The position numbers and the translations under genes are program-made. Under the pieces are notes generated by a model. It did no database searches. It was not told the origin of the DNA and worked only from the letters and a program-made list of their open reading frames with translations. This document shows, piece by piece, positions 1 through 64,000 of a stretch of DNA of 64,000 bases; position 1 is the first letter of the stretch, and each line of letters begins with the position of its first letter. This DNA is from Chaetoceros tenuissimus (taxonomy: Eukaryota > Bacillariophyta > Thalassiosirophyceae > Chaetocerotales > Chaetocerotaceae), in the NCBI GenBank assembly GCA_021927905.1, contig BLLK01000022.1:2480001-2544000 (forward strand), written 5' to 3'.

Positions 1-2199
1 GGTACCGTGAGCTGTGTGAATGTGGATGCCGATCCAGTGACATTGTGTGCAGAGCTTGGAGCGACAGTATCAGTAGGTACTTTGCTCACAGTCTATGATG
101 CTTGCTGCGAATGTAAGCTACAAAGTGCAGCACCAAGTCTTTCTATTGCTCCTTCGACTGCGCCTAGTGTAAGCTCTGCTCCATCAGCATGTGTCTCCGA
201 CAATACCTTGCCATTTGTAAGCTTGAGTCTAGGTACCGTGAGCTGTGTGAATGTGGATGCCGATCCAGTGACATTGTGTGCAGAGCTTGGAGCGACAGTA
301 TCAGTAGGTACTTTGCTCACAGTCTATGATGCTTGCTGCGAATGTAAGCTACAAAGTGCAGCACCAAGTCTTTCTATTGCTCCTTCGACTGCGCCTAGTG
401 TAAGCTCTGCTCCATCAGCATGTGTCTCCGACAATACTTTGCCATTTGTAAGCTTGAGTCTAGGTACCGTGAGCTGTGTGAATGTGGATGCCGATCCAGT
501 GACATTGTGTGCAGAGCTTGGAGCGACAGTATCAGTAGGTACTTTGCTCACAGTCTATGATGCTTGCTGCGAATGTAAGCTACAAAGTGCAGCACCAAGT
601 CTTTCTATTGCTCCTTCGACTGCGCCTAGTGTAAGCTCTGCTCCATCAGCATGTGTCTCCGACAATACCTTGCCATTTGTAAGCTTGAGTCTAGGTACCG
701 TGAGCTGTGTGAATGTGGATGCCGATCCAGTGACATTGTGTGCAGAGCTTGGAGCGACAGTATCAGTAGGTACTTTGCTCACAGTCTATGATGCTTGCTG
801 CGAATGTAAGCTACAAAGTGCAGCACCAAGTCTTTCTATTGCTCCTTCGACTGCGCCTAGTGTAAGCTCTGCTCCATCAGCATGTGTCTCCGACAATACT
901 TTGCCATTTGTAAGCTTGAGTCTAGGTACCGTGAGCTGTGTGAATGTGGATGCCGATCCAGTGACATTGTGTGCAGAGCTTGGAGCGACAGTATCAGTAG
1001 GTACTTTGCTCACAGTCTATGATGCTTGCTGCGAATGTAAGCTACAAAGTGCAGCACCAAGTCTTTCTATTGCTCCTTCGACTGCGCCTAGTGTAAGCTC
1101 TGCTCCATCAGCATGTGTCTCCGACAATACCTTGCCATTTGTAAGCTTGAGTCTAGGTACCGTGAGCTGTGTGAATGTGGATGCCGATCCAGTGACATTG
1201 TGTGCAGAGCTTGGAGCGACAGTATCAGTAGGTACTTTGCTCACAGTCTATGATGCTTGCTGCGAATGTAAGCTACAAAGTGCAGCACCAAGTCTTTCTA
1301 TTGCTCCTTCGACTGCGCCTAGTGTAAGCTCTGCTCCATCAGCATGTGTCTCCGACAATACCTTGCCATTTGTAAGCTTGAGTCTAGGTACCGTGAGCTG
1401 TGTGAATGTGGATGCCGATCCAGTGACATTGTGTGCAGAGCTTGGAGCGACAGTATCAGTAGGTACTTTGCTCACAGTCTATGATGCTTGCTGCGAATGT
1501 AAGCTACAAAGTGCAGCACCAAGTCTTTCTATTGCTCCTTCGACTGCGCCTAGTGTAAGCTCTGTTCCATCAGCATGTGTCTCCGACAATACCTTGCCAT
1601 TTGTAAGCTTGAGTCTAGGTACCGTGAGCTGTGTGAATGTGGATGCCGATCCAGTGACATTGTGTGCAGAGCTTGGAGCGACAGTATCAGTAGGTACCTT
1701 GCTCACAGTCTATGATGCTTGCTGCGAATGTAAGCTACAAAGTGCAGCACCAAGTCTTTCTATTGCTCCTTCGACTGCGCCTAGTGTAAGCTCTGCTCCA
1801 TCAGCATGCGTCTCCGACAATACCTTGCCATTTGTAAGCTTGAGTCTAGGTACCGTGAGCTGTGTGGATGTGGATGCCGATCCAGTGACATTGTGTGCAG
1901 AGCTTGGTGCGACAGTATCAGTAGGTACCTTGCTCACAGTCTATGATGCTTGCTGCGAATGTAAGCTACAAAGTGCAGCACCAAGTCTTTCTATTGCTCC
2001 TTCGACTGCGCCTAGTGTAAGCTCTGCTCCATCAGCATGTGTCTCCGACAATACTTTGCCATTTGTAAGCTTGAGTCTAGGTACCGTGAGCTGTGTGGAT
2101 GTCGATGCCGATCCAGTGACAATGTGTGCAGAGCTTGGAGCGACAGTATCAGTAGGTACTTTGCTCACAGTCTACGATGTGTGTTGTGGTTGCAAATGA
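1..2199 (+). CDS. Cys-rich/PS-rich tandem-repeat protein, 3' part
   Basis: The frame is open from the first base, so the start codon lies upstream of the window and only the C-terminal 732 codons are seen. The protein is nine full copies plus a final partial copy of a 77-residue module. Each module has a beta-rich-looking part with six Cys (SCVNVDADPV, CAEL, YDACCECK, SACVSDN) and a linker rich in Ser/Pro/Ala (APSLSIAPSTAPSVSSAPS). Such PSxxPS linkers are common in secreted and cell-wall-associated diatom proteins, so an extracellular, disulfide-linked filamentous or adhesive protein is a reasonable inference, but no signal peptide is visible here. The last copy diverges and ends YDVCCGCK-stop at 2197-2199. 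I do not recognise a named family. Confidence 0.8.
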   Translation, partial: GTVSCVNVDADPVTLCAELGATVSVGTLLTVYDACCECKLQSAAPSLSIAPSTAPSVSSAPSACVSDNTLPFVSLSLGTVSCVNVDADPVTLCAELGATVSVGTLLTVYDACCECKLQSAAPSLSIAPSTAPSVSSAPSACVSDNTLPFVSLSLGTVSCVNVDADPVTLCAELGATVSVGTLLTVYDACCECKLQSAAPSLSIAPSTAPSVSSAPSACVSDNTLPFVSLSLGTVSCVNVDADPVTLCAELGATVSVGTLLTVYDACCECKLQSAAPSLSIAPSTAPSVSSAPSACVSDNTLPFVSLSLGTVSCVNVDADPVTLCAELGATVSVGTLLTVYDACCECKLQSAAPSLSIAPSTAPSVSSAPSACVSDNTLPFVSLSLGTVSCVNVDADPVTLCAELGATVSVGTLLTVYDACCECKLQSAAPSLSIAPSTAPSVSSAPSACVSDNTLPFVSLSLGTVSCVNVDADPVTLCAELGATVSVGTLLTVYDACCECKLQSAAPSLSIAPSTAPSVSSVPSACVSDNTLPFVSLSLGTVSCVNVDADPVTLCAELGATVSVGTLLTVYDACCECKLQSAAPSLSIAPSTAPSVSSAPSACVSDNTLPFVSLSLGTVSCVDVDADPVTLCAELGATVSVGTLLTVYDACCECKLQSAAPSLSIAPSTAPSVSSAPSACVSDNTLPFVSLSLGTVSCVDVDADPVTMCAELGATVSVGTLLTVYDVCCGCK
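1..2199 (+). repeat. 231-bp coding tandem repeat array (9.5 copies)
   Basis: Copies begin at 1, 232, 463, 694, 925, 1156, 1387, 1618, 1849 and 2080, each with GGTACCGTGAGC. Units 1-7 differ at only one or two bases. A C/T difference in ACAATACC/TTTGCC (about 197 bp into each unit) reads C,T,C,T,C,C,C,C,T through units 1-9, so units 1-2 and 3-4 look like a repeated 462-bp dimer. Differences pile up in units 8-10, the 3' edge, as expected when unequal exchange homogenises the middle of an array. The array runs out of the window at its 5' side. Confidence 0.97.
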
Positions 2200-2752
2200 G
2201 TTAAGATATATATATATATTTATATAAGATATTTATGTTTGTTCTTCATTTCTATTTATGAAGTCGCTTGTTTCTTTTTTTCTTCTTAGATTATTTCTTT
2301 CTTTGTACTTAAATTTTGTTCATTTTTTGGGTATAGATGAAACTTTCTTCGTCAAGGACAATGTTTACTATGTATTTTTTTTTCTATAAAAATTGATTTC
2401 CAGAGCGTCATTGCAAAAGTCATACACCAATTGTAGCTAGCTACTTAACATAACTATTTCGACGCTAACTAAAACAAAAAGACAAAGCAAATCAATTGTT
2501 ACCATTAAAACTTTACCTCAATCATATCACTATTAAAGGAAAAGTCGAAGTTACAAAGATATATCTACAAATACAATATCTACACTATTGAGCTCTCCAA
2601 GATTATTCTCCAGAATTTGTAAAAGATTACATGTCTGTCTAATGACATAAGATGACAAAAGTACATCAAACTGTGTTCATCAAGTTTTAGTTTTGTTTGC
2701 ATTATACTGTACTCTTGATTCCTTCAACAGCAAAAGAATCTGAATCTAGGAG
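2200..2752. other. AT-rich intergenic region
   Basis: A TA-rich run (2207-2230) directly follows the repeat gene's stop and probably lies in its 3' UTR. The rest should hold the promoter of the gene starting at 2753. I see no open frame or repeat of note. Confidence 0.6.
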
Positions 2753-5700
2753 ATGTCGAAAGAAACTACCTCTTTACCAGAACTAGAGCCTCACCACCCT
2801 GAAGATTCTCTATATATAGAGGAGGCTTCCACCACCAATATCACTGATTCGGCCCCTTCCAAGAAGAAAATCAGAAATCAAATGAATGAAGACGAGAAAG
2901 CTCAAATTGATAGCGATGACCAGCATTTCAGGTCTCCGGAAGAAGACACTGGACAGCAACAACCAGCACATAATCTTCACCAGAATATGAACCCAAACCC
3001 GTATCACTTCCAGGAAAATATGTACATGGCAGGTCATAATCAGCAGTCTCATTTCGCACCACTCGATCCAATTTTACAAGTTCAATACTATCAAGATAGG
3101 ATGAGAGACCACGCTGCAGCATATGCTCAATATGCAAGTGCCGCGGCAGGCGCTGCATTGGCTGCGGCTCAGATAGCATCAACTGGAACATTTTATCCGT
3201 CTCTACCGCATCCTATGAATTTTTATCCAAATACAAATAATCAATTGAATTCATTTGGTAATAGTTTCGCAGGCCCCACAAGTAATACTAATGGAACAGC
3301 ACCTGCGAATACTTTTGCATTTGGGTATCCTGGACATGGACCCCCTCCACACTCTCAAGCACAAGTGCAAGTGAATCAAACAACAAATATACAAAGTCAT
3401 AATACACATCAGAGGTCAATGGAAGGCATGAATTCGAAGAAACAGAAAAGATTTCCTACACACACTAGCCAACATGACAACGAGGACGAAAGTAACTCGC
3501 AATCGAGCATGTATCACAAGTCCAGACGAAGGCGGCCAAATACTCAAAACAATTATAATCAATCACCGTCTCGACATAATCAGCAAATGAACCGCCAAGG
3601 AAAGAAAGCCAAGCGCGTCTCTGGCAAATTATTGGAGCTTGAAGGAAGAACTGGAGTTAGTGCACTCACTGATCTTTGTCAAAAGAGGCATTGGAGTCCA
3701 CCTAAATTTGTTGCTACAGAAATTTCCAACTGTAATCAAGCAAACGATACAGCATCATCGGTTTCTTCAGGGTATATGAATGGTTACGTAGGGTTTTCAA
3801 CTTCTGTACAAGTCAACAATGTGATTCTTGCAAGAGGCAAGGGTGGATCTAAAAAAAGTGCTCAACAAGATGCAGCTCGGAAAGCAATTAGTGTTTTATA
3901 CCCGGGAACTGTCTTTGATGCAAATGGGATTTTACTTGATTTAGGGAGCACTGATAGGAGTTCTCTCATTTTTGAAAATTGTAGCACACAAGTCAAGAAG
4001 AAAAAGGACAATGTTATAGGAAATTCGCTCAAAGATTTGGAAGAGAATATGGCCGAACGGTTTTCAATTGGTGTGAATGAGGTCATGGATAGAGGATCTC
4101 CTGCACCAAGCGAAGACTCTTCTATAAGTACTGCAGTATCGATCAAGAGAAGCAAAAATGCATCTACAACAGTGGTTACAGGTGGACCATTGATTCAACA
4201 TAAAGATAGGCCTAAAAACAGACTTTCATTCCCAAGCGCGTCGACTACATCCGGTTTTAGTTCAGCTAGTGAAGATGTAGACGACGATGAATTTCTTCAA
4301 TCAAGTGGTGCGCATATTTGCTCAGTACTTCTGAATGTCATGGTCCAGATAGACTCTAGGATAAAAGAACAACCTTCATACACCTACGATACTTGTGAGA
4401 ATCCAGTAAATGTTGCCCAGCAGATTAAAAATGAAAAGGACCAATATGTAAAAGGAGACAAAGTGAAATTGAACAGTTCGAAACGTAAAGGTACAGGTTA
4501 CAGCGCTGTGATGTCGAAACGTAGGAGTGCTACAAGTATCACTGGTAAGACAGTTACTATCCATCGAAGCTCTTTTGTATGTACAGCTTCGCTAAGGCTT
4601 CACACGAAAATAACGGATGATACCGAGAAAGTATCTCTTGGTGAAGCAAATACATACTCTTCACAAAAGGGCAGTACATTTGAAGGAGAAGATGTGACAA
4701 ATTTTACCACAGAAATCCTCGAAGCAATAGGCACTGGCTCAACGAAAAGAGAATCTCGACACATTGCTTCGGCTAAATTGCTTGCGAAATTATTTCCCCA
4801 TTGTAAGAACATGGTTGAGGTGAAGTTAGCAGCAGAAGCAGCTCGGGAGGAATATGCAGCAAGTAAATCGAAACTGAAGAGAAGAGCACAAACTGAAGGC
4901 GATAAAAAAGCAAAACGAGAGAAGAACAAAAATGAACAAGAGATACACCCTACAAATGAGTACATGAATTTTTTATATTCCAAAGCAGATGATCCTATTC
5001 TTCGATCGAATATGCTTCGTGTTGTACAGGGGGATACAAAGAAAAGTAGAATATCGGTATCCAGTGCTGACGACCTGGCTAAATTGTCTCTTTCAGATTC
5101 TACCGATTTTACAGATAGTGAGATTTCTCTCCCATCCTTAGAAAGCCCTTGCAGAAAAATTGATTTGTACACAGATAGGAGGAAACATTTTGAGGAACTG
5201 ATTGAGCGGTCTTTGCAACAAGTGAATGAAGCTGTTGATGAGAAGAAATTATCGTATTTAAAAGAAGAAGATCTAAGTAAGACGATTCTTAGACGTGCAA
5301 ATATTGGTGACGTTCAATACATTGATAAGTTGAGGTCGAAATCATCAAAGACTCAAATATACTCTCCAAAGTCTAAACCTCAAGCGTCGTCCAAGGTAGC
5401 CGAATCCGCAATGGATCTCTTGTCAGCTGTTAATGATCAATTTGGAGACAACAGTGTTGTTCTAATGTTATCTAGAGCCATTGCCTCGTCGGACGAACCC
5501 CCTTTAGGATATGCTGTTTTGACAAGGACCTTCTCTCTTCAAAAAGGAAATTTACTAGTCGTATCAGAGTTTGAGAATGAAGTTCATTTCCCAAGAGAGC
5601 GTTTGGTGGAATGTCTTGAGGAATTTGGAGAAAAGATGAAATGCAAAGTAGAAGTTGAGGCCCCAAATAACAGTACTTCTAATAATATATTCTTGACAGA

Positions 5701-5896
5701 GACCCAGTTACAAAAATTGGTACAATCATATGTGAATCATTCCAAAAGGCCCCAATTTCCTCATGGTAAAAAATCCAAATTTGATGAATCCTCCAATCAG
5801 TTCCAGTCTCGGAAGCTACAGTCGGTCAAGGAGGTAGAGAATGAAGACGATGACATCAAGAATGATCAACATAAGAAACGCTTAAAATTAAACTAA
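2753..5896 (+). CDS. dsRNA-binding-domain protein with GNAT-like C-terminus
   Basis: Single-exon gene of 1047 residues. The first 290 residues are low complexity: acidic start, Gln/Asn-rich, an Ala-rich patch near 120-140 and basic KSRRRRP and KKAKR clusters that could be nuclear localisation signals. Residues about 300-385 are a good dsRBD: VSALTDLCQKRHW, then GFSTSVQV, then the basic helix GKGGSKKSAQQDAARKA. A second, interrupted dsRBD-like unit spans about 520-685 and ends in GSTKRESRHIASAKLLAKLF; a long Lys/Ser-rich insert separates its strands. Residues about 840-965 (TILRRANIGDVQYIDKL, LGYAVL, then an FPRERLVECLEEFG helix) resemble a degenerate GNAT acetyltransferase fold; this is my inference. 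A role in dsRNA or structured-RNA handling is likely, but the exact process cannot be named. The tail is basic (KKRLKLN). Confidence 0.85.
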   Translation: MSKETTSLPELEPHHPEDSLYIEEASTTNITDSAPSKKKIRNQMNEDEKAQIDSDDQHFRSPEEDTGQQQPAHNLHQNMNPNPYHFQENMYMAGHNQQSHFAPLDPILQVQYYQDRMRDHAAAYAQYASAAAGAALAAAQIASTGTFYPSLPHPMNFYPNTNNQLNSFGNSFAGPTSNTNGTAPANTFAFGYPGHGPPPHSQAQVQVNQTTNIQSHNTHQRSMEGMNSKKQKRFPTHTSQHDNEDESNSQSSMYHKSRRRRPNTQNNYNQSPSRHNQQMNRQGKKAKRVSGKLLELEGRTGVSALTDLCQKRHWSPPKFVATEISNCNQANDTASSVSSGYMNGYVGFSTSVQVNNVILARGKGGSKKSAQQDAARKAISVLYPGTVFDANGILLDLGSTDRSSLIFENCSTQVKKKKDNVIGNSLKDLEENMAERFSIGVNEVMDRGSPAPSEDSSISTAVSIKRSKNASTTVVTGGPLIQHKDRPKNRLSFPSASTTSGFSSASEDVDDDEFLQSSGAHICSVLLNVMVQIDSRIKEQPSYTYDTCENPVNVAQQIKNEKDQYVKGDKVKLNSSKRKGTGYSAVMSKRRSATSITGKTVTIHRSSFVCTASLRLHTKITDDTEKVSLGEANTYSSQKGSTFEGEDVTNFTTEILEAIGTGSTKRESRHIASAKLLAKLFPHCKNMVEVKLAAEAAREEYAASKSKLKRRAQTEGDKKAKREKNKNEQEIHPTNEYMNFLYSKADDPILRSNMLRVVQGDTKKSRISVSSADDLAKLSLSDSTDFTDSEISLPSLESPCRKIDLYTDRRKHFEELIERSLQQVNEAVDEKKLSYLKEEDLSKTILRRANIGDVQYIDKLRSKSSKTQIYSPKSKPQASSKVAESAMDLLSAVNDQFGDNSVVLMLSRAIASSDEPPLGYAVLTRTFSLQKGNLLVVSEFENEVHFPRERLVECLEEFGEKMKCKVEVEAPNNSTSNNIFLTETQLQKLVQSYVNHSKRPQFPHGKKSKFDESSNQFQSRKLQSVKEVENEDDDIKNDQHKKRLKLN

Positions 5897-5985
5897 CGAT
5901 GCAATTTCATAATTTTTCAAAGGGATTGACGTGTACGGACACCAACTTTTGTTCTCTTCTGCTTGTACGAAAAAAGCTGGAAGTT

Positions 5986-6769
5986 TTATTGTGCCTTTGC
6001 TATCCCGCAATAGTTGTACATGTGTGGTGAAGGTTTTGATGGATCAAGATAACCTTCTTCGTATCTTTGAATATGAAATCCTGCTTCTTTGAACAAGGCT
6101 ATAATGTCTTTACCTGGACAACATCCACCACCCAATGCTCTAGAAATTGGTTCAATTTGCTTTTGCAATCTCTCAGTTTTAGAATCAGGAGCTTTCCCAT
6201 GCTCACAAAAATAAAGTGTCCCATTAGGTTTCATCAAACGCTTCGCTTCACGCAATGATACTACTGCATCATCAATTGAACACAATGTGTAAGTAACGAC
6301 TACAGAATCAAAGCTATCATCTGGAACAGGCACTTTTGAATCCGCACCAATACCTATTCGATGAATTGGTATTTGACACTCCAACCTTCGTTTACAACTT
6401 TTCTCCCAAACATAATCATCTGGGGTCAATTCCAGTCACCTTTGTAACTTTCTTTGGATCATAGTACTTTAGATTTAGACCCGAACCAATGCCTAGCTCA
6501 AGGACATTACCACTTGCCAATGGAATTATCTTTTCTCGTTGCGCGGATATCATTGGCATACTACAAAAGTAGTCAATCACCTTTGGAAGTAGAAATCTAC
6601 TATAACATTTTGAGAGTAAGTTTGTTCCGAGAGTAATTGGAGTGTCATCACTACTTTGACGTCGTGATTTTGATTCCATTGGCACCAGAATGCGAAACAT
6701 CGTCGCAGTTACAAAAAAGACACACAATGACGTGGAGATTGAGTTATTGTTGCACGTCATTCTTGCCAT
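5986..6769 (-). CDS. METTL7/UbiE-like SAM methyltransferase, frame interrupted
   Basis: Two overlapping frames read continuously as one class I methyltransferase. The upstream frame (6769 to about 6416) has a hydrophobic N-terminal stretch ([14 protein letters not shown], likely membrane anchor) and SAM motif [17 protein letters not shown] followed by VTGIDP. It then hits TGA. The next frame continues as [22 protein letters not shown], a [20 protein letters not shown] post-motif and C-terminal [11 protein letters not shown]. The switch is at a run of four C (minus strand, 6422-6425): with one C fewer the protein reads GIDPDDYVW. This family (METTL7 and its bacterial relatives) methylates small thiol or lipid substrates. 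The break could be a sequencing or assembly error, a real null allele or a +1 frameshift. The gene is divergent from the epimerase at 7216. Confidence 0.78.
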
Positions 6770-7215
6770 ATACTTAGAATTTGAAATGTTCCGTGTCTCT
6801 TACGTATTGTTTGATACACACGCAAAGAGTTCGTTTTGTTGTGTCAGTGTGTAATTGCTTTTATGAAGTCTCCTTGTTATGAAAAAAGAAATGTAATAAC
6901 TAATTTAGTAAAATATTTAAAAATTGACTCTATCAAGCAAGACTTCTTCAGACTATTGATGCGGGTCATCAGGGAAGTTTATGCAGACCAGCAATTGAAT
7001 CATCATCACACAATCAACTCATCACATTTTTGCGTAACAAAGCAGCCACATCAGAACATGTGAAAGGGAACAAGATAAATTTCACCACGCCCTCAAAATC
7101 TAACCCTTTATGGAAGACAATCAGTGTCATCATTCTTGACACATCATACACGAGAGTCTACTTACTCAGTCAGTACAAACGACTGATCTGATCTGCACTT
7201 TTCTCAGAGCTTCCA
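6770..7215. other. Divergent promoter region
   Basis: This 446-bp gap lies between two divergently transcribed genes and should hold both promoters. A 75-codon open frame at 6836-7063 has no recognisable features and is probably chance. Confidence 0.5.
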
Positions 7216-8550
7216 ATGCACGATCGATATAAATACAGAATAAGATTTGCATTCATTGCATCTCTCATAATTTTACAACTTGCAAAAGTTTCACAAGCAA
7301 TACATTTTACTCCATTTATATCAAGCATGACATACACTGATACTATCAAGTCTCTTAACAACAACCAAAGCATTGACTTGGAAGATACAACCTCTGTCTC
7401 TTCATCAGTATCTAGCAGTGAAACCGATTCTTTACTTCTTGAAAAGGAAATTGAATTGGTGGAGCCGCACGTGGGATACAAAAAGGTGCTCGTGACAGGA
7501 GGTGCTGGATTCATTGGAAGTCATGTTGCTGAATACCTCTTGAACAGAGGAGACGATGTTGTAATCGTGGATGAAATGAACGACTACTATGATGTAAAGA
7601 TCAAGGAAGGAAACTTGAAACTTCTTGAGGAAATGGTAGAGGGACAAGAAGGTCGCCTGTCAATTTACAAAGGAGACATTTGTGATGAAGCTTTTATGCT
7701 CGATGCATTTGAGAAAGAGAAACCAGAATGGGTCTGCCACATGGCTGCAAGAGCAGGAGTACGTCCATCTATTCAGGATCCATATATCTACATTCATTCC
7801 AATATCAAAGGAACAACTCATCTGATGGAACTTAGTCACAAGTTCGGAGTGAAGAATTTCGTCTTTGCTTCCTCTTCTTCTGTGTATGGTGGATCATCAT
7901 CTACTTACTTTTCAGAAGAGGAAAATGTGGACAATCCTGTATCCCCATATGCAGCATCGAAAAAGGCATGTGAGCTGCTAGCATACACTTATCATCACTT
8001 GTACAACTTGAATGTGACCGGACTTCGTTTCTTCACTGTTTATGGACCTAGGGGAAGACCAGATATGGCACCGTTCAAGTTTATTGACAGAGTTAGCCGT
8101 GGACTTGAGCTTCAACAATTTGGAGATGGATCTTCTAGTCGTGACTACACATTTATTTCAGATATTGTAGATGGAGTCGTCCGTTCGATTGATAGACCGT
8201 ATCCTTATCAGATTTTCAATCTTGGAAAAGGAAATGGTACATCATTGAAAGACTTTATTGATCTTGTACAGAAACACGTAGGAAAGAAAGCAAATATCAA
8301 AATGATGCCTGATCAACCTGGTGATGTCCCATATACTTGTGCAGATGTAAGGAAAGCTTCATACTTATTAGGCTACAAAGCAAAGGTTTCTTTTGAAGAG
8401 GGAATATCTAAAACTGCATCTTGGTACAGACACGCTTTTGAGAAAGATTTGATTGAGATCTGTCCGGAGAGGCAAGCTAATGGTCTAGGAAGAGCACCAT
8501 CTGCACCTTCACTAGTATCTTTGGTTGACGTAAGACAATCACCACAATAG
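7216..8550 (+). CDS. UDP-glucuronate 4-epimerase, membrane-anchored form
   Basis: A 444-residue extended short-chain dehydrogenase/reductase. Residues 10-30 (RFAFIASLIILQLAKVSQA) form a hydrophobic signal-anchor, followed by a Ser/Asp-rich stalk. The Rossmann NAD-binding motif TGGAGFIGSHVAEYL is near residues 93-107, the Ser of SSSSVYGG and the YxxxK catalytic pair in SPYAASKKACELL are near 220-250. GRPDMAPFKF and DGSSSRDYT match the GAE/CapI-type UDP-glucuronate 4-epimerases, which interconvert UDP-glucuronate and UDP-galacturonate for polysaccharide synthesis. The anchor suggests the Golgi or ER lumen, as in plants. A paralogue at 61362-62600 has nearly the same core but a different N-terminus with no hydrophobic segment. 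Confidence 0.93.
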   Translation: MHDRYKYRIRFAFIASLIILQLAKVSQAIHFTPFISSMTYTDTIKSLNNNQSIDLEDTTSVSSSVSSSETDSLLLEKEIELVEPHVGYKKVLVTGGAGFIGSHVAEYLLNRGDDVVIVDEMNDYYDVKIKEGNLKLLEEMVEGQEGRLSIYKGDICDEAFMLDAFEKEKPEWVCHMAARAGVRPSIQDPYIYIHSNIKGTTHLMELSHKFGVKNFVFASSSSVYGGSSSTYFSEEENVDNPVSPYAASKKACELLAYTYHHLYNLNVTGLRFFTVYGPRGRPDMAPFKFIDRVSRGLELQQFGDGSSSRDYTFISDIVDGVVRSIDRPYPYQIFNLGKGNGTSLKDFIDLVQKHVGKKANIKMMPDQPGDVPYTCADVRKASYLLGYKAKVSFEEGISKTASWYRHAFEKDLIEICPERQANGLGRAPSAPSLVSLVDVRQSPQ

Positions 8551-8591
8551 GCTAAATTTTGAATTCATAAACTAGATGTCATTAAGTTTTA

Positions 8592-11500
8592 TTACTTCTT
8601 TCTAGCTAGTGTCCTCTGTTTTTCAGCTGCAACTACGATTTTTTGAGAATCATCAAGTAAGCCCTTTCTTTTACGTACAAGACGAATGAATTTCAGGGCA
8701 TTGTTTGCCAGACCAGTACTAATATCGCCAAGAGTATTGATTTCACCGTAATCTTCTCTTTCTTCCAACGACGTTGGAATCCAGAAAGGATCCTCATCTA
8801 GCATTTCCCAATGAGAAAACACCAATTCAGGCGCTGTTACTTCTCCACTACTCTTCTTCATGAGTTCTGAAGTTAGTCCAAAAGACTCGCTTTGAGGTAT
8901 TACCGCCTCGATCGCAATGAGATCAGTGCCTTCTACCATGGTATCATCCAAAACCTTGCCTCTCCTCTTTGTCAGAACCTCATAAAGTGGCCCAAGACCG
9001 TTTAAGGAAGTATGAAGAGTCAATTTCAAATGACCCTCCATTATTCGAATAGGTCGTGTCAAGAAAGCTGTCCTGATCGCAGAGCAGAGAGAGGCGACTA
9101 CCATGCCTCCAGTAATTGGATTCGCAAGACCAAAGTCCTCTTCTGTATCTGTTTTCTTTCGTCTCTCCCAAAGCGCTAGTTCTACACCTTCTAAAATTAC
9201 CAGCGTATTACGCAAGGGCTCCTCACATATTGGTCCCGATGCGCATGCTGCTTGCCAACCTCCGATCAACGATCCTTTAAATTCTGTTTTCCAAATTTTG
9301 TATGCTTTGGAATCTTTTAAACTGGACTCACATTCTACATGCGATTTGGAGATCCTAATCTTCAGCTCTTCGTAGTCTTCTTTGGCAATATCCGATTTCT
9401 TTGGAGTGGCCTCTTCCATGGCTTCTTCGCTTTTCTTTTCCTCATCGCCAGCATCTATAATATTTTGTTCTACATATACTTCCTTTGGTTCCTTCGGCCT
9501 TCTGACCACTCCCTTCACACAGACACCATTTTGCATGGGCTCACTTTCCATAATCGCGTTACCGTTTGTATCAATAGATACCATCAATGCCTGCAATTTC
9601 TCAAAGATTTCACCAGAAGATTCATATTTAGACATATTTAATCCTTTGGCAAGAAGCTTAAGATCATCTTCACATTTTTCATCGTATGCATTATTTTTCA
9701 AACAGGAATGAACAAGGCTCGAGAGAGGAAGAACTCTGACATGAACTGCCATACCCCTTCCCGACACAACAATTCGACTCCGTCCATTTTTCGCATTCGA
9801 GAGGCCATCTTCTTCACAGTATGGAGGGATAAAAGTTTGTCGCAAATTCTTGGCTTGAAGCTTGTAAAAGCTATGGAAATCATCAACTTCGTTTTCGAAC
9901 CATGTTGTAGTTTCACGGAAATCAACAATTGGTTTTGAGATTCGTAGCTCGACGTCTTCACCAACGTAGTTTTTCTTCAAATCAATAATGGACTGTTCCA
10001 AATGTATTTCACCGAGACATGCCAAGATTCTTTCTCCCTTTGCTGTAGCTGTCACCTCTACTGCAGCATCAGCTAGACTAAGCTTCGCCAATCCCTTTTC
10101 AAGAGCAGCTGTATCGTCGTTAGACATTGCTTCTACATTGACTTTTACCAAAGGACGGATACCTCTATTGAAGAAATTCAGTGGCATGCAATTCCTAAAA
10201 TTACTCAGTGTCAAAGTCTTCAATTGAAGATCTTCTAATCCATATATTGCACAAATATGGCCAGCGGGTACTTTATTGACACGAATAAAAGATGATCCCA
10301 TCAAGAGATACAATCTAATTGTACGTTTTGGTACATCTCCCAAGAAACTAGTGTGTTTTGGTCCAAAACAATGATATTCGACATCTTTTGAAGAAAGAGT
10401 GCCACAAAGAACTCGTGCAACACCAAGAATAATGCCCGCTTTTCCTTTGCTCTCAGTTGAATGTGCTTCTTCATTGTCTAAGTACGAAAATAACTCAGGG
10501 TCACTGATATGTGCTCTGTCAGTGGAAATAAATTTGCAGCAGTGTGCTACAGTAATTGCTGATGTATCTGGACTACTCCTACACTGTTGAACTGCGTCTT
10601 TCACTTGGTGGAATTCCTTCTTTACTTTCTCGTCACCAATGGATTCATCTGAACAAGGAAGAAGATTGATAACTCCAGATCTAAACTTCTTGGAAGCATC
10701 CTCCGGTGAAGGACAAACTTCACAAACAGCATCCAGCACTGCGTCACTCAGTGGTCTGTGTCGCCGCAAAAGAGCTCTTAAAATAGTTTCTTCAGATGAC
10801 GCATTGCTCTTGTTCAAAATTTGTTGCATTTCGTCAATATCTTTTGGAACTTGCAAAGATGATGGTGCATCTACAGATGTCGTGGATCCTACTTGAAGAG
10901 CATCCATCACACAATCCACCATACCTGGAGTGGTTGCTTTAATTTTGACATCTTGCTTCTTTTTATTTTCCGAATCTTTGTTCGCATGATTTGTATTTCC
11001 TCCAAAGAGCACACTTTCTAGTCCAAGACTAGTTTGAGCCATCGAAACTCCAGTCATTATGTCCCAAAGTGGTTTGAGTCCATACTCTGAAAACATGGTA
11101 TTACTCTCATCATTTTGTTTCCATTTTAGAACCTTTCCATCACTATTACGATACTTGAAATCACCAAACAAGTATTGTCTCAATAGAGGTGGTTTTATAT
11201 TGGGTATAACCTTTGACCGAAACAAAGATCTTGCTAAGGAAGGCACTGAAAATCCCCAACCAAAAAGTGCCGTTGTAAAAATTACGTTTCCCTTGACTGG
11301 ATTGAAATCCCAAATCATTTCCATTTCATCATTAGTCAAATCACTCATTTTACTATTCCTTTCCGATGACGACTCATTTTCCAAGGCTTGAGCTCTATCA
11401 CTAAAGATCATATTACTAGCTGCAGCATTAACATTTTCAATAACACGTTGTATTCTGGCATATGATTCATTCACAGTCAATCCTAAATCTGTACACAACC

Positions 11501-11972
11501 TATCAATTTTGTTCAACACCAAAACAGGTACAAGACGCTGAGAATATGCTTCACGTAAAATAGATTGCGTCCGAGCACACATTCCTTCTACAACATCTAC
11601 TAGCAAAATAGCACCATCACAAATTTGCAGAGCAGACGATACTTCCATGGAGAAATCTACGTGTCCTGGACTATCAATCAAATGTACCACCATTTGTTTG
11701 TCACCATTGTCATTCTTTGATGCTGCTGGGCCTTTCGCTTTCTTGACACTTTTGTATGTATGTTTCAAACCAATAGCGCTCGATCGTATTGTGATGCCTC
11801 GCCTTTGTTCCTCTTCCATCGAATCAAGGTATCGGACTGTTCCTGCTATTCTTTCAGAAATGATTCCATTGTGTTCACAAAGTGAATCTGCGAGAGATGT
11901 TTTGCCATGATCGACGTGAGCCACAATGGTGATGAGTCGAGTATGAGATGGAGCTGGAAGAATGGAAGACAT
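8592..11972 (-). CDS. EFL1: Elongation factor-like GTPase 1 (EFL1/Ria1)
   Basis: A 1126-residue EF-2-like GTPase. P-loop AHVDHGKT is at residues 18-25, switch I contains RRGITI, G3 is DSPGHVDF and G4 is NKIDR. The G domain has an insertion after NKIDR, as in EFL1 rather than EF-2. Later come an EF-2-type domain II (GVARVLCGTL, PAGHICAI), domain III (LACLGEIHLEQ), and domains IV-V (NPITGGMVV, IMEGHLKLTL, RRGKVLDD). The diphthamide loop of EF-2 is not seen. In eukaryotes EFL1 acts with SBDS to release eIF6 from late pre-60S ribosomes in the cytoplasm. Single exon; length is near that of human and yeast proteins. It is divergent from the RlmN-like gene at 12379. Confidence 0.95.
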   Translation of the reverse strand: MSSILPAPSHTRLITIVAHVDHGKTSLADSLCEHNGIISERIAGTVRYLDSMEEEQRRGITIRSSAIGLKHTYKSVKKAKGPAASKNDNGDKQMVVHLIDSPGHVDFSMEVSSALQICDGAILLVDVVEGMCARTQSILREAYSQRLVPVLVLNKIDRLCTDLGLTVNESYARIQRVIENVNAAASNMIFSDRAQALENESSSERNSKMSDLTNDEMEMIWDFNPVKGNVIFTTALFGWGFSVPSLARSLFRSKVIPNIKPPLLRQYLFGDFKYRNSDGKVLKWKQNDESNTMFSEYGLKPLWDIMTGVSMAQTSLGLESVLFGGNTNHANKDSENKKKQDVKIKATTPGMVDCVMDALQVGSTTSVDAPSSLQVPKDIDEMQQILNKSNASSEETILRALLRRHRPLSDAVLDAVCEVCPSPEDASKKFRSGVINLLPCSDESIGDEKVKKEFHQVKDAVQQCRSSPDTSAITVAHCCKFISTDRAHISDPELFSYLDNEEAHSTESKGKAGIILGVARVLCGTLSSKDVEYHCFGPKHTSFLGDVPKRTIRLYLLMGSSFIRVNKVPAGHICAIYGLEDLQLKTLTLSNFRNCMPLNFFNRGIRPLVKVNVEAMSNDDTAALEKGLAKLSLADAAVEVTATAKGERILACLGEIHLEQSIIDLKKNYVGEDVELRISKPIVDFRETTTWFENEVDDFHSFYKLQAKNLRQTFIPPYCEEDGLSNAKNGRSRIVVSGRGMAVHVRVLPLSSLVHSCLKNNAYDEKCEDDLKLLAKGLNMSKYESSGEIFEKLQALMVSIDTNGNAIMESEPMQNGVCVKGVVRRPKEPKEVYVEQNIIDAGDEEKKSEEAMEEATPKKSDIAKEDYEELKIRISKSHVECESSLKDSKAYKIWKTEFKGSLIGGWQAACASGPICEEPLRNTLVILEGVELALWERRKKTDTEEDFGLANPITGGMVVASLCSAIRTAFLTRPIRIMEGHLKLTLHTSLNGLGPLYEVLTKRRGKVLDDTMVEGTDLIAIEAVIPQSESFGLTSELMKKSSGEVTAPELVFSHWEMLDEDPFWIPTSLEEREDYGEINTLGDISTGLANNALKFIRLVRKRKGLLDDSQKIVVAAEKQRTLARKK

Positions 11973-12378
11973 GATTTAGCTGCTCCCCTTTTGGCTTTTG
12001 TCTAGATTTGACTTTGCACTTTTGGGATAGTTGTCTATCTTTCTTATATTTATTTCTATGGAGTTGAATTACTTTCTCGTCTGTTCACTGTTCATTTTTC
12101 TTCTTTGCATCTTTCATAATATGCAGAAATGCTGTCTATCCACCAACATGTCAGGGATGAACATTATGTGTAGGAATTGGAACCCAAACTGAAAATGAAT
12201 GGCTGTGAGGGGTTCTGTTCGCATCCATCAAAACACAAGACCACCATCATCATACCATCATCACAAATAAAGAATACTTACTTTACAACACAGTATCATC
12301 CATTTGAACATATCAACTTGTTGTACCATTACAACATAGAGTATATAGCACAAAGAAAACAGAGAGCAAACCAGGACA
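11973..12378. other. Divergent promoter region
   Basis: Lies between EFL1 (minus) and the RlmN-like gene (plus) and presumably drives both. I see no repeat or conserved element that I can name. Confidence 0.45.
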
Positions 12379-14490
12379 ATGAGAATGTCAAGAGCTCTTT
12401 CTTCACTAATTGTAGTATCTTCTACGAGGTTCATTCGCGCATTTCAACCATTGCACATATCATCCACACAGAATTCAAAAGTAACATCGTCCTTATTAAA
12501 TCCAGACCAGAACTATCTAAAAATTGTACAGAGACTGAAATCAACTCAGCAAAGGAGAATAAGAAAAACACTGAATGCATCCATAATTGAAGAAATTATT
12601 GATGAGAGCAAAGATAGCAATACTCAACCAGCACTCAAGGTGAATCTACTCACCATTCACGAAGCAGAACTCGAAACTCTACTGGCATCTTGGAAACAAC
12701 CTAAATATCGTGCGAAACAGATTCTATCATGGGTTCACGAGAAAGGAATCACAGATGTGAATGAAATGAATAATATTCCAAAGAAATTAAGATCTTTATT
12801 GGAGGAATATACTACCATTGGTACACTTGAATTAGATGTAGAAGTTGTGAGTAAAGATGGAACTAGGAAACGTGCTTATAGACTCAAGGATAACCAATTG
12901 ATAGAGTCTGTTCTTATGCCTTATGAAGATGGAAGACAGACTGCATGTATAAGTTCTCAAGCTGGATGTGCCATGGGTTGCGTGGTAAGTTTTACTATGC
13001 TTCTGGTTTGAGTATTTCCTACATTGAACATTTGATAATTGAATTCTTCTTTAGTTCTGTGCCACAGGTCAAATGGGTTTTGCCCGTCAGTTGACTCCAG
13101 ACGAAATTTTTGAGCAAGTCGCAAAATTTTCAGCAGAATTGAAGAAAGAGAATAAGAGACTCTCAAATGTTGTTATGATGGGTATGGGTGAACCTCTTGC
13201 GAAGTAAGTTCGACGTTCATTGCATGTATATTGTCTTTTTGAAAACTTCTAATGTATTCCGATAATGCAGTTACAGAAATGTAATGGAAGCTATTAAAAG
13301 AATGAATACTGATTTGGGAATAGGTGCGAGAAAGATAACAGTGAGCACAGTAGGAGTAGTTCCAAATATTAGAAAATTGATGGAAGAAGATTTGCAAGTT
13401 CGATTAGCTGTCAGTTTACATTGTTCTTCAGATGAAGAGAGATCGCAACTGCTCCCTGCTAACAAAAGATACGGAGGATTGGACGAGCTAATGAATACAA
13501 TCAGAGAATATATTGACACCACCAATAGGAGGGTAACTTTAGAATGGGCTCTAATTGAAAATGAAAATGATACCCCAGAAGTTGCGAGACAACTCGGTCA
13601 GCTTTTGAAAAGATTTGGCATCAGAAGAGATATGACTCACATTAACTTGATTCCATTGAACCCTACTGGAGGTTATGAAGGTTCACCTAGTGGACGAAAA
13701 AATGTGAATGAATTTGTCAATGTTTTAGATAAGGAATTTGGAATCAAAGCTACTCCAAGAGTTCGACGCGGAATTGACATCGGTAAGTTACAAATCATAT
13801 GCACATCTTCAAAATATTGCATCTGAAGTGTGTCGCTAACACTGATCTATAGACGCAGGATGTGGACAGCTCAAAGCTGCCGTGAAGAAGAAGGAGGAAA
13901 AAGAGTTGAAAGAAAAAGAAATTCTTGAAGCACGTAGTGCTGTTGAAGAACTACAGAAATTTGTGGAACCATCAAGCCCTCAAATGGTTGGAGTATGGGA
14001 AGACGAAGATGAACCTGAAGATCTTGAACAAGAGGCTGATTTGAAGGCGCTATACAATGATAGAATACGAAAAACAAATACTTTAAAGCATGGAGATATC
14101 GTGAATTTTGAACTTCATGACACTGTGAATCTAGACAATGACGAAGAGGACTTTGACGATGAATCCTATGAAAATGATTTAGATAAGGATGAAGCTGCTC
14201 GGTTGATTAATCTAGTGAAACTTTCGTTCCCAGAGCCAAAAGTTGTGGATCAGACAAGTGAAGACGAATTTAAGCCCGTAGTTGGACCAACTACCACAAT
14301 TATAGACGAAGACTCAATACGGAAAGCAAAGAAGAGAAGAAAAAAACTGCTGAAAAATCTAAAGGCAATAAACAAGCTAAAGGATATGCAAGCAAATGGA
14401 AAAGCGCTTAATGAAGAACAGATGGAGAAAGTCGAAAAAGAAAAGGAATGGAAAGACGAGTTAGAAAGTGTAGAACATAATCTTCAATAA
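12379..14490 (+). CDS. rlmN: RlmN-type radical SAM RNA methyltransferase, four exons
   Basis: Exons 12379-12984, 13055-13203, 13271-13782 and 13853-14490 join to 634 residues; introns are 70, 67 and 70 bp with GTAAGT donors and AG acceptors. The radical SAM motif C197-x3-C201-x2-C204 is split by intron 1. Cys190 (QTACISS) and Cys426 (DAGCGQL) match the two catalytic Cys of RlmN (118 and 355 in E. coli). GMGEPLAN and LAVSLHCSS are also diagnostic. RlmN makes 2-methyladenosine in 23S rRNA and some tRNAs. The N-terminus ([21 protein letters not shown]) is hydrophobic then basic with an AF pair, so targeting to plastid or mitochondrion is likely. Residues 440-634 are an acidic then Lys-rich extension absent from bacterial RlmN. 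The first ATG of the open frame is used. Confidence 0.93.
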
Positions 14491-15602
14491 TGTGTTCATA
14501 TCAAAATTTAAATGCTTGATAATGCTTACATTGAGTTCTATTCAGACGACAGTTGCTAAGAATGACAGAAGCACACAAATGCACGCAATCCCATTCGAAC
14601 CGTGTTCGTTAAATTCAAAACACCAAAGATAAGAAGAGCAAAGCACGTGTTGCCTTTCTTTATTGGATTTTCTCTGACATAGGAATACCTAACGGGTAGC
14701 AGAACTTCTTCCCATGTAAATCTTTATATTTACAGTTATATTTTGCAAGGGAAGCCAGTTTCTTTCATCGTTGAGTCAATCATGTTCCACATTGACTCAG
14801 AGCAGTGCACTCAATCATTTACAATCAGCTACTATCCCAAAATAACTTTGTGATACTTTTGCGGAACGTCAAATAGGTGGCAGATTCTTTTCCCATCTGG
14901 TGCAAAAGAGGTGGCTGAATTGTCAATTACGTTTGTACTTTGTACAGTTTGTACTATCTCATCAACGACTGCTTATTTATGAACGATTGATTGATACGAT
15001 CAAATTGTCTAAATCATGTCGCTTTGAGTTCGCAGAGATCACACGAGGCGGAGAATTTTATCTTGTCACGATCATTATGTACGATAAAAAATATCCGATC
15101 TGTAAATAAAGGTAAACCGGTCAGTTCAACGCTTCTCGATCAGAAAATCACCGCTTCATTAGTCAAAAGTGATTTTTCTCAATGAAATACCCGCTATAAA
15201 ATGAAAACTATGGAAACTCTGAAATTAACTTTGAATTGAATAGTCTAGTAACAAAATATTTCATTCAAATATCATTGCAATCATCCGGAAAACACATATA
15301 TCATACGCTATTTTTTTGTCGGACCTAGAACTAAATAATCCGAAACCCGATTCAATTTCCTCTGCGAAGCTAAAATATCTCCGAGCGATTTTGATTGGTC
15401 AATAACACAGGAATCACAAATACGTGGCACACTCAAAGTTTGCCACGTCTTTGAAGTTGCCATAATTTTACAATTTCGGACACAATGTATGAAGAAACTC
15501 AACGAACCTCTCCTCTTTCTCGGAGGATTATCTGACAATGTGGAATGTGAAATGTTCAACACCGTAGTATAGTTTCATTTACTCCAACTTTATATATAAT
15601 AC
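14491..15602. other. Intergenic region, no gene recognised
   Basis: About 1.1 kb between the RlmN-like gene and the TPR gene. Short open frames exist on both strands (for example 14900-15109 plus, 15308-15562 minus) but show no domain or targeting feature and no splice continuation. The 3' part should contain the TPR gene's promoter. Confidence 0.45.
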
Positions 15603-17525
15603 ATGTGGATAACAATGAGTGTTCAGGAACTGTTCCCTTTGCTAGTGACAAGTAAACAAAATCATGACTTTGCAAGACCTTTCAGGTTGAGAGTAGACCA
15701 CATCCATTCATACTTGGCTTCTCAGTTCGATGAAGGAATGAACACTTTCATGGAACCGTTCGAGTCCGACCCTTCATTTACAGATAAGGAGCTTATGTTT
15801 GCCATCTCATGCTTTAATGCAGCGTTAGATTACATGAAACATAACGATTCTATTACAGCTCAGACCTACTTCGAGAAAACAATATCGAAAGCCAAATAAA
15901 GTCTTTCTTTGAGACCCTGGGCCTCGATCGTTACATGTGCTGCACTTCATAATATGGGATATTTCCACTTCACAAAGGGAGACTATGCCAATGCTTTGCT
16001 TCACTATGAAAACGCAAAAGAAGAGCTTTCTGTCACTCTGAAGTACTTCCTTTCTGATAATACCACTTCCTTGGATATTCCTCAAGACGTCATCTCGTAT
16101 TGTTTTTTATGTACTTCTGCTACACTAAATTGCCTCGCTATTTCGAATACATATCTCTTGAGAAAACAAGGGGAAGACTTTCCAGATGATTTGCTTGTAC
16201 TCCTACAAGAAGCCCTTTACATCCAAGAGATTGTCGAGGGTTCTTCTCCGAGAATGACTGGCACTCTATTCAATAACCTCGGTCGCATCCAGTATGCTAT
16301 GGGAGATTACTTTGGAGCTCTAACGAGTTACCAAAGCTCTCTCGCCCAACGCCAAATGATTGATGATATTCAAGTTGATACTGCAGCAACAATTTTCAAC
16401 CTAGCAGAAACTCACATGGTTTGCGGCAACCTAGAAACTTCTATCGATGCTTTCAAGAGTTACATACTTTTTGCTGAAAGCCTTCCTAGTGAAGTTTGTT
16501 TCATAGACGAAGCCAAGATTATGCTTGCGGATATGTATTCTCAAACTCATGAGCTCGGACTTGCTAAAGAGATTTATTTCTCTTTACTAAATAGCACAAT
16601 TGAGAAGTATGGTCATATCCACGAGAAGGTATCAAGCGTCTACAATGAACTTGCTTACCTCTCAAAAGAAGAAGGCCATCACAGAGATGCCATTTATTAC
16701 TTTGAGAAGACTGTCGAGATCGAACGTGAGCTCGTCCACCAAAGTGACTGCAAAACAAGACTGATTACTTGCTTGAGTAATGTGGGCATCATGTATCAAA
16801 ACATTGGAGACAACGATCGAGCATTAGTTTGCTTTCAAGAAGCAGTACATCTCATCACTAGTTTTCAAAACTCAAGGCAATTCACAGCAATTTTAACACG
16901 GGCTGCTCTTTTATTTGAAATGAAGGAAGAGTTCTCGAAGGCAGAATTGTACCTCAGAGAAGTTCTTCGATCACAGAATGCAGCAATTGATTCTGAGTCT
17001 GAGGAGGAAAAGCTAGATCGTTCAAGCACCCTCAATCTCCTTGGTATCATTCAATGTAAGCAAAAGGTATACGAAAAAGCACTCGCATCATTTCAAGCTT
17101 CATATGAGATACGAAAGGAGAGTACTGGATCTACATTAGCACAATTATCAAACGCTTGCTTTAACATTGGCGAGTGTTACAAATTTATTGGGAATCAGGA
17201 GTTGGCATTAAAATACTTCAAAGAGTCTTTGAACTATGAAAGAAGTATGAGGGGATCGGAAACTTCTTGTACGGAAATAAATCAGAACATCATTTCTACA
17301 ATGACTCAAATTGCTTCAATTTATGAAGCTGTAGATGACTATGATAAAGCACTTTCACATTATCAAGAAGTTTTGGCATTGATATCCGGCTCTGGGGACA
17401 ATGCCAATAATCAAAGATTATTCATTATGCATCGATGCAAATGCTGTCATGAGCATATCTTGCGTAGGACAATTTTTGCCACTGGATTGGTTGATGGGCG
17501 CAATACTTGTGCTCCTGCGGCTTAG
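15603..17525 (+). pseudogene. TPR (kinesin light chain-like) protein with in-frame TAA
   Basis: One reading frame runs from ATG 15603 to the stop at 17523-17525, broken only by TAA at 15897-15899. TPR-like sequence lies on both sides: before it FAISCFNAALDYMKHND and TAQTYFEKTI; after it ALHNMGYFHFTKGDYANALL, LFNNLGRIQYAMGDYFGAL, VYNELAYLSKEEGHHRDAIY, LSNVGIMYQNIGDNDRALV, TLNLLGIIQCKQKVYEKAL and ACFNIGECYKFIGNQELAL. Spacing of about 40 residues fits the tetratricopeptide_12/kinesin light chain type, a protein-interaction scaffold. No intron that would remove the TAA is apparent. Options are a null allele, stop readthrough, or start at a downstream codon such as ATG 15954. The downstream 538-codon part is intact, so it may still be expressed. 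Confidence 0.75.
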
Positions 17526-17588
17526 TCTAACAGTAATTGTACAAATTTTTTATCAATCTACTTTTTATGATGCGTGAAAGTTAAATTA

Positions 17589-20036
17589 TTAGCTTGTTCT
17601 TGCAACTTTTGTCTTTAAGTTCTTGACTAAAGAACTCAATGCCATTGCTCCACTGGATTCAACTCCACCTGACATCATTGCTTCAGCATCAACATCAGTA
17701 TTTGCCGCCTTCCGAGCTCTCTTCTTCGATTTTCTTCTCTTTGTCTGTTCAGCCAATAATTGACGCATAGCAGGTGTTTCTTTGAACTGAGGATCTGTAC
17801 GGTCAATTCCAAACCTGTCATCAGATCCATCTATAACTGCGGCAAATCTATCATCCTTGGTGTCGATCTGGAAGTCTAGACCAACTGCGTTATCTCGGAT
17901 TTCTGCTTCCTTCCTTTTTCTTGAACCCTTCAACTTCTTCGATTTGTTTTTCTCAATGCGAACAATGTCTCTCATGTGAAAATCTTTTGCAGCTTCCTCG
18001 TCTTCGTCACCTGCGAGTAAAAGATCTAATTCCTCTTTTGTGCTCGCTTTCTTTCTTTGAGTTTTTTTAGTAGAGACCGCAAATGGATCCACCCCATTCT
18101 CACCTCTAAAGTTGGCTTTGTGTTGCTTTTTCTGGCGTTTCTTTTCTTTGCGTTTTTCTTTTCGCTTTTCTAGATATTTTTCCCATGGAGTTAATTCTTC
18201 CACTTCTCCATCCTTTTCATTAAGCTTACTTCGTATCTTTTCTTCTAGCGAAGATTTCCCTGGAATGAAAGATATCTCTTTTGTGACATCTTTCTCACCA
18301 TTATCTTCATCTTCTCCATCACTCTCGAGATTTGCACTTGCAAAAAAGGAATCATCATCTTCTCCTGCGTCGTCGATGCTGCTAGATTTAGACATATTGT
18401 CATCATCATCATCACTACCTCCTAATCCCAACAAAGCTCTCATATTCTTAGCCTTTTCTTCTCTACCTCCTTCACCATCGGAATCTTCATCAGAAGATCC
18501 ATCAGAAGCAAGATAAGCTCTTAAATCATCACCGTCAGTCATAGCTTGCCATGCACTATTTCCTACACCATATTGTGTCAGAACTCTTTCTCTCTCCTTA
18601 TCTCCCTCTTCCCAAGTACATTTTACATTGGTTTGTTGTAATGCAGCAACAACGAAGTCGGGAGGGGTATAGTTACTTGGAATGACTGTAGCTTGGTCTC
18701 GCAATTGCCTATGCTTAACTACGCCTTCAACATCAGCTTCTGGAATCGATCTCAAATCAATGATGGAAGACGAATGCCCAATTTCCATTCCATCAACCTC
18801 TTTATAAACTGCATCAGCTGCCTCTGAAGAAGTAAACTCAATTACAGCGAAGTAATATTTCATCTTTGACGCTTCATAAGCTCTCAACTTTTCTGCATCG
18901 AAATCACTATCTCCTGGACCATCATCTGGATTGCTATCAAAATGTTTATAAGTTTCCCTGAGAAGCGCTTCTTCGTCAATATCTGCTTCGTTCTCTTCGC
19001 TATTGAAATCATAGTCTTCCTCTTCCTTCTCCTCTTGGGACTCATCATCTGAGTGTTGATCACTATCTTCATGGTGATCAGAAAATTGAAGTTCACCTTT
19101 ATCTTGATTCTCTTCCTCAGAGTCGCTTTCTTCTGAATAGTTAGATTGTTCATCTCCTTCCTGATCACTGGATTTTCTGTTTTTCTTCCAGATCCCTTGT
19201 GGCCCTAGTGTGGCATCTTTATCCATACGCTCCATTCCAAAGTCACTGGGATAGACACTAACACTCTTGATTGATCCTGGTGGTGCAAAGCTAGATGTGA
19301 TAGCAAATAAATCTAAAGCTCTCACAGACTCCCAGTCCATATTACATGCAGCCAAAAACTTTGACTCCTCAAATGTTATTTCAGGTTCTCCGTCGAGCAA
19401 TTCCTGCTTTTTAGAAGGATCGAGAACACCAGCAGTGCCATAAAGTGAGTCCTCCGACCCAATGCTATCATCGTCAGAGGAAGAATCTGCTTCTTCATCA
19501 TCAGATGAATCCTCATCGGAAGAAGATGATACATCAATTTCACCACGAGATAAAGCCTTGAGATATGCGATACGTGATTGAGGGTCTTCTTCTTCCTCAT
19601 CATTCTTGTCATCGTCATTATCATCGCTACTACTATCACTGTCTGTCCCACTATCATCACTATTTTCAGTACCAGATGTAGCAGGATCTTCTTCTTCCTC
19701 CTCCTCGGTCTTTTTGTCCTTCTTTTTACTTTTCTTGGTCTTTCTTCCATACTTGTCAATACCAGCTCCGACATCTCCACCCATGGCAAACCTTGAATCA
19801 GTCAAAACAGCTTTGAATCTATCATCAATTTCTTCCATCCCTTCTCCCGGAATAGACGATGAAATCAAGTTTCCATCTTTATCATTAATATCCTTTTTAT
19901 TTCTTTTCGTATGTAACTTTTGAAATTGTGGATGAGTCTGAGCTTTCGCAAAACGTTCATCTTGAATGTTTCCATCATCGCCATTCTCGATGTCGCGGAG
20001 ATTTTTCTTTTTGCCCTTTTTAGATGACTTTGGCAT
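17589..20036 (-). CDS. ESF1: Pre-rRNA-processing protein ESF1
   Basis: An 815-residue single-exon protein. It opens with a Lys-rich segment and the ERFAKAQTHPQF and DDRFKAVLTDSRF motifs seen at the ESF1 N-terminus. Long acidic Ser/Asp/Glu tracts occupy about 90-200 and 290-380. The middle holds the RRM-like unit typical of ESF1 (LDLFAITSSFAPPGSIKSVS, MKYYFAVIEFTSSEAADAVY, GHSSSIIDLRSIP). Near residue 730-765 is the NUC153 domain (DDRFAAVIDGSDDRFGIDRT, DPQFKETPAMRQLL), followed by a basic tail with KRRKSKKRARK. ESF1 is a nucleolar factor needed for early 18S rRNA processing. The gene is divergent from the LCMT-like gene at 20987, with a foldback element between them. Confidence 0.93.
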   Translation of the reverse strand: MPKSSKKGKKKNLRDIENGDDGNIQDERFAKAQTHPQFQKLHTKRNKKDINDKDGNLISSSIPGEGMEEIDDRFKAVLTDSRFAMGGDVGAGIDKYGRKTKKSKKKDKKTEEEEEEDPATSGTENSDDSGTDSDSSSDDNDDDKNDEEEEDPQSRIAYLKALSRGEIDVSSSSDEDSSDDEEADSSSDDDSIGSEDSLYGTAGVLDPSKKQELLDGEPEITFEESKFLAACNMDWESVRALDLFAITSSFAPPGSIKSVSVYPSDFGMERMDKDATLGPQGIWKKNRKSSDQEGDEQSNYSEESDSEEENQDKGELQFSDHHEDSDQHSDDESQEEKEEEDYDFNSEENEADIDEEALLRETYKHFDSNPDDGPGDSDFDAEKLRAYEASKMKYYFAVIEFTSSEAADAVYKEVDGMEIGHSSSIIDLRSIPEADVEGVVKHRQLRDQATVIPSNYTPPDFVVAALQQTNVKCTWEEGDKERERVLTQYGVGNSAWQAMTDGDDLRAYLASDGSSDEDSDGEGGREEKAKNMRALLGLGGSDDDDDNMSKSSSIDDAGEDDDSFFASANLESDGEDEDNGEKDVTKEISFIPGKSSLEEKIRSKLNEKDGEVEELTPWEKYLEKRKEKRKEKKRQKKQHKANFRGENGVDPFAVSTKKTQRKKASTKEELDLLLAGDEDEEAAKDFHMRDIVRIEKNKSKKLKGSRKRKEAEIRDNAVGLDFQIDTKDDRFAAVIDGSDDRFGIDRTDPQFKETPAMRQLLAEQTKRRKSKKRARKAANTDVDAEAMMSGGVESSGAMALSSLVKNLKTKVARTS

Positions 20037-20310
20037 TTTGATACGTAGAACTGAAGACGGATTGTGTAATTCTTGTATTTTTCTTTCAATGTAATACTAT
20101 CTATTCAACAACCAATGAAGAAATTCTTACGCAATAATCAATGGTAAGCAAGGATACAAAAACACATAAAAGAAAAAAAATCTCCACGAAAATTTGAATG
20201 GCTGCCCTGTAGCTAGCTATGTAGGTGAAGAAAAGATAGATAGCCATGTTATCATAAAGGTAACGCCGAAATAACGCCATCATGGAGATAGAGATTGCCC
20301 TAAAAACCTG

Positions 20311-20463
20311 TCACCTATTAGGCCTTTTTAGCGCGTACCGTTCCAAAAAAGGGGACAGGTTTTGATGAGGCTCTTCCAAAAGTCCTCGTTGTTTTGTTAG
20401 GCGAGGCAAAATCTCCAAAAAAACCTGTCCCCTTTTTTGGAACGGTAAAATGGCCTATAATGG
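20311..20463. repeat. Foldback inverted repeat, possible MITE remnant
   Basis: Arms 20336-20363 and 20420-20447 are perfect 28-bp inverted copies containing CCAAAAAAGGGGACAGG. The match continues less perfectly outward (GGCCTTTTTAG on the left against a GGCCATTTTA reading on the right). A 56-bp loop separates them and itself contains a CCTCG/CGAGG mini-hairpin. A partial third arm (AAAACCTGTC) sits at 20303-20312. No target-site duplication is certain. It could be a miniature foldback element, or a strong RNA hairpin in a 5' UTR. Confidence 0.75.
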
Positions 20464-20713
20464 CCTCTCCCTTGGTATACCAAAATCCAAACTGTAGCAT
20501 GTTCTACAGATAGAGAAACAAAATTTAATGTATAAAATTTTAAGATATATGTAATATATTATATAGATATGACAATATATAGTTTGTATTATGTTTTACA
20601 TAAGTTTTCAATTAGAAAATAATAGACTTGGTGTATGCATTTTTCGTTTGATTAGTTTGTGCTTTTCTACCTGCACACTTGTACGTGGTGCATGTGCGCA
20701 TTGAGTGCGCAGT

Positions 20714-20745
20714 GTACCGGTCCCTCCAAAGGGGACAGGTTTTTG
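20714..20745. repeat. Diverged third copy of the foldback arm
   Basis: The stretch GTACCGGTCCCTCCAAAG followed by GGGGACAGGTTTTT resembles the arm at 20336-20363 with a few changes and one short length difference. It lies 270 bp downstream of the hairpin in direct orientation with its left arm, so the element or its arm has been copied more than once here. Confidence 0.6.
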
Positions 20746-20986
20746 TAATGAAAGTGAACTTCTCTCAAACACACATCACACATCAAAAGAGTGAAGCTAA
20801 ATACAAGATGATGCAGAAGGCAGAAGGTAAGAATGATGAAAGAGTTCATTCAATTCAAATAATGGACATTGGAAGAATTTGCCTCTACACTAGTCCACAG
20901 TTCAATTTATTGATTTAGTGTAAAAGTGAAAATTATTGAAAAAAGATATTCTCAGAAACATCTAATCATTTCGAGAAAAAAGAAAA

Positions 20987-22522
20987 ATGAGCAGTCACCA
21001 GAGTCCTATCAAAGCAACTGCACATGATGCGATTCTATCAAAGCTGTCAGCATATCAACTGGGGTATTATGATGATCCATTTCTGCCTTATATGGCCACG
21101 AATGCATCTGGTTTAACTTCATCTACATCGTCGAATGGTCGACCTATCAGAGTATTTGAACGTCGAGACAGTCCTCAAGTAAACTCGGTGCCATCACGAA
21201 GTTCAAGTGGTAATAGGACGAATAACATACATATACCTCCTTCACCACCAATAGCTACCAGTCCAAGGCTGTCTAATCAGTTCGAAGTAGAATCATTCAG
21301 ACCGTATATAAATTCTGAAAGAAGGATGTCTTCTCCACATATACCACCTCGACAACAAGACATCATTCATCCGCATCCTTTCTCCAATCCCGTGATGCCA
21401 AAACGATTATGCAGTACAAAAAGACAACTACATCCTGCACCACATATACAGAGTCAAATGGCGCAGAAGTCTCAGGCCGGTGAAATGCACCAACCAGTAA
21501 TAAGGAGGGGCACACATGCACGAGTATGTGTGATGGATTATGCAATCACCACGTTTTTATCATTATGCAAAGATGCAAATGAAGTTCAAGTAGTAATTCT
21601 AGGAAGTGGGAGAGATACATCTTACCTAAGATCACAATGTAATTTATTGCATGATAAAACGCAACAGGAAGGTAAATGCAATCGCATCAAAGGGAACGTG
21701 CGATGGTATGAAGTGGATCATCCATCAATGATACAGGAGAAACATGATTTGCTGCTTTCCTGTGATCTCTTTGACTTTAACTATCAAAAGGTCATGAACG
21801 GAATTAAAGATGAGTCCTATATAATCTCACCGAAAAATATTCGAACCACTTCCAAAAAGGATGAGGAAAATGTTGCTATGCAAGGGGATGATTCTCACGA
21901 TACAGGTTTCGCCTTGGAACCATATCATCTCATTGGGTATGATTTAAGGAATGCATTTGATCTCTTGCTGAAAAATATGAGGGAGAATCATAGTTTTTCA
22001 CTCGAAACTCCAACTCTGTTCGTTATGGAATGTGTACAAATGTATCTACCCGATGCAGATAGTCGACGTATGCTTGAAACAATAACAGCACAATGTCATC
22101 ATGGCTTTATGGCAATCTTTGATCCTATTATTCAGCACGATCAATTTGGACAAGTGATGGCTCAAAATCTGACAAAGGCTAAAATTGCAGATAAATCCAT
22201 GAGTCTACTCAATACTCGGACATTGAAGGAACAAGTGGATAAATTGAAGTCATGTGGCTTTGATCATGTCACTGGGTGTGATTTCTACAGTGCCTACGAA
22301 ATGTTGTTAACGATGGAAGATCGAAGAAGGGCGAATCAAGCAGAAATGCTGGATGAAGTCGAAGAATGGATGCTAATTATGAGACACTACTGCTTTTTAG
22401 TTGCATCTTGTAAAAAGAATAGTGACGAGAAGAATTCCGACTCTATCGAAGAGGCGTACTGTTCCGTCATACAAAACAATCCTTTTGGATTTGTTGCGAG
22501 TAAATGTCTTCAAAGTGAGTGA
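20987..22522 (+). CDS. LCMT1: Leucine carboxyl methyltransferase (LCMT1/PPM1-like)
   Basis: A 511-residue protein. Residues about 20-180 are Ser/Pro/His-rich and look disordered. The catalytic part starts at ARVCVMDYAITTFL and has the SAM motif VVILGSGRDTSYLR near 203-216, WYEVDHPSMI (the acidic ribose-binding position), LIGYDLRN, the ETPTLFVMECVQMYL strand, and a C-terminal LMTMxD...EEWMLIMRHYCFL element close to the RHYC of human LCMT1. LCMT1 methylates the C-terminal Leu carboxylate of the PP2A catalytic subunit to control holoenzyme assembly; the related LCMT2 (TYW4) acts on wybutosine but has an extra kelch domain that is absent here. The start is the first ATG after an A-rich leader. 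Confidence 0.9.
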   Translation: MSSHQSPIKATAHDAILSKLSAYQLGYYDDPFLPYMATNASGLTSSTSSNGRPIRVFERRDSPQVNSVPSRSSSGNRTNNIHIPPSPPIATSPRLSNQFEVESFRPYINSERRMSSPHIPPRQQDIIHPHPFSNPVMPKRLCSTKRQLHPAPHIQSQMAQKSQAGEMHQPVIRRGTHARVCVMDYAITTFLSLCKDANEVQVVILGSGRDTSYLRSQCNLLHDKTQQEGKCNRIKGNVRWYEVDHPSMIQEKHDLLLSCDLFDFNYQKVMNGIKDESYIISPKNIRTTSKKDEENVAMQGDDSHDTGFALEPYHLIGYDLRNAFDLLLKNMRENHSFSLETPTLFVMECVQMYLPDADSRRMLETITAQCHHGFMAIFDPIIQHDQFGQVMAQNLTKAKIADKSMSLLNTRTLKEQVDKLKSCGFDHVTGCDFYSAYEMLLTMEDRRRANQAEMLDEVEEWMLIMRHYCFLVASCKKNSDEKNSDSIEEAYCSVIQNNPFGFVASKCLQSE

Positions 22523-22597
22523 ATTGCACTTTAATAGACAAGACTAAAGAATGCTAAAGTTTATCTAGATTATAATTTTATCTCTTTAAGTATAGTC

Positions 22598-23761
22598 TTA
22601 TTTCTCGGCGCGAATGATAGCGCAAGAGGTGCCTAGAACCTCTACATCAACCTTATCGCTCTCAAACCCATTCCTAACAAGGAGTTCCTTCAATTCTTCT
22701 GGACTCTTGAAATATTGGAATGCTTGGGAGTTGATTGAATCACCATCAGTCATAGCTACATTTCTGAAGTATTCTGCAAGGAATGTGGAAGCAAAATAAC
22801 GCCCTCCTGGAATCAAACATCTATAAATTTCCGAGAGTGCTGCATCAAGGTCTGGCCAACAATGCATTGCAGCTCCAGCATGAAGAGCAGGCAATGACTC
22901 ACTCTTCATAGGAATATTACCTACATCACATCGTACCAAATCAAGTTTAGTTGAACATTTGTCACTCTTGAGATCAGGATCAGCTTCAATTCTACGTCTA
23001 GCCTCAGTAAGCATGGAGTCGCTATAATCACATGCAATTACTCTCTTGTAATCATTTCCCTTCGCAAGTCGTCTTGTGAAAAGACCTGTTGCACAGCTCA
23101 TATCGACTACCACGTCTGGATTCAATGGAGCAAAGTATTCTCTAACCATTTCATACTCCTTATCAGCTCCAGGGAAGCCAGCTGCTGCAAAGCCTTGTCT
23201 CCAGCCACGCTCATAGGCGAAAGATACGGTGGGGTTTGTAAATAAATCTCTCATTGGGATCACTGAAGTACCTTGTGACAATGCTCCTCGTAAAGGTGGT
23301 GGAACAAAAACAAGCAGAGAGTTCAAAGCAGCTGAGGCAATATTGGATGTATCATCACTAGCACTTTTTCCCTCAATTTTCTCAAGAGAAAAGTCTGCAA
23401 GGAGGTTGTAGTAGGTATTTGATTTCCCTTGGAAAGTATTGTCATTTGACTTTAACAAAATCTTTACTGATGATGATGATGCTTGTCCTCCAAGGAGAAC
23501 TCCAGTAGAAGTTAGAGTCAATGGTTCCTTAGTTGTCGGGTCAGCAAGGATAGGGTCTTCATATCCTTCATCTTCAAACGGTTTCTTTCCAATCAAACCA
23601 AAGAGTTTCTTCTTTGCCATTTCTCTTTTTTCAGTTGCCGCATCGCTTACAGTTTCTGTAGAGTACAAAGAAAAGGTATTTCGTGCAGGTCTATTACTTG
23701 CAACAAATGCTTCCGATGCAAATATTGATGAAATAAGAATGAGTGCCTGTCCCAGTTTCAT
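22598..23761 (-). CDS. Plastid-targeted SAM methyltransferase (At1g78140-like)
   Basis: A 387-residue protein. The N-terminus MKLGQALILISSIFASEAF is a signal peptide ending in SEAF-VAS, with a basic Ser/Arg/Thr-rich stretch after it: a diatom bipartite plastid presequence. The methyltransferase core starts near 210: DVVVDMSCATGLFTRRLAK (motif I), VIACDYSDSML (acidic loop), then ALHAGAAMHCWPDLDAAL and CLIPGGRYFASTFL. The AGAxxHCWP signature is shared with the uncharacterised chloroplast methyltransferases At1g78140 and At2g41040, which are plastoglobule-associated; the substrate is unknown. Single exon. Confidence 0.88.
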   Translation of the reverse strand: MKLGQALILISSIFASEAFVASNRPARNTFSLYSTETVSDAATEKREMAKKKLFGLIGKKPFEDEGYEDPILADPTTKEPLTLTSTGVLLGGQASSSSVKILLKSNDNTFQGKSNTYYNLLADFSLEKIEGKSASDDTSNIASAALNSLLVFVPPPLRGALSQGTSVIPMRDLFTNPTVSFAYERGWRQGFAAAGFPGADKEYEMVREYFAPLNPDVVVDMSCATGLFTRRLAKGNDYKRVIACDYSDSMLTEARRRIEADPDLKSDKCSTKLDLVRCDVGNIPMKSESLPALHAGAAMHCWPDLDAALSEIYRCLIPGGRYFASTFLAEYFRNVAMTDGDSINSQAFQYFKSPEELKELLVRNGFESDKVDVEVLGTSCAIIRAEK

Positions 23762-24105
23762 TTCTTTATGTTCAAATAGAAGAGTATGTTTGGTGTATTG
23801 ATATGTAAAGTATTGAATGAATGAGCTTGAATGTACTTCCTAATTAAAAAGTAAATGCAAAAGAAAAACAGGAATGACGCAGTTTACATTTGTGGCAATT
23901 TGTGTCTGGACGAAGGACAGACGAAAAGAGTCGAATCATTCGGTGAAAATAGCTTTTTGCGAAGAAAAACACGCAAAAAAAATGCAAAACTTTGAATTAT
24001 TGTATCTCGTATACATATCAACTTTCATTATTTTTATTTAGCATTTATTCTATATCATAGCCCTAGTTTTAAAAATGTAATAACCCGACGAAAAGCAAAG
24101 GATCA
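23762..24105. other. Intergenic region, promoter of plastid methyltransferase
   Basis: 344 bp upstream of the minus-strand methyltransferase and downstream of the next gene's stop. A-rich; no open frame or clear element is seen. Confidence 0.4.
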
Positions 24106-25563
24106 TTAGTTACCATCAATTCCTTGTGAATTCCTAACAGGATTTCTTACTGGTAAATGATTCGCAGCTTGGTACCATCGACTTTGTGCCCCAAAGTTAA
24201 GTTCACTCACTAGTACATCCACTCTTATATTTTGTCCTGGGAATCCTTCATTTCCAAATGGATCTAGAAAAGACTTACTCAATTCCATCAAGCCCTTGAA
24301 AAATAGGGTGAGTAAACCTACCAAGGGAATTGAAAGAGACCCAAGTTTGGAGTAAAGTGAAAATGGACTAAGCCAGACTAAAGAATCGACCAATACTTGA
24401 ACTAGTTGCACATATGCCAATGGCATTCTACCTGCAGCAAAATCGCCAATACTAAAATATTCAGCGCGAATATCAGTTACTCTTTTCATTAATTGGTCTT
24501 CAACTCCAGGCCCACCATGCAATAGTCCGCTTCGAAGCCCCTCTAATCCATACAAACCTACCCATTCTAAAAGCATATATGGATATTGAGATGGAGGCAA
24601 GCCTGAATGAAGGAGAGAGGCAACCTCTTCTCTAGTCAATTCATTTGCTTGTTCTAGACCTCTCAAGCCATAAGGTGAAAGCAGCACTGGTCCGATCTCA
24701 GTCAATTCAGTATCATAAAATCTATGGTCAGGCGTTTCACCATCAACACCGGCATCTCCAACACCGTTACTTTGTGTAGGAGTAGCTGCCCAAAAGAAAG
24801 TATGGGATAATCTTATCAATCTGACACAATCTTCGACTAATTTTTCTGCCTCTTCATCATATCCAGTAAAAGACCCTTCCTCGTTAGATGAACGTTTTGC
24901 TGACATTGTTAGCAGCATACAAACATCATTGATGCGACCCTGAAGTGCTCGCGTACAAAAGTATACTGATTTCCAATGTGTATATGCTTGCGATGTGAAA
25001 AAAGCCAATATGAAAGTACACAAAGTAAGTTGATATTCCCAAAGAGTCTTAAGTCCACTAAGTTGTTGAATCATGGGATCATTCTCTGGAGGGACAGCCA
25101 ATAAAGGCCAGTTAGTATCAGAAAAGTAATGTACCGATCTATCCAAGGCGATAGTCATTAAAATTGTGATAATAACTGGGACATAGGTGATACTAAGAGC
25201 AGTTCCTCTCCATTGTCGCCATAACCACCAACCATCTGGCTCATATTCACATACTATGACCCGATTACTTTCATCATTGGTGGCCCATTCAGTAAGGATA
25301 TCAAGCTTATTATCCTTCCATCCCACATTTGACGGTCTACCCCTAGATACTATAGGCTTTCTTTTTCTTCTTTCTTTGTTTTCTTTTTGTTCATTATCAC
25401 CATTTACACCTTGCATTGAGTTTTGTGTTTGATCAAATAATTTACTGAAACTTGCAGTGGAAATAAAATGACCATGCAGATTTCTATTCCTTGTAGTAGA
25501 TACAAACCCACAAGTCAAGGAAAGAGATATATGTATTATGAAGACAGGCAAAAGGTTTTTCAT
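24106..25563 (-). CDS. Bestrophin-like anion channel, probably plastid
   Basis: A 485-residue protein. A signal peptide (LLPVFIIHISLSLTCGF) precedes FVSTTRNRN, a plausible plastid presequence with Phe at the cleavage site. The bestrophin/UPF0187 region begins with WWLWRQWRGTALSITYVPVI, TM1 (VIITILMTIAL with an RS pair at its end), TM2 LTLCTFILAFFTSQAYTHW, the ALQGRINDVCMLL helix, and C-terminal hydrophobic segments around LVDSLVWLSPFSLYSKLG and LVGLLTLFFKGLMELSKSFL that end in DPFGNEG, as in the family (DPFGxD). Bestrophins are pentameric Cl-/HCO3- channels; in algae and diatoms thylakoid or plastid members are linked to pH balance and CO2 supply. Single exon. Confidence 0.88.
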   Translation of the reverse strand: MKNLLPVFIIHISLSLTCGFVSTTRNRNLHGHFISTASFSKLFDQTQNSMQGVNGDNEQKENKERRKRKPIVSRGRPSNVGWKDNKLDILTEWATNDESNRVIVCEYEPDGWWLWRQWRGTALSITYVPVIITILMTIALDRSVHYFSDTNWPLLAVPPENDPMIQQLSGLKTLWEYQLTLCTFILAFFTSQAYTHWKSVYFCTRALQGRINDVCMLLTMSAKRSSNEEGSFTGYDEEAEKLVEDCVRLIRLSHTFFWAATPTQSNGVGDAGVDGETPDHRFYDTELTEIGPVLLSPYGLRGLEQANELTREEVASLLHSGLPPSQYPYMLLEWVGLYGLEGLRSGLLHGGPGVEDQLMKRVTDIRAEYFSIGDFAAGRMPLAYVQLVQVLVDSLVWLSPFSLYSKLGSLSIPLVGLLTLFFKGLMELSKSFLDPFGNEGFPGQNIRVDVLVSELNFGAQSRWYQAANHLPVRNPVRNSQGIDGN

Positions 25564-25936
25564 CTTTCGATATTTCTATGCTTGTCTGCGTATGATTCAG
25601 ACTTCATGAAGTAAAGTGACAACAGTGCAGTGTGCAGTTCAAGTTCTATTACGAGTAAGTGAGTATTTATTATGTATTGCAGTATCGGATAGATGGTGTT
25701 GTTATCATACCGTAACACAAAAATGGCCAATCAGAATGTTCTACGAAGATGAGAATTTCCTCTTGGATGGCCTTGCGCATAGTGACAGAAAAACTCCGGC
25801 CTTTACTACCTTTTGCGTACACTCTAAATCGTGCTTGCATCCGTTGAGAACAATAGAGTGTACGTCTAATTTACCCGCAATACAACGGCAAATATTCATA
25901 TCACATTTTTAGAGTACATGAAATATGGTCATTGCA
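25564..25936. other. Intergenic region
   Basis: Holds the promoter of the minus-strand bestrophin-like gene and the 3' flank of the HA-domain gene. An open frame at 25616-25912 (plus) has no recognisable feature. Confidence 0.4.
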
Positions 25937-28422
25937 TCAATCAGGACCAAAACGAGTTTTCTTCGAGACAGGTGCTGCATGAGAATTTGTAGCATTTGCT
26001 CTAGATCTCTTTATCGGTTTCACATGAAAGGAAAAATTGATACTTTGTAATTTTTTCAATCTTGTCTTTGCGAGAGTTCCTCTCCACATGGCAAGTCTTT
26101 GTTCATAAACCCATTTCCCTAAATCGTCGTAGCACAGTGGCACATTCGTATGGCCATATTTATCTTTGAATTCTACAAGGCATCCAAATGAGATATTCCA
26201 GGATTTCTCTCTGCCATTGCCACGACCAACATTGAATCTAAAGCCAATACTAAGTAGTAATCTCATCCTTTCTTCAGAGAGCGAACTTACTACTTGCCTT
26301 TGTTTGGATACCCATTTGCCAAGAGGTCTATTTGCTGCATAGGCCTGAGGGACATCCACGTGCCCATTCTCCTCATGGAACTGTTTCAACATGTCGAACT
26401 TCTTCATCCAGGCACTATCACTATTTTCTTTTATAGACCATTCAAAGCCAATGCTTTGCAATTTGTTAATTCTATACTCACTCATTGGCGATGACTTTCC
26501 ATCTTGGAAATTTTTAAAGTCTTCACGTTGAACCTTGATCCATGTTCGAAGTTTCTGGTTCTCGTGATTCTTCGGAACGCGACAATGACCATGCTCAGCG
26601 TGAAAGATAAGGAGCTGATTGAACTTTTCATCCCATACCTTTGGTTTAGTTCTTTTGAAGTTGAAATATTAATGTATACATGCATAACAATAAAGCTGAA
26701 GTTGAATTGATGTCATGACACTTACCCTTTCTTGTGCAAAGAATTGTTGATGCTGGAAGTGTTATTTGATAGGTTCGAGCTATTCATGTCTAGCTTTTTT
26801 GAGTCAATTGGAATTAAATCATCCAGTGCATCAGTCTCCCTCGTTTCATTTTCAAGCTGTGATTCGTCAAGTGGATTGACGCTTTCAAGTTGTGCGAGCT
26901 GCGTAGTTTCAACATCAGAGCTGAAATCTGCTTGCTTCTTCAGACTATTCTGGGAATTTCCATTTTTCTTCTTCTCCTTCGCTCGTGATAATACATTTTG
27001 AAGTTCTTTTTTAGATAATGGCTCAAAATGGTATTGCCAATCAAAACCAATTTTCTCTAACTTCTGCACTTTTTCTGGTGTCATGAGAATGCTTGAGGCC
27101 ATTCGACCTTGCATGTAATCTTTGAAATATCGCTGTTGATGTTTTGACCATTCATATAGGCCTCTATTTTCTAGATGAGATACATTAGTATGACCTTTGA
27201 CTCTTTTGTAATCTTCCAATTCTGCATACCTCTGATCCCATAAAGTATTTTGCATTGAAAAAGAAAAACCAATGTTTTCGAGCAGTCTAATTTTCTCGTC
27301 GGATAAACCTGATTGTGGTAGAGCTTGATTTCCAGGTTTTTGATGTGATTTCTTTTCGAGACTTTGCACTTTGTATTGTTCACGCTGAGTAGATACCCAT
27401 CTTGCAAGAGACGCGAAGTTTTTGTCGGTGCTTGAAACGTTTGCGTGTCCATACATTTGAAAATAGTGACAAAGTTCTTGATACTTTTTATCCCAGTTTT
27501 CGTCAAAATGATTTCGAACTCTAGTAGGCTGCGATGTAGATGAATACTCCGACGATGCAAAAACAACACCTAATGAAGATAGCCTTTCAAATCTAGTCTG
27601 GAGAGCCTCGCCGGCAGTAAGTTTTCCGTCCTGAACTTCCATGTATTTCTTCTTTTGCGCATTCAACCAACGTGATAAAGCACGTACATCAACTTCTGTA
27701 GAGTTGTCGGCACTCAATGTATCGAATGATACTATATCAATGTTGACATGTCCAAAATTTTCTTGGAATTGTTTGAGCTTTGAATAATTTTCTTCCCAGT
27801 TTCTTGCATGACTTTCGCTACTTTCAAAAATCCCCTGTAACTTTGCGTGTTGACCTTTACCAACTACCCATACAAAACCAATATCATTCAATCGTTTTAT
27901 TCTTTCATCAGTAAGTGCACACGGTAACTTTTTACTGACATTCTCTATCGTTAAATTGTGGGTATATTTCTTGTATAATTCCCTTTGCTTATTAACCCAT
28001 TTTCCTAGGGATTTATTTTCAATGGAAAGTAAGGGAACATTGCTGTGACCCTTTTCCGCTTTGAATTGTTCTAGTAGATTAAATTTCTTAGTCCATGCAT
28101 CTGTTTTCGCATTGGAAATCGTGTGAATATTTGAGTCCTTCTCATTGCTGTCATCAAACACTTGGTGTTGCTGATCAGGATCATCTTGTTGCTGGTCAAT
28201 ATCGTTGTAAGCATAGTCATATATATTTGGAGCTGCATAGTCATAGAACAAAGGACCTCTATCTGCAAAGGTGCCGAACTCATTCGGTTGAAATAAATGG
28301 TTTATATTAATTGGCGGAGGAAGTTGCTGTCTGTGTTCCTCATAGGTGTGGCTATATTTAGTTGCGTCATTACCTTCGCTACTCTCGCCTTGGCCGTCAA
28401 TATTGAAATTCAACGAAGCCAT
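25937..28422 (-). CDS. Protein of seven helicase-associated (HA) domains, two exons
   Basis: Exon 1 is 28422-26726 and exon 2 is 26651-25937 (minus strand), with a 74-bp intron that starts GTAAGT and ends CAAAAG; the joined protein has 803 residues. It is a string of HA units, each about 65-80 residues: W..KF..L..F....GH.NVP....... L.+WV..QR......L...R...L..IGF.W. Units start near 109, 205, 305, 390, 570, 647 and 717, with an acidic and Lys-rich linker at about 475-565 before the fifth. No helicase motor domain is present. HA domains were named from C-terminal parts of bacterial DEAD/DEAH-type helicases and are greatly expanded as stand-alone proteins in diatoms; a nucleic-acid-binding role is assumed. 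The join is supported because exon 2 supplies the missing half of unit 5 (VWDEKFNQL, HGHCRVP). Confidence 0.88.
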
Positions 28423-28786
28423 TGCAGCACTCTTGAACAGATGAATATTTGATTTCGACCTAGGAACTGAAGGTATATTGAAGAAAACTTGAAGAGTCGA
28501 TACAACACTAAGTAGACTGCCGAAATTCTAAAACTGCCATGAAAAAATTTTGTGGGGGGTTTCTAAAAATCCCCTGATCATGTCTGGGGAAATAGCTACG
28601 TACGTACAATGGCTTAGTACAGTCAAGACCGACTTTGAACAGAGAAGTTTTGGAGGTATGTAATTGTTGTTGAAATGAGTTTTATGTAATTTTTGTTGAT
28701 GAAAGACTTTTATGTTAGAATCTATGTTATATATCATCGACTGCACATCATGAGTCATCCACAAAAAATAGTTGGATGTTATGATT
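28423..28786. other. Intergenic region
   Basis: 364 bp between the stop of the CBP-like gene and the start of the HA-domain gene, both on the minus strand; it must contain the latter's promoter. No other feature seen. Confidence 0.4.
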
Positions 28787-31700
28787 CTACGTTGTAGTGA
28801 TCGAATTAAAGTGCTGTCTACGGCGGTCATCCATTGCTCTTTGCTGAGCCTGGATTTGCCTAAATCTTTCCCTAATGGCGTGACACTTTGGAACAGGGCA
28901 TTTCGACTCCTTACATTGACGGGCATGGATTTGCAGTAGTGTCCAAATACGTTTACAGACATTGCAGCCTCCAGCAGCTTTCTGCTTACAATTTTGTCCA
29001 TGTTGAAGTAATCCCTTCATCTTTGCACAATTTTGAGAGTGACACTTAGGAGAAGTACATGTAGCCGCATGCATAAGGAGAGTCATGTGAAGTTGGATAC
29101 TTCTCTGGCGCTCTCGTCGTTGTTCCTCGGTTTGTTCCTTCTGCTTCACTACAGGAATAGGTTTCAGTGGATGCATATGTCTTGGAACTGATGGCTTCTG
29201 ATAACATTCCTGACAGAGGTCAAAGTCTGCACAAGTTGGACAGTGATATCTGTAACCAGATATTATTTCACGAGCACAGACTGCACATTGCTGTACGAAC
29301 TTAGGAGCATCTCTATTATGTAGATGCCATAGAACCATCATGGACGAATGCTTGGCTCTTCTCATTTGATCGAACTGATAATTATTTGTTTGACATAATT
29401 CCAAGAAAAGTTGACGATTGTTCAAGAATTCACAGTCCATCTCTTCTTCGTCATCGTCCAATACCTTGACGAGTTTTCCATGCCTATCCTTGACGGTAAC
29501 CATGACGGACTTCTGCTTTTTATCCTTATCCTTGTCAGCAGGCGCGTCTTTCTTATCTTCTGTCTTGATTTTTCCTTCGATTGTGCGCTTCCTTGCTTCC
29601 ATTGCAGCGAACTTTCCATCTCTTTGAATAGCTGTAATCTTCTTCTTGATCTCTTCGGATTGCTTAGAATCTGGTTTCTCCTCTTTCTTTTCTTCGGTTC
29701 CACCTTTGGTTTCTTCTTTTTTCTCCTCTTTCTTTTCCTCAGGATTTTCCTTTTCCTCCATCTTGACATCAGTTTTCTCCACTGACTTTGCTGTAGTACT
29801 TTCTGCTGCTGCTGGCTTTTCCTTTGCTGAATCCTCACTTGTAGCAGCTTGAGCTTTATCCTCTGGCTTTTCGGGATTGGAATCGATGGTTGCTTTAGGA
29901 TCAGTAGTGGTATCCTTCTTTGAATCGTCACTGGTATCCATCGGAGTTGCGGAAGTACCATTACTTGGTTCGTCCTTCTTATCTTTTTCATCTTTCTTTT
30001 CATTTGTGCCTTCTGCATCATCCATTTTCACATCCGTGTCTTCAGTTTTCGTATCCTTGGTTGTGTCTGCTGTGGAATTAGTGTCTGAAGCGTTTTCTTT
30101 GTCGACCTTATTCTCTCCAGCTTTCTTTGTATCTTCCTTGGCCTTCGCCTCTGCAGCTAATTTTGCGCGGGCTTCCATTATTTCTTTTGGTACAACCATG
30201 TCTTCCTTCTTCGCTCCTTCCCATGCCAAATATGCAACAATAAAACTGTCTTTGAGAGGTTCAATTACTTGACCGACCTTCTTCATAACGTAATCTTGGT
30301 TTCCTTGCTCCATACTCTTCTGATCGTAACCTGGGGGTAAAATGCCACTTGCAGCCAATGCCTCCTCATCAACACCTGTCGATCTAGTACCTGGTTTGCG
30401 GCCAGCCTTCTTTTGCTTTGCTTTGGCTTTCTTTTTCTTCTTACCATCGGAATTTGCCTTTTTGCTATGCTTACCCTCTTCCATTTCACCAATACATTTC
30501 TCCACTTCACCTGGGAAGTAGTCACCCTCCATGTATGGGATAACAGTGGCATCATTCTTTGTATCCTTAAAGTACAAATCATACATGTTTGTGACCTTGC
30601 CAATTATGCCCCTTTCCTGAGCCTTCTTCAGCATAGTGTAGTACCAGTTCTTCAGTCTATCATCACGTGGAGTTTTTTGATCTTCAGGCTTTGCGTAGAG
30701 AATGTAGTCATCGCCTTTTCCTGGTGGACATGCCCAAATGTGACAAGTTGAAAAGCCTCTCTTACGAACATAGTCAAGGTAAGATATAAGGATTTCGTGG
30801 TAAATGTATGTTCTCATTTTTCTAGGTCTCATGTAATGGATACTGTCCAAATACGAGAGATATACAGTCCGTTTATTAGGGGCAGGTACCTTCTCATCAT
30901 GTTCGTAAACATACAAACCAAAAAGAATAACGTCAACACCATCCAAGTTCTGGAATACAATAATACATTTACATCTGAAATTGAATTCCGCTGGATATTT
31001 CTTGAAAGCATAACGCTTCTTCATATGATCACGAACCTCTAGTTTCCTATCCATGGATGTCACCTGACGAATGGTAATAGGACCTCCCATCTCAAAGTCT
31101 TTTCTAGCTTGTTCCATTGGAATATTCTAAATTCAAAAGATTTAGATTTGAGCGATGAACAAGTAAATTGAAAAAGAAAAATCTTCATACATACCTCACG
31201 ATCGGCTTTTTCCTTCGCAATCTTGTTAATATATTCTTCCACCTTTTCATGCACATGATTTTCAAGATATTCTGAAAGTTTTGTACGCTGAAGATCCTTA
31301 GCCATAGGAGTATGCGTTGTCCCTTCGATTTGTCCCTTCTGCTTCCTTTCCTCCATAGTACATCGAGGGCACACATACTCAGACGTCTGATCTTGGTTTT
31401 TGCGAGTATTAAAAAGACCACAGATTTGATGTATCCACCGCTGACATCGGTCGCAGTGAACCCAACTTTCTTCTCTAACTTCATCATTCTTCTTTTTCGT
31501 GAGATCTCCTTTCCTAAATGTAGCATCTGGCATTTGGATTTCTTGGTTTTCTTTCATGTCCCCATAGCATTGATGACACCAATGATATTTATTATTACCC
31601 CCCACGTAATAATAGCTGTTCCTTCTAATTCTTGCCGATGTACACTTCAAGCCATTACAATAAAAGACAGGTGGTTCGAAAAGAAGTTTTTCACTTCCAC

Positions 31701-33738
31701 ACAAGGCACAGGCATCACCACTTCTTCTTTTCGCATCTTCTTCTGCTTTCAATTTATTAATCAAATCCTTGAAATCTTTAGTAAAGATATCCTTCATCTT
31801 CTTTGCCATATTATAAACCACAGATCCTTCAGGATTATAAAGCATCGCATTATCAAAAGTTAGATTCACATCAACTTGGAATCCTTCCAAAGAATTATAG
31901 CATCCATTCTCAAGCCGTTTTTTGATAGTACCTAGATCCATTGGTCTCTTTACAACTTCGAAGTAATCAGGAAGTCCTAATTCTACAGGATCTACAGGAG
32001 CATTGAACACCCATCCATGTTCGTGAGTCTGTAGCACCTTCAAAACTTCACCGCAGCATACCTTTAATTTTGGCATAGGAAGCTGTAATCCTCTGTTTAG
32101 AGATTCAATATGCCTCTCAATTTGTTCGATCGTGAAACTATTGATCAAAGTTAGATCTTCTTGTGGTTTTGTGCGTTGTCCTTGCACATTAGCAGGACGA
32201 TTATAAACATATCCTGGTCTATTTTGATGAGGAACTCCAGATCTAACCGCAGTAGGAGCAGATGGCTGTGCCATAGGTACTGGATGATTCGGCGGTATTT
32301 GAGCAGTTCTCTGCTTTTTCAATGGTGGTTGTTGTTGAGCAGATGAAATTGGCTGAGTTGGTTGCGGTGCTTGACTCGAAGTAGGCGCTGACGGCACCTT
32401 TCTTTGTTGTAGAGACTGTTCGTGATTTTGCTTTAGTTGAGACATTTGCTTTTGTTTTTCATGACTGCGATGAATCGCTTCTCTCACTGGTCCACAAACA
32501 GGACATCGCACATCTTTACACCGATGATAATGACTCAAAACATAACGGGAGCTGACACAGTGTGGAACCTGACACTTTTGATTTTTACATTCCGCAATAT
32601 GCTTCCACAAACGCTTCATCCCCGCACAGTGTGGTGTTACAGGACATTGACCATCTTCATGTGGACACTTCGCAGCATGTCGAAGTAATAACAATCTCTG
32701 TTGCTGATGACGAAGCACCTGTGCTCTGTCAGAATTTGTCCGTTGATTAGCGGCACTAGCAGGTGCTGGAGCAGGTGGCGGTGCATGCGACTGAGATGCT
32801 ATTGGTTGTTGAACTGGTGCACTAGTTGGTGCACTTGCCAAAGGCTGAGGCGGCGGTGCAACAGAGCCATTCACAGGTCTACTTCCTCCATTCATAATAG
32901 GCGCAGATTGCTGTTGATAAGCTGGTGTAACTTGAGAAATAGCAGGAGCAGGAGCTGATGCAACTGGTTGCGTTTGTTGAGGGTTTGATGCCATTATAGG
33001 GTTTATATCTGACATATTTACCATACGCTGATTTTGCTGGACCTCTCCGGGTTGACCTTGAGATTGAGGCTGAACAATCTGTTGTTGTACAACTTGCTGT
33101 TGCGGCTGCTGTTGAACAGGTGCTTGCGTTGCTTGTTGCTGTGACAGTGGCTGTTGAACTTGTTGTTGTGCCTGTTGCTGTTGAACTTGTTGTTGCGCCT
33201 GTTGCTGCTGCTGATAGCGTATTTGCTGTTGTGCACGTTGCTGCTGGTTACGAGGAGTTTTCATGCGCATTGCCAGTTGCTGCAACCTTTGTTTTAGTGT
33301 ATCTCCGTCATTGTACGCTACAAATGAGGGCGCTGACCTATACAGAGTTTCCTCTAGACGCTTAGCCATTTGGGGTAATTTATTTAACCAATCCTGTGGC
33401 GCATTTGGCTTTCTAGCTTGAAGCAATTGCACACTAGAGAAAAACGGAAAATCAGTTCATGTTTCAAATACTGGATTCATATAAAAGCAAACCCTAAATA
33501 CTTACATTTTCGCAATCATTGTTCTCCTAGCCTCAATATCTGACTCACTCTGCCATCCTCCATTCAACGGCGGCATGCTATGCTGCTGATGCTGAACTTG
33601 CTGCACTTGTCCTTGCTGAGGAATTTGTTGCTGTACTTGATGCTGCGGAGCTTGCGCCTGAGGAGCTTGTTGCTGCGGTGCTTGCTGCGGCTGCGCCGGT
33701 GGCTGATTTTGATACTGAACTTGCTGCGGCACAGTCAT
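28787..33738 (-). CDS. CBP/p300-type histone acetyltransferase, three exons
   Basis: Exons 33738-33506, 33433-31195 and 31126-28787 join to 1603 residues; introns are 72 and 68 bp. Order of parts: Pro/Gln-rich start; a KIX-like helix set split by intron 1 ([27 protein letters not shown]); poly-Gln; TAZ1 zinc finger about 312-395 ([27 protein letters not shown]); bromodomain about 534-644 ([30 protein letters not shown]); Zn-rich PHD region about 652-772 ([26 protein letters not shown]); KAT11 acetyltransferase from about 837 (RVRDHM-type start, [20 protein letters not shown]); ZZ finger about 1434-1480 ([19 protein letters not shown]); TAZ2 about 1497-1590. It acetylates histones and acts as a transcriptional coactivator in the nucleus. 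A Lys/Glu/Asp/Thr-rich tract of about 250 residues interrupts the KAT region. Confidence 0.95.
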
Positions 33739-34852
33739 AATTTATGAACTTTATTTTTTTCAAAACTTTTGGGTTAAATGGAGAGACCTATTGATGCAAA
33801 AGAAAAAAGCTCATCAAACACGAGATGTGTTATTTGACATCAAATATAATTCCAAAAGAAACCTATTAATTCATAAAAATTGCAAGATGTATGGTTAGAT
33901 GGTATTTGTGTTGAAATTTTATTTTTGTGCTTGTAAACGGTGAAAAAACAAGAGAAAAGAAGAGATATCCATCACAGTTTTTCTAGTTTCTTTCCTTGAT
34001 GGTTTTTTGATGTTCATTTTTCCACTTTCCAGCGTCTCCTCCGCAGCCACGAGCAGCCTCAGTATGGTTTTACCGTAGCTTCTACGTAAACACATGCAAC
34101 ACATGAGGAAAACGCAATACTGGCCTTGTACTGCCTTAAACACATCACTTCTTCCTCCCAATCTACTAAGCTATATGATATTAATGGGCTCTATGGCGGT
34201 AAGTTACTTACGCAATGGATATTTGCTATCGAACTGAATTCTATGTGCTAGTAACTAGGTGATGATCATGGTTAGCATCGACCAGCTTTCTCTCTGTTCT
34301 GCCTCAGAAAATGAAAATACCTCTTGGAAGCTCTAAACGCTTGACTGATCATGCTTGTTTCATACTAATTTAATAATAATTAGAGAAGGATTCAAATCAA
34401 TTAGCTATCTTTATAGGACTAAGGACATCTAAAAACCTCTTTACAAGACTATAATGATATCATTCACATATGAATTTCCATTTTGGTTTTTATTTCTCAT
34501 AAATCGAAGTTTGGAAGTCTAAGTGATTTATAAACCAACAAAAATATCTATTGAATAATATTATTTACATATATATTTATTTATCACATATGAATGGCGA
34601 AATTATCACTCTGTCAGCGGAAACTTTCCTACTTCACATCAGTTTCTTGGTATGGTATTCTCAATTTTGAAAGGCAAAGACTGTCGCGATGTCGCGATAG
34701 GTCTACGTACGAAAAGCGATTTCCAAAAATATAATGAAAACCGAAAGGGTATGTGGCAAAAGATTTAATGGGATGCTGCTTCATTCAAAAAGCACACTCA
34801 AACGGATTGATTAGGCAAAGAATGGTAAAAGGTAAATATGATTGATGTTTAC
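33739..34852. other. Intergenic region, no gene recognised
   Basis: 1.1 kb holding the promoter of the CBP-like gene at one side. An 80-codon minus-strand frame (33919-34161) has no recognisable feature. A small direct repeat, TGTCGCGATGTCGCGA, is at 34681-34696. AT-rich around 34480-34590. Confidence 0.45.
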
Positions 34853-35581
34853 TTAGTCAAATACACTCTCAAAGCCTTGTCCACTCTGTAGTCCATAGAA
34901 AGCTTTCAATTGTCCAAAAGCACCTTCTGTCTTTTTCCCTTGCATACCAAGATCATACCCTCCAATGACATTGAAATATCCTCCACTTTTCATTCGAAGA
35001 TCATCAAGTCTCTTTCTATTTGCACCAAAATCAGATACGCCACTAGATCCTTTTTCTTCAGACTTGAATACTACAACATTATCATCTCCTCTGACTAAAA
35101 ATTCGATAGAATCTACAGTATTCAACCGTTTTGCTTCTGCTCTCAGATATTTCCCTTCTTCGTCTACTTCCACAATTTCCAGCACAGGATCACTCTTGAC
35201 AAGTCCTTTGAGGCGAGCAAACGCTTCTTCTGCCGATGATTCAAAAGTCCATGGAGATGAATACAAATCAAGTTGTTTTGCGTTTGATGTAGAAACGCAG
35301 TTGTTACTCTTTCCGCTTGTATTTTTCGGGCAGCCGGTTATTGTTCTCGCTGGAGTAATCGGCGTTGAAGATGCTGACTCAGTTGCATCCTCTTCTGCAA
35401 GAGATGGTGGCGTAAATGTTAAAAATGCAGCTGAAGTTGCGATGGCTGAAGTTAAGAATGTTTTTCTGTCTCCGAGTACAGCAGAAAGTGATGTTGTTGA
35501 TAGGCTTTGTGTCTGCTGTGGAGTAAATGCACTAGCGCCAATAGCACAAGTAAATAAAATTGCTGTAAATTGAAGCTTCAT
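34853..35581 (-). CDS. Plastid (thylakoid lumen?) DUF1499 protein
   Basis: A 242-residue protein with a three-part presequence: signal peptide MKLQFTAILFTCAIGASAF, the diatom ASAF-TPQ cleavage site, a Ser/Thr-rich transit stretch, and then a second hydrophobic segment (FLTSAIATSAAFLTF) ending in PPSLA-EED, an AxA-like lumenal cleavage site. The mature part is DUF1499: NNCVSTSNAKQLDLYSSPW, EEAFARLKGLV, GKYLRAEAKRLNTVDSIEFL, and the SGVSDFGANRKRLDDLR end that corresponds to the family's SDxGxNRxR signature. The biochemical role of DUF1499 is unknown. Divergent from the YggT-like gene, another plastid protein. Confidence 0.88.
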   Translation of the reverse strand: MKLQFTAILFTCAIGASAFTPQQTQSLSTTSLSAVLGDRKTFLTSAIATSAAFLTFTPPSLAEEDATESASSTPITPARTITGCPKNTSGKSNNCVSTSNAKQLDLYSSPWTFESSAEEAFARLKGLVKSDPVLEIVEVDEEGKYLRAEAKRLNTVDSIEFLVRGDDNVVVFKSEEKGSSGVSDFGANRKRLDDLRMKSGGYFNVIGGYDLGMQGKKTEGAFGQLKAFYGLQSGQGFESVFD

Positions 35582-35972
35582 TCTATAATGTTTTGATCTT
35601 GGAATGAAAGATAGAAGAGATATCTAATATGGTTTTAGGATTATCTTCGTGATGGATTGGATTTTGTTGATGGTTTACGATGCTGGACCTTTTGCTCAAT
35701 GACGTTTCTTTTGCTTTTTGCTTTCAGTGTGCGTCATTCAACAAGTTACTGGTTCAGAGACATATACCTATTAATGGTAACTCTATACGTATATAAATCA
35801 ATGTTCTTGTATCTTACCAATAACCCTACTTTCATACTTAAAAGCTTTCACCAATCACCAGCCAAAAACAAAAGATCACCTCCAACAACAAAAGCACAGT
35901 CATCACTGTACTATTTTCAGTGTATTAAAAGCAGTCCATTTCCTATCCAGCAACAATTCTCATCATTCAAAC
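35582..35972. promoter_or_regulatory. Bidirectional promoter of two plastid-protein genes
   Basis: 391 bp between the start codons of the DUF1499 gene (minus) and the YggT-like gene (plus), so it must drive both. A TGACGT half-site (bZIP/CRE core) is at 35700-35705. The promoter call rests on gene orientation; the half-site alone is weak. Confidence 0.5.
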
Positions 35973-36544
35973 ATGAAATCTTTTCTCAGAATTGTTTCCG
36001 TTCTTTGTTCGTTACAGATTGTCAGTGCTTTTGTGGCACCAACTAATATTGCACAAGTTGCACCTAGCATAATGACTCCTACTTCGACATTCTCTCAACT
36101 AAATTTGGCACCAATTGATACCGATACTTTGAACACAATTGTGAATAATGCACCATCGATGATGTTGTCAGAGACTGAGCCTTGGGTAGAGCCGCTTTCT
36201 CAAATTTTGGGACCATTCTTTAATATCTTCTCATTTTTTATGGTGAGTGCTGAAGTGAATGATTCAAACTGAGCAATGTGTTCCATACTAACATAGCTAA
36301 CGCCATCTAAAAGTTATGTCGTGTGGTAATTTCATGGTACCCAACTTCAAACCTCAATGAGTTCCCATATAATGTTGTTGTATGGCCAACAGAGCCATTG
36401 CTCAGAGCGATCCGTGGAACTGTACCACCAGCATTCGGTGTAGATATTACTCCAATCGTTTGGCTTGCTATTTTCTCCTTCTTTAATGAAATTCTATGTG
36501 GACAACAGGGGCTTTTGACAATGAAAATGAAGTATGGAATTTAG
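35973..36544 (+). CDS. YggT/CCB3-like plastid membrane protein, two exons
   Basis: Exons 35973-36242 and 36314-36544 join to 166 residues. The 71-bp intron has a GTGAGT donor, a perfect TACTAAC branch site near 36287 and a CTAAAAG acceptor. The N-terminus MKSFLRIVSVLCSLQIVSAF followed by VAPTN is a plastid presequence of the ASAFAP type. The mature part carries the YGGT domain: ILGPFFNIFSFFM, then CRVVISWYPTSNLNEFPYNV, TEPLLRAIRGTVPP and GVDITPIVWLAIFSF. Plant and algal relatives include CCB3, needed to attach heme ci to cytochrome b6; other YggT proteins act in thylakoid or nucleoid organisation. Which of these applies cannot be decided from sequence alone. Confidence 0.9.
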
Positions 36545-37123
36545 ACGAAAAGATGATTGAGTGTAGATTGGTTGTGGCAAAATCAGTATAGATTCTTATC
36601 ATCTAGGCAATTCAAATCTAAACCCTAGAATAAAGGGTTGGCGTTGTGACGTGATAGATGCGATACAAGATAAACGTTGGCTTAGAAAAGAAATTACAAT
36701 TGAGGAGTGAATTTGACGGAGAAGGTTTATTAAAAACTATCCTAAAATTAAGAATTGCCATAGTAGTTCCTATGTTTCCGAAGTGGGTATTGTATTGATT
36801 TTGTTGATCGATAGCAGTTTCTCAAGTTATATTCAAAATGCGGAAAATGAAAAGAAGAAGTTCACGATGCTTGTAGAAGGTGCTTTTCCTTCTTAACATG
36901 ATTAGACCTAATACGACAACAATGTTCATGCGAAGGAAAGGGAAAGGCGTTATAAAAAATACCATAACCGCCGCCGCTGGAATTCCTAGGAATTCCTTGG
37001 ACACTTTTTCTACAGGACAGATATTCCACAGACTATTCAAAGGTTTTTCTTTCATTTTCAATCTTTATTCCATGATCTCATAAATTCTTGGAGAGTATTC
37101 TAGATAGCATCTCAATAAAAAAC
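36545..37123. other. Intergenic region with an 18-bp perfect palindrome
   Basis: Contains GGAATTCCTAGGAATTCC, a perfect 18-bp palindrome at 36979-36996. It lies about 130 bp upstream of the first ATG of the next gene, so it could be a dimer-binding site or chance. No gene is supported in the gap. Confidence 0.5.
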
Positions 37124-37939
37124 ATGGAAGAAAGTTTGCTAGGTGCTATGAAGAAGGGTCTTGGTCCTAATGAAACTCTCGAGAGTTCTGGTACTCGTTT
37201 CTACAGTGATGCCAAAGCACCCTTACATTGTCTAAGCAATTTGTATGGCTGTGAGTGTAAGATTGGAGAAAATACATTTCCATCTGCAGAGCATGCATAT
37301 CAAGCTTTGCACAAACTGAATGGCGATCTTTCCAAGTGGGAAGTTGGTGGAGACTATTCAAACTGGGATAAGGTTTACTCTATCATAAACAAAGATCGCA
37401 CGAACAATGTTTTAAAACCATTAAAATCTGACAAATGGAAGAAGAAGAATCAGGTTGGAATAATGGCGATTCTTGTAATTCGCCGTTCAGAACTATTTGA
37501 CCTTTCTTGGAAACCAAGAGATGATGCCTTGTCCGTTTCCTATAAAAAGAGATGGCGTCCAATTTTCGAGGCTAAATATGCCTCAGATGAACTTAGGAAC
37601 ATATTACTTTCGACCCGAGGCCCTCTAATTGAATTCAAGCGCGGTGGGCATAAAACGACTCTCAAAGCTTTTGAAGAGCATTTAGCTCGAGGTGTCTCTC
37701 CAGAAGAGGCCAACAAACGAGCCAGCAGCCGAGCAGAATTGTGGGGTGCTTTCAACTACGAGAGAGAAATCAAGAGGAAGAGCAAACTAGAGGAGATTCC
37801 AGATCCATTGAAGTTAACTGTTTGGGGTGAGAATACCACTGGTAAAAATTTGTCTCGGTATAGAGATGAGCTGTTACTGAACAACCTTGATACTCATGAA
37901 GACACTAAAACTGCTTCAAAAAAGTCTAGGTATAAATAA
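37124..37939 (+). CDS. NADAR/YbiA-like (DUF1768) protein
   Basis: The first ATG of the frame (37124) gives 271 residues. The N-terminal half has the NADAR signature: LHCLSNLYGCECKIGENTFP then SAEHAYQALHKL, matching the LSNFYP...FPSxEHAYQA pattern of YbiA and RibX-type proteins. The later conserved segment is RNILLSTRGPLIEF. NADAR members include N-glycosidases acting on riboflavin intermediates and ADP-ribose-processing enzymes, so an N-glycosidase acting on a nucleotide-like substrate is inferred. The last 70 residues are Lys/Arg-rich with no known domain. It is a divergent member: the WGxG-type motif near the end of the fold is not evident. An upstream exon cannot be excluded. Confidence 0.75.
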   Translation: MEESLLGAMKKGLGPNETLESSGTRFYSDAKAPLHCLSNLYGCECKIGENTFPSAEHAYQALHKLNGDLSKWEVGGDYSNWDKVYSIINKDRTNNVLKPLKSDKWKKKNQVGIMAILVIRRSELFDLSWKPRDDALSVSYKKRWRPIFEAKYASDELRNILLSTRGPLIEFKRGGHKTTLKAFEEHLARGVSPEEANKRASSRAELWGAFNYEREIKRKSKLEEIPDPLKLTVWGENTTGKNLSRYRDELLLNNLDTHEDTKTASKKSRYK

Positions 37940-38560
37940 TCAAAGAAAGGAATAAATTATAAATATACGATTACCTTCTATCATTTTTAAATTATGTCAG
38001 CGTAGGAACATTTTTTAAAACAAACTTTGTCTTTGAAGTATCAACCCAAGGCATGGTACGTTAACGTAGTATCAACCACTTGCTTTCAGAAAAGTTTTAG
38101 CTTACAAAACAATTCGTAGGTCATGTTCGCAAGTTATGCGTATTATATGGAAAAAATACAACGTTATAAAAGAATACGAGTAAACCAAAGTAAAATGATG
38201 AATTGAAAATTTGAAAACAAGATATGAGGAATGTGGTTGTGGCTATGCAGTCATGTATCTATGTAGCTAGTTGCATCATAATCTTCAGAATTCCATTTAG
38301 TCCCATCTTTTTCAAATTGGGACTCGCAAAGCAACGACTTTTTTCCACACCCAACGAGTTTTCTAATTTTCTTCGTTATTCCATTCATTCATTCATAACA
38401 ATAGATATACTACATTGCTTTTTGATAGTCCGTAGAAAAAGGAGGAAAGAATCAATATTAGTTTCACCTATATTAAAATCAAATAGTTTGTACTGTTGAG
38501 GTATATGAGCATCAATCTCTTTTTTATAGAAATAGAAAGATAAACGTGTATCAAAGTGAA
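37940..38560. other. Intergenic region
   Basis: 620 bp, AT-rich. An open frame at 38224-38499 has no recognisable feature. It should hold the promoter of the secreted fusion protein starting at 38561. Confidence 0.4.
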
Positions 38561-41500
38561 ATGTTTCTGAGAAAGATGAGAGTGATTTCAATACAAAGCA
38601 TCCTTCTCGTACTTTTATCTGCAGTAGGCACTATCGCTACGAGGATAAGAGTGATGCCTTTTGGAGATTCGCTGACTGTTGGATATGGAACAGTTGGTGG
38701 TTATCGCAAAGCTCTTTACTATAAGATGGCTTATAATGGATATGGTATAGAGTATGTAGGAAGTTCTAGAGAGAATATGAAAGGTCTAGCAAACATAACA
38801 GATTGTCATGAAGGCCACTCAAATTGGAAGATTGATGACTTCATTGAAAATTCAAGAGAAATATTTGAACAATCTGCCAATCCCGATGTTATTCTAATGA
38901 TGGTTGGTAGTGAAGATATGCAAGGAGATGACTACTTACAAGCGATTGGAAAATGGGAAAGTCTTCTTGTCAAAGTATTAGAATTTCAACCCTATGCATA
39001 TGTATTTGTCTCTAATCTCCTCCCTTTGAAGAATGATGCTCTGACTAACGCACGCATCGAAACTCATTTCAATTCGAAGCTACCAAGTATCATTAACAAG
39101 TACAAAGCTATGGGACATAAAGTTGAATTTGTTAATCTCGCTGTTGAGATAATGCCTCATTATTATTCGGACAAGAAGCATTTGAATAAAAAAGGCTACA
39201 AAATGATTGCAAAAGCATGGTCCAGAAAACTCAGAAACATCTTCACAGCTGAGGGGGACTCATATCCACCAGAAATTATTAAAGCGGAACAGTCCACAGA
39301 TGCGTCAACGATTACTCTTACTTTCAGTAAACCCATCAGCGATGAATCTGCTGATATTAGCAATTTTGAGTTAGGCAGTGGACTTGATATTGTGAATACA
39401 ACCCTTTCTAGTTCCAGCAGGCAAGTTATATTGACATTACCCCAAGAAGATCGATGGATGACTAGAAAAGAGACCAGTAATACAGTGTCCATTGTAGGAA
39501 GCATTAGAGACAGAACTGAGGAAGGTCATTTGCTAGAAAATAGTCGTGAAGTAGCATATGATACATTTTGGAGATTTATAGTCCTTTCTGATTGGCATTC
39601 TGCTGAAAAATATGTGTTCTCTGAGCAAAAGTCAGATATTAGACAGGATAAGATAGTTATCTCGCACATTTCTGAGACATATGGTGGTGATTTTGTGATG
39701 ATTCCAGGCGACACAAATAACGGAGGTTGGACTAAGAAATCATTCATGGAAAAATTTCGGGACTTTACAGGACTAGATTTGGACTTCAAGGATATTGTTC
39801 TCCGCGCAGGCCACAATTGCTATACTGGAATGCTTGAATCTTTTCGCCTCTCTGGATACTCTCGAGTTTTGCTAGCTCATGGTGATCACGAGGCTGGTGA
39901 TAATCCATGTAAGTATCATTTGAAATTGTGTTGACATACATATTTCTTTTTTCTAATGATTTGTTTTTTGAAAAATAGGGAAAGTCGGAAGCTTCAAATC
40001 AATCGCGCAGCCTGAGTATAGAAAAGCACTTGGAGATGCATTCAATGTGGATTTCAATGGTAACCGTCGATATGATGGAATGATTGGTGACGTTCCGCAA
40101 CGTCCCATTGGAACGCAATTCAGTGAGACTGCATACGCATATGTCCATAAAAATGTTTTGATTGTTACAATTGATCCTTTTGATCAAGAATCTCCAGATA
40201 TCGAGATTGCAACAGGTGGAACGGTTGCAATGAGAGTTACCGGAGGTCAGCTGGAGTGGCTTGACAAAGTGCTTGCCGAGGCGAAAAAAGACCCGTCCAT
40301 CAAACACATTTTTGTTCAAGGTCATGTACCAGTTCTTCATCCAGTAAGAAAGAGTAGAAGTAGTGGCCAAATGATGGAAGGCGAAGAGCGATCCGACTTT
40401 TGGAAGACACTTCGAAAGTACGACGTTGATATTTATTTCACAGGAGAGGTAAGTCTGTATAAGAACTTGTATTTTCACTTCAGATATGATTGATTCTCAT
40501 CCTCTCTAAATGAAATATTCATCTTTTTACTTGCTTATATAGGTTCATTTGAATACTGTGACCAAGGACAAGTGGTCTAATGTCGTACAGGTAGCTTCAA
40601 GAGGCAACTATTTTACATCGTTTCTTAATGTTGATATTACTGATAATAAAATTGACATCATTAGCAATAATGAAGTAGGCGATAAGAGAATGAAGTACAA
40701 TTTGAACTACGAAGAGAGCGGAAGACTTACAATCAAAAAGAAAGGCAATCAAAGTGAAATTGTTGGAACTGGACAGCTAAGTTTAACAGATACCTCCGCA
40801 GCTCTGATTTATTTCAATTTCGAAAAAATATCTCTACTTAGAGATCGTCCAGTTCTTGGGCTTGCACAAGCTAGGTCATATCCTGACAATGTCGAACCAA
40901 AACCAGTCATGGATTTTGTGCCAGTACAAGGTATCAATTGCTTTGAATCTCTTCCTAATGAAGGAGAGTTTGGGGTTGACTATGATGCTGCAATAGCAAA
41001 TCTTCAGCTTGTGGATGGTATTGATGGTATGGCTGGTCGATTCAGTGGTATGAGTAGAGCTGCAATTTGGTCCATGGGACCCCATTTTGAAGGGAGAGAA
41101 GTTGCATACTCTCTATGGTTCAAGACAGGATCTGTGGGAACAGAAATCCTTATTGCATATGAAGGATTTTGGATAAAGAAGACAGCACTCAATCTTCGTC
41201 TGAGAAATGGAAGACCAGAAATCATTTACAGTGCAGACCAAAGATTGATGCCAGAAGATAGTCTATTTAGATTGAACGATAATCAATGGCATCATATTGT
41301 GGTTTCTAACCCCAAGGACGACAGCTACTTATCCGAATTAGAAATGTATGTCGATGGAAGAATAGTTCCAACAATGATCGAAGGACTGGATAAACAAGTC
41401 AATTTCCCAAATGGTGGAGTTATTTCCCTTGGAGGATTTGGACATGGAAGAACTAGCAACTCAGGGAATACAGAAGTAAGAGATGGTAGAGATGGATTTC

Positions 41501-41829
41501 TCAAGGGAACAAACTTTGTCGGTGAAATGGACGAAGTGAAGATTTTTGCTAGGTCAATCAGTGCAGATGAAGTGAAACAAATGTATGAGGAACATAGACC
41601 TGACTCCCATACAGATCTGCCATCGATGACTGCCTCCTACAGTCCAAGTATTTCTCCGTCGCTCTTGAGTTCCTCATATCCTAGCAATCATCCATCGCGC
41701 ATAACTTCAGATATACCTTCCATTGCACCAACCGTATCGACAACAGATATCCCAAGCGAAAGCCCTAGTAATTCATCCTCAAGTCCCTCCTCGTCATCAC
41801 AAAGTCCATCATCAGAGGAATCTAGCTAA
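38561..41829 (+). CDS. Secreted SGNH hydrolase - metallophosphoesterase - LamG fusion
   Basis: Exons 38561-39908, 39979-40448 and 40543-41829 join to 1034 residues; introns are 70 and 94 bp. A signal peptide (residues 6-26) is followed by an SGNH hydrolase: block I FGDSLT with Ser37, block III as GSED (N replaced by E), and block V SDKKHLN with Asp/His near 203-206. A short beta-type linker follows (PPEIIKAEQS, TITLTFSKPI). Next is a metallophosphoesterase with DWH (about 343), GDTNNGG (about 383), HGDHEAGDNPW (about 440, split by intron 1), GHVP (about 563) and GEVHLNT (about 606, at intron 2). Residues about 690-960 are a LamG/concanavalin-like lectin domain (WHHIVVSNP, GEMDEVKIFARSIS). A PSxxPS-rich tail ends the protein. 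It probably acts on extracellular ester/phosphate-bearing glycans; the substrate is unknown. Confidence 0.88.
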
Positions 41830-42121
41830 TTGTCAACAATCTCAACAAATTCCATAGTCTCTTATATCCTGCCCCATCATTTTATATATATCAAGTGCTG
41901 TATTTCTTGCCTTGGTTGTTCTGTATATATTATGATGATGCTGCTAGATACGACAGATTGCAGTCCATATATAATTTTAATTTATAGCTTGATAACATGT
42001 AAAGAAAACCAAACTCCATTTGACTGAGATTTCATTCGTTCAAAAAGTTTCATAGACGTTACAATTCCTATATTTTAAGAAAGAAGGAATTAATAAGATT
42101 CGCATGTTCTTTTTATAGCAT

Positions 42122-42421
42122 TTACTCAGCCTTTGCAGCATCAACAATTAAGGGTCCAACATTATCTCCGCATGCCTTGTTGTGTTCTACATGAGCAGCA
42201 TCACACAATGGGAAAGTTCCAGACTTCCAACATCTACAGTAAACCTTCTTCTCTCCAGCCTCAAGAGTGTCAGTGTTGACTACCTTTGGAGAATCAAGAT
42301 CAATCATGTTGTTGATCTTTGCATCTTCTGCAAAGATAGCAGTGGAAGTGCGGCCTGTTGCAAGAGGGGTGGTGAATGCAGTAGCGGTGGCGATGGTGAG
42401 TGCAAATACGGTAAGCTTCAT
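42122..42421 (-). CDS. Plastid NEET-like (CDGSH-type) iron-sulfur protein
   Basis: A 99-residue protein. MKLTVFALTIATATAF then TTPLATGRTS is a signal peptide plus plastid transit motif. The mature part has the CDGSH-type iron-sulfur motif CRCWKSGTFPLCDAAHVEHN: Cys, Cys, Cys and His in the C-x-C...P-x-C-D-x2-H arrangement that binds a 2Fe-2S cluster. The third part reads CDAAH instead of the usual CDGSH. Family members (mitoNEET, plant NEET) transfer clusters and sense redox state. Single short exon. Confidence 0.9.
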   Translation of the reverse strand: MKLTVFALTIATATAFTTPLATGRTSTAIFAEDAKINNMIDLDSPKVVNTDTLEAGEKKVYCRCWKSGTFPLCDAAHVEHNKACGDNVGPLIVDAAKAE

Positions 42422-42847
42422 TTTAGATGTTTCAACTGAATTTTATGACACGGTCAGTGTGATGAAGTGATTGGATGGCCTTGGAAAATCCAAAGAAAAT
42501 CTTGTGCCGGAATTTGATTCTCGAAAAGAGTCAGTCGGCAAAGTTAGAGTGACGATCGCAAAAGTGGTTATCGAACGGTTTCAAAGTACCCCTACTTGAC
42601 AGGGATACTAATGTATGTATTTTTCTGAAATTGTCACGCGTGGAATGCAACAAAGCCATCCATGAAGATCCACACATCAATCCTTCTCATCTGTTGAATC
42701 CAGTCAACACCTACTACGTGTAATTACATTTTATAATCTGAGACTGGAAAAAGTTATTCATTTCTACAGACCTGATACATCCTGATACATCAGTCTTGAA
42801 TAGCAAGCTTTGTATCGCATCTTGAAAAGTACAGGAAAGAACGAAAA
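42422..42847. other. Divergent promoter region
   Basis: Separates the NEET-like gene (minus) and the WW/Q-rich gene (plus). A short direct repeat, CCTGATACAT twice, lies at 42771-42791. Nothing else was seen. Confidence 0.4.
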
Positions 42848-45409
42848 ATGAAATTTAGAGTAGCAGCTTTATCTTTGCTCATTGGCTCCACATGTAATGT
42901 TGGAGGTGTATCTGCCAACTCTAATGCTGGAAACTATGGATACTATGGAAATCATCCTCAACAAGTACAGAATCAGCAACAAGGATATTACAATCAGAAT
43001 CAGTATTATGGACAACAGCAGCAGAGATACGATATGCAGCAACAACAACAACAACAGCAGCAAGGAAATTATCACCAACAGGGATATGAACAAGAAGTTG
43101 CAGCTGATGAGGATCTCGACAAAGAAGTAAATGTAGACAGTAAACAAGAAGCAGAGGATGAATTACCTCCACTTCCTGAAGGTTGGACCGAGTATATTGA
43201 TCCAAGTAGTGGTCGACCATATTATTATAACTCAATTGACGGAACCACAACTTGGGAAAGACCTGTTGCTGAGGAAAAAACATCTCCAGAGGCTGAAGAA
43301 GTCCAGAATGATGTTCCTGAAGAAGTTCAATGTGAAAAGATTGTAGAAGAAGAAGCGCAAGAAGGCACAAATGTAGATGCAGAGCAAATGCAAAATTCAT
43401 ATTCAAACTACGATGAGTATCAGCCAGATGAACAAAACTCTGAAGGTGTAGTGAAAGAACAACCTGAACAGACGACAGTAGAAGATGATTCCACACAGGA
43501 GAAGGAACAAAATGCAGATAACAACGACCAAGTTGATTATGATAATTACAATCGTGATGAATATGACCAGTATAATCAGCAGGAAAGACATCCAAGTGGT
43601 CAAAAGAATCATTCTTATGATCGTAACGCTCATCAGCATCAAGGAGGATGGGGTATGCCACCAAAGGAGCAAGCAGGATGGGGTATGCCACAAAATCAGA
43701 ATTGGAATCAAAAAGTGCAAGGAAATCAACAAAAGCAGGAAGACAAGATTGATCAAAACGAAGAAAAGCAAGCTTGGGGTCAGCCTGAACCAAAGTTTAA
43801 TCAAAGGGAAGAACAATCTCGACCAAAATATGGAGGTAATGATCAGGCACATCAACAGCAGTCATGGCAAAATGATGGTCGAATGCAGCAGCAAAAGCAT
43901 GAAGAGGAAAGACGCGATATAGAGAAGAGAGAAGCACCTCGTCCACAACAGCAGCAACAGATGGAGAGATCAAGTCAATGGGGAGTTCCACCTCCTCAAC
44001 AAAAACAATGGGGTCCAAAGTCTGAAGAGGCCCCTCGTTCTGAACCAAACAAGCAGGCACAACAGTTCCAGCAACAAACTTGGGGAAGACCAGCTCCTGA
44101 AAATATGCCACCGCAGCAACAGCAACATCGTAGACCAGATCAGTCAGAGAATAACCAGCGACCACCTCATTACCAGCAGAGTGCAGAACAACAGTGGCGT
44201 GGACAACCTCCTCAGCAGCATCAGTATGGAAGACCTCCAATGCAAGAACCTCCGAAACCAGAAGAAGCAAAGAAGGAAGAACCGAAAGAAGAAGAGAGTA
44301 AGCCTGGAATTTTTGGGTCACTGTTTGGAAAGAAAGAAGAAGAAGAAGAAGCTCCAAAACCTGAAGAGCCAAAGAGTCCACCTCCATTTCAGCCACGCCA
44401 TCCACCACAAAAAGAAAGACCGCAGCCTGTACCTCAACAACCTAGTCAAGGTATGAATGCACCACCGCAGGGACAGCAAGGACCACCACCTCAATGGAAT
44501 AGACCTCCACAACCAAATCAAGGTATGCAAAAGCAAGCGCCACCACAGAGACAACAGGGACCTCCTCCCCAATTCGGGCAACAGCAGCCGCGTCAACAAC
44601 CACCACAAGGAGGACCGTATGGTCAGAGACCTCCACAGTATGGACAGCAAGCTCCTCCACAATCTCCTGGTGGGCAGCTTCAGCCATATAATCCACAACA
44701 ACAAGAAAGTTCTATCAAATCTGCGTTCGGAAATGCATGGCAAGGTGTTCTTGGTTTTAGTGAAAAGGCAAAAAGTACAGCGACACAATACAAAGATATT
44801 GCTGTGCAGGAGGCTAGTAGGGTTGGTGAAACCGTGAGTACTCAAAGTGCAGGGATTCTTGGCAGAGTTCGAGCACAAGCTCAAAACTTGCAGAAGAATT
44901 TCTTTGAAGGTGGTGATCAACACGGCCAACAATCAGGGTCTTACTCAATGTCTCCTTATGGCAGCGCTCCACCAGTAGGAGGCGCAGGTCCAAATCAGAA
45001 TTATGGAGGTCCTCCACAAGGATATACTCCACCTGGTCCAAGAGTAAATCAACCTTATCCACATCAAGGTCGTGTACCTCCCCAAGGTCAGCAGAGGCCA
45101 CAAATGCAAAGTCAATATGGACAGCAGCAGCAATACCAGCAAAGACCACCACAACAAGGTCAAATGCCTAGAGGTCAAGCACAGCAAGGATACCCAGGCC
45201 CTCGTGGTTTACCTCCGCAAGGCCAACAGAGGCCACAAATGCAAAGTCAATATGGACAGCAGCAGCAATATCAGCAAAGACCACCACAACAAGGACAAAT
45301 GGAGCGAAATCAACCACAGCAAGGACAAATGAGAGGCCCTCCTCAGCAACAGCAACAGAGATCTCCTCAAACTGATCCATGGTCGCATCCTGGTTTGGAA
45401 GGATTCTAG
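42848..45409 (+). CDS. Secretory Gln/Pro-rich protein with a WW domain
   Basis: A single exon of 853 residues. MKFRVAALSLLIGSTCNVGGVSA is a signal peptide. A Gln/Tyr-rich tract follows, then at about 100-140 a standard WW domain (LPPLPEGWTEYI, GRPYYYN, TTTWERP), which binds Pro-rich peptides. Two WGMP motifs come next, then long Gln/Pro/Gly/Glu-rich sequence, a KEEPKEEESKPGIFGSLFGK segment repeated in outline, an amphipathic helix region at about 615-680 (FGNAWQGVLGFSEKAKSTA) and direct Gln/Pro repeats at the end. A WW domain with a signal peptide is unusual, since most WW proteins are cytosolic or nuclear. It could assemble with itself through its own PPxQ tracts in a secretory compartment. 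The exact role is unknown. Confidence 0.82.
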   Translation: MKFRVAALSLLIGSTCNVGGVSANSNAGNYGYYGNHPQQVQNQQQGYYNQNQYYGQQQQRYDMQQQQQQQQQGNYHQQGYEQEVAADEDLDKEVNVDSKQEAEDELPPLPEGWTEYIDPSSGRPYYYNSIDGTTTWERPVAEEKTSPEAEEVQNDVPEEVQCEKIVEEEAQEGTNVDAEQMQNSYSNYDEYQPDEQNSEGVVKEQPEQTTVEDDSTQEKEQNADNNDQVDYDNYNRDEYDQYNQQERHPSGQKNHSYDRNAHQHQGGWGMPPKEQAGWGMPQNQNWNQKVQGNQQKQEDKIDQNEEKQAWGQPEPKFNQREEQSRPKYGGNDQAHQQQSWQNDGRMQQQKHEEERRDIEKREAPRPQQQQQMERSSQWGVPPPQQKQWGPKSEEAPRSEPNKQAQQFQQQTWGRPAPENMPPQQQQHRRPDQSENNQRPPHYQQSAEQQWRGQPPQQHQYGRPPMQEPPKPEEAKKEEPKEEESKPGIFGSLFGKKEEEEEAPKPEEPKSPPPFQPRHPPQKERPQPVPQQPSQGMNAPPQGQQGPPPQWNRPPQPNQGMQKQAPPQRQQGPPPQFGQQQPRQQPPQGGPYGQRPPQYGQQAPPQSPGGQLQPYNPQQQESSIKSAFGNAWQGVLGFSEKAKSTATQYKDIAVQEASRVGETVSTQSAGILGRVRAQAQNLQKNFFEGGDQHGQQSGSYSMSPYGSAPPVGGAGPNQNYGGPPQGYTPPGPRVNQPYPHQGRVPPQGQQRPQMQSQYGQQQQYQQRPPQQGQMPRGQAQQGYPGPRGLPPQGQQRPQMQSQYGQQQQYQQRPPQQGQMERNQPQQGQMRGPPQQQQQRSPQTDPWSHPGLEGF
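45077..45301 (+). repeat. 135-bp period direct repeat in the WW/Q-rich gene
   Basis: A 90-bp block at 45077-45166 recurs at 45212-45301 with a few silent changes (it codes the QGQQRPQMQSQYGQQQ element). This is a recent in-frame internal duplication in the Gln/Pro-rich tail. Confidence 0.85.
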
Positions 45410-45685
45410 ATTTTCACTAATATAGGACATAAAATATCGCATCTTAATATTTATATCAATAATGTTTGAGGTGTAGTCTAGTATATTTAGTATTTGTTTT
45501 TGACACTTACTCTATTTGTGCGCATGTTCAAAAAAATGGGTATTTCAAAGATACGACTCAATCAACTGAAACAAACGGTCGGAACACAGAACGCAACACA
45601 AGAAACAAAACTCAAAAGGAAACACAAAACGAAATGATACGGATGAAGTAAACAAAGTCATGCAATTCAACTCATAGTTTCAAAT

Positions 45686-46876
45686 ATGTCAGAGAAAAAT
45701 ATACAGAATCCTCTAAAGATCAAATGTCTAGTTCTAGGGAGCAGTGGAGGAGGCAAAACTAGTTTCAATAGACGATATTTCCATGGGACTTATGAGTCCT
45801 ATCGAAAGTCAACCATATGTGCTGACTTCTACACAAAAATTATTGCCAATCCTTATTTTGATCCCCCACTTGAAGAAAGTTCAGAAAATAAAAAGAAATC
45901 TAAAAAGAAGAAGAAAAAGTCGAAAAAGAAGAAATCAAAAGATAGTAGCAGTCGCAACAGTAGCCCAAACAATGATATCACTCAAATATCAAAGATAAGT
46001 TTTCAAGTCTGGGATACTGCAGGGAAAGAGCGCTTACTAAGCAAGTCGGACAAATTAACATCTAGACTTGGAGACTCTTTCTTTAGGCACGCCAATGTTG
46101 CCATTTTGATATATGACGCAACAAGTAGTAGAAGCTTCTTACAATTGATCAAATGGCATAAAGAGCTGCTTGAGCGCATGGCAAGTGTTCAAGATTTGAC
46201 AATATCAAAGTATAATGATGTTTCAAGAATACAAGAAACATTTCCTATTTTAGTCGTAGCAACAAAATTAGATCTATTGAATGCAGAACAAGCGAAAAAA
46301 GTTACAAGGGTAGAGCAACGATCCATCATGGGTCTCAAAAATGGTTTCAGAGGAATGGACTATCATTATGAATATGGAATAGTGAATGGGACAGAGGTTC
46401 AGCAGGTTGCAAGTAACCAACCTAATGGAAATAATTCCAAAGAGAAGCTTATGCGTAGAAAGGATATAGCACATAATCCTTCATTGTTTGGATTAGAGCA
46501 AGGACATTGGGCTTCAGATGCTTCATATGAAAATTATGTCAGATTGGCAGAGGATGAACTTTGTCCAGACAGAGAACTAGTGAAGCGATGGTGCAAGCGA
46601 CAAGGAATTGAGCATGTCGAAGTTTCAGCTTTAGAAAATATAGGTGTAGATGATGCCATCAAATCTGCTGTCAAACTAGCTGTAGGGGCAATGATAGATC
46701 AGCAAAATTCAGAAATAGAAATTGCAACGAAATCGACATTTGACTCCTTGTATGAAGATGATAATATACCTCAAGAAACTATTCCTTCAGAGAAAAGGCA
46801 AACTGATAATTCACAGCTATGCTCTTTTTTCTTGACAAGGCTGCTGAACTTTTTAGGCCTTGAGAAAAAGTTTTGA
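45686..46876 (+). CDS. Divergent Ras/Rab-like GTPase with Lys-rich insert
   Basis: A 396-residue protein. P-loop GSSGGGKTS is at 18-26, followed by the switch I region. About 30 residues of Lys/Ser (KKSKKKKKKSKKKKSK) are inserted between switch I and the G3 strand. G3 reads VWDTAGKER (about 109), where the catalytic Gln of most Ras-like proteins is Lys. G4 is ATKLDLL (about 191), with T for N, and G5 is VSALEN (about 315). Another insertion of about 80 residues lies between G4 and G5. The C-terminus FLGLEKKF has no Cys for prenylation. Small GTPases normally switch vesicle traffic or signalling; here hydrolysis and lipid anchoring may be lost or replaced, the basic stretch perhaps giving membrane contact. 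Confidence 0.85.
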   Translation: MSEKNIQNPLKIKCLVLGSSGGGKTSFNRRYFHGTYESYRKSTICADFYTKIIANPYFDPPLEESSENKKKSKKKKKKSKKKKSKDSSSRNSSPNNDITQISKISFQVWDTAGKERLLSKSDKLTSRLGDSFFRHANVAILIYDATSSRSFLQLIKWHKELLERMASVQDLTISKYNDVSRIQETFPILVVATKLDLLNAEQAKKVTRVEQRSIMGLKNGFRGMDYHYEYGIVNGTEVQQVASNQPNGNNSKEKLMRRKDIAHNPSLFGLEQGHWASDASYENYVRLAEDELCPDRELVKRWCKRQGIEHVEVSALENIGVDDAIKSAVKLAVGAMIDQQNSEIEIATKSTFDSLYEDDNIPQETIPSEKRQTDNSQLCSFFLTRLLNFLGLEKKF

Positions 46877-47353
46877 ATTCTTGATTGTAAGAATGTAAAA
46901 TAAGTTTGTCTTTTTATATGAAGAGTCGTAGCTTGTATTGGAATCATGGTTGTAGAAGTAAGTACAGCTAGTGGGTGTGATAATCATTATTGTATTATAG
47001 CTGGAGCTTTGAAAAATGACAGCTCGTTGGTGGAGCTTGGTGAAAAATCAAGTGGTGGCTAGAAAAGAGATGATGTCAATGTATGTCAAAATTTAAATAG
47101 AGGCCATTTCTGCGAACCCTAACATCATCTTCTTTTACATCGTGAACGTTCAACACTGTGATCTTTTGGATTCTTCGACAAGATCAAACAGAAAAGATTT
47201 TGACTATGCGCTTATTATGAGAGGAAAGCAGATTTTACTCTTATATGTTCTTTCATTTTTAGTCTGGCTTATTCGTACATTGCTAAAAAAGAGGATCTAC
47301 AAATTAAGAATTGCGACTTACTCTAGATATTTATTTCACTGAGCCTACATACA
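46877..47353. other. Intergenic region
   Basis: 477 bp; presumed 3' flank of the GTPase gene and promoter of the hydratase gene. A 66-codon frame (47142-47342) ends just upstream of the hydratase ATG but has no recognisable feature. Confidence 0.4.
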
Positions 47354-48319
47354 ATGATTCTAAAACTAGGACTATTCATGAGGAGTACAACAAGGCACAG
47401 AAGTTTCAACATACATAGGCATATCGTTAGACAGAAAAATTTCTCGACAATATCTTCAGAAGAAAAAAATGGCGATGTTTTGCTTGTGCAAGAAAGAAAC
47501 TCAGTTGTGACTCTGACGTTAAATAGACCGAAAGAACGAAATGCTCTTAATTATGAACTTCTTCAAAAGTTACATACAGAGCTAAATGATATTGGTAATG
47601 CAGGAAAGAATGTAAGAGCTGTAGTGATAAATAGTAGCGGTCCCATGTTTTGTTCTGGGCACGATTTAAAGGAAATTAAATCATCTACTATTGAAGATTC
47701 CAGAAAAGTATTTGAATTATGCTCTGAAGTGATGAAAATGCTGTCGCTTATTCCCCAACCAACTATAAGTGCTGTTAATGGAATGGCGACTGCAGGTGAG
47801 ATAGTCGTGATTTGAATCAATAAGAAGAGTAGTGTGCATTTTTATACTCATCCTTTTCAAGCTGGATGCCAACTTGTTGCATCTAGTGACATCGCAATTG
47901 GAAGTGAATCGTCAGTTTTTATGACACCTGGAGTTAATATTGGTCTGTTCTGTAGCACTCCATCTATTCCTCTACTTGAGGCAATACCAAAGAAAATTGC
48001 ATTGGACATGCTTCTTACTGGTCGAATGTTAAATGCTGAAGAAGCGATTCGTTATGGTCTTCTGTCAAGGATTGTTCCTAATGAGGCATTACAAGAAGAA
48101 GCACAAAGCCTAGCGACCATTATCGCTTCAAAATCATTTCAAGTAATCAAAAGTGGTAAAGAGATCATACGTAAACAAGAGAGTCTCAGATCATGGGATG
48201 ATAAATATGATGATGTAGCTACTGATGCGATGGTGCAAGGGTTGTTGAATGAAGACTCCAACATTGGCTTAGAAGCTTTTTTAAGTAAAAAAGAGCCAAA
48301 ATGGGAACATAAGGATTAG
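47354..48319 (+). CDS. ECHDC3: Enoyl-CoA hydratase domain protein (ECHDC3-like), two exons
   Basis: Exons 47354-47795 and 47862-48319 join to 299 residues; the 66-bp intron has a GTGAGA donor and TTTCAAG acceptor and splits an Ala codon in ATAAGCQLVAS. The N-terminus (MRSTTRHRSFNIHRHIVRQK) is basic and lacks acids, a likely mitochondrial presequence; the second Met (47378) is an alternative start. Crotonase motifs: VVTLTLNRPKERNALN, MFCSGHDLKEI (oxyanion-hole strand), SAVNGMATAAGCQL, then TGRMLNAEEAIRYGLLSRIV. This fits ECHDC3, whose exact reaction is not settled. The usual catalytic Glu pair of true hydratases is not evident. Confidence 0.92.
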
Positions 48320-48768
48320 TAGCACTTTTTCATTCATTCTTTTTTTTCTTTACAAAACAATGACAGAAGATACTCGTTAGACATAGGAGATGATGATGAT
48401 GATGATGACACCTTCCGTATTGTCTAGCTACATATTGTATACCAGATAGCTAAATAGTTAGATTTCAAGTATCCAATGACCTACCTACGTAGCATTAAAC
48501 ATAGGAGCAACCTTTTCGAGCTTCATGTTTTACTTTACCATCACAGACTAGTCTAAATACTACATCTTAGAACATACACACAGAAGGCATCTGGATAGAA
48601 AAATATCCATTAACTAAGACAAGCAGTCAGCAGAGTTAGAATATTTCTAGATACCGGAAATACGAGACACCTAAAACCACTTTTGTTTACTAGCGTACTA
48701 CGGAAAGGAGAGAGAAGAAGTGACAATACTACGAATTTCAGTGCTTACAACTAATAATCGATATTAAG
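48320..48768. other. Intergenic region
   Basis: 449 bp; contains the GAT microsatellite and presumably the promoter of the small gene at 48769. Nothing else recognised. Confidence 0.4.
48389..48408. repeat. GAT microsatellite
   Basis: Six to seven uninterrupted GAT triplets in the intergenic region downstream of the ECHDC3-like gene. Confidence 0.9.
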
Positions 48769-49008
48769 ATGTCTACGCAAACAACAGAGGACGAAATAGA
48801 AGGATCTTGGATACCAACCATTGCAATAATTTTAATCTTTACAGCAAGATGGCTTTTGACAAGTCAAGGTGATTTGGCTGTGAGTTTGAGAAGAATGATG
48901 CAAATGCGAAAAATTGAAACGAAGAAGAAATTGGGTCTTCGTGATGATAGCAAATATAAGATGGGCGTAGGAGATGGTGCTAGTCAAAAATACAAGCGTC
49001 AAGGTTAA
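48769..49008 (+). CDS. Small single-pass membrane protein, hypothetical
   Basis: A 79-residue open frame: an acidic start (TEDEIEGSW), one hydrophobic segment (IPTIAIILIFTARWLL), then a basic tail with KKKLGLRDDSKYKMG. This layout suits a small tail- or signal-anchored organelle or ER protein, and the frame sits alone in a gap of gene-like spacing. I recognise no family. It could still be chance, but the ordered acid-hydrophobic-basic layout favours a gene. Confidence 0.5.
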   Translation: MSTQTTEDEIEGSWIPTIAIILIFTARWLLTSQGDLAVSLRRMMQMRKIETKKKLGLRDDSKYKMGVGDGASQKYKRQG

Positions 49009-49135
49009 ATGAAAATCACCCGTACATCTCCAATGAAAATTCTAAACCTGAATAGGTCAAGTATAGATTTAATAACACTAAAATATTGAATAATGAGGTT
49101 GTAATTATTTGTAATTCCAATGTCTACCTATGATA

Positions 49136-50335
49136 TTACTTTTCGGAAGGGTAATAATTCTCATACCAGTGGTTTGCAATTTGTTCTCTTGTACAGATGA
49201 ATACATCATCTCCTTTGCTTTTTGCATATTCTATGAACTGTTTTAACCCTGCTGCTCTTCCAGGTCTTCCAACCAGCCGGCAATGTAAACCAACAGTCAT
49301 CATTTTCGGAGCTCCATCTTTTCCTTCTTCAATTAAATAGTCTAGACTATCCTTTAGAAACTGTGAAATGTGAAAATTAGACATGAACTATTACATCAGC
49401 ATGTGATTTGAAAAAGACATTCCTACCTGGAAAAATTCTTGTCCGTGCGTCCATCCATTTGGGATAGCAAATCTCATATCATTTTCTGAAAGAGTGTATG
49501 GGATAATCAAATGAGGCTTGCCATCTCCGTAATCAAATGTCCAGTATGGAAGATCGTCGTCGTATGCATCGCTGTCATACAAGAAAGTTCCTTCTTCCAC
49601 AACAAGTTTTCTGGTGTTCACATTTGGCTTTCCCTGATACATTCCTGCGGGTTTCTTTCCAAAGATTTTTTCATGGATTGCAACAGTACGTTTGATATGT
49701 TCTCTCTCTACATCCTCTGGTGTTTCCTGATAATCCCACCAACGATAGCCATGACTTGCTACTTCCCATTCTGCTTCTTTCATAGCTTGGCAAGCTTCTG
49801 GATTGCGCTCCAGAGCCATGCCCACAGCGAATACTGTACATGGGACTTTTTGGGAAGTCAAGAGTCGATGCAACCTCCAAAATCCTGCTCTTGCACCATA
49901 ATCATACAATGATTCCATGTTAGCGTGGCGTTGATCTTTAATAGCTCCAGCTCCTACAATTTCAGAAAGTAGCTTTTCAGATTCGCCGTCACCGTGAAGA
50001 AGGCAGTTTTCTCCACCTTCCTCGTAATTCAGAACAAAGTTTAGAGCAACTTTTGCATTGTTTGGCCATTTTGGATCAGGTGGTGTCTTTCCATATCCAA
50101 TCAAGTCTCTTCCTCCATATTTTGATTTTCCATCATTCTCGTGAGAACTCAATGGATACGCGCTAGAACTCATCTCTATATTGGTGGACGCTGGTGCTTT
50201 GGAACTTTTGAGTATATGAATGAACAGGAGAAGCAATGTTTTGTGCAATTGCATGTCTAATCTTCTTACATGTGATGGGAAGAAAGAGAAAAGATTTTCT
50301 TTGTGTGAGCCAGTTAAAGTTGACGTGACGTGCAT
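49136..50335 (-). CDS. PuuE-type allantoinase (polysaccharide deacetylase fold), two exons
   Basis: Exons 50335-49427 and 49360-49136 (minus) give up to 377 residues; the intron is 66 bp with GTAGGA donor and CACAG acceptor. Motifs: VALNFVLNYEEGGENCLLHG, MESLYDYGARAGFWRL, EVASHGYRWWDY (metal-binding His), YQGKPNVNTRKL, then FLKDSLDYLIEEG and VGLHCRLVGRPGRAAGLKQF. These are characteristic of PuuE, the metal-independent allantoinase of purine breakdown that hydrolyses allantoin to allantoate. The first Met (50335) gives a 27-residue lead before a second Met (50254), which starts MQLHKTLLLLFIHIL, a possible signal peptide or anchor. The true start is uncertain; a further Met follows near residue 55. 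Confidence 0.9.
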
Positions 50336-50677
50336 CGGAATTCTTGTTGATGGATATAACCCCTATTTAACCTCCTTTATGCGGACGCAGGCGGACTCAC
50401 AGTTTGAATATAACATAGCAAGCGATAGCGCCCTACCAATGACACATTGTTCCTATTTATTCTCCAAATATCCGATCAGTGTGAATAAATAATTGTCTTA
50501 TCACCTTCCATTCGTTCTAGAAAAGTCATTTACAGAAATTATCATAAATCTTTTATTTTTTATTGACTCTAGCTTTTCTCCGGTGCCAAAGTCGGTAGAG
50601 TTCAATTCTTCAATCCTATATTTGATTGATGATAATGTCTCTTTCAACGACAATGTCCAGATGGAGGTGTTGGCATA
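50336..50677. other. Upstream region of allantoinase
   Basis: 342 bp with the allantoinase promoter. TGACGTGACGTGCA at 50321-50334 lies just inside the longest open frame but would be upstream if translation starts at the second Met. The rest shows no gene. Confidence 0.4.
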
Positions 50678-50849
50678 CATTCTGTTTATTTCCGTCATTG
50701 GCGCGCATTCTGCTCTTTCAATTGATGGGACTGGAGTTTTGGGAAAGGAATTGATCTGATGTTGAGGAGTAGGCGTTTGTTCTTACTGATCTGTCCAAAT
50801 AGCATCAACTCCTCGATCTACTTTACTTCACTTGCCGTATTCTAAATCA

Positions 50850-51023
50850 GATACGACCTTCTGTATTCTACATCGCGGACCACGAGGTCTTCGGATCTTT
50901 GTCAAAGCAGGAGATATGGAGTTATTCGTTGCAAACGACAAGATAAGTCGAACTCCTATCAGCCTTATCAAGGAACTAGAATCTCGTAACAGGAATGGAA
51001 GGGCTTCTTTCGTTTTTTTATGA
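50850..51023 (+). pseudogene. Remnant of ankyrin gene
   Basis: The frame reads PRGLRIFVKAGDMELF and RTPISLIKELESRNR, closely matching PRVLRVFVEAGDMELF and RTPISLVKGLESREK of the copy at 52222-53884. It has no start region of its own and the coiled-coil part is lost, so it is a dead fragment. Confidence 0.85.
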
Positions 51024-51107
51024 TAAACTTTCCCAAGAAGTACTCAAGATAAGAAATTACTTAACAACATATATTACTTCCTTCTCCATACATCATTACT
51101 ACCAAGC

Positions 51108-51313
51108 CTAAGCAGGAGCTAGCCTCATTTTAAAGAGAATGCTAATGACATCTTGCTCTCCCGGCCTCTTGCTAATCTTTGCATAAAAGTAAGCCTTCAA
51201 ACCACCACCCGTGACAACGCCAGATTTCTCTGCTTCTTCATTCAATGCTTTAATCCTATCATATTCTTCATCATCTTTACCATTCTCATCAGCATGCAGT
51301 ATAAAAGTCCTTG
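51108..51313 (-). pseudogene. Terminal exon of a convergent gene, copy A
   Basis: After the acceptor AACAG at 51314-51317, the frame reads RTFILHADENGKDDEEYDRI, KSGVVTGGGLKAYFYAKI and SKRPGEQ, then diverges to end RLAPA. The same exon is at 54075-54286. I do not recognise the family. Upstream exon-like sequence is at 51352-51770. It could be a working gene or decay product. Confidence 0.6.
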
Positions 51314-51351
51314 CTGTTCTACTCTGATTATAAAGCAAAACATATCAGGTA

Positions 51352-51770
51352 TCACAACAGTCGAGTATGTCGAATTTCTAACTGCAGCTTACTACGTATG
51401 TCAATCGCAAGTAATGCAGATTTTGATTTTACCAAAGATTTCCTCTTACACATAGATTCATAGATTGTCGAGCACAAGAAGCGATGACCAGTAGATTTCT
51501 TTTCAGTGTACTGAATTACTCCAAAATCAAAAGTAGTAACGCAATACAGAAAACGATTTTCATTGGGGTCTGCGCCACGTGCCTTACTCTTCCACCAACT
51601 CGGAACGTTTTCCTCTTTGCTCCAATTCCTACCAAAACTGCCAATAGCATGCATGGAGCAAACGTTTCTGAAAACGCAAGAAAGCATTACTAGATTGAAC
51701 ACCAGCACCTACCAACAAGCCAAATATAGCACCTGCTCCTTGTGTTGTGACTTCACATTTGATTTGATGT
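51352..51770 (-). other. Exon-like sequence upstream of terminal exon A
   Basis: Minus-strand open stretches read VTTQGAGAIFGLLVGAG and, in another frame, ENVPSWWKSKARGADPNEN and RFLYCVTTFDFGVIQYTEKK. They look protein-coding and lie just upstream of the terminal exon, so they may be earlier exons of one small gene. Splice joints are not certain and no start was fixed. Confidence 0.4.
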
Positions 51771-52221
51771 GAGAGAATGAATCTGGAGTTTACTCAATCT
51801 GCCAAAGCGCCAAACTGGATCCAAAAAGCTTTTATTAGCCTACTACCTGCCAGATCGAAACAATAGACGAAACCGCACTACACACTTTCACTTGACTTTA
51901 GACAAATTCATAGAGTTTGATTATAAAATAAGAAAATACAGTGATGAATTGAATATTAGAATTCTTATTAAGAACTTTCCGTTGAATATTTTCTTTCCAG
52001 TCGTGACATCCATTCTGTCTATTTCCGTCATTGGTACACATTCTACTCTTTCTAATTGATGGGACTGGAGTTTTGGAAAGGAATTGATCTGATGTTGAGG
52101 AGTAGGAGTTTACTTGTATTTATCTGTCAAATAACATATCCTTTGCCTACTTGTTTAAAATCATCAGATACGACCTCCTCCGTTGTACATTTCTTACTTC
52201 GATTGGATTTTAGTAGTTACA

Positions 52222-53884
52222 ATGAGTTCCGAAGAATTAGACTCTACTCATCATCTGTACAAGCTTTGCGTCGATGAAAAGTGGGATGAATTACGAGAAT
52301 ACTTAAAGCTGATTTGTCTAATGATACCAAGAAGAAACAGCAAATCTGTCTGAAGAATAAAGACGGAGAGACTACTTTCTATGCGGCTTGTTATCGGCAT
52401 TCACCATCAGATATCATCAAGTCAATGATCGGTATTGCAGGACCTGATATTGTTCATACTGCAACAAAAGACAATTTCACAACTCTGCACGGGGCATGCT
52501 ACCGAAGAGTCGATGTTGACATGATGAAACTTCTTGTTCAGATAGGAGGGAAGCAGCTGGTACTATCAAAAACTCTTGACAAAAATATTACAGCACTGCA
52601 TATTGCATGCTGCAATGATATCATTGACGTTGTTGATATCAAACCTATGGTAGAGGTCGGAGGAAGGGAACTTGTTCTAGAGCAATCTAGTAATAGGAAA
52701 AATACATGCTTACATGATGCATGCTAAAGAAACCTACTAAAGATACTTTGAAGCTATTGCTAGATGTAGGAAAAAAGGATCTTCTCTTGTCTCGAGATAT
52801 TGATGGAGCAACACCATTCCACATCGCACTTGAATTCGCTGACAATCATCGTCCTCGAGTTCTTCGGGTATTCGTCGAAGCTGGAGATATGGAGTTATTC
52901 ATTACAAAAGATAATCAAGGTCGAACTCCAATCAGTCTGGTCAAGGGATTAGAATCAAGAGAAAAGTACAAATCTCAGGAATGGAAAGACTTTTTTGTGC
53001 ATTTCTACAAGAAAGCCTACAAAGAATTACTTCTCGAAATGGACGAAATATCTGAGTTTGAATTTCCAAATGAGAGGGATATCGCATCTCTTCAAAACGA
53101 AGTATTGAAACTCTTGAATAAGAATCTAAATAAAAACACAAAATTAGACGCTGAGGCTATTGTACTGCTCGAGACCAAAGTTAAGAAGCTGGAGAGTGAA
53201 AAGTCGAATCAAATAAAGAATATCAAGAAGTTGGAAGACAAGAAGAATTCAGATGCCAAGGTCATTGAATCTCTCAAGACCGAAATTAAGGCAATGGTAG
53301 CGGAAAAAGAGAATGACAAGGATAATCATAAGAATGCCATTGAAGCCGTACACACTGAGAACATAAAAGCAAAAGAAACTATCAAAGCTCTTCAAGCAAA
53401 GCAGGATAGTCATACAAATTTTATCACATCATTACAAGCGGATAAGAAAAGCGATGCAAAAGTCATTGAGGCTCTACAAGTTGAAAATGAAAAAGCCAAA
53501 GAAAGCCTCCAATCTCTACAAGCAGAGAAGAAGAGTCATGCAAACCTCATTCATGCGCTCAAGACGGAGAAAGAAAAGATCGATATCGAAAAAGATGATA
53601 TCAGAAAGGAGCTGGACACATCAATTATTTCTGAGTATGAAAAAGACAAGATCATTGAAAGTCTAAAGTCTGAAAATTCCAATCTACGTGAAGATATTAC
53701 CAACATGCAGTTCAACTTGGAGTTGGAACAAGAGGAAATCCAAGATCATCATGCGAGTAAAATGAAAGGATTGAAGAGAAAGATTGAAAAACTGGTATCA
53801 ACATCCAAAGAAGAAGCGAATGATGCAAAAGCAAAGAGATCTCGCTTCTTCTTTTGGCAACTTCTGTCCCGGCCTCGAATATAA
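52222..53884 (+). pseudogene. Ankyrin-repeat/coiled-coil protein with two frame breaks
   Basis: From ATG 52222 (MSSEELDSTHHLYKLCVDEK) the frame runs into an ankyrin array: TTFYAACYRHSPSDIIKSMI, TTLHGACYRRVDVDMMKLLV, TALHIACCNDIIDVVDIKPM, a unit with KDTLKLLLDVGKKDLLL, and TPFHIALEFADNHRPRVL. The frame slips near 52303, where one A is missing so that YLKADLSND is broken, and again near 52718-52722, where a Tyr codon after LHDAC lacks one base. From 52721 the rest is open to 53884: end of the ankyrin part, then 200 residues of coiled coil with ALQAEKKSHA-type near-repeats and a basic end. With both bases present it would be about 550 residues. Two independent single-base losses suggest a pseudogene, though assembly errors are possible. 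Confidence 0.8.
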
Positions 53885-54074
53885 AACTCGCGAAATTCTA
53901 CGACTATATATCGAAGCCGTCGTATCTTCCTATCCTTCTACAAAAACATATAAAATGAAGTCCACACTTTCTATTACCCGACAAGCGACTATATCGTACT
54001 GTAGCTGTCTATAGTCTCTAAAAAACAAAAACTACTTTTATCTCCATAGCCTCACTAGTAAGTTTTACATATTG

Positions 54075-54286
54075 CTACCAAGCCTGAGCTGGAGGAAGCT
54101 CCTTCAAATCAATGCTAATGAAACTTTGCTCTCCCGGCCTCTTGCTAATCTTTGCATAAAAGTAAGCCTTCAAACCACCACCAGTAACAATACCAGATTT
54201 GCCCGCTTCTTCAACCAATGCTTTAATCTTGTCATATTTTTCATCATCTTTACCATTCTCATCAGCATGTAGTATAAAAGTCCTTG
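54075..54286 (-). pseudogene. Terminal exon of a convergent gene, copy B
   Basis: After an acceptor-like GAATAG the frame reads RTFILHADENGKDDEKYDKI, AGKSGIVTGGGLKAYFYAKI, SKRPGEQSFISIDLKELP and PAQAW-stop. It matches the exon at 51108-51313 but ends with a longer, more conserved-looking tail. No upstream exon similar to 51352-51770 was found beyond 54300, so it is likely an orphan fragment. Family unknown. Confidence 0.6.
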
Positions 54287-54298
54287 CTATTCTACTCC

Positions 54299-55123
54299 AT
54301 CAATAGTCCAATATTATCCAACTTTATGTCAGCTCACTTATATGAATACAGGTAAGAGTAGTACCACCAATACTTCCGAAGCAATCCTGCTGGGTAAAAG
54401 TGGAAGTGGTTCTTGCGACTATCATCTCCATTGTAATGACTTGAATCCTGACATCTTTCTAAAAGCTATTTACCAAAATTTATATACTACAAGAAGATAA
54501 ACTTGTCTGCTTACACTGCATCGAGACAATTTCGGGGAGGATTCTTCAGTAGCCAAAGCCTCCTCACCCAAAGTTGAACCTCTTTCACTATCTTTAACAT
54601 TGATAAAGGATTTTCAAAATTGAAATTTCTTGAACATTCGTATTTCAAAACAAGTTTGGTAGAAATGAGCTTTGCTATGGAATACTTCCTGAAAGAGCTG
54701 TACGAATGTGTTCGTAGAATGTATGCTGAAGAATGATTTTAGTACGGCTTGTTCGAAATTCGTTTGACGGATCTTTTGTTCATCTTCAATAGTTTGAAGG
54801 ACGTTATCTCTTGGTTCGGCTACTTCTCTCATGATCTCCATTCGAAATCAAACTTGTATACCGCGATTACTATAGAAAGGAAAGAAAGTATATCCTGTGA
54901 TTAGATTTGAATGTAGCGAATGGAATGACACTCAATCATTATATTGCCTTGAGTAGACTTTTGTAGTTTAGAACGATAGAATTAGTGAGCGGGATTGATT
55001 GTTCGCACTTTTTAAAAATCAAATGTTCTTACGTCATAGTGCGCAGACAAAATCAAACCGAATCAATTTTTCTAAAAGTGTTCAACAAAATCAAAACTCA
55101 ATCGCAATCATATTACAACCAAT
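54299..55123. other. Intergenic region
   Basis: 825 bp with no supported gene. A minus-strand frame at 54614-54841 has no recognisable feature. An ACGTCA half-site (TGACGT on the minus strand) lies at 55031-55036, 88 bp upstream of the next ATG. Confidence 0.45.
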
Positions 55124-56209
55124 ATGCCAACTAACAAGAGACCTCAAACTTTGACAACCCAAGAAGCAGCTCCAACTTACCTCACTAGATCTGTCAAGCG
55201 TAGACTACAGCAAGATGAGCAATCCAGTCTACCCATTCCAGATCAGCTTGTACGCCATTGCCTTTCTTTCGTCGGAGACGGAAGCTACTTTTTCTTGGCT
55301 TCTGTAAGTAGACAGTTGAAGAGGTGTGTGGAGATGGAGTTTCCGAATGATAGGAATACATCAGCAGAGAGCATTGTTGCAACGAAGGAGACGTTCGTTC
55401 GATTCATGGATGCTTTTTGTGCGGATACCACCGTTGAAAGAGAGGAACAAACAAAGGAAGCCGAAAGAGTTTTCCGGCTTGTCCAGTGTGCAATCTTTGA
55501 TATTGATAGTGTCGATATGTATGAGAATGTCTACATTGGCATTTTTGGTCAAGCAGAACAAGAAACAGATGAAAAAGAATCATTTATTAGATCTGTTTGG
55601 CCTGCTGTCGAAGCCAACAGCATCCAGATCATGAAACACATCATTTCGAACGATGAAATCCTTTCCAAAATGAAGCAGATTGATGCTCCCGATCAAGATG
55701 AAGACGCTGATCTAGTAAAGATTGCATCATGCGTTACTTCTGCCTGTGATGTAGAGATGATTGAATATCTTCGGGGGAAAGGTGTTGAGTTCAATGCTAG
55801 ATCGATTTATTTTGCAATGAGAGGAGGTCGTATGGATACTGTAAGGCATTTGCTTGACTTTGTACCTTCTGACGTAGAAGAAATGCACATTATCGATTTG
55901 TTGAAGATTGCTGGCTCTGCTTGTAAATCTGAAGGATATGAATATGAAGGTCTTCGTGTCTTGAAAGAGAAGGGTTGGTTACGAGGACCTCTTCTAAAGA
56001 TGGCAACTGCATTTATGTTTCAATGGGAACTTCCTGTTGAAGTACTTCAAATCCTTCTCGACGGACAATCAAATGCTGATGATATAATTATATCTACATT
56101 GCTATTTTCGATTGAAAAGGGTCGCCATGATTTCTTAGAATATCTTCTTGCTTCACATAGTGAAATGGAAGACAGGGTCAGGGCTGACCTTCTAGCACGT
56201 CTTGCATGA
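55124..56209 (+). CDS. F-box-like/ankyrin family protein
   Basis: A 361-residue single-exon protein. Near residues 35-70 is LPIPDQLVRHCLSFVGDGSY followed by FFLASVSRQLKR, which has the pattern of an F-box helix bundle (L...L...LSFL....L...S..CR). The rest is a set of degenerate ankyrin-like helix pairs: VWPAVEANSIQIMKHII, VTSACDVEMIEYLRGKG, IYFAMRGGRMDTVRHLL, LLFSIEKGRHDFLEYLL. F-box-plus-ankyrin proteins form big lineage-specific families in centric diatoms; many may act in SCF-type ubiquitin ligases or be simple interaction scaffolds. The starting ATG follows an A-rich leader. Confidence 0.82.
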   Translation: MPTNKRPQTLTTQEAAPTYLTRSVKRRLQQDEQSSLPIPDQLVRHCLSFVGDGSYFFLASVSRQLKRCVEMEFPNDRNTSAESIVATKETFVRFMDAFCADTTVEREEQTKEAERVFRLVQCAIFDIDSVDMYENVYIGIFGQAEQETDEKESFIRSVWPAVEANSIQIMKHIISNDEILSKMKQIDAPDQDEDADLVKIASCVTSACDVEMIEYLRGKGVEFNARSIYFAMRGGRMDTVRHLLDFVPSDVEEMHIIDLLKIAGSACKSEGYEYEGLRVLKEKGWLRGPLLKMATAFMFQWELPVEVLQILLDGQSNADDIIISTLLFSIEKGRHDFLEYLLASHSEMEDRVRADLLARLA

Positions 56210-57453
56210 AGATGACATGAAATTGAGTTGGTAACAGCATTTGCAATGATACAAGTTAATTATGGGTCAAAATATTTTTGCAAATTTTGGAAGAGAAATT
56301 CACAATAAAACTTGTAATTATGCCATTGTGTTTCATTGTAAGCTAATCATGGATTGGATCCAGTATTTTTTCCATGAAACTTTGAATTTCCAACCTTGAT
56401 TGCCATGTCTTTCATTTGCTTCCTACCTTCACTACTAGAATTAAAACTCGCATTCATCACTCATTGCTAAGATATCTTCATCTTGACCTCATCCATCACC
56501 CGTTTCTGTATCATGGCACTGTATGTCAGTAGGACGGATCACAACCATTCCTTAGCTTTAAAAATTGTGATAAAACTTTAAAAGGATCGTCACGGAAGAA
56601 AGGCATACACACCCTTACATACCCCCTTTTCGAGTGGATCGAATCAGATGCCATTGTGGCAGGAAATAAAGAAGGCATTCATCCATAGTGCTAAGGAGAG
56701 AAGATCCCATCATAGGAGAATTCCAAGTTGAATATTTAGACTTACCATGGCGAATTGGAAGTATCAAGAATATAATCCGATGTAAAGATAATATAATCAT
56801 TAGAGTGAACTTCCCATGGTAGTGTACTGTCCCAAGTTTAAATGTTTATAAATGAATGACTGAGATAACCTACGGCCTCTTCGATGGACAGATCCTAACT
56901 AAACCGATGCATCCCTTGTTTATCTGTTGTATTTGATCAATACACTCATTTATCACATGTGGTATAATCATTGTTTTATCAAAAATAAAATAAACAAAAG
57001 ACCCAAGCGAGATGTAAAGTGGTTTGATTCTGTTATCGAAACCTCTTGTCCAGTGGATTATGCCATCTGGAGGAGCGGTAATCTAGCTTTCTTCTCGAGG
57101 ACTTTGTGCACTAGATACTTGGCCGTCTACAGTGAGATACCCTCCACAAAATGAAAGAAGTATTTGTAAAAAATGAAACAAAATGAGGCCCAAAAGCGAA
57201 ATGCCTATGAATGGATGGATTTTATCCCCTCAATGCTTCAAGGATAAAAGGGTGCTTCATAAGTATTGTGACGTCACGCTGACGTAAACAATATCCGGGT
57301 TGCTGTTCCATAAGTACAGTGACATCATGCTGACGTAGACCCCATCTGGCTTCGGTTTCACGAAGACATACTCATTGTGAACAGAACAAAGGTAATAATA
57401 ATCAACGCATAAAGCAAAAGATATCACCATCTTCTCTAACCAAAAGCGAAACA
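56210..57453. other. Intergenic region with a CRE-rich promoter at its end
   Basis: 1.24 kb between two plus-strand genes. A frame at 56927-57154 has no recognisable feature. The last 200 bp contain the duplicated TGACGT elements described separately. Confidence 0.5.
57255..57341. promoter_or_regulatory. Tandem pair of CRE/TGACGT elements
   Basis: A roughly 51-bp unit is repeated. In unit 1, palindromic TGACGTCA (57269-57276) is followed by TGACGT (57280-57285). In unit 2, 51 bp later, TGACATCA (57320-57327) and TGACGT (57331-57336) have the same spacing. These are bZIP-binding CRE-type elements; in Phaeodactylum, TGACGT elements give CO2/cAMP and light control of carbonic anhydrase promoters. 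They end 118 bp before the ATG at 57454. Confidence 0.7.
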
Positions 57454-58365
57454 ATGAAGGTTCAAACTACAGCTATAATGTTTGCCTTGTTAGGTCTTGA
57501 ATCTAGTACTGGGTTTTCCTTTTCAGGGCATAGATCACGAGCACCTACGCAAAGTAGGACGACTTCGTCAAAAAATCATCATCGCCAACCAAGAACTCTA
57601 TCAGCAACCATCTATGGAGGTTGGGATGATGATAGTGACTATAGTTCCGACATATTCTCGTCTGATCCTCATCAGAATGTAGTGGAAAAGCTTTCCGAAA
57701 AGGAAAGACTTGCTTCTCTTGCTAGAATCGCATGTGCGAACTCTCCTGACGATTCTCTGACACTGAAGAATATTGATAAAGTTGACGTTATCACTGTAGA
57801 CGGTGATCATATTGATTTCTCTGTCTTGGTTTGCGATGGTCACGAATGTGCCTCGATTTTTGTGCCAGTTAGCTTTACGAACCACTGTGATGATGATGAC
57901 GAGGAGTGTATTCTCAACAACATCATGGAATTAGACACAAGAGCTGCAAGTTTTCTTCATAATGAAGATGTCAAGATGCAAATTTTCTCTGCTGTAGATG
58001 ATATCTTGATGAAAGAGCTACATGATGACTCTTTGATTCAGTTCCCAGAATGGTGGCATACAATGATCACTCGTGAATTGATGGAAGAGATTCGCTCTAC
58101 CAAAACATTGATCAATAATGATAACTTTCAAGATGAGGTGCAAAGCTTAAGTGCTTCCTTGTGTAGGATGATTTTTGACGTTGACAAAGTTGATATCTTC
58201 AAGGCTAGAATTAGTGCTATCAATCAGCAGGGCTTTTGCATGAGAGCCATAGTGAACATGGACTCTCGGCTCCAGGTAGTAGATTTACCATTCAAGTTTC
58301 AGAAGGATGTCCAGGACGGAAGCTCTCTTCGAAACAGTATTCTTGCTGCATTCAATACTATTTGA
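57454..58365 (+). CDS. Unknown plastid-targeted protein with internal duplication
   Basis: A 303-residue single-exon protein. The N-terminus MKVQTTAIMFALLGLESSTG followed by FSFSGHRSRAP and a Ser/Thr/Arg-rich stretch fits a diatom plastid presequence. The mature part seems to contain two related halves: IDKVDVITVDGDHIDFSVLV, CDGHECASIFVPVSF with an Asp-rich turn; and VDKVDIFKARISAIN, CMRAIVNMDSRLQVVDLPF then LRNSILAAF. Both have a VDKVD start, an alternating beta pattern and an acidic/helical end. I do not recognise a family. The promoter has a duplicated CRE pair, so light- or CO2-related control is a guess. Confidence 0.78.
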   Translation: MKVQTTAIMFALLGLESSTGFSFSGHRSRAPTQSRTTSSKNHHRQPRTLSATIYGGWDDDSDYSSDIFSSDPHQNVVEKLSEKERLASLARIACANSPDDSLTLKNIDKVDVITVDGDHIDFSVLVCDGHECASIFVPVSFTNHCDDDDEECILNNIMELDTRAASFLHNEDVKMQIFSAVDDILMKELHDDSLIQFPEWWHTMITRELMEEIRSTKTLINNDNFQDEVQSLSASLCRMIFDVDKVDIFKARISAINQQGFCMRAIVNMDSRLQVVDLPFKFQKDVQDGSSLRNSILAAFNTI

Positions 58366-58698
58366 ATATATTTTTGACAACAATAAGAACAAAGCGCTAC
58401 ATAGTACCATTTTGTTTTGTATGAAACGTAACAAGTACATAGAATAATATAATTTAGTAATCTCTTTCAATTTTTCTCGCACATTGATTATTAACTCTGT
58501 CTCTCCTACTTTTGTTATAGATTCGATTCAAAGAAGTTCCTCATAATTGTCTCTGCTTTCACCTTCACACATTGATTACAGTGTACTTACTGTATCATAG
58601 CGAGAAACATGGAAAATTTTCAATACCTCATTTATGGATTGTCTACGAAAGCGAATATATCAAATAAAATTTTGTTTAGAGTCTATTTCAATCTTTAT
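58366..58698. other. Convergent intergenic region
   Basis: 333 bp between the 3' ends of two convergent genes; it should contain both polyadenylation regions. Nothing else seen. Confidence 0.45.
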
Positions 58699-60900
58699 TT
58701 AGATTTTCTCTGCTGGTCGAGAAAAAGTGCCACGCGAAGTCTTTTCGATAACAGTTGCTCCAACTTGCTTTTCAGCTTCACCATCTTCGTTGACAGTAAC
58801 AACAGGGTACTTTTTCATAGCTTCCTCCCAAGTTGTTCTACTGTGAACAATATCAAAAATGAGTCTAGTCACGTCAGACTTTGGAAGACGGATTTGAACG
58901 GTGGAGTCACGCTCACGAAGAGTTACAGAGTCATCTGCAAGTGTCTCAAAGTCCACAGTTACTGCAAATGGAACTCCTACCTCATCTGAACGAGCATAAC
59001 GACGTCCCAAAGACGCAGTAGACTTGTCTACACGAGTTGCTAAATCACTCTCCATCAACGACTGAGCAATCTCATCAACAACAGCATTAGCTTCTGGGTT
59101 TGAACTGATCGGAAGTACTGCACATTTTTGTGGAGCAACCTGAGGATTGAATTTCATAACACAACGTTGCTCATCAGCATCTCTCTGATAAAATGAGTGC
59201 TCCAAGAGAGAATACAAAATACGTCCCATTCCAAACGATGGTTCGATTACAGACGGAGTAAACTTGATTTCATGAACCTTCTTTGTTGTCTTGGTCCAAG
59301 AAACCATATCTTTTTCGATCTCAAATCCATCAACAGTAGTCTTTCCTTCACTCTCTAATGCAGTTGCAATTGGTTCAAATGTAGTCCAGTCTTCAGCCAA
59401 TGTTTCCAAAAGCCCACTAACAACACGCTGATCTCCCTTGAAAGTCTTTCCTAGAAGTTTACGATCAAACTTGAGCTTTGCAACCTCCTTCTCTTGAGGT
59501 TGATCAAGTTTAAGTGTTGCAAGCATTGCTGTATTAGTAGCCTTTGCATGCACATCCAAGTCATAACAAGCACGATCTGCATGTCCTACACATTCAATCC
59601 ATCCGTATGAACTCTTGATTTCCAAATCCCAACAATCACATGCATAATGTGCCATCTCAGTCTCCAAATGCTGACGGAAACGAAGACGTGCTGGATCCAT
59701 ACCGATGCGCTCCATAAATAATTGTGTACGTGCCATGAAGTATGCCAAAGTCTCATTATTAACAAGTCCAGACTTGACTGCTTCTCCAACTGTGATAGTC
59801 TTTGTCTTTCCAGATCCAAGCTGATCTTCTCTTCCGAAAAGAACAAGAGACTTATCAGCTACAGATGGGAAACTAGGATGAGACTTATCAGCTGGGTTTA
59901 CAAAGTGCTCAATTTCTCCCATACAAAATTCACGAACACGCAAAAGTCCTCCACGTGGTGCAATTTCGTTACGGAATCCAAGCCCAATTTGTGCTGCTGC
60001 AAAAGGCATCTTCTGTGCATTGTAATTCAAAAGTCTGTTAAAGTTGACGAAAAGTCCCTGTGCAGTCTCCGGACGAAGATATCCAACAGAAGTTCCCTCA
60101 GGTCCAATGCTTGTTTTGAACATAAGGTTAAATGGAAAAGATGGAGAATATGGCTTTCCACTTGGTCCTACACACTCATACTTAATCAATAGTTCATCAA
60201 TCTCCTCTGGTGTGAAAGCATCTGCTTGACGTTGAATACGCAAATGATCTTCTTTTTCTTCACTTGGCATAGTAGGGCTGTTTTCAATAAGGGTGTCAAT
60301 TGCATCTTCAAGAAGTTTATCAGCACGGAAACATTCTCCAGTCTCTGTGTCTTTTACCATAAGATCTGTGAAACGATCAACGTGTCCAGAAGTCTTGAGT
60401 ACTGGCTCTGGTGTAAGACATGTACATTCCATTTCAAGCATATTCTCAGTAAGAATGAAATGTTTACGCCATGCATCAATCATTGCAGCCTGGATGATAT
60501 TGACGAGATAAGTACACAATCAAGGGAAACGAGAAAGAAACTATGATGTTAAATTTCTCACCTTTAGAGCACATGCTGGAGGTCCCAAGTCAAACAATCC
60601 CTTCACTCCTCCATGAATCTCGAAACTAGGAATAACAAACATTTTTCTCAATATAAGTTCATCGAATACTTGTCTGTTGAAAGCATCCTTTCCACCGGTA
60701 GCAGCCTCCATCTTATCAAGGAGTTCCTTTTGACTAATCTTCAATTCCTGAAGAACCTTCACAGCTGCACCGATAGCATCTGCATCGGATGCTGAATTCT
60801 TCTTCAAAGTACGAACTTCAGCTCCCTGTTTTGTGACCTTTGCAGCAAGTGCGTCAATCTCATCTTGAAGAGCAGATACATCAAAAGTTTCAGATGCCAT
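58699..60900 (-). CDS. GARS: Glycyl-tRNA synthetase, two exons
   Basis: Exons 60900-60562 and 60489-58699 (minus) join to 709 residues; the 72-bp intron has a GTGAGA donor and a CATCCAG acceptor. Residues 1-60 form a WHEP-type helical hairpin (VSALQDEIDALAAKVTKQGA, LKISQKELLDKM). The class II catalytic core follows: FEIHGGVKGLFDLGPPACAL (motif 1 region), YLRPETAQGLFVNF, FRNEIAPRGGLLRVREF (motif 2), WIECVGHADRACYDL, and EPSFGMGRILYSLLEHSF (motif 3). The C-terminal anticodon-binding domain starts at APQKCAVLPISS. It charges tRNA-Gly; in diatoms one gene often serves cytosol and organelles, but no presequence is seen on this start. Confidence 0.95.
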
Positions 60901-61361
60901 TTTCGTAATTGGAATATATTACTATTTGAACTACGGAGAACAAATGAAAAGTGTTGTTGCGGTACGTAGTAGTCGCCGAAAAAGATGTGCAAAGTGGAAG
61001 TTGGAAAATGAAAAAGAAAAGATGAGGGGCTCGTCGCGAGGTCTATTTATCCCTTTCAGCTCGGGAGGTCCCACAACCGCAAGTCAGGTTGGGAATGACG
61101 TCAGAAAGGTCAGAATTTCCCCTTCCAATGAAAATGAAATGCTGCTCGAAATAGAAAGGAATTATGAAATCATTGAAAGATTCTTCTTTGTCCAACAAGC
61201 TATGGACAGGTGTGATAACTGTGTGTATTGATGGGTTGATTTTAATAGAAGTTTTGATAAAAATTAAGATATTCTTGTGATTGAAAAACATGTATTTAGA
61301 TTAGTTGTGGATCCCAGGAGAATAAAATGATTTGTGCTGTTCAGCTCGATATATTCAATAT
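60901..61361. other. Intergenic region
   Basis: 461 bp with the GlyRS promoter and the 3' flank of the second epimerase gene. A palindromic CRE lies inside; see next feature. Confidence 0.5.
61096..61103. promoter_or_regulatory. Palindromic CRE (TGACGTCA) upstream of GlyRS
   Basis: A perfect TGACGTCA sits about 195 bp upstream of the GlyRS start codon. It is the same 8-mer as in the promoter at 57269. One such site can occur by chance, so the call is tentative. Confidence 0.45.
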
Positions 61362-62600
61362 TTATGCTGTCATTGTTGGCGCACTTAGGTTCACACATGA
61401 TGGTGCTCTTCCTAAACCATTTGCCTGAGTCTCTGGGCAGACGGGGATGCGTTCCTTCTCGTATGCTTCCTTATACCATGCTGCTGTTCTGCGAATACCT
61501 TCCTCAAATGGAACCTTTGCTTTGTATCCCAACAGCCTGTATGCTTTGCTTACATCTGCACAAGTATATGGGACATCACCAGGTTGGTCAGGCATAACCT
61601 TGATGTTTGCCTTCTTTCCTACGTGCTTCTGTACAAGATCAATGAATTCCTTCAAAGATGTACCATTTCCTTTTCCTAGATTGAATACTTCGTATGGATG
61701 AGGTCTGTCGACAGCACGTACAATTCCGTCTACAATATCTGCAATGTAAGTATAGTCACGACTGGAAGATCCATCTCCAAATTGTTGAAGTTCAAGTCCA
61801 CGGCTAACTCTGTCAATAAACTTGAAAGGTGCCATATCTGGTCTTCCCCTAGGTCCATATACAGTAAAGAAACGAAGAGCAGAAACATTTAGGTTGTACA
61901 AGTGATGGTAAGTGTAACTGAGTAGTTCGCATGCCTTCTTTGATGCTGCATATGGGGATACAGGATTGTCTACATTCTCTTCCTCGGAAAAGTAAGTGGA
62001 TGATGATCCACCATATACAGAAGAAGAGGAAGCAAAGACGAAATTCTTCACTCCGAACTTGTGACTAAGTTCCATGAGGTTGGTAGTTCCACGAATGTTG
62101 GAATGAATGTAGATATATGGATCCTGAATAGATGGACGTACTCCTGCTCTTGCAGCCATGTGGCAGACCCATTCTGGTCTCTCTTTCTCAAATACATCGA
62201 GCATGAATGCTTCATCACAAATGTCTCCTTTGTAAATTGACAGGCGACCTTCTTGTCCCTCTACCATTTCCTCAAGAAGTTTCAAGTTTCCTTCCTTGAT
62301 TTTTACATCATAGTAGTCGTTCATTTCATCCACGATTACGACATCGTCTCCTCTGTTCAAGAGGTATTCAGCGACATTGGATCCAATGAATCCAGCTCCT
62401 CCGGTCACGAGTACCTTTTTGTATCCCACATGTGGTTCAACAGTAGGGTTGTGCTCTAGGAACTCATCATCCATGGAATTAAGACCAATAGTAGATACGC
62501 TTCTTGCTACGGTTGGATTTGTGGAAGATTCAGAGTCAGAATCTCTTGAGGTATCAATGTCCTGAAGGGCAGGCATACTTGCAGATGGATGGAATTTCAT
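61362..62600 (-). CDS. UDP-glucuronate 4-epimerase, soluble form
   Basis: A 412-residue paralogue of the epimerase at 7216-8550. Shared motifs: VTGGAGFIGSNVAEYLLNRG, FASSSSVYGG, SPYAASKKACELL and DGSSSRDYT, with the NAD-binding glycine motif and YxxxK intact. From PHVGYKKVLV on the two proteins are nearly the same; the N-termini (here MKFHPSASMPALQDIDTSRD) and C-termini differ. This copy has no hydrophobic N-terminal segment, so it is predicted to be soluble and cytosolic, while the other is anchored. It converts UDP-glucuronate to UDP-galacturonate. The two genes are in opposite orientation, about 53 kb apart. Confidence 0.93.
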   Translation of the reverse strand: MKFHPSASMPALQDIDTSRDSDSESSTNPTVARSVSTIGLNSMDDEFLEHNPTVEPHVGYKKVLVTGGAGFIGSNVAEYLLNRGDDVVIVDEMNDYYDVKIKEGNLKLLEEMVEGQEGRLSIYKGDICDEAFMLDVFEKERPEWVCHMAARAGVRPSIQDPYIYIHSNIRGTTNLMELSHKFGVKNFVFASSSSVYGGSSSTYFSEEENVDNPVSPYAASKKACELLSYTYHHLYNLNVSALRFFTVYGPRGRPDMAPFKFIDRVSRGLELQQFGDGSSSRDYTYIADIVDGIVRAVDRPHPYEVFNLGKGNGTSLKEFIDLVQKHVGKKANIKVMPDQPGDVPYTCADVSKAYRLLGYKAKVPFEEGIRRTAAWYKEAYEKERIPVCPETQANGLGRAPSCVNLSAPTMTA

Positions 62601-63815
62601 TTTTGAATATTTTTTGTAAAGTTAATTTCGGCTTTTTAATGTTCAAGCTTTGGTCCCACCTAAAGTTGAGACAAAGGAAACACAAGTGAGTATATGATTT
62701 GATGTCTAACAAGCAGTACCATGAAAAAAATTCTTCTGGGGTCAATCGTATTCAACTAGAATGCAATGTTTGACGTACCTTTCACCAAAGATAATCTAAA
62801 GTTTGTGTAGGGAGGCGTTTTTCCTAATTTTGTTGAGGCTCTGTCGGAACTTATAATTTCCGAATCAGAACCAGACAGGTATTTATAAACTTTTCAGATA
62901 GAGTCTGTAGAGAGCTTTGCTCTTGATGTTTTTCAAATTTGTGATTCAATGAATGCTGGAGGAACATATCATTTTCATTTTGGGTCCATGCTCGTGTGTT
63001 CAGTTTTTCTTAGCCGAAACCACCTCATTTCCAATTTGGCGCGTAATTGTGACATGCTTTTAATGGGATTGAACTCAATTTACTTAAGCCTTTGACTTCT
63101 ATTCTGAAAAGCGTTAAATTAACTGTCACTGTCTGCACTCTGATTGGTTACGCCATCCTCGTCATCGAATCTCTTCTTGACATCAAGGTTCGGAATGAAT
63201 CATCTATCCCTATCAGATCAGGAGCTGAGGTCTAGGGGGTCAATATCAATTGGAAATACCACCCCCATTCTCCCAATTGAGTCATAATGCGTTGTTCTAT
63301 GTAAGATCTCGTAGGTACGTACATCCAAAGTATTGAATACATCCACGATTTTGACGGTGGACGTGACAAGTGGAACACAAAAGAATTCCAATGCTTCTAC
63401 TTTCAAATTAGTTGATATCGAGCAAAGAATCATAGAATAAGTCATGACAAAGTTGCAAGTACTGGTAGTCGTAAATCCGGAAAAGTTGCACGGTTTATTG
63501 TTTTCATGAATTTCTCCCTCCAACTACCTTCCTCTATCACGAAACAAAACTACTTCCTCTCATGGATAGCTATGCACTTGTAGTACATCGTAGAACTTTC
63601 AAAACAATGCTGAAAATGTCAAATGTTTTGAAATTGAAAGTTACGAAAAGTTTCTACATCCACTAAACTGCAAAGATAACTGTGTATCACAATAGGAGCT
63701 AATATTCAATATTCTCTATTTCTTGCTACTTATTTTATCTATGAATATAATGTACTTTCAACTTTCAACTCCCGAAAAGTAATTTGCCGCCCCAAAGTTG
63801 AATTTTCTCCCAGAT
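62601..63815. other. Intergenic region, no gene recognised
   Basis: 1.2 kb upstream of the minus-strand epimerase. A 101-codon minus frame at 63218-63523 has no recognisable feature. Nothing else seen. Confidence 0.45.
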
Positions 63816-63998
63816 TTACTCCATCTCTTCCTTTTTCAATGTCCTTGGGGGAGTAAATTCATGGTCCCATCCCATTGGAGCAACAGGGGCATCTTCTCCA
63901 TGGGGAATCCCATAGCCGCCACCTCTGTATGCCATTTCTGCAGGATATGGATATCCATAACCCTTTTGTGGAGATGAAGGATAGTAGTCAGAAGGCAT
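63816..63998 (-). CDS. Tyr/Pro/Gly-rich protein, at window edge
   Basis: A 60-codon frame ending at the stop 63816-63818. It begins MPSDYYPSSPQKGYGYPYPA and includes HEFTPPRTLKKEEME. The ATG is two bases from the window end, so this may be a short complete protein or, more likely, the C-terminal end of a longer one that continues outside. Composition is Tyr/Pro/Gly-rich. No family is recognised. Confidence 0.45.
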   Translation of the reverse strand: MPSDYYPSSPQKGYGYPYPAEMAYRGGGYGIPHGEDAPVAPMGWDHEFTPPRTLKKEEME

Positions 63999-64000
63999 TT

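What the first reader, a model, noticed from the sequence alone, without database searches (positions are those of the whole stretch)
1..2199. Almost identical 231-bp coding repeats with a dimeric higher-order period
Seen directly: nine full 77-residue modules plus a partial one are nearly base-for-base identical, and a silent C/T marker alternates in units 1-4, suggesting 462-bp dimers as the unit of exchange. Six Cys per unit plus PS-rich linkers point to an extracellular, possibly fibrous, protein. Length variation between strains is likely.
Basis: partly seen in the sequence, partly recalled or inferred. Interest (0 to 1): 0.72.

Follow-up and report, generated by a model that had tools for sequence, protein, structure and literature searches.

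The report
Repeat-built secreted diatom surface protein
The window opens inside a diatom gene for a large secreted, cysteine-rich protein whose second half is one 77-residue block copied about 16 times almost letter for letter; this is a common way for cell-surface proteins to be built, though the protein family itself has no name in the databases searched.

Summary
The repeat is real and larger than reported. The window starts inside it; in the genome it has 15 full 231-bp units plus a terminal partial 16th (C16:2478570-2482199), in one open frame. I reconstructed a four-exon gene (1,694 aa) with a signal-peptide-like N-terminus, four six-Cys domains, a Pro/Thr/Ser-rich linker, then the array, ending directly after the last module. 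So 'extracellular, Cys-rich, PS-linked' is supported. The 462-bp dimer is not: the C/T marker reads CCCTCTTCTCTCCCC(T) over the whole array, no more alternating than chance (P 0.13-0.32). Variants cluster at the 3' end, which fits unequal exchange of single units. Two paralogous genes on another contig carry older arrays of related modules. All modules appear to descend from a six-Cys domain (C.D...C...C...ACC.CGG) with 180 motif hits in this genome and no match in Pfam or PDB. The genome is a diatom's; size and G+C fit Chaetoceros tenuissimus. The likeliest reading is a secreted cell-wall or matrix protein enlarged by recent unit turnover. Copy number and exact unit identity depend on the assembly and were not tested in reads. 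Overall: a new member of a known kind, of moderate interest.

The parts
1..186 (+). 3' part of unit 7 of the array; the gene begins upstream of the window (exons C16:2476867-2477254, 2477337-2478205, 2478290-2478337, 2478420-2482199)
187..2034 (+). Units 8-15, each 231 bp / 77 aa: six-Cys core ACVSDN..C..C..CC.C plus a P/S/A-rich linker
   Evidence: unit starts 187, 418, 649, 880, 1111, 1342, 1573, 1804
2035..2199 (+). Terminal unit 16: core only, most divergent (15 differences from consensus in 165 bp, stop codon included), ends DVCCGCK-stop; no C-terminal transmembrane or GPI-type tail
207..2055 (+). Synonymous C/T marker (position 21 of each unit) at 207, 438, 669, 900, 1131, 1362, 1593, 1824, 2055: C T C T C C C C T

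Best explanation
A diatom nuclear gene for a secreted, disulfide-rich, modular wall or matrix protein of about 172 kDa. It has a signal peptide, four N-terminal C.D..F.F..C.WI..C..C..C domains, a Pro/Thr/Ser-rich linker, and 16 tandem copies of a six-Cys module at the extreme C-terminus. Proposed mechanism: the N-terminal domains bind the cell surface or its polymers. The array is a long chain of compact disulfide-bonded beads on P/S linkers that acts as an acidic, multivalent spacer or adhesive. The array grew from one module shared with its paralogs and is kept uniform by unequal crossing-over or gene conversion in single-unit steps, with purifying selection on the protein. Shown: architecture, paralogy, homogeneity in the assembly, excess of synonymous differences. 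Inferred: secretion, disulfide pairing, wall location, adhesive or spacer role, exchange mechanism.
For: The reconstructed gene has canonical GT-AG introns and an N-terminal hydrophobic peak of 2.2-2.6. Two paralogs on C27 share the same order: signal-like start, C.WI domains, PTS linker, modules, stop after CC.CK. Modules of C16 form one clade (100/99) nested among C27/C21 modules. The module profile matches a broad ACC.CGG domain profile (hhalign 97%, E 3e-11), a motif with 180 hits against 0 in the reversed control. N-terminal domain: 128 hits at E<=1e-5. Differences between units: 11 synonymous, 6 nonsynonymous, against 26% synonymous sites (P 0.0008). Units 1-13 nearly identical while divergence sits at the 3' end. 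No Arg and no RXL processing site in the array, so it should stay one chain.
Against: No expression, proteomic or localisation data. No SignalP-type prediction was available. The single-sequence structure model is poor (pLDDT 51.7), so the bead fold and disulfides are not shown. The selection test rests on 17 differences, mostly in unit 16, and these are not fully independent. Homogeneity could be overstated by the assembly.
Confidence: 0.68

Rival explanations
1. The near-identity and copy number are partly artefacts: a hybrid assembler tiled short-read sequence over noisy long reads, so unit order, the C/T marker series and the number of units are unreliable.
For: If this is C. tenuissimus NIES-3715, it was built by MaSuRCA from 300-bp MiSeq reads plus MinION reads and then merged with HaploMerger2 (PMC8613185). 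Units of 231 bp cannot be placed by 300-bp reads. Variants lie near the unique 3' flank, where reads can be anchored. Another P/S repeat array of this genome (C18, L040) has out-of-frame stretches that look like indel errors.
Against: 16 units with no indel and an open frame throughout; units 1-2, anchored by the unique 5' flank, are also pure consensus; paralogs carry tandem arrays too, so an array as such is expected. The species assignment itself is inferred.
Confidence: 0.2
2. Dimers of 462 bp are the unit of exchange.
For: C/T alternates over units 3-6 and 7-12.
Against: Not significant on the full array (P 0.13-0.32); only one site carries the signal; the other variants (126T>C in units 14-15, 64A>G in 15-16) are shared by adjacent units, as with single-unit steps.
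Confidence: 0.07
3. The array protein is a rapidly changing recognition or defence factor (cell-cell or sexual recognition, or binding of viruses or grazers), not mainly structural.
For: Secreted Cys-rich multigene family with unit turnover, a pattern known from surface proteins under variable selection (general knowledge).
Against: Units are uniform and constrained rather than diversified: differences are mostly synonymous. No data on ligand or expression.
Confidence: 0.1

Closest known systems
Pleuralins (HEPs) of Cylindrotheca fusiformis
   Same: Diatom wall proteins with a proline-rich region followed by tandem repeats of a ~90-aa domain rich in P, S, C and D (PMC4557024)
   Different: No credible sequence match to any PDB chain; pleuralins have variable C-terminal domains after the repeats, this gene ends at the array; no N-terminal C.WI domains described for pleuralins in the source read
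Frustulins (ACR domains)
   Same: Acidic, Cys-rich ~50-aa domains in diatom wall proteins; the module here is acidic too (pI 4.05)
   Different: No frustulin sequence could be compared here; Ca binding untested; the protein lacks RXL motifs, which are reported at repeat ends in frustulins, cingulins and silacidins (PMC4557024)
Intragenic tandem-repeat surface proteins such as yeast FLO1/FLO11 flocculins
   Same: Near-identical in-frame repeats in a secreted surface protein, a source of length variation (papers found)
   Different: Flocculin repeats are Ser/Thr-rich and the proteins are GPI-anchored (general knowledge); here each repeat is a six-Cys module and there is no anchor tail
ShK/ShKT domain (PF01549)
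   Same: The N-terminal C.D...C.W...C...C..C..C domains have a similar Cys/Trp pattern
   Different: Only one of 10 members reaches a weak ShK match (E 0.048); the repeat modules do not match at all

Membership tests
Pleuralin / PSCD | Sequence homology to the PSCD domain | tested here: inconclusive
   Module, module-family and broad-family searches of all PDB chains gave no credible hit up to E 10. That a pleuralin structure is in that set is from memory, and no pleuralin sequence was aligned directly.
Pleuralin / PSCD | N-terminal Pro-rich region followed by multiple P/S/C/D-rich repeats | tested here: met
   Linker 21% P, 22% T, 30% S; module 7.8% P, 16.9% S, 7.8% C, 5.2% D
Pleuralin / PSCD | Located in pleural bands, released only by HF | not testable with these tools
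   Needs localisation and extraction
Frustulin | Acidic Cys-rich ACR domains binding calcium | not testable with these tools
   Acidic and Cys-rich is met in composition; ACR sequence and Ca binding not compared
ShKT domain (PF01549), for the N-terminal domains | Match above the Pfam cut-off | tested here: not met
   Best E 0.048 in one of 10
ACC.CGG six-Cys domain family (defined here) | Conserved C.D, C, C, ACC.C pattern with profile-level similarity | tested here: met
   hhalign 97.2%, E 3.2e-11 over 56 columns; six Cys shared; the GGG after CC.C is lost in the array modules
Secreted protein | N-terminal signal peptide | tested here: inconclusive
   Hydrophobic core 2.2-2.6 (Kyte-Doolittle) and AVA|K site; no trained predictor available

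The most novel reading that the evidence does not exclude
An unnamed diatom six-Cys domain family (ACC.CGG), present in well over a hundred copies in one genome, includes array genes whose unit number turns over within the lifetime of a species, giving strain-specific lengths of a surface protein that tune adhesion or recognition.
Probability: 0.2. Interest if true: 0.6.

Novelty: new member of a known kind. Interest (0 to 1): 0.36.

Why it matters
It shows recent, in-frame unit turnover in a secreted diatom protein and ties it to a large Cys-rich domain family that has no Pfam model. If the wall or matrix location holds, the array length is a natural, easily typed variable for asking how diatoms tune their surface.

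Tried and rejected
Pfam on the window ORF gave FBPase (E 8e-9), Plasmod_MYXSPDY and HTH_66: rejected, because the score is summed over identical repeats, no single stretch passes, and one module alone has no match. The PDB hit lipoyltransferase (E 2) is chance. Dimer period: rejected by permutation. The profile link between modules and the N-terminal C.WI domains is weak (hhalign 31.5% and 83.9%, only the first 25 columns) and is not claimed as homology. IMG/VR scan with the module profile: no relative; scans with the broad profile could not be run. AlphaFold on one unit: pLDDT 51.7, so no fold search was made. Literature searches found no description of the domain, in the held open-access library only.

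Full report
Observation. Tandem Repeats Finder gives one array at window 1-2179, period 231, 9.4 copies, 99% matches and no indels; it lies in an open frame 1-2199 that runs off the window start. The window is C16:2480001-2544000 of a 41.03-Mb genome in 68 contigs. In the genome the array has 15 full units starting at C16:2478570 and a terminal partial unit (165 bp with the stop codon) ending at C16:2482199; a 5' linker identical to the consensus precedes unit 1. Mean identity among full units is 99.46%, 99.71% for units 1-13, minimum 97.8%, with 31 of 105 pairs identical. There are no Ns in the stretch.

Dimer claim. Position 21 of the unit is the only polymorphic site in units 1-12. Its series is CCCTCTTCTCTCCCC, plus T in unit 16. 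Permutation gives P 0.29-0.32 for the number of runs and 0.13-0.18 for the longest alternation. Other variants (126T>C in 14-15, 64A>G in 15-16) are shared between neighbours, and differences pile up towards the 3' end. This is the picture expected from single-unit unequal exchange with a less homogenised edge (inference).

Gene. Upstream of the window I joined four exons with GT-AG introns (C16:2476867-2477254, 2477337-2478205, 2478290-2478337, 2478420-2482199), giving 1,694 aa, 172 kDa, pI 4.3. It starts MNIFRKIEKANLLVCIIITILSITHLRFAVA|KEE, a signal-peptide-like stretch. Four C.D..F.F....C.WI....C...C...C..C domains follow, then a 76-aa linker with 73% P, T and S, then the array. It ends directly after the last CCGCK, with no hydrophobic tail, so no GPI or membrane anchor is evident. 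The array holds 96 of 123 Cys and no Arg; the whole protein has no RXL motif. The splice model is mine and has no transcript support.

Relatives. Two genes on C27 (about 131.7-135.9 kb and 148.5-152.3 kb, minus strand) have the same order of parts, and a fragment lies on C21. C27 gene B has 246-bp units with dS up to 0.8 among units 1-7 (three of them nearly identical); C27 gene C has two units at dS 0.05 and two old ones. In a protein tree the C16 units form one clade (100/99) nested among the B and D modules. So the C16 array most likely grew from one module after the split; similar expansions, of different age, happened in the paralogs. Gene B carries an N-V-S glycosylation sequon in most linkers; the C16 units have none.

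Wider family. Modules with the same six Cys but a CGGG end occur in many other genes of the genome. The profile of the C16, C27 and C21 modules matches a profile of these (hhalign 97.2%, E 3.2e-11). The codon pattern for ACC.CGG occurs 180 times against 0 for the reversed pattern. The N-terminal domain gives 128 matches at E<=1e-5. Neither has a Pfam match at a meaningful level nor a PDB match.

Constraint and age. Against the consensus, unit differences are 11 synonymous and 6 nonsynonymous where 26% of sites are synonymous (binomial P 0.0008); most come from unit 16 and they are not fully independent, so this is support, not proof, for purifying selection. Synonymous divergence among units 1-13 is about 0.9%. 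The genome is a diatom's (PF03842 silicon transporters). Its size, 41.0 Mb, and the window's G+C, 39.4%, fit Chaetoceros tenuissimus NIES-3715 (41.0 Mb, 38.9%, heterozygosity 1.56%; PMC8613185); this is an inference, as contig counts differ (68 against 85). If so, units 1-13 are more alike than two average alleles, and length variation in the population is likely.

Assembly caveat. That assembly was a MaSuRCA hybrid of 300-bp MiSeq and MinION reads, reduced to a haploid set. Short reads cannot place single units, so the order of the C/T marker, exact copy number and degree of identity need raw long reads. An out-of-frame stretch in another P/S array (C18, L040) suggests that arrays here can hold errors, though real indels are not excluded.

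Function. The best reading is a secreted, disulfide-rich, multivalent wall or matrix protein. It works like pleuralins or flocculins in architecture, but membership in any named family is not shown. The structure model of a lone unit was too poor to use.

Noticed in passing
L037:5840-6460 (C27, minus strand): Paralog gene B has a second, independent array of PVSTPNETPSGPVSTPVS-type repeats in its P/S/T linker, next to the six-Cys module array.
   Followed up: partly
L040:1577-3844 (C18, minus strand): A PSDIPSDVPSDQPS repeat array with stretches in which the same repeat is read out of frame (FRHRCHQIFRQTYHLINH); either assembly indels or real frameshifts.
   Followed up: no
G000:C17:442278-446357 (-): Three silicon-transporter domain matches in tandem, all reported in a 1,459-aa open frame, the third with stops inside; possibly a fused or tandem SIT gene.
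   Followed up: no
G000 genome-wide, e.g. C14:1327498-1344813, C13:1526261-1531987, C27:82364-85118: Clusters of ACC.CGG six-Cys domains (180 motif hits in the genome) without any Pfam model: a large family of P/S-linked Cys-rich proteins with no description found.
   Followed up: partly
L037 linkers (C27 gene B): N-V-S glycosylation sequon in most units of paralog B; none in the C16 units (KLQS instead of KNVS).
   Followed up: partly
window 45075-45325: A 135-bp repeat (1.9 copies, 89%) in a Gln-rich, signal-peptide-like ORF (42800-45406, +).
   Followed up: no
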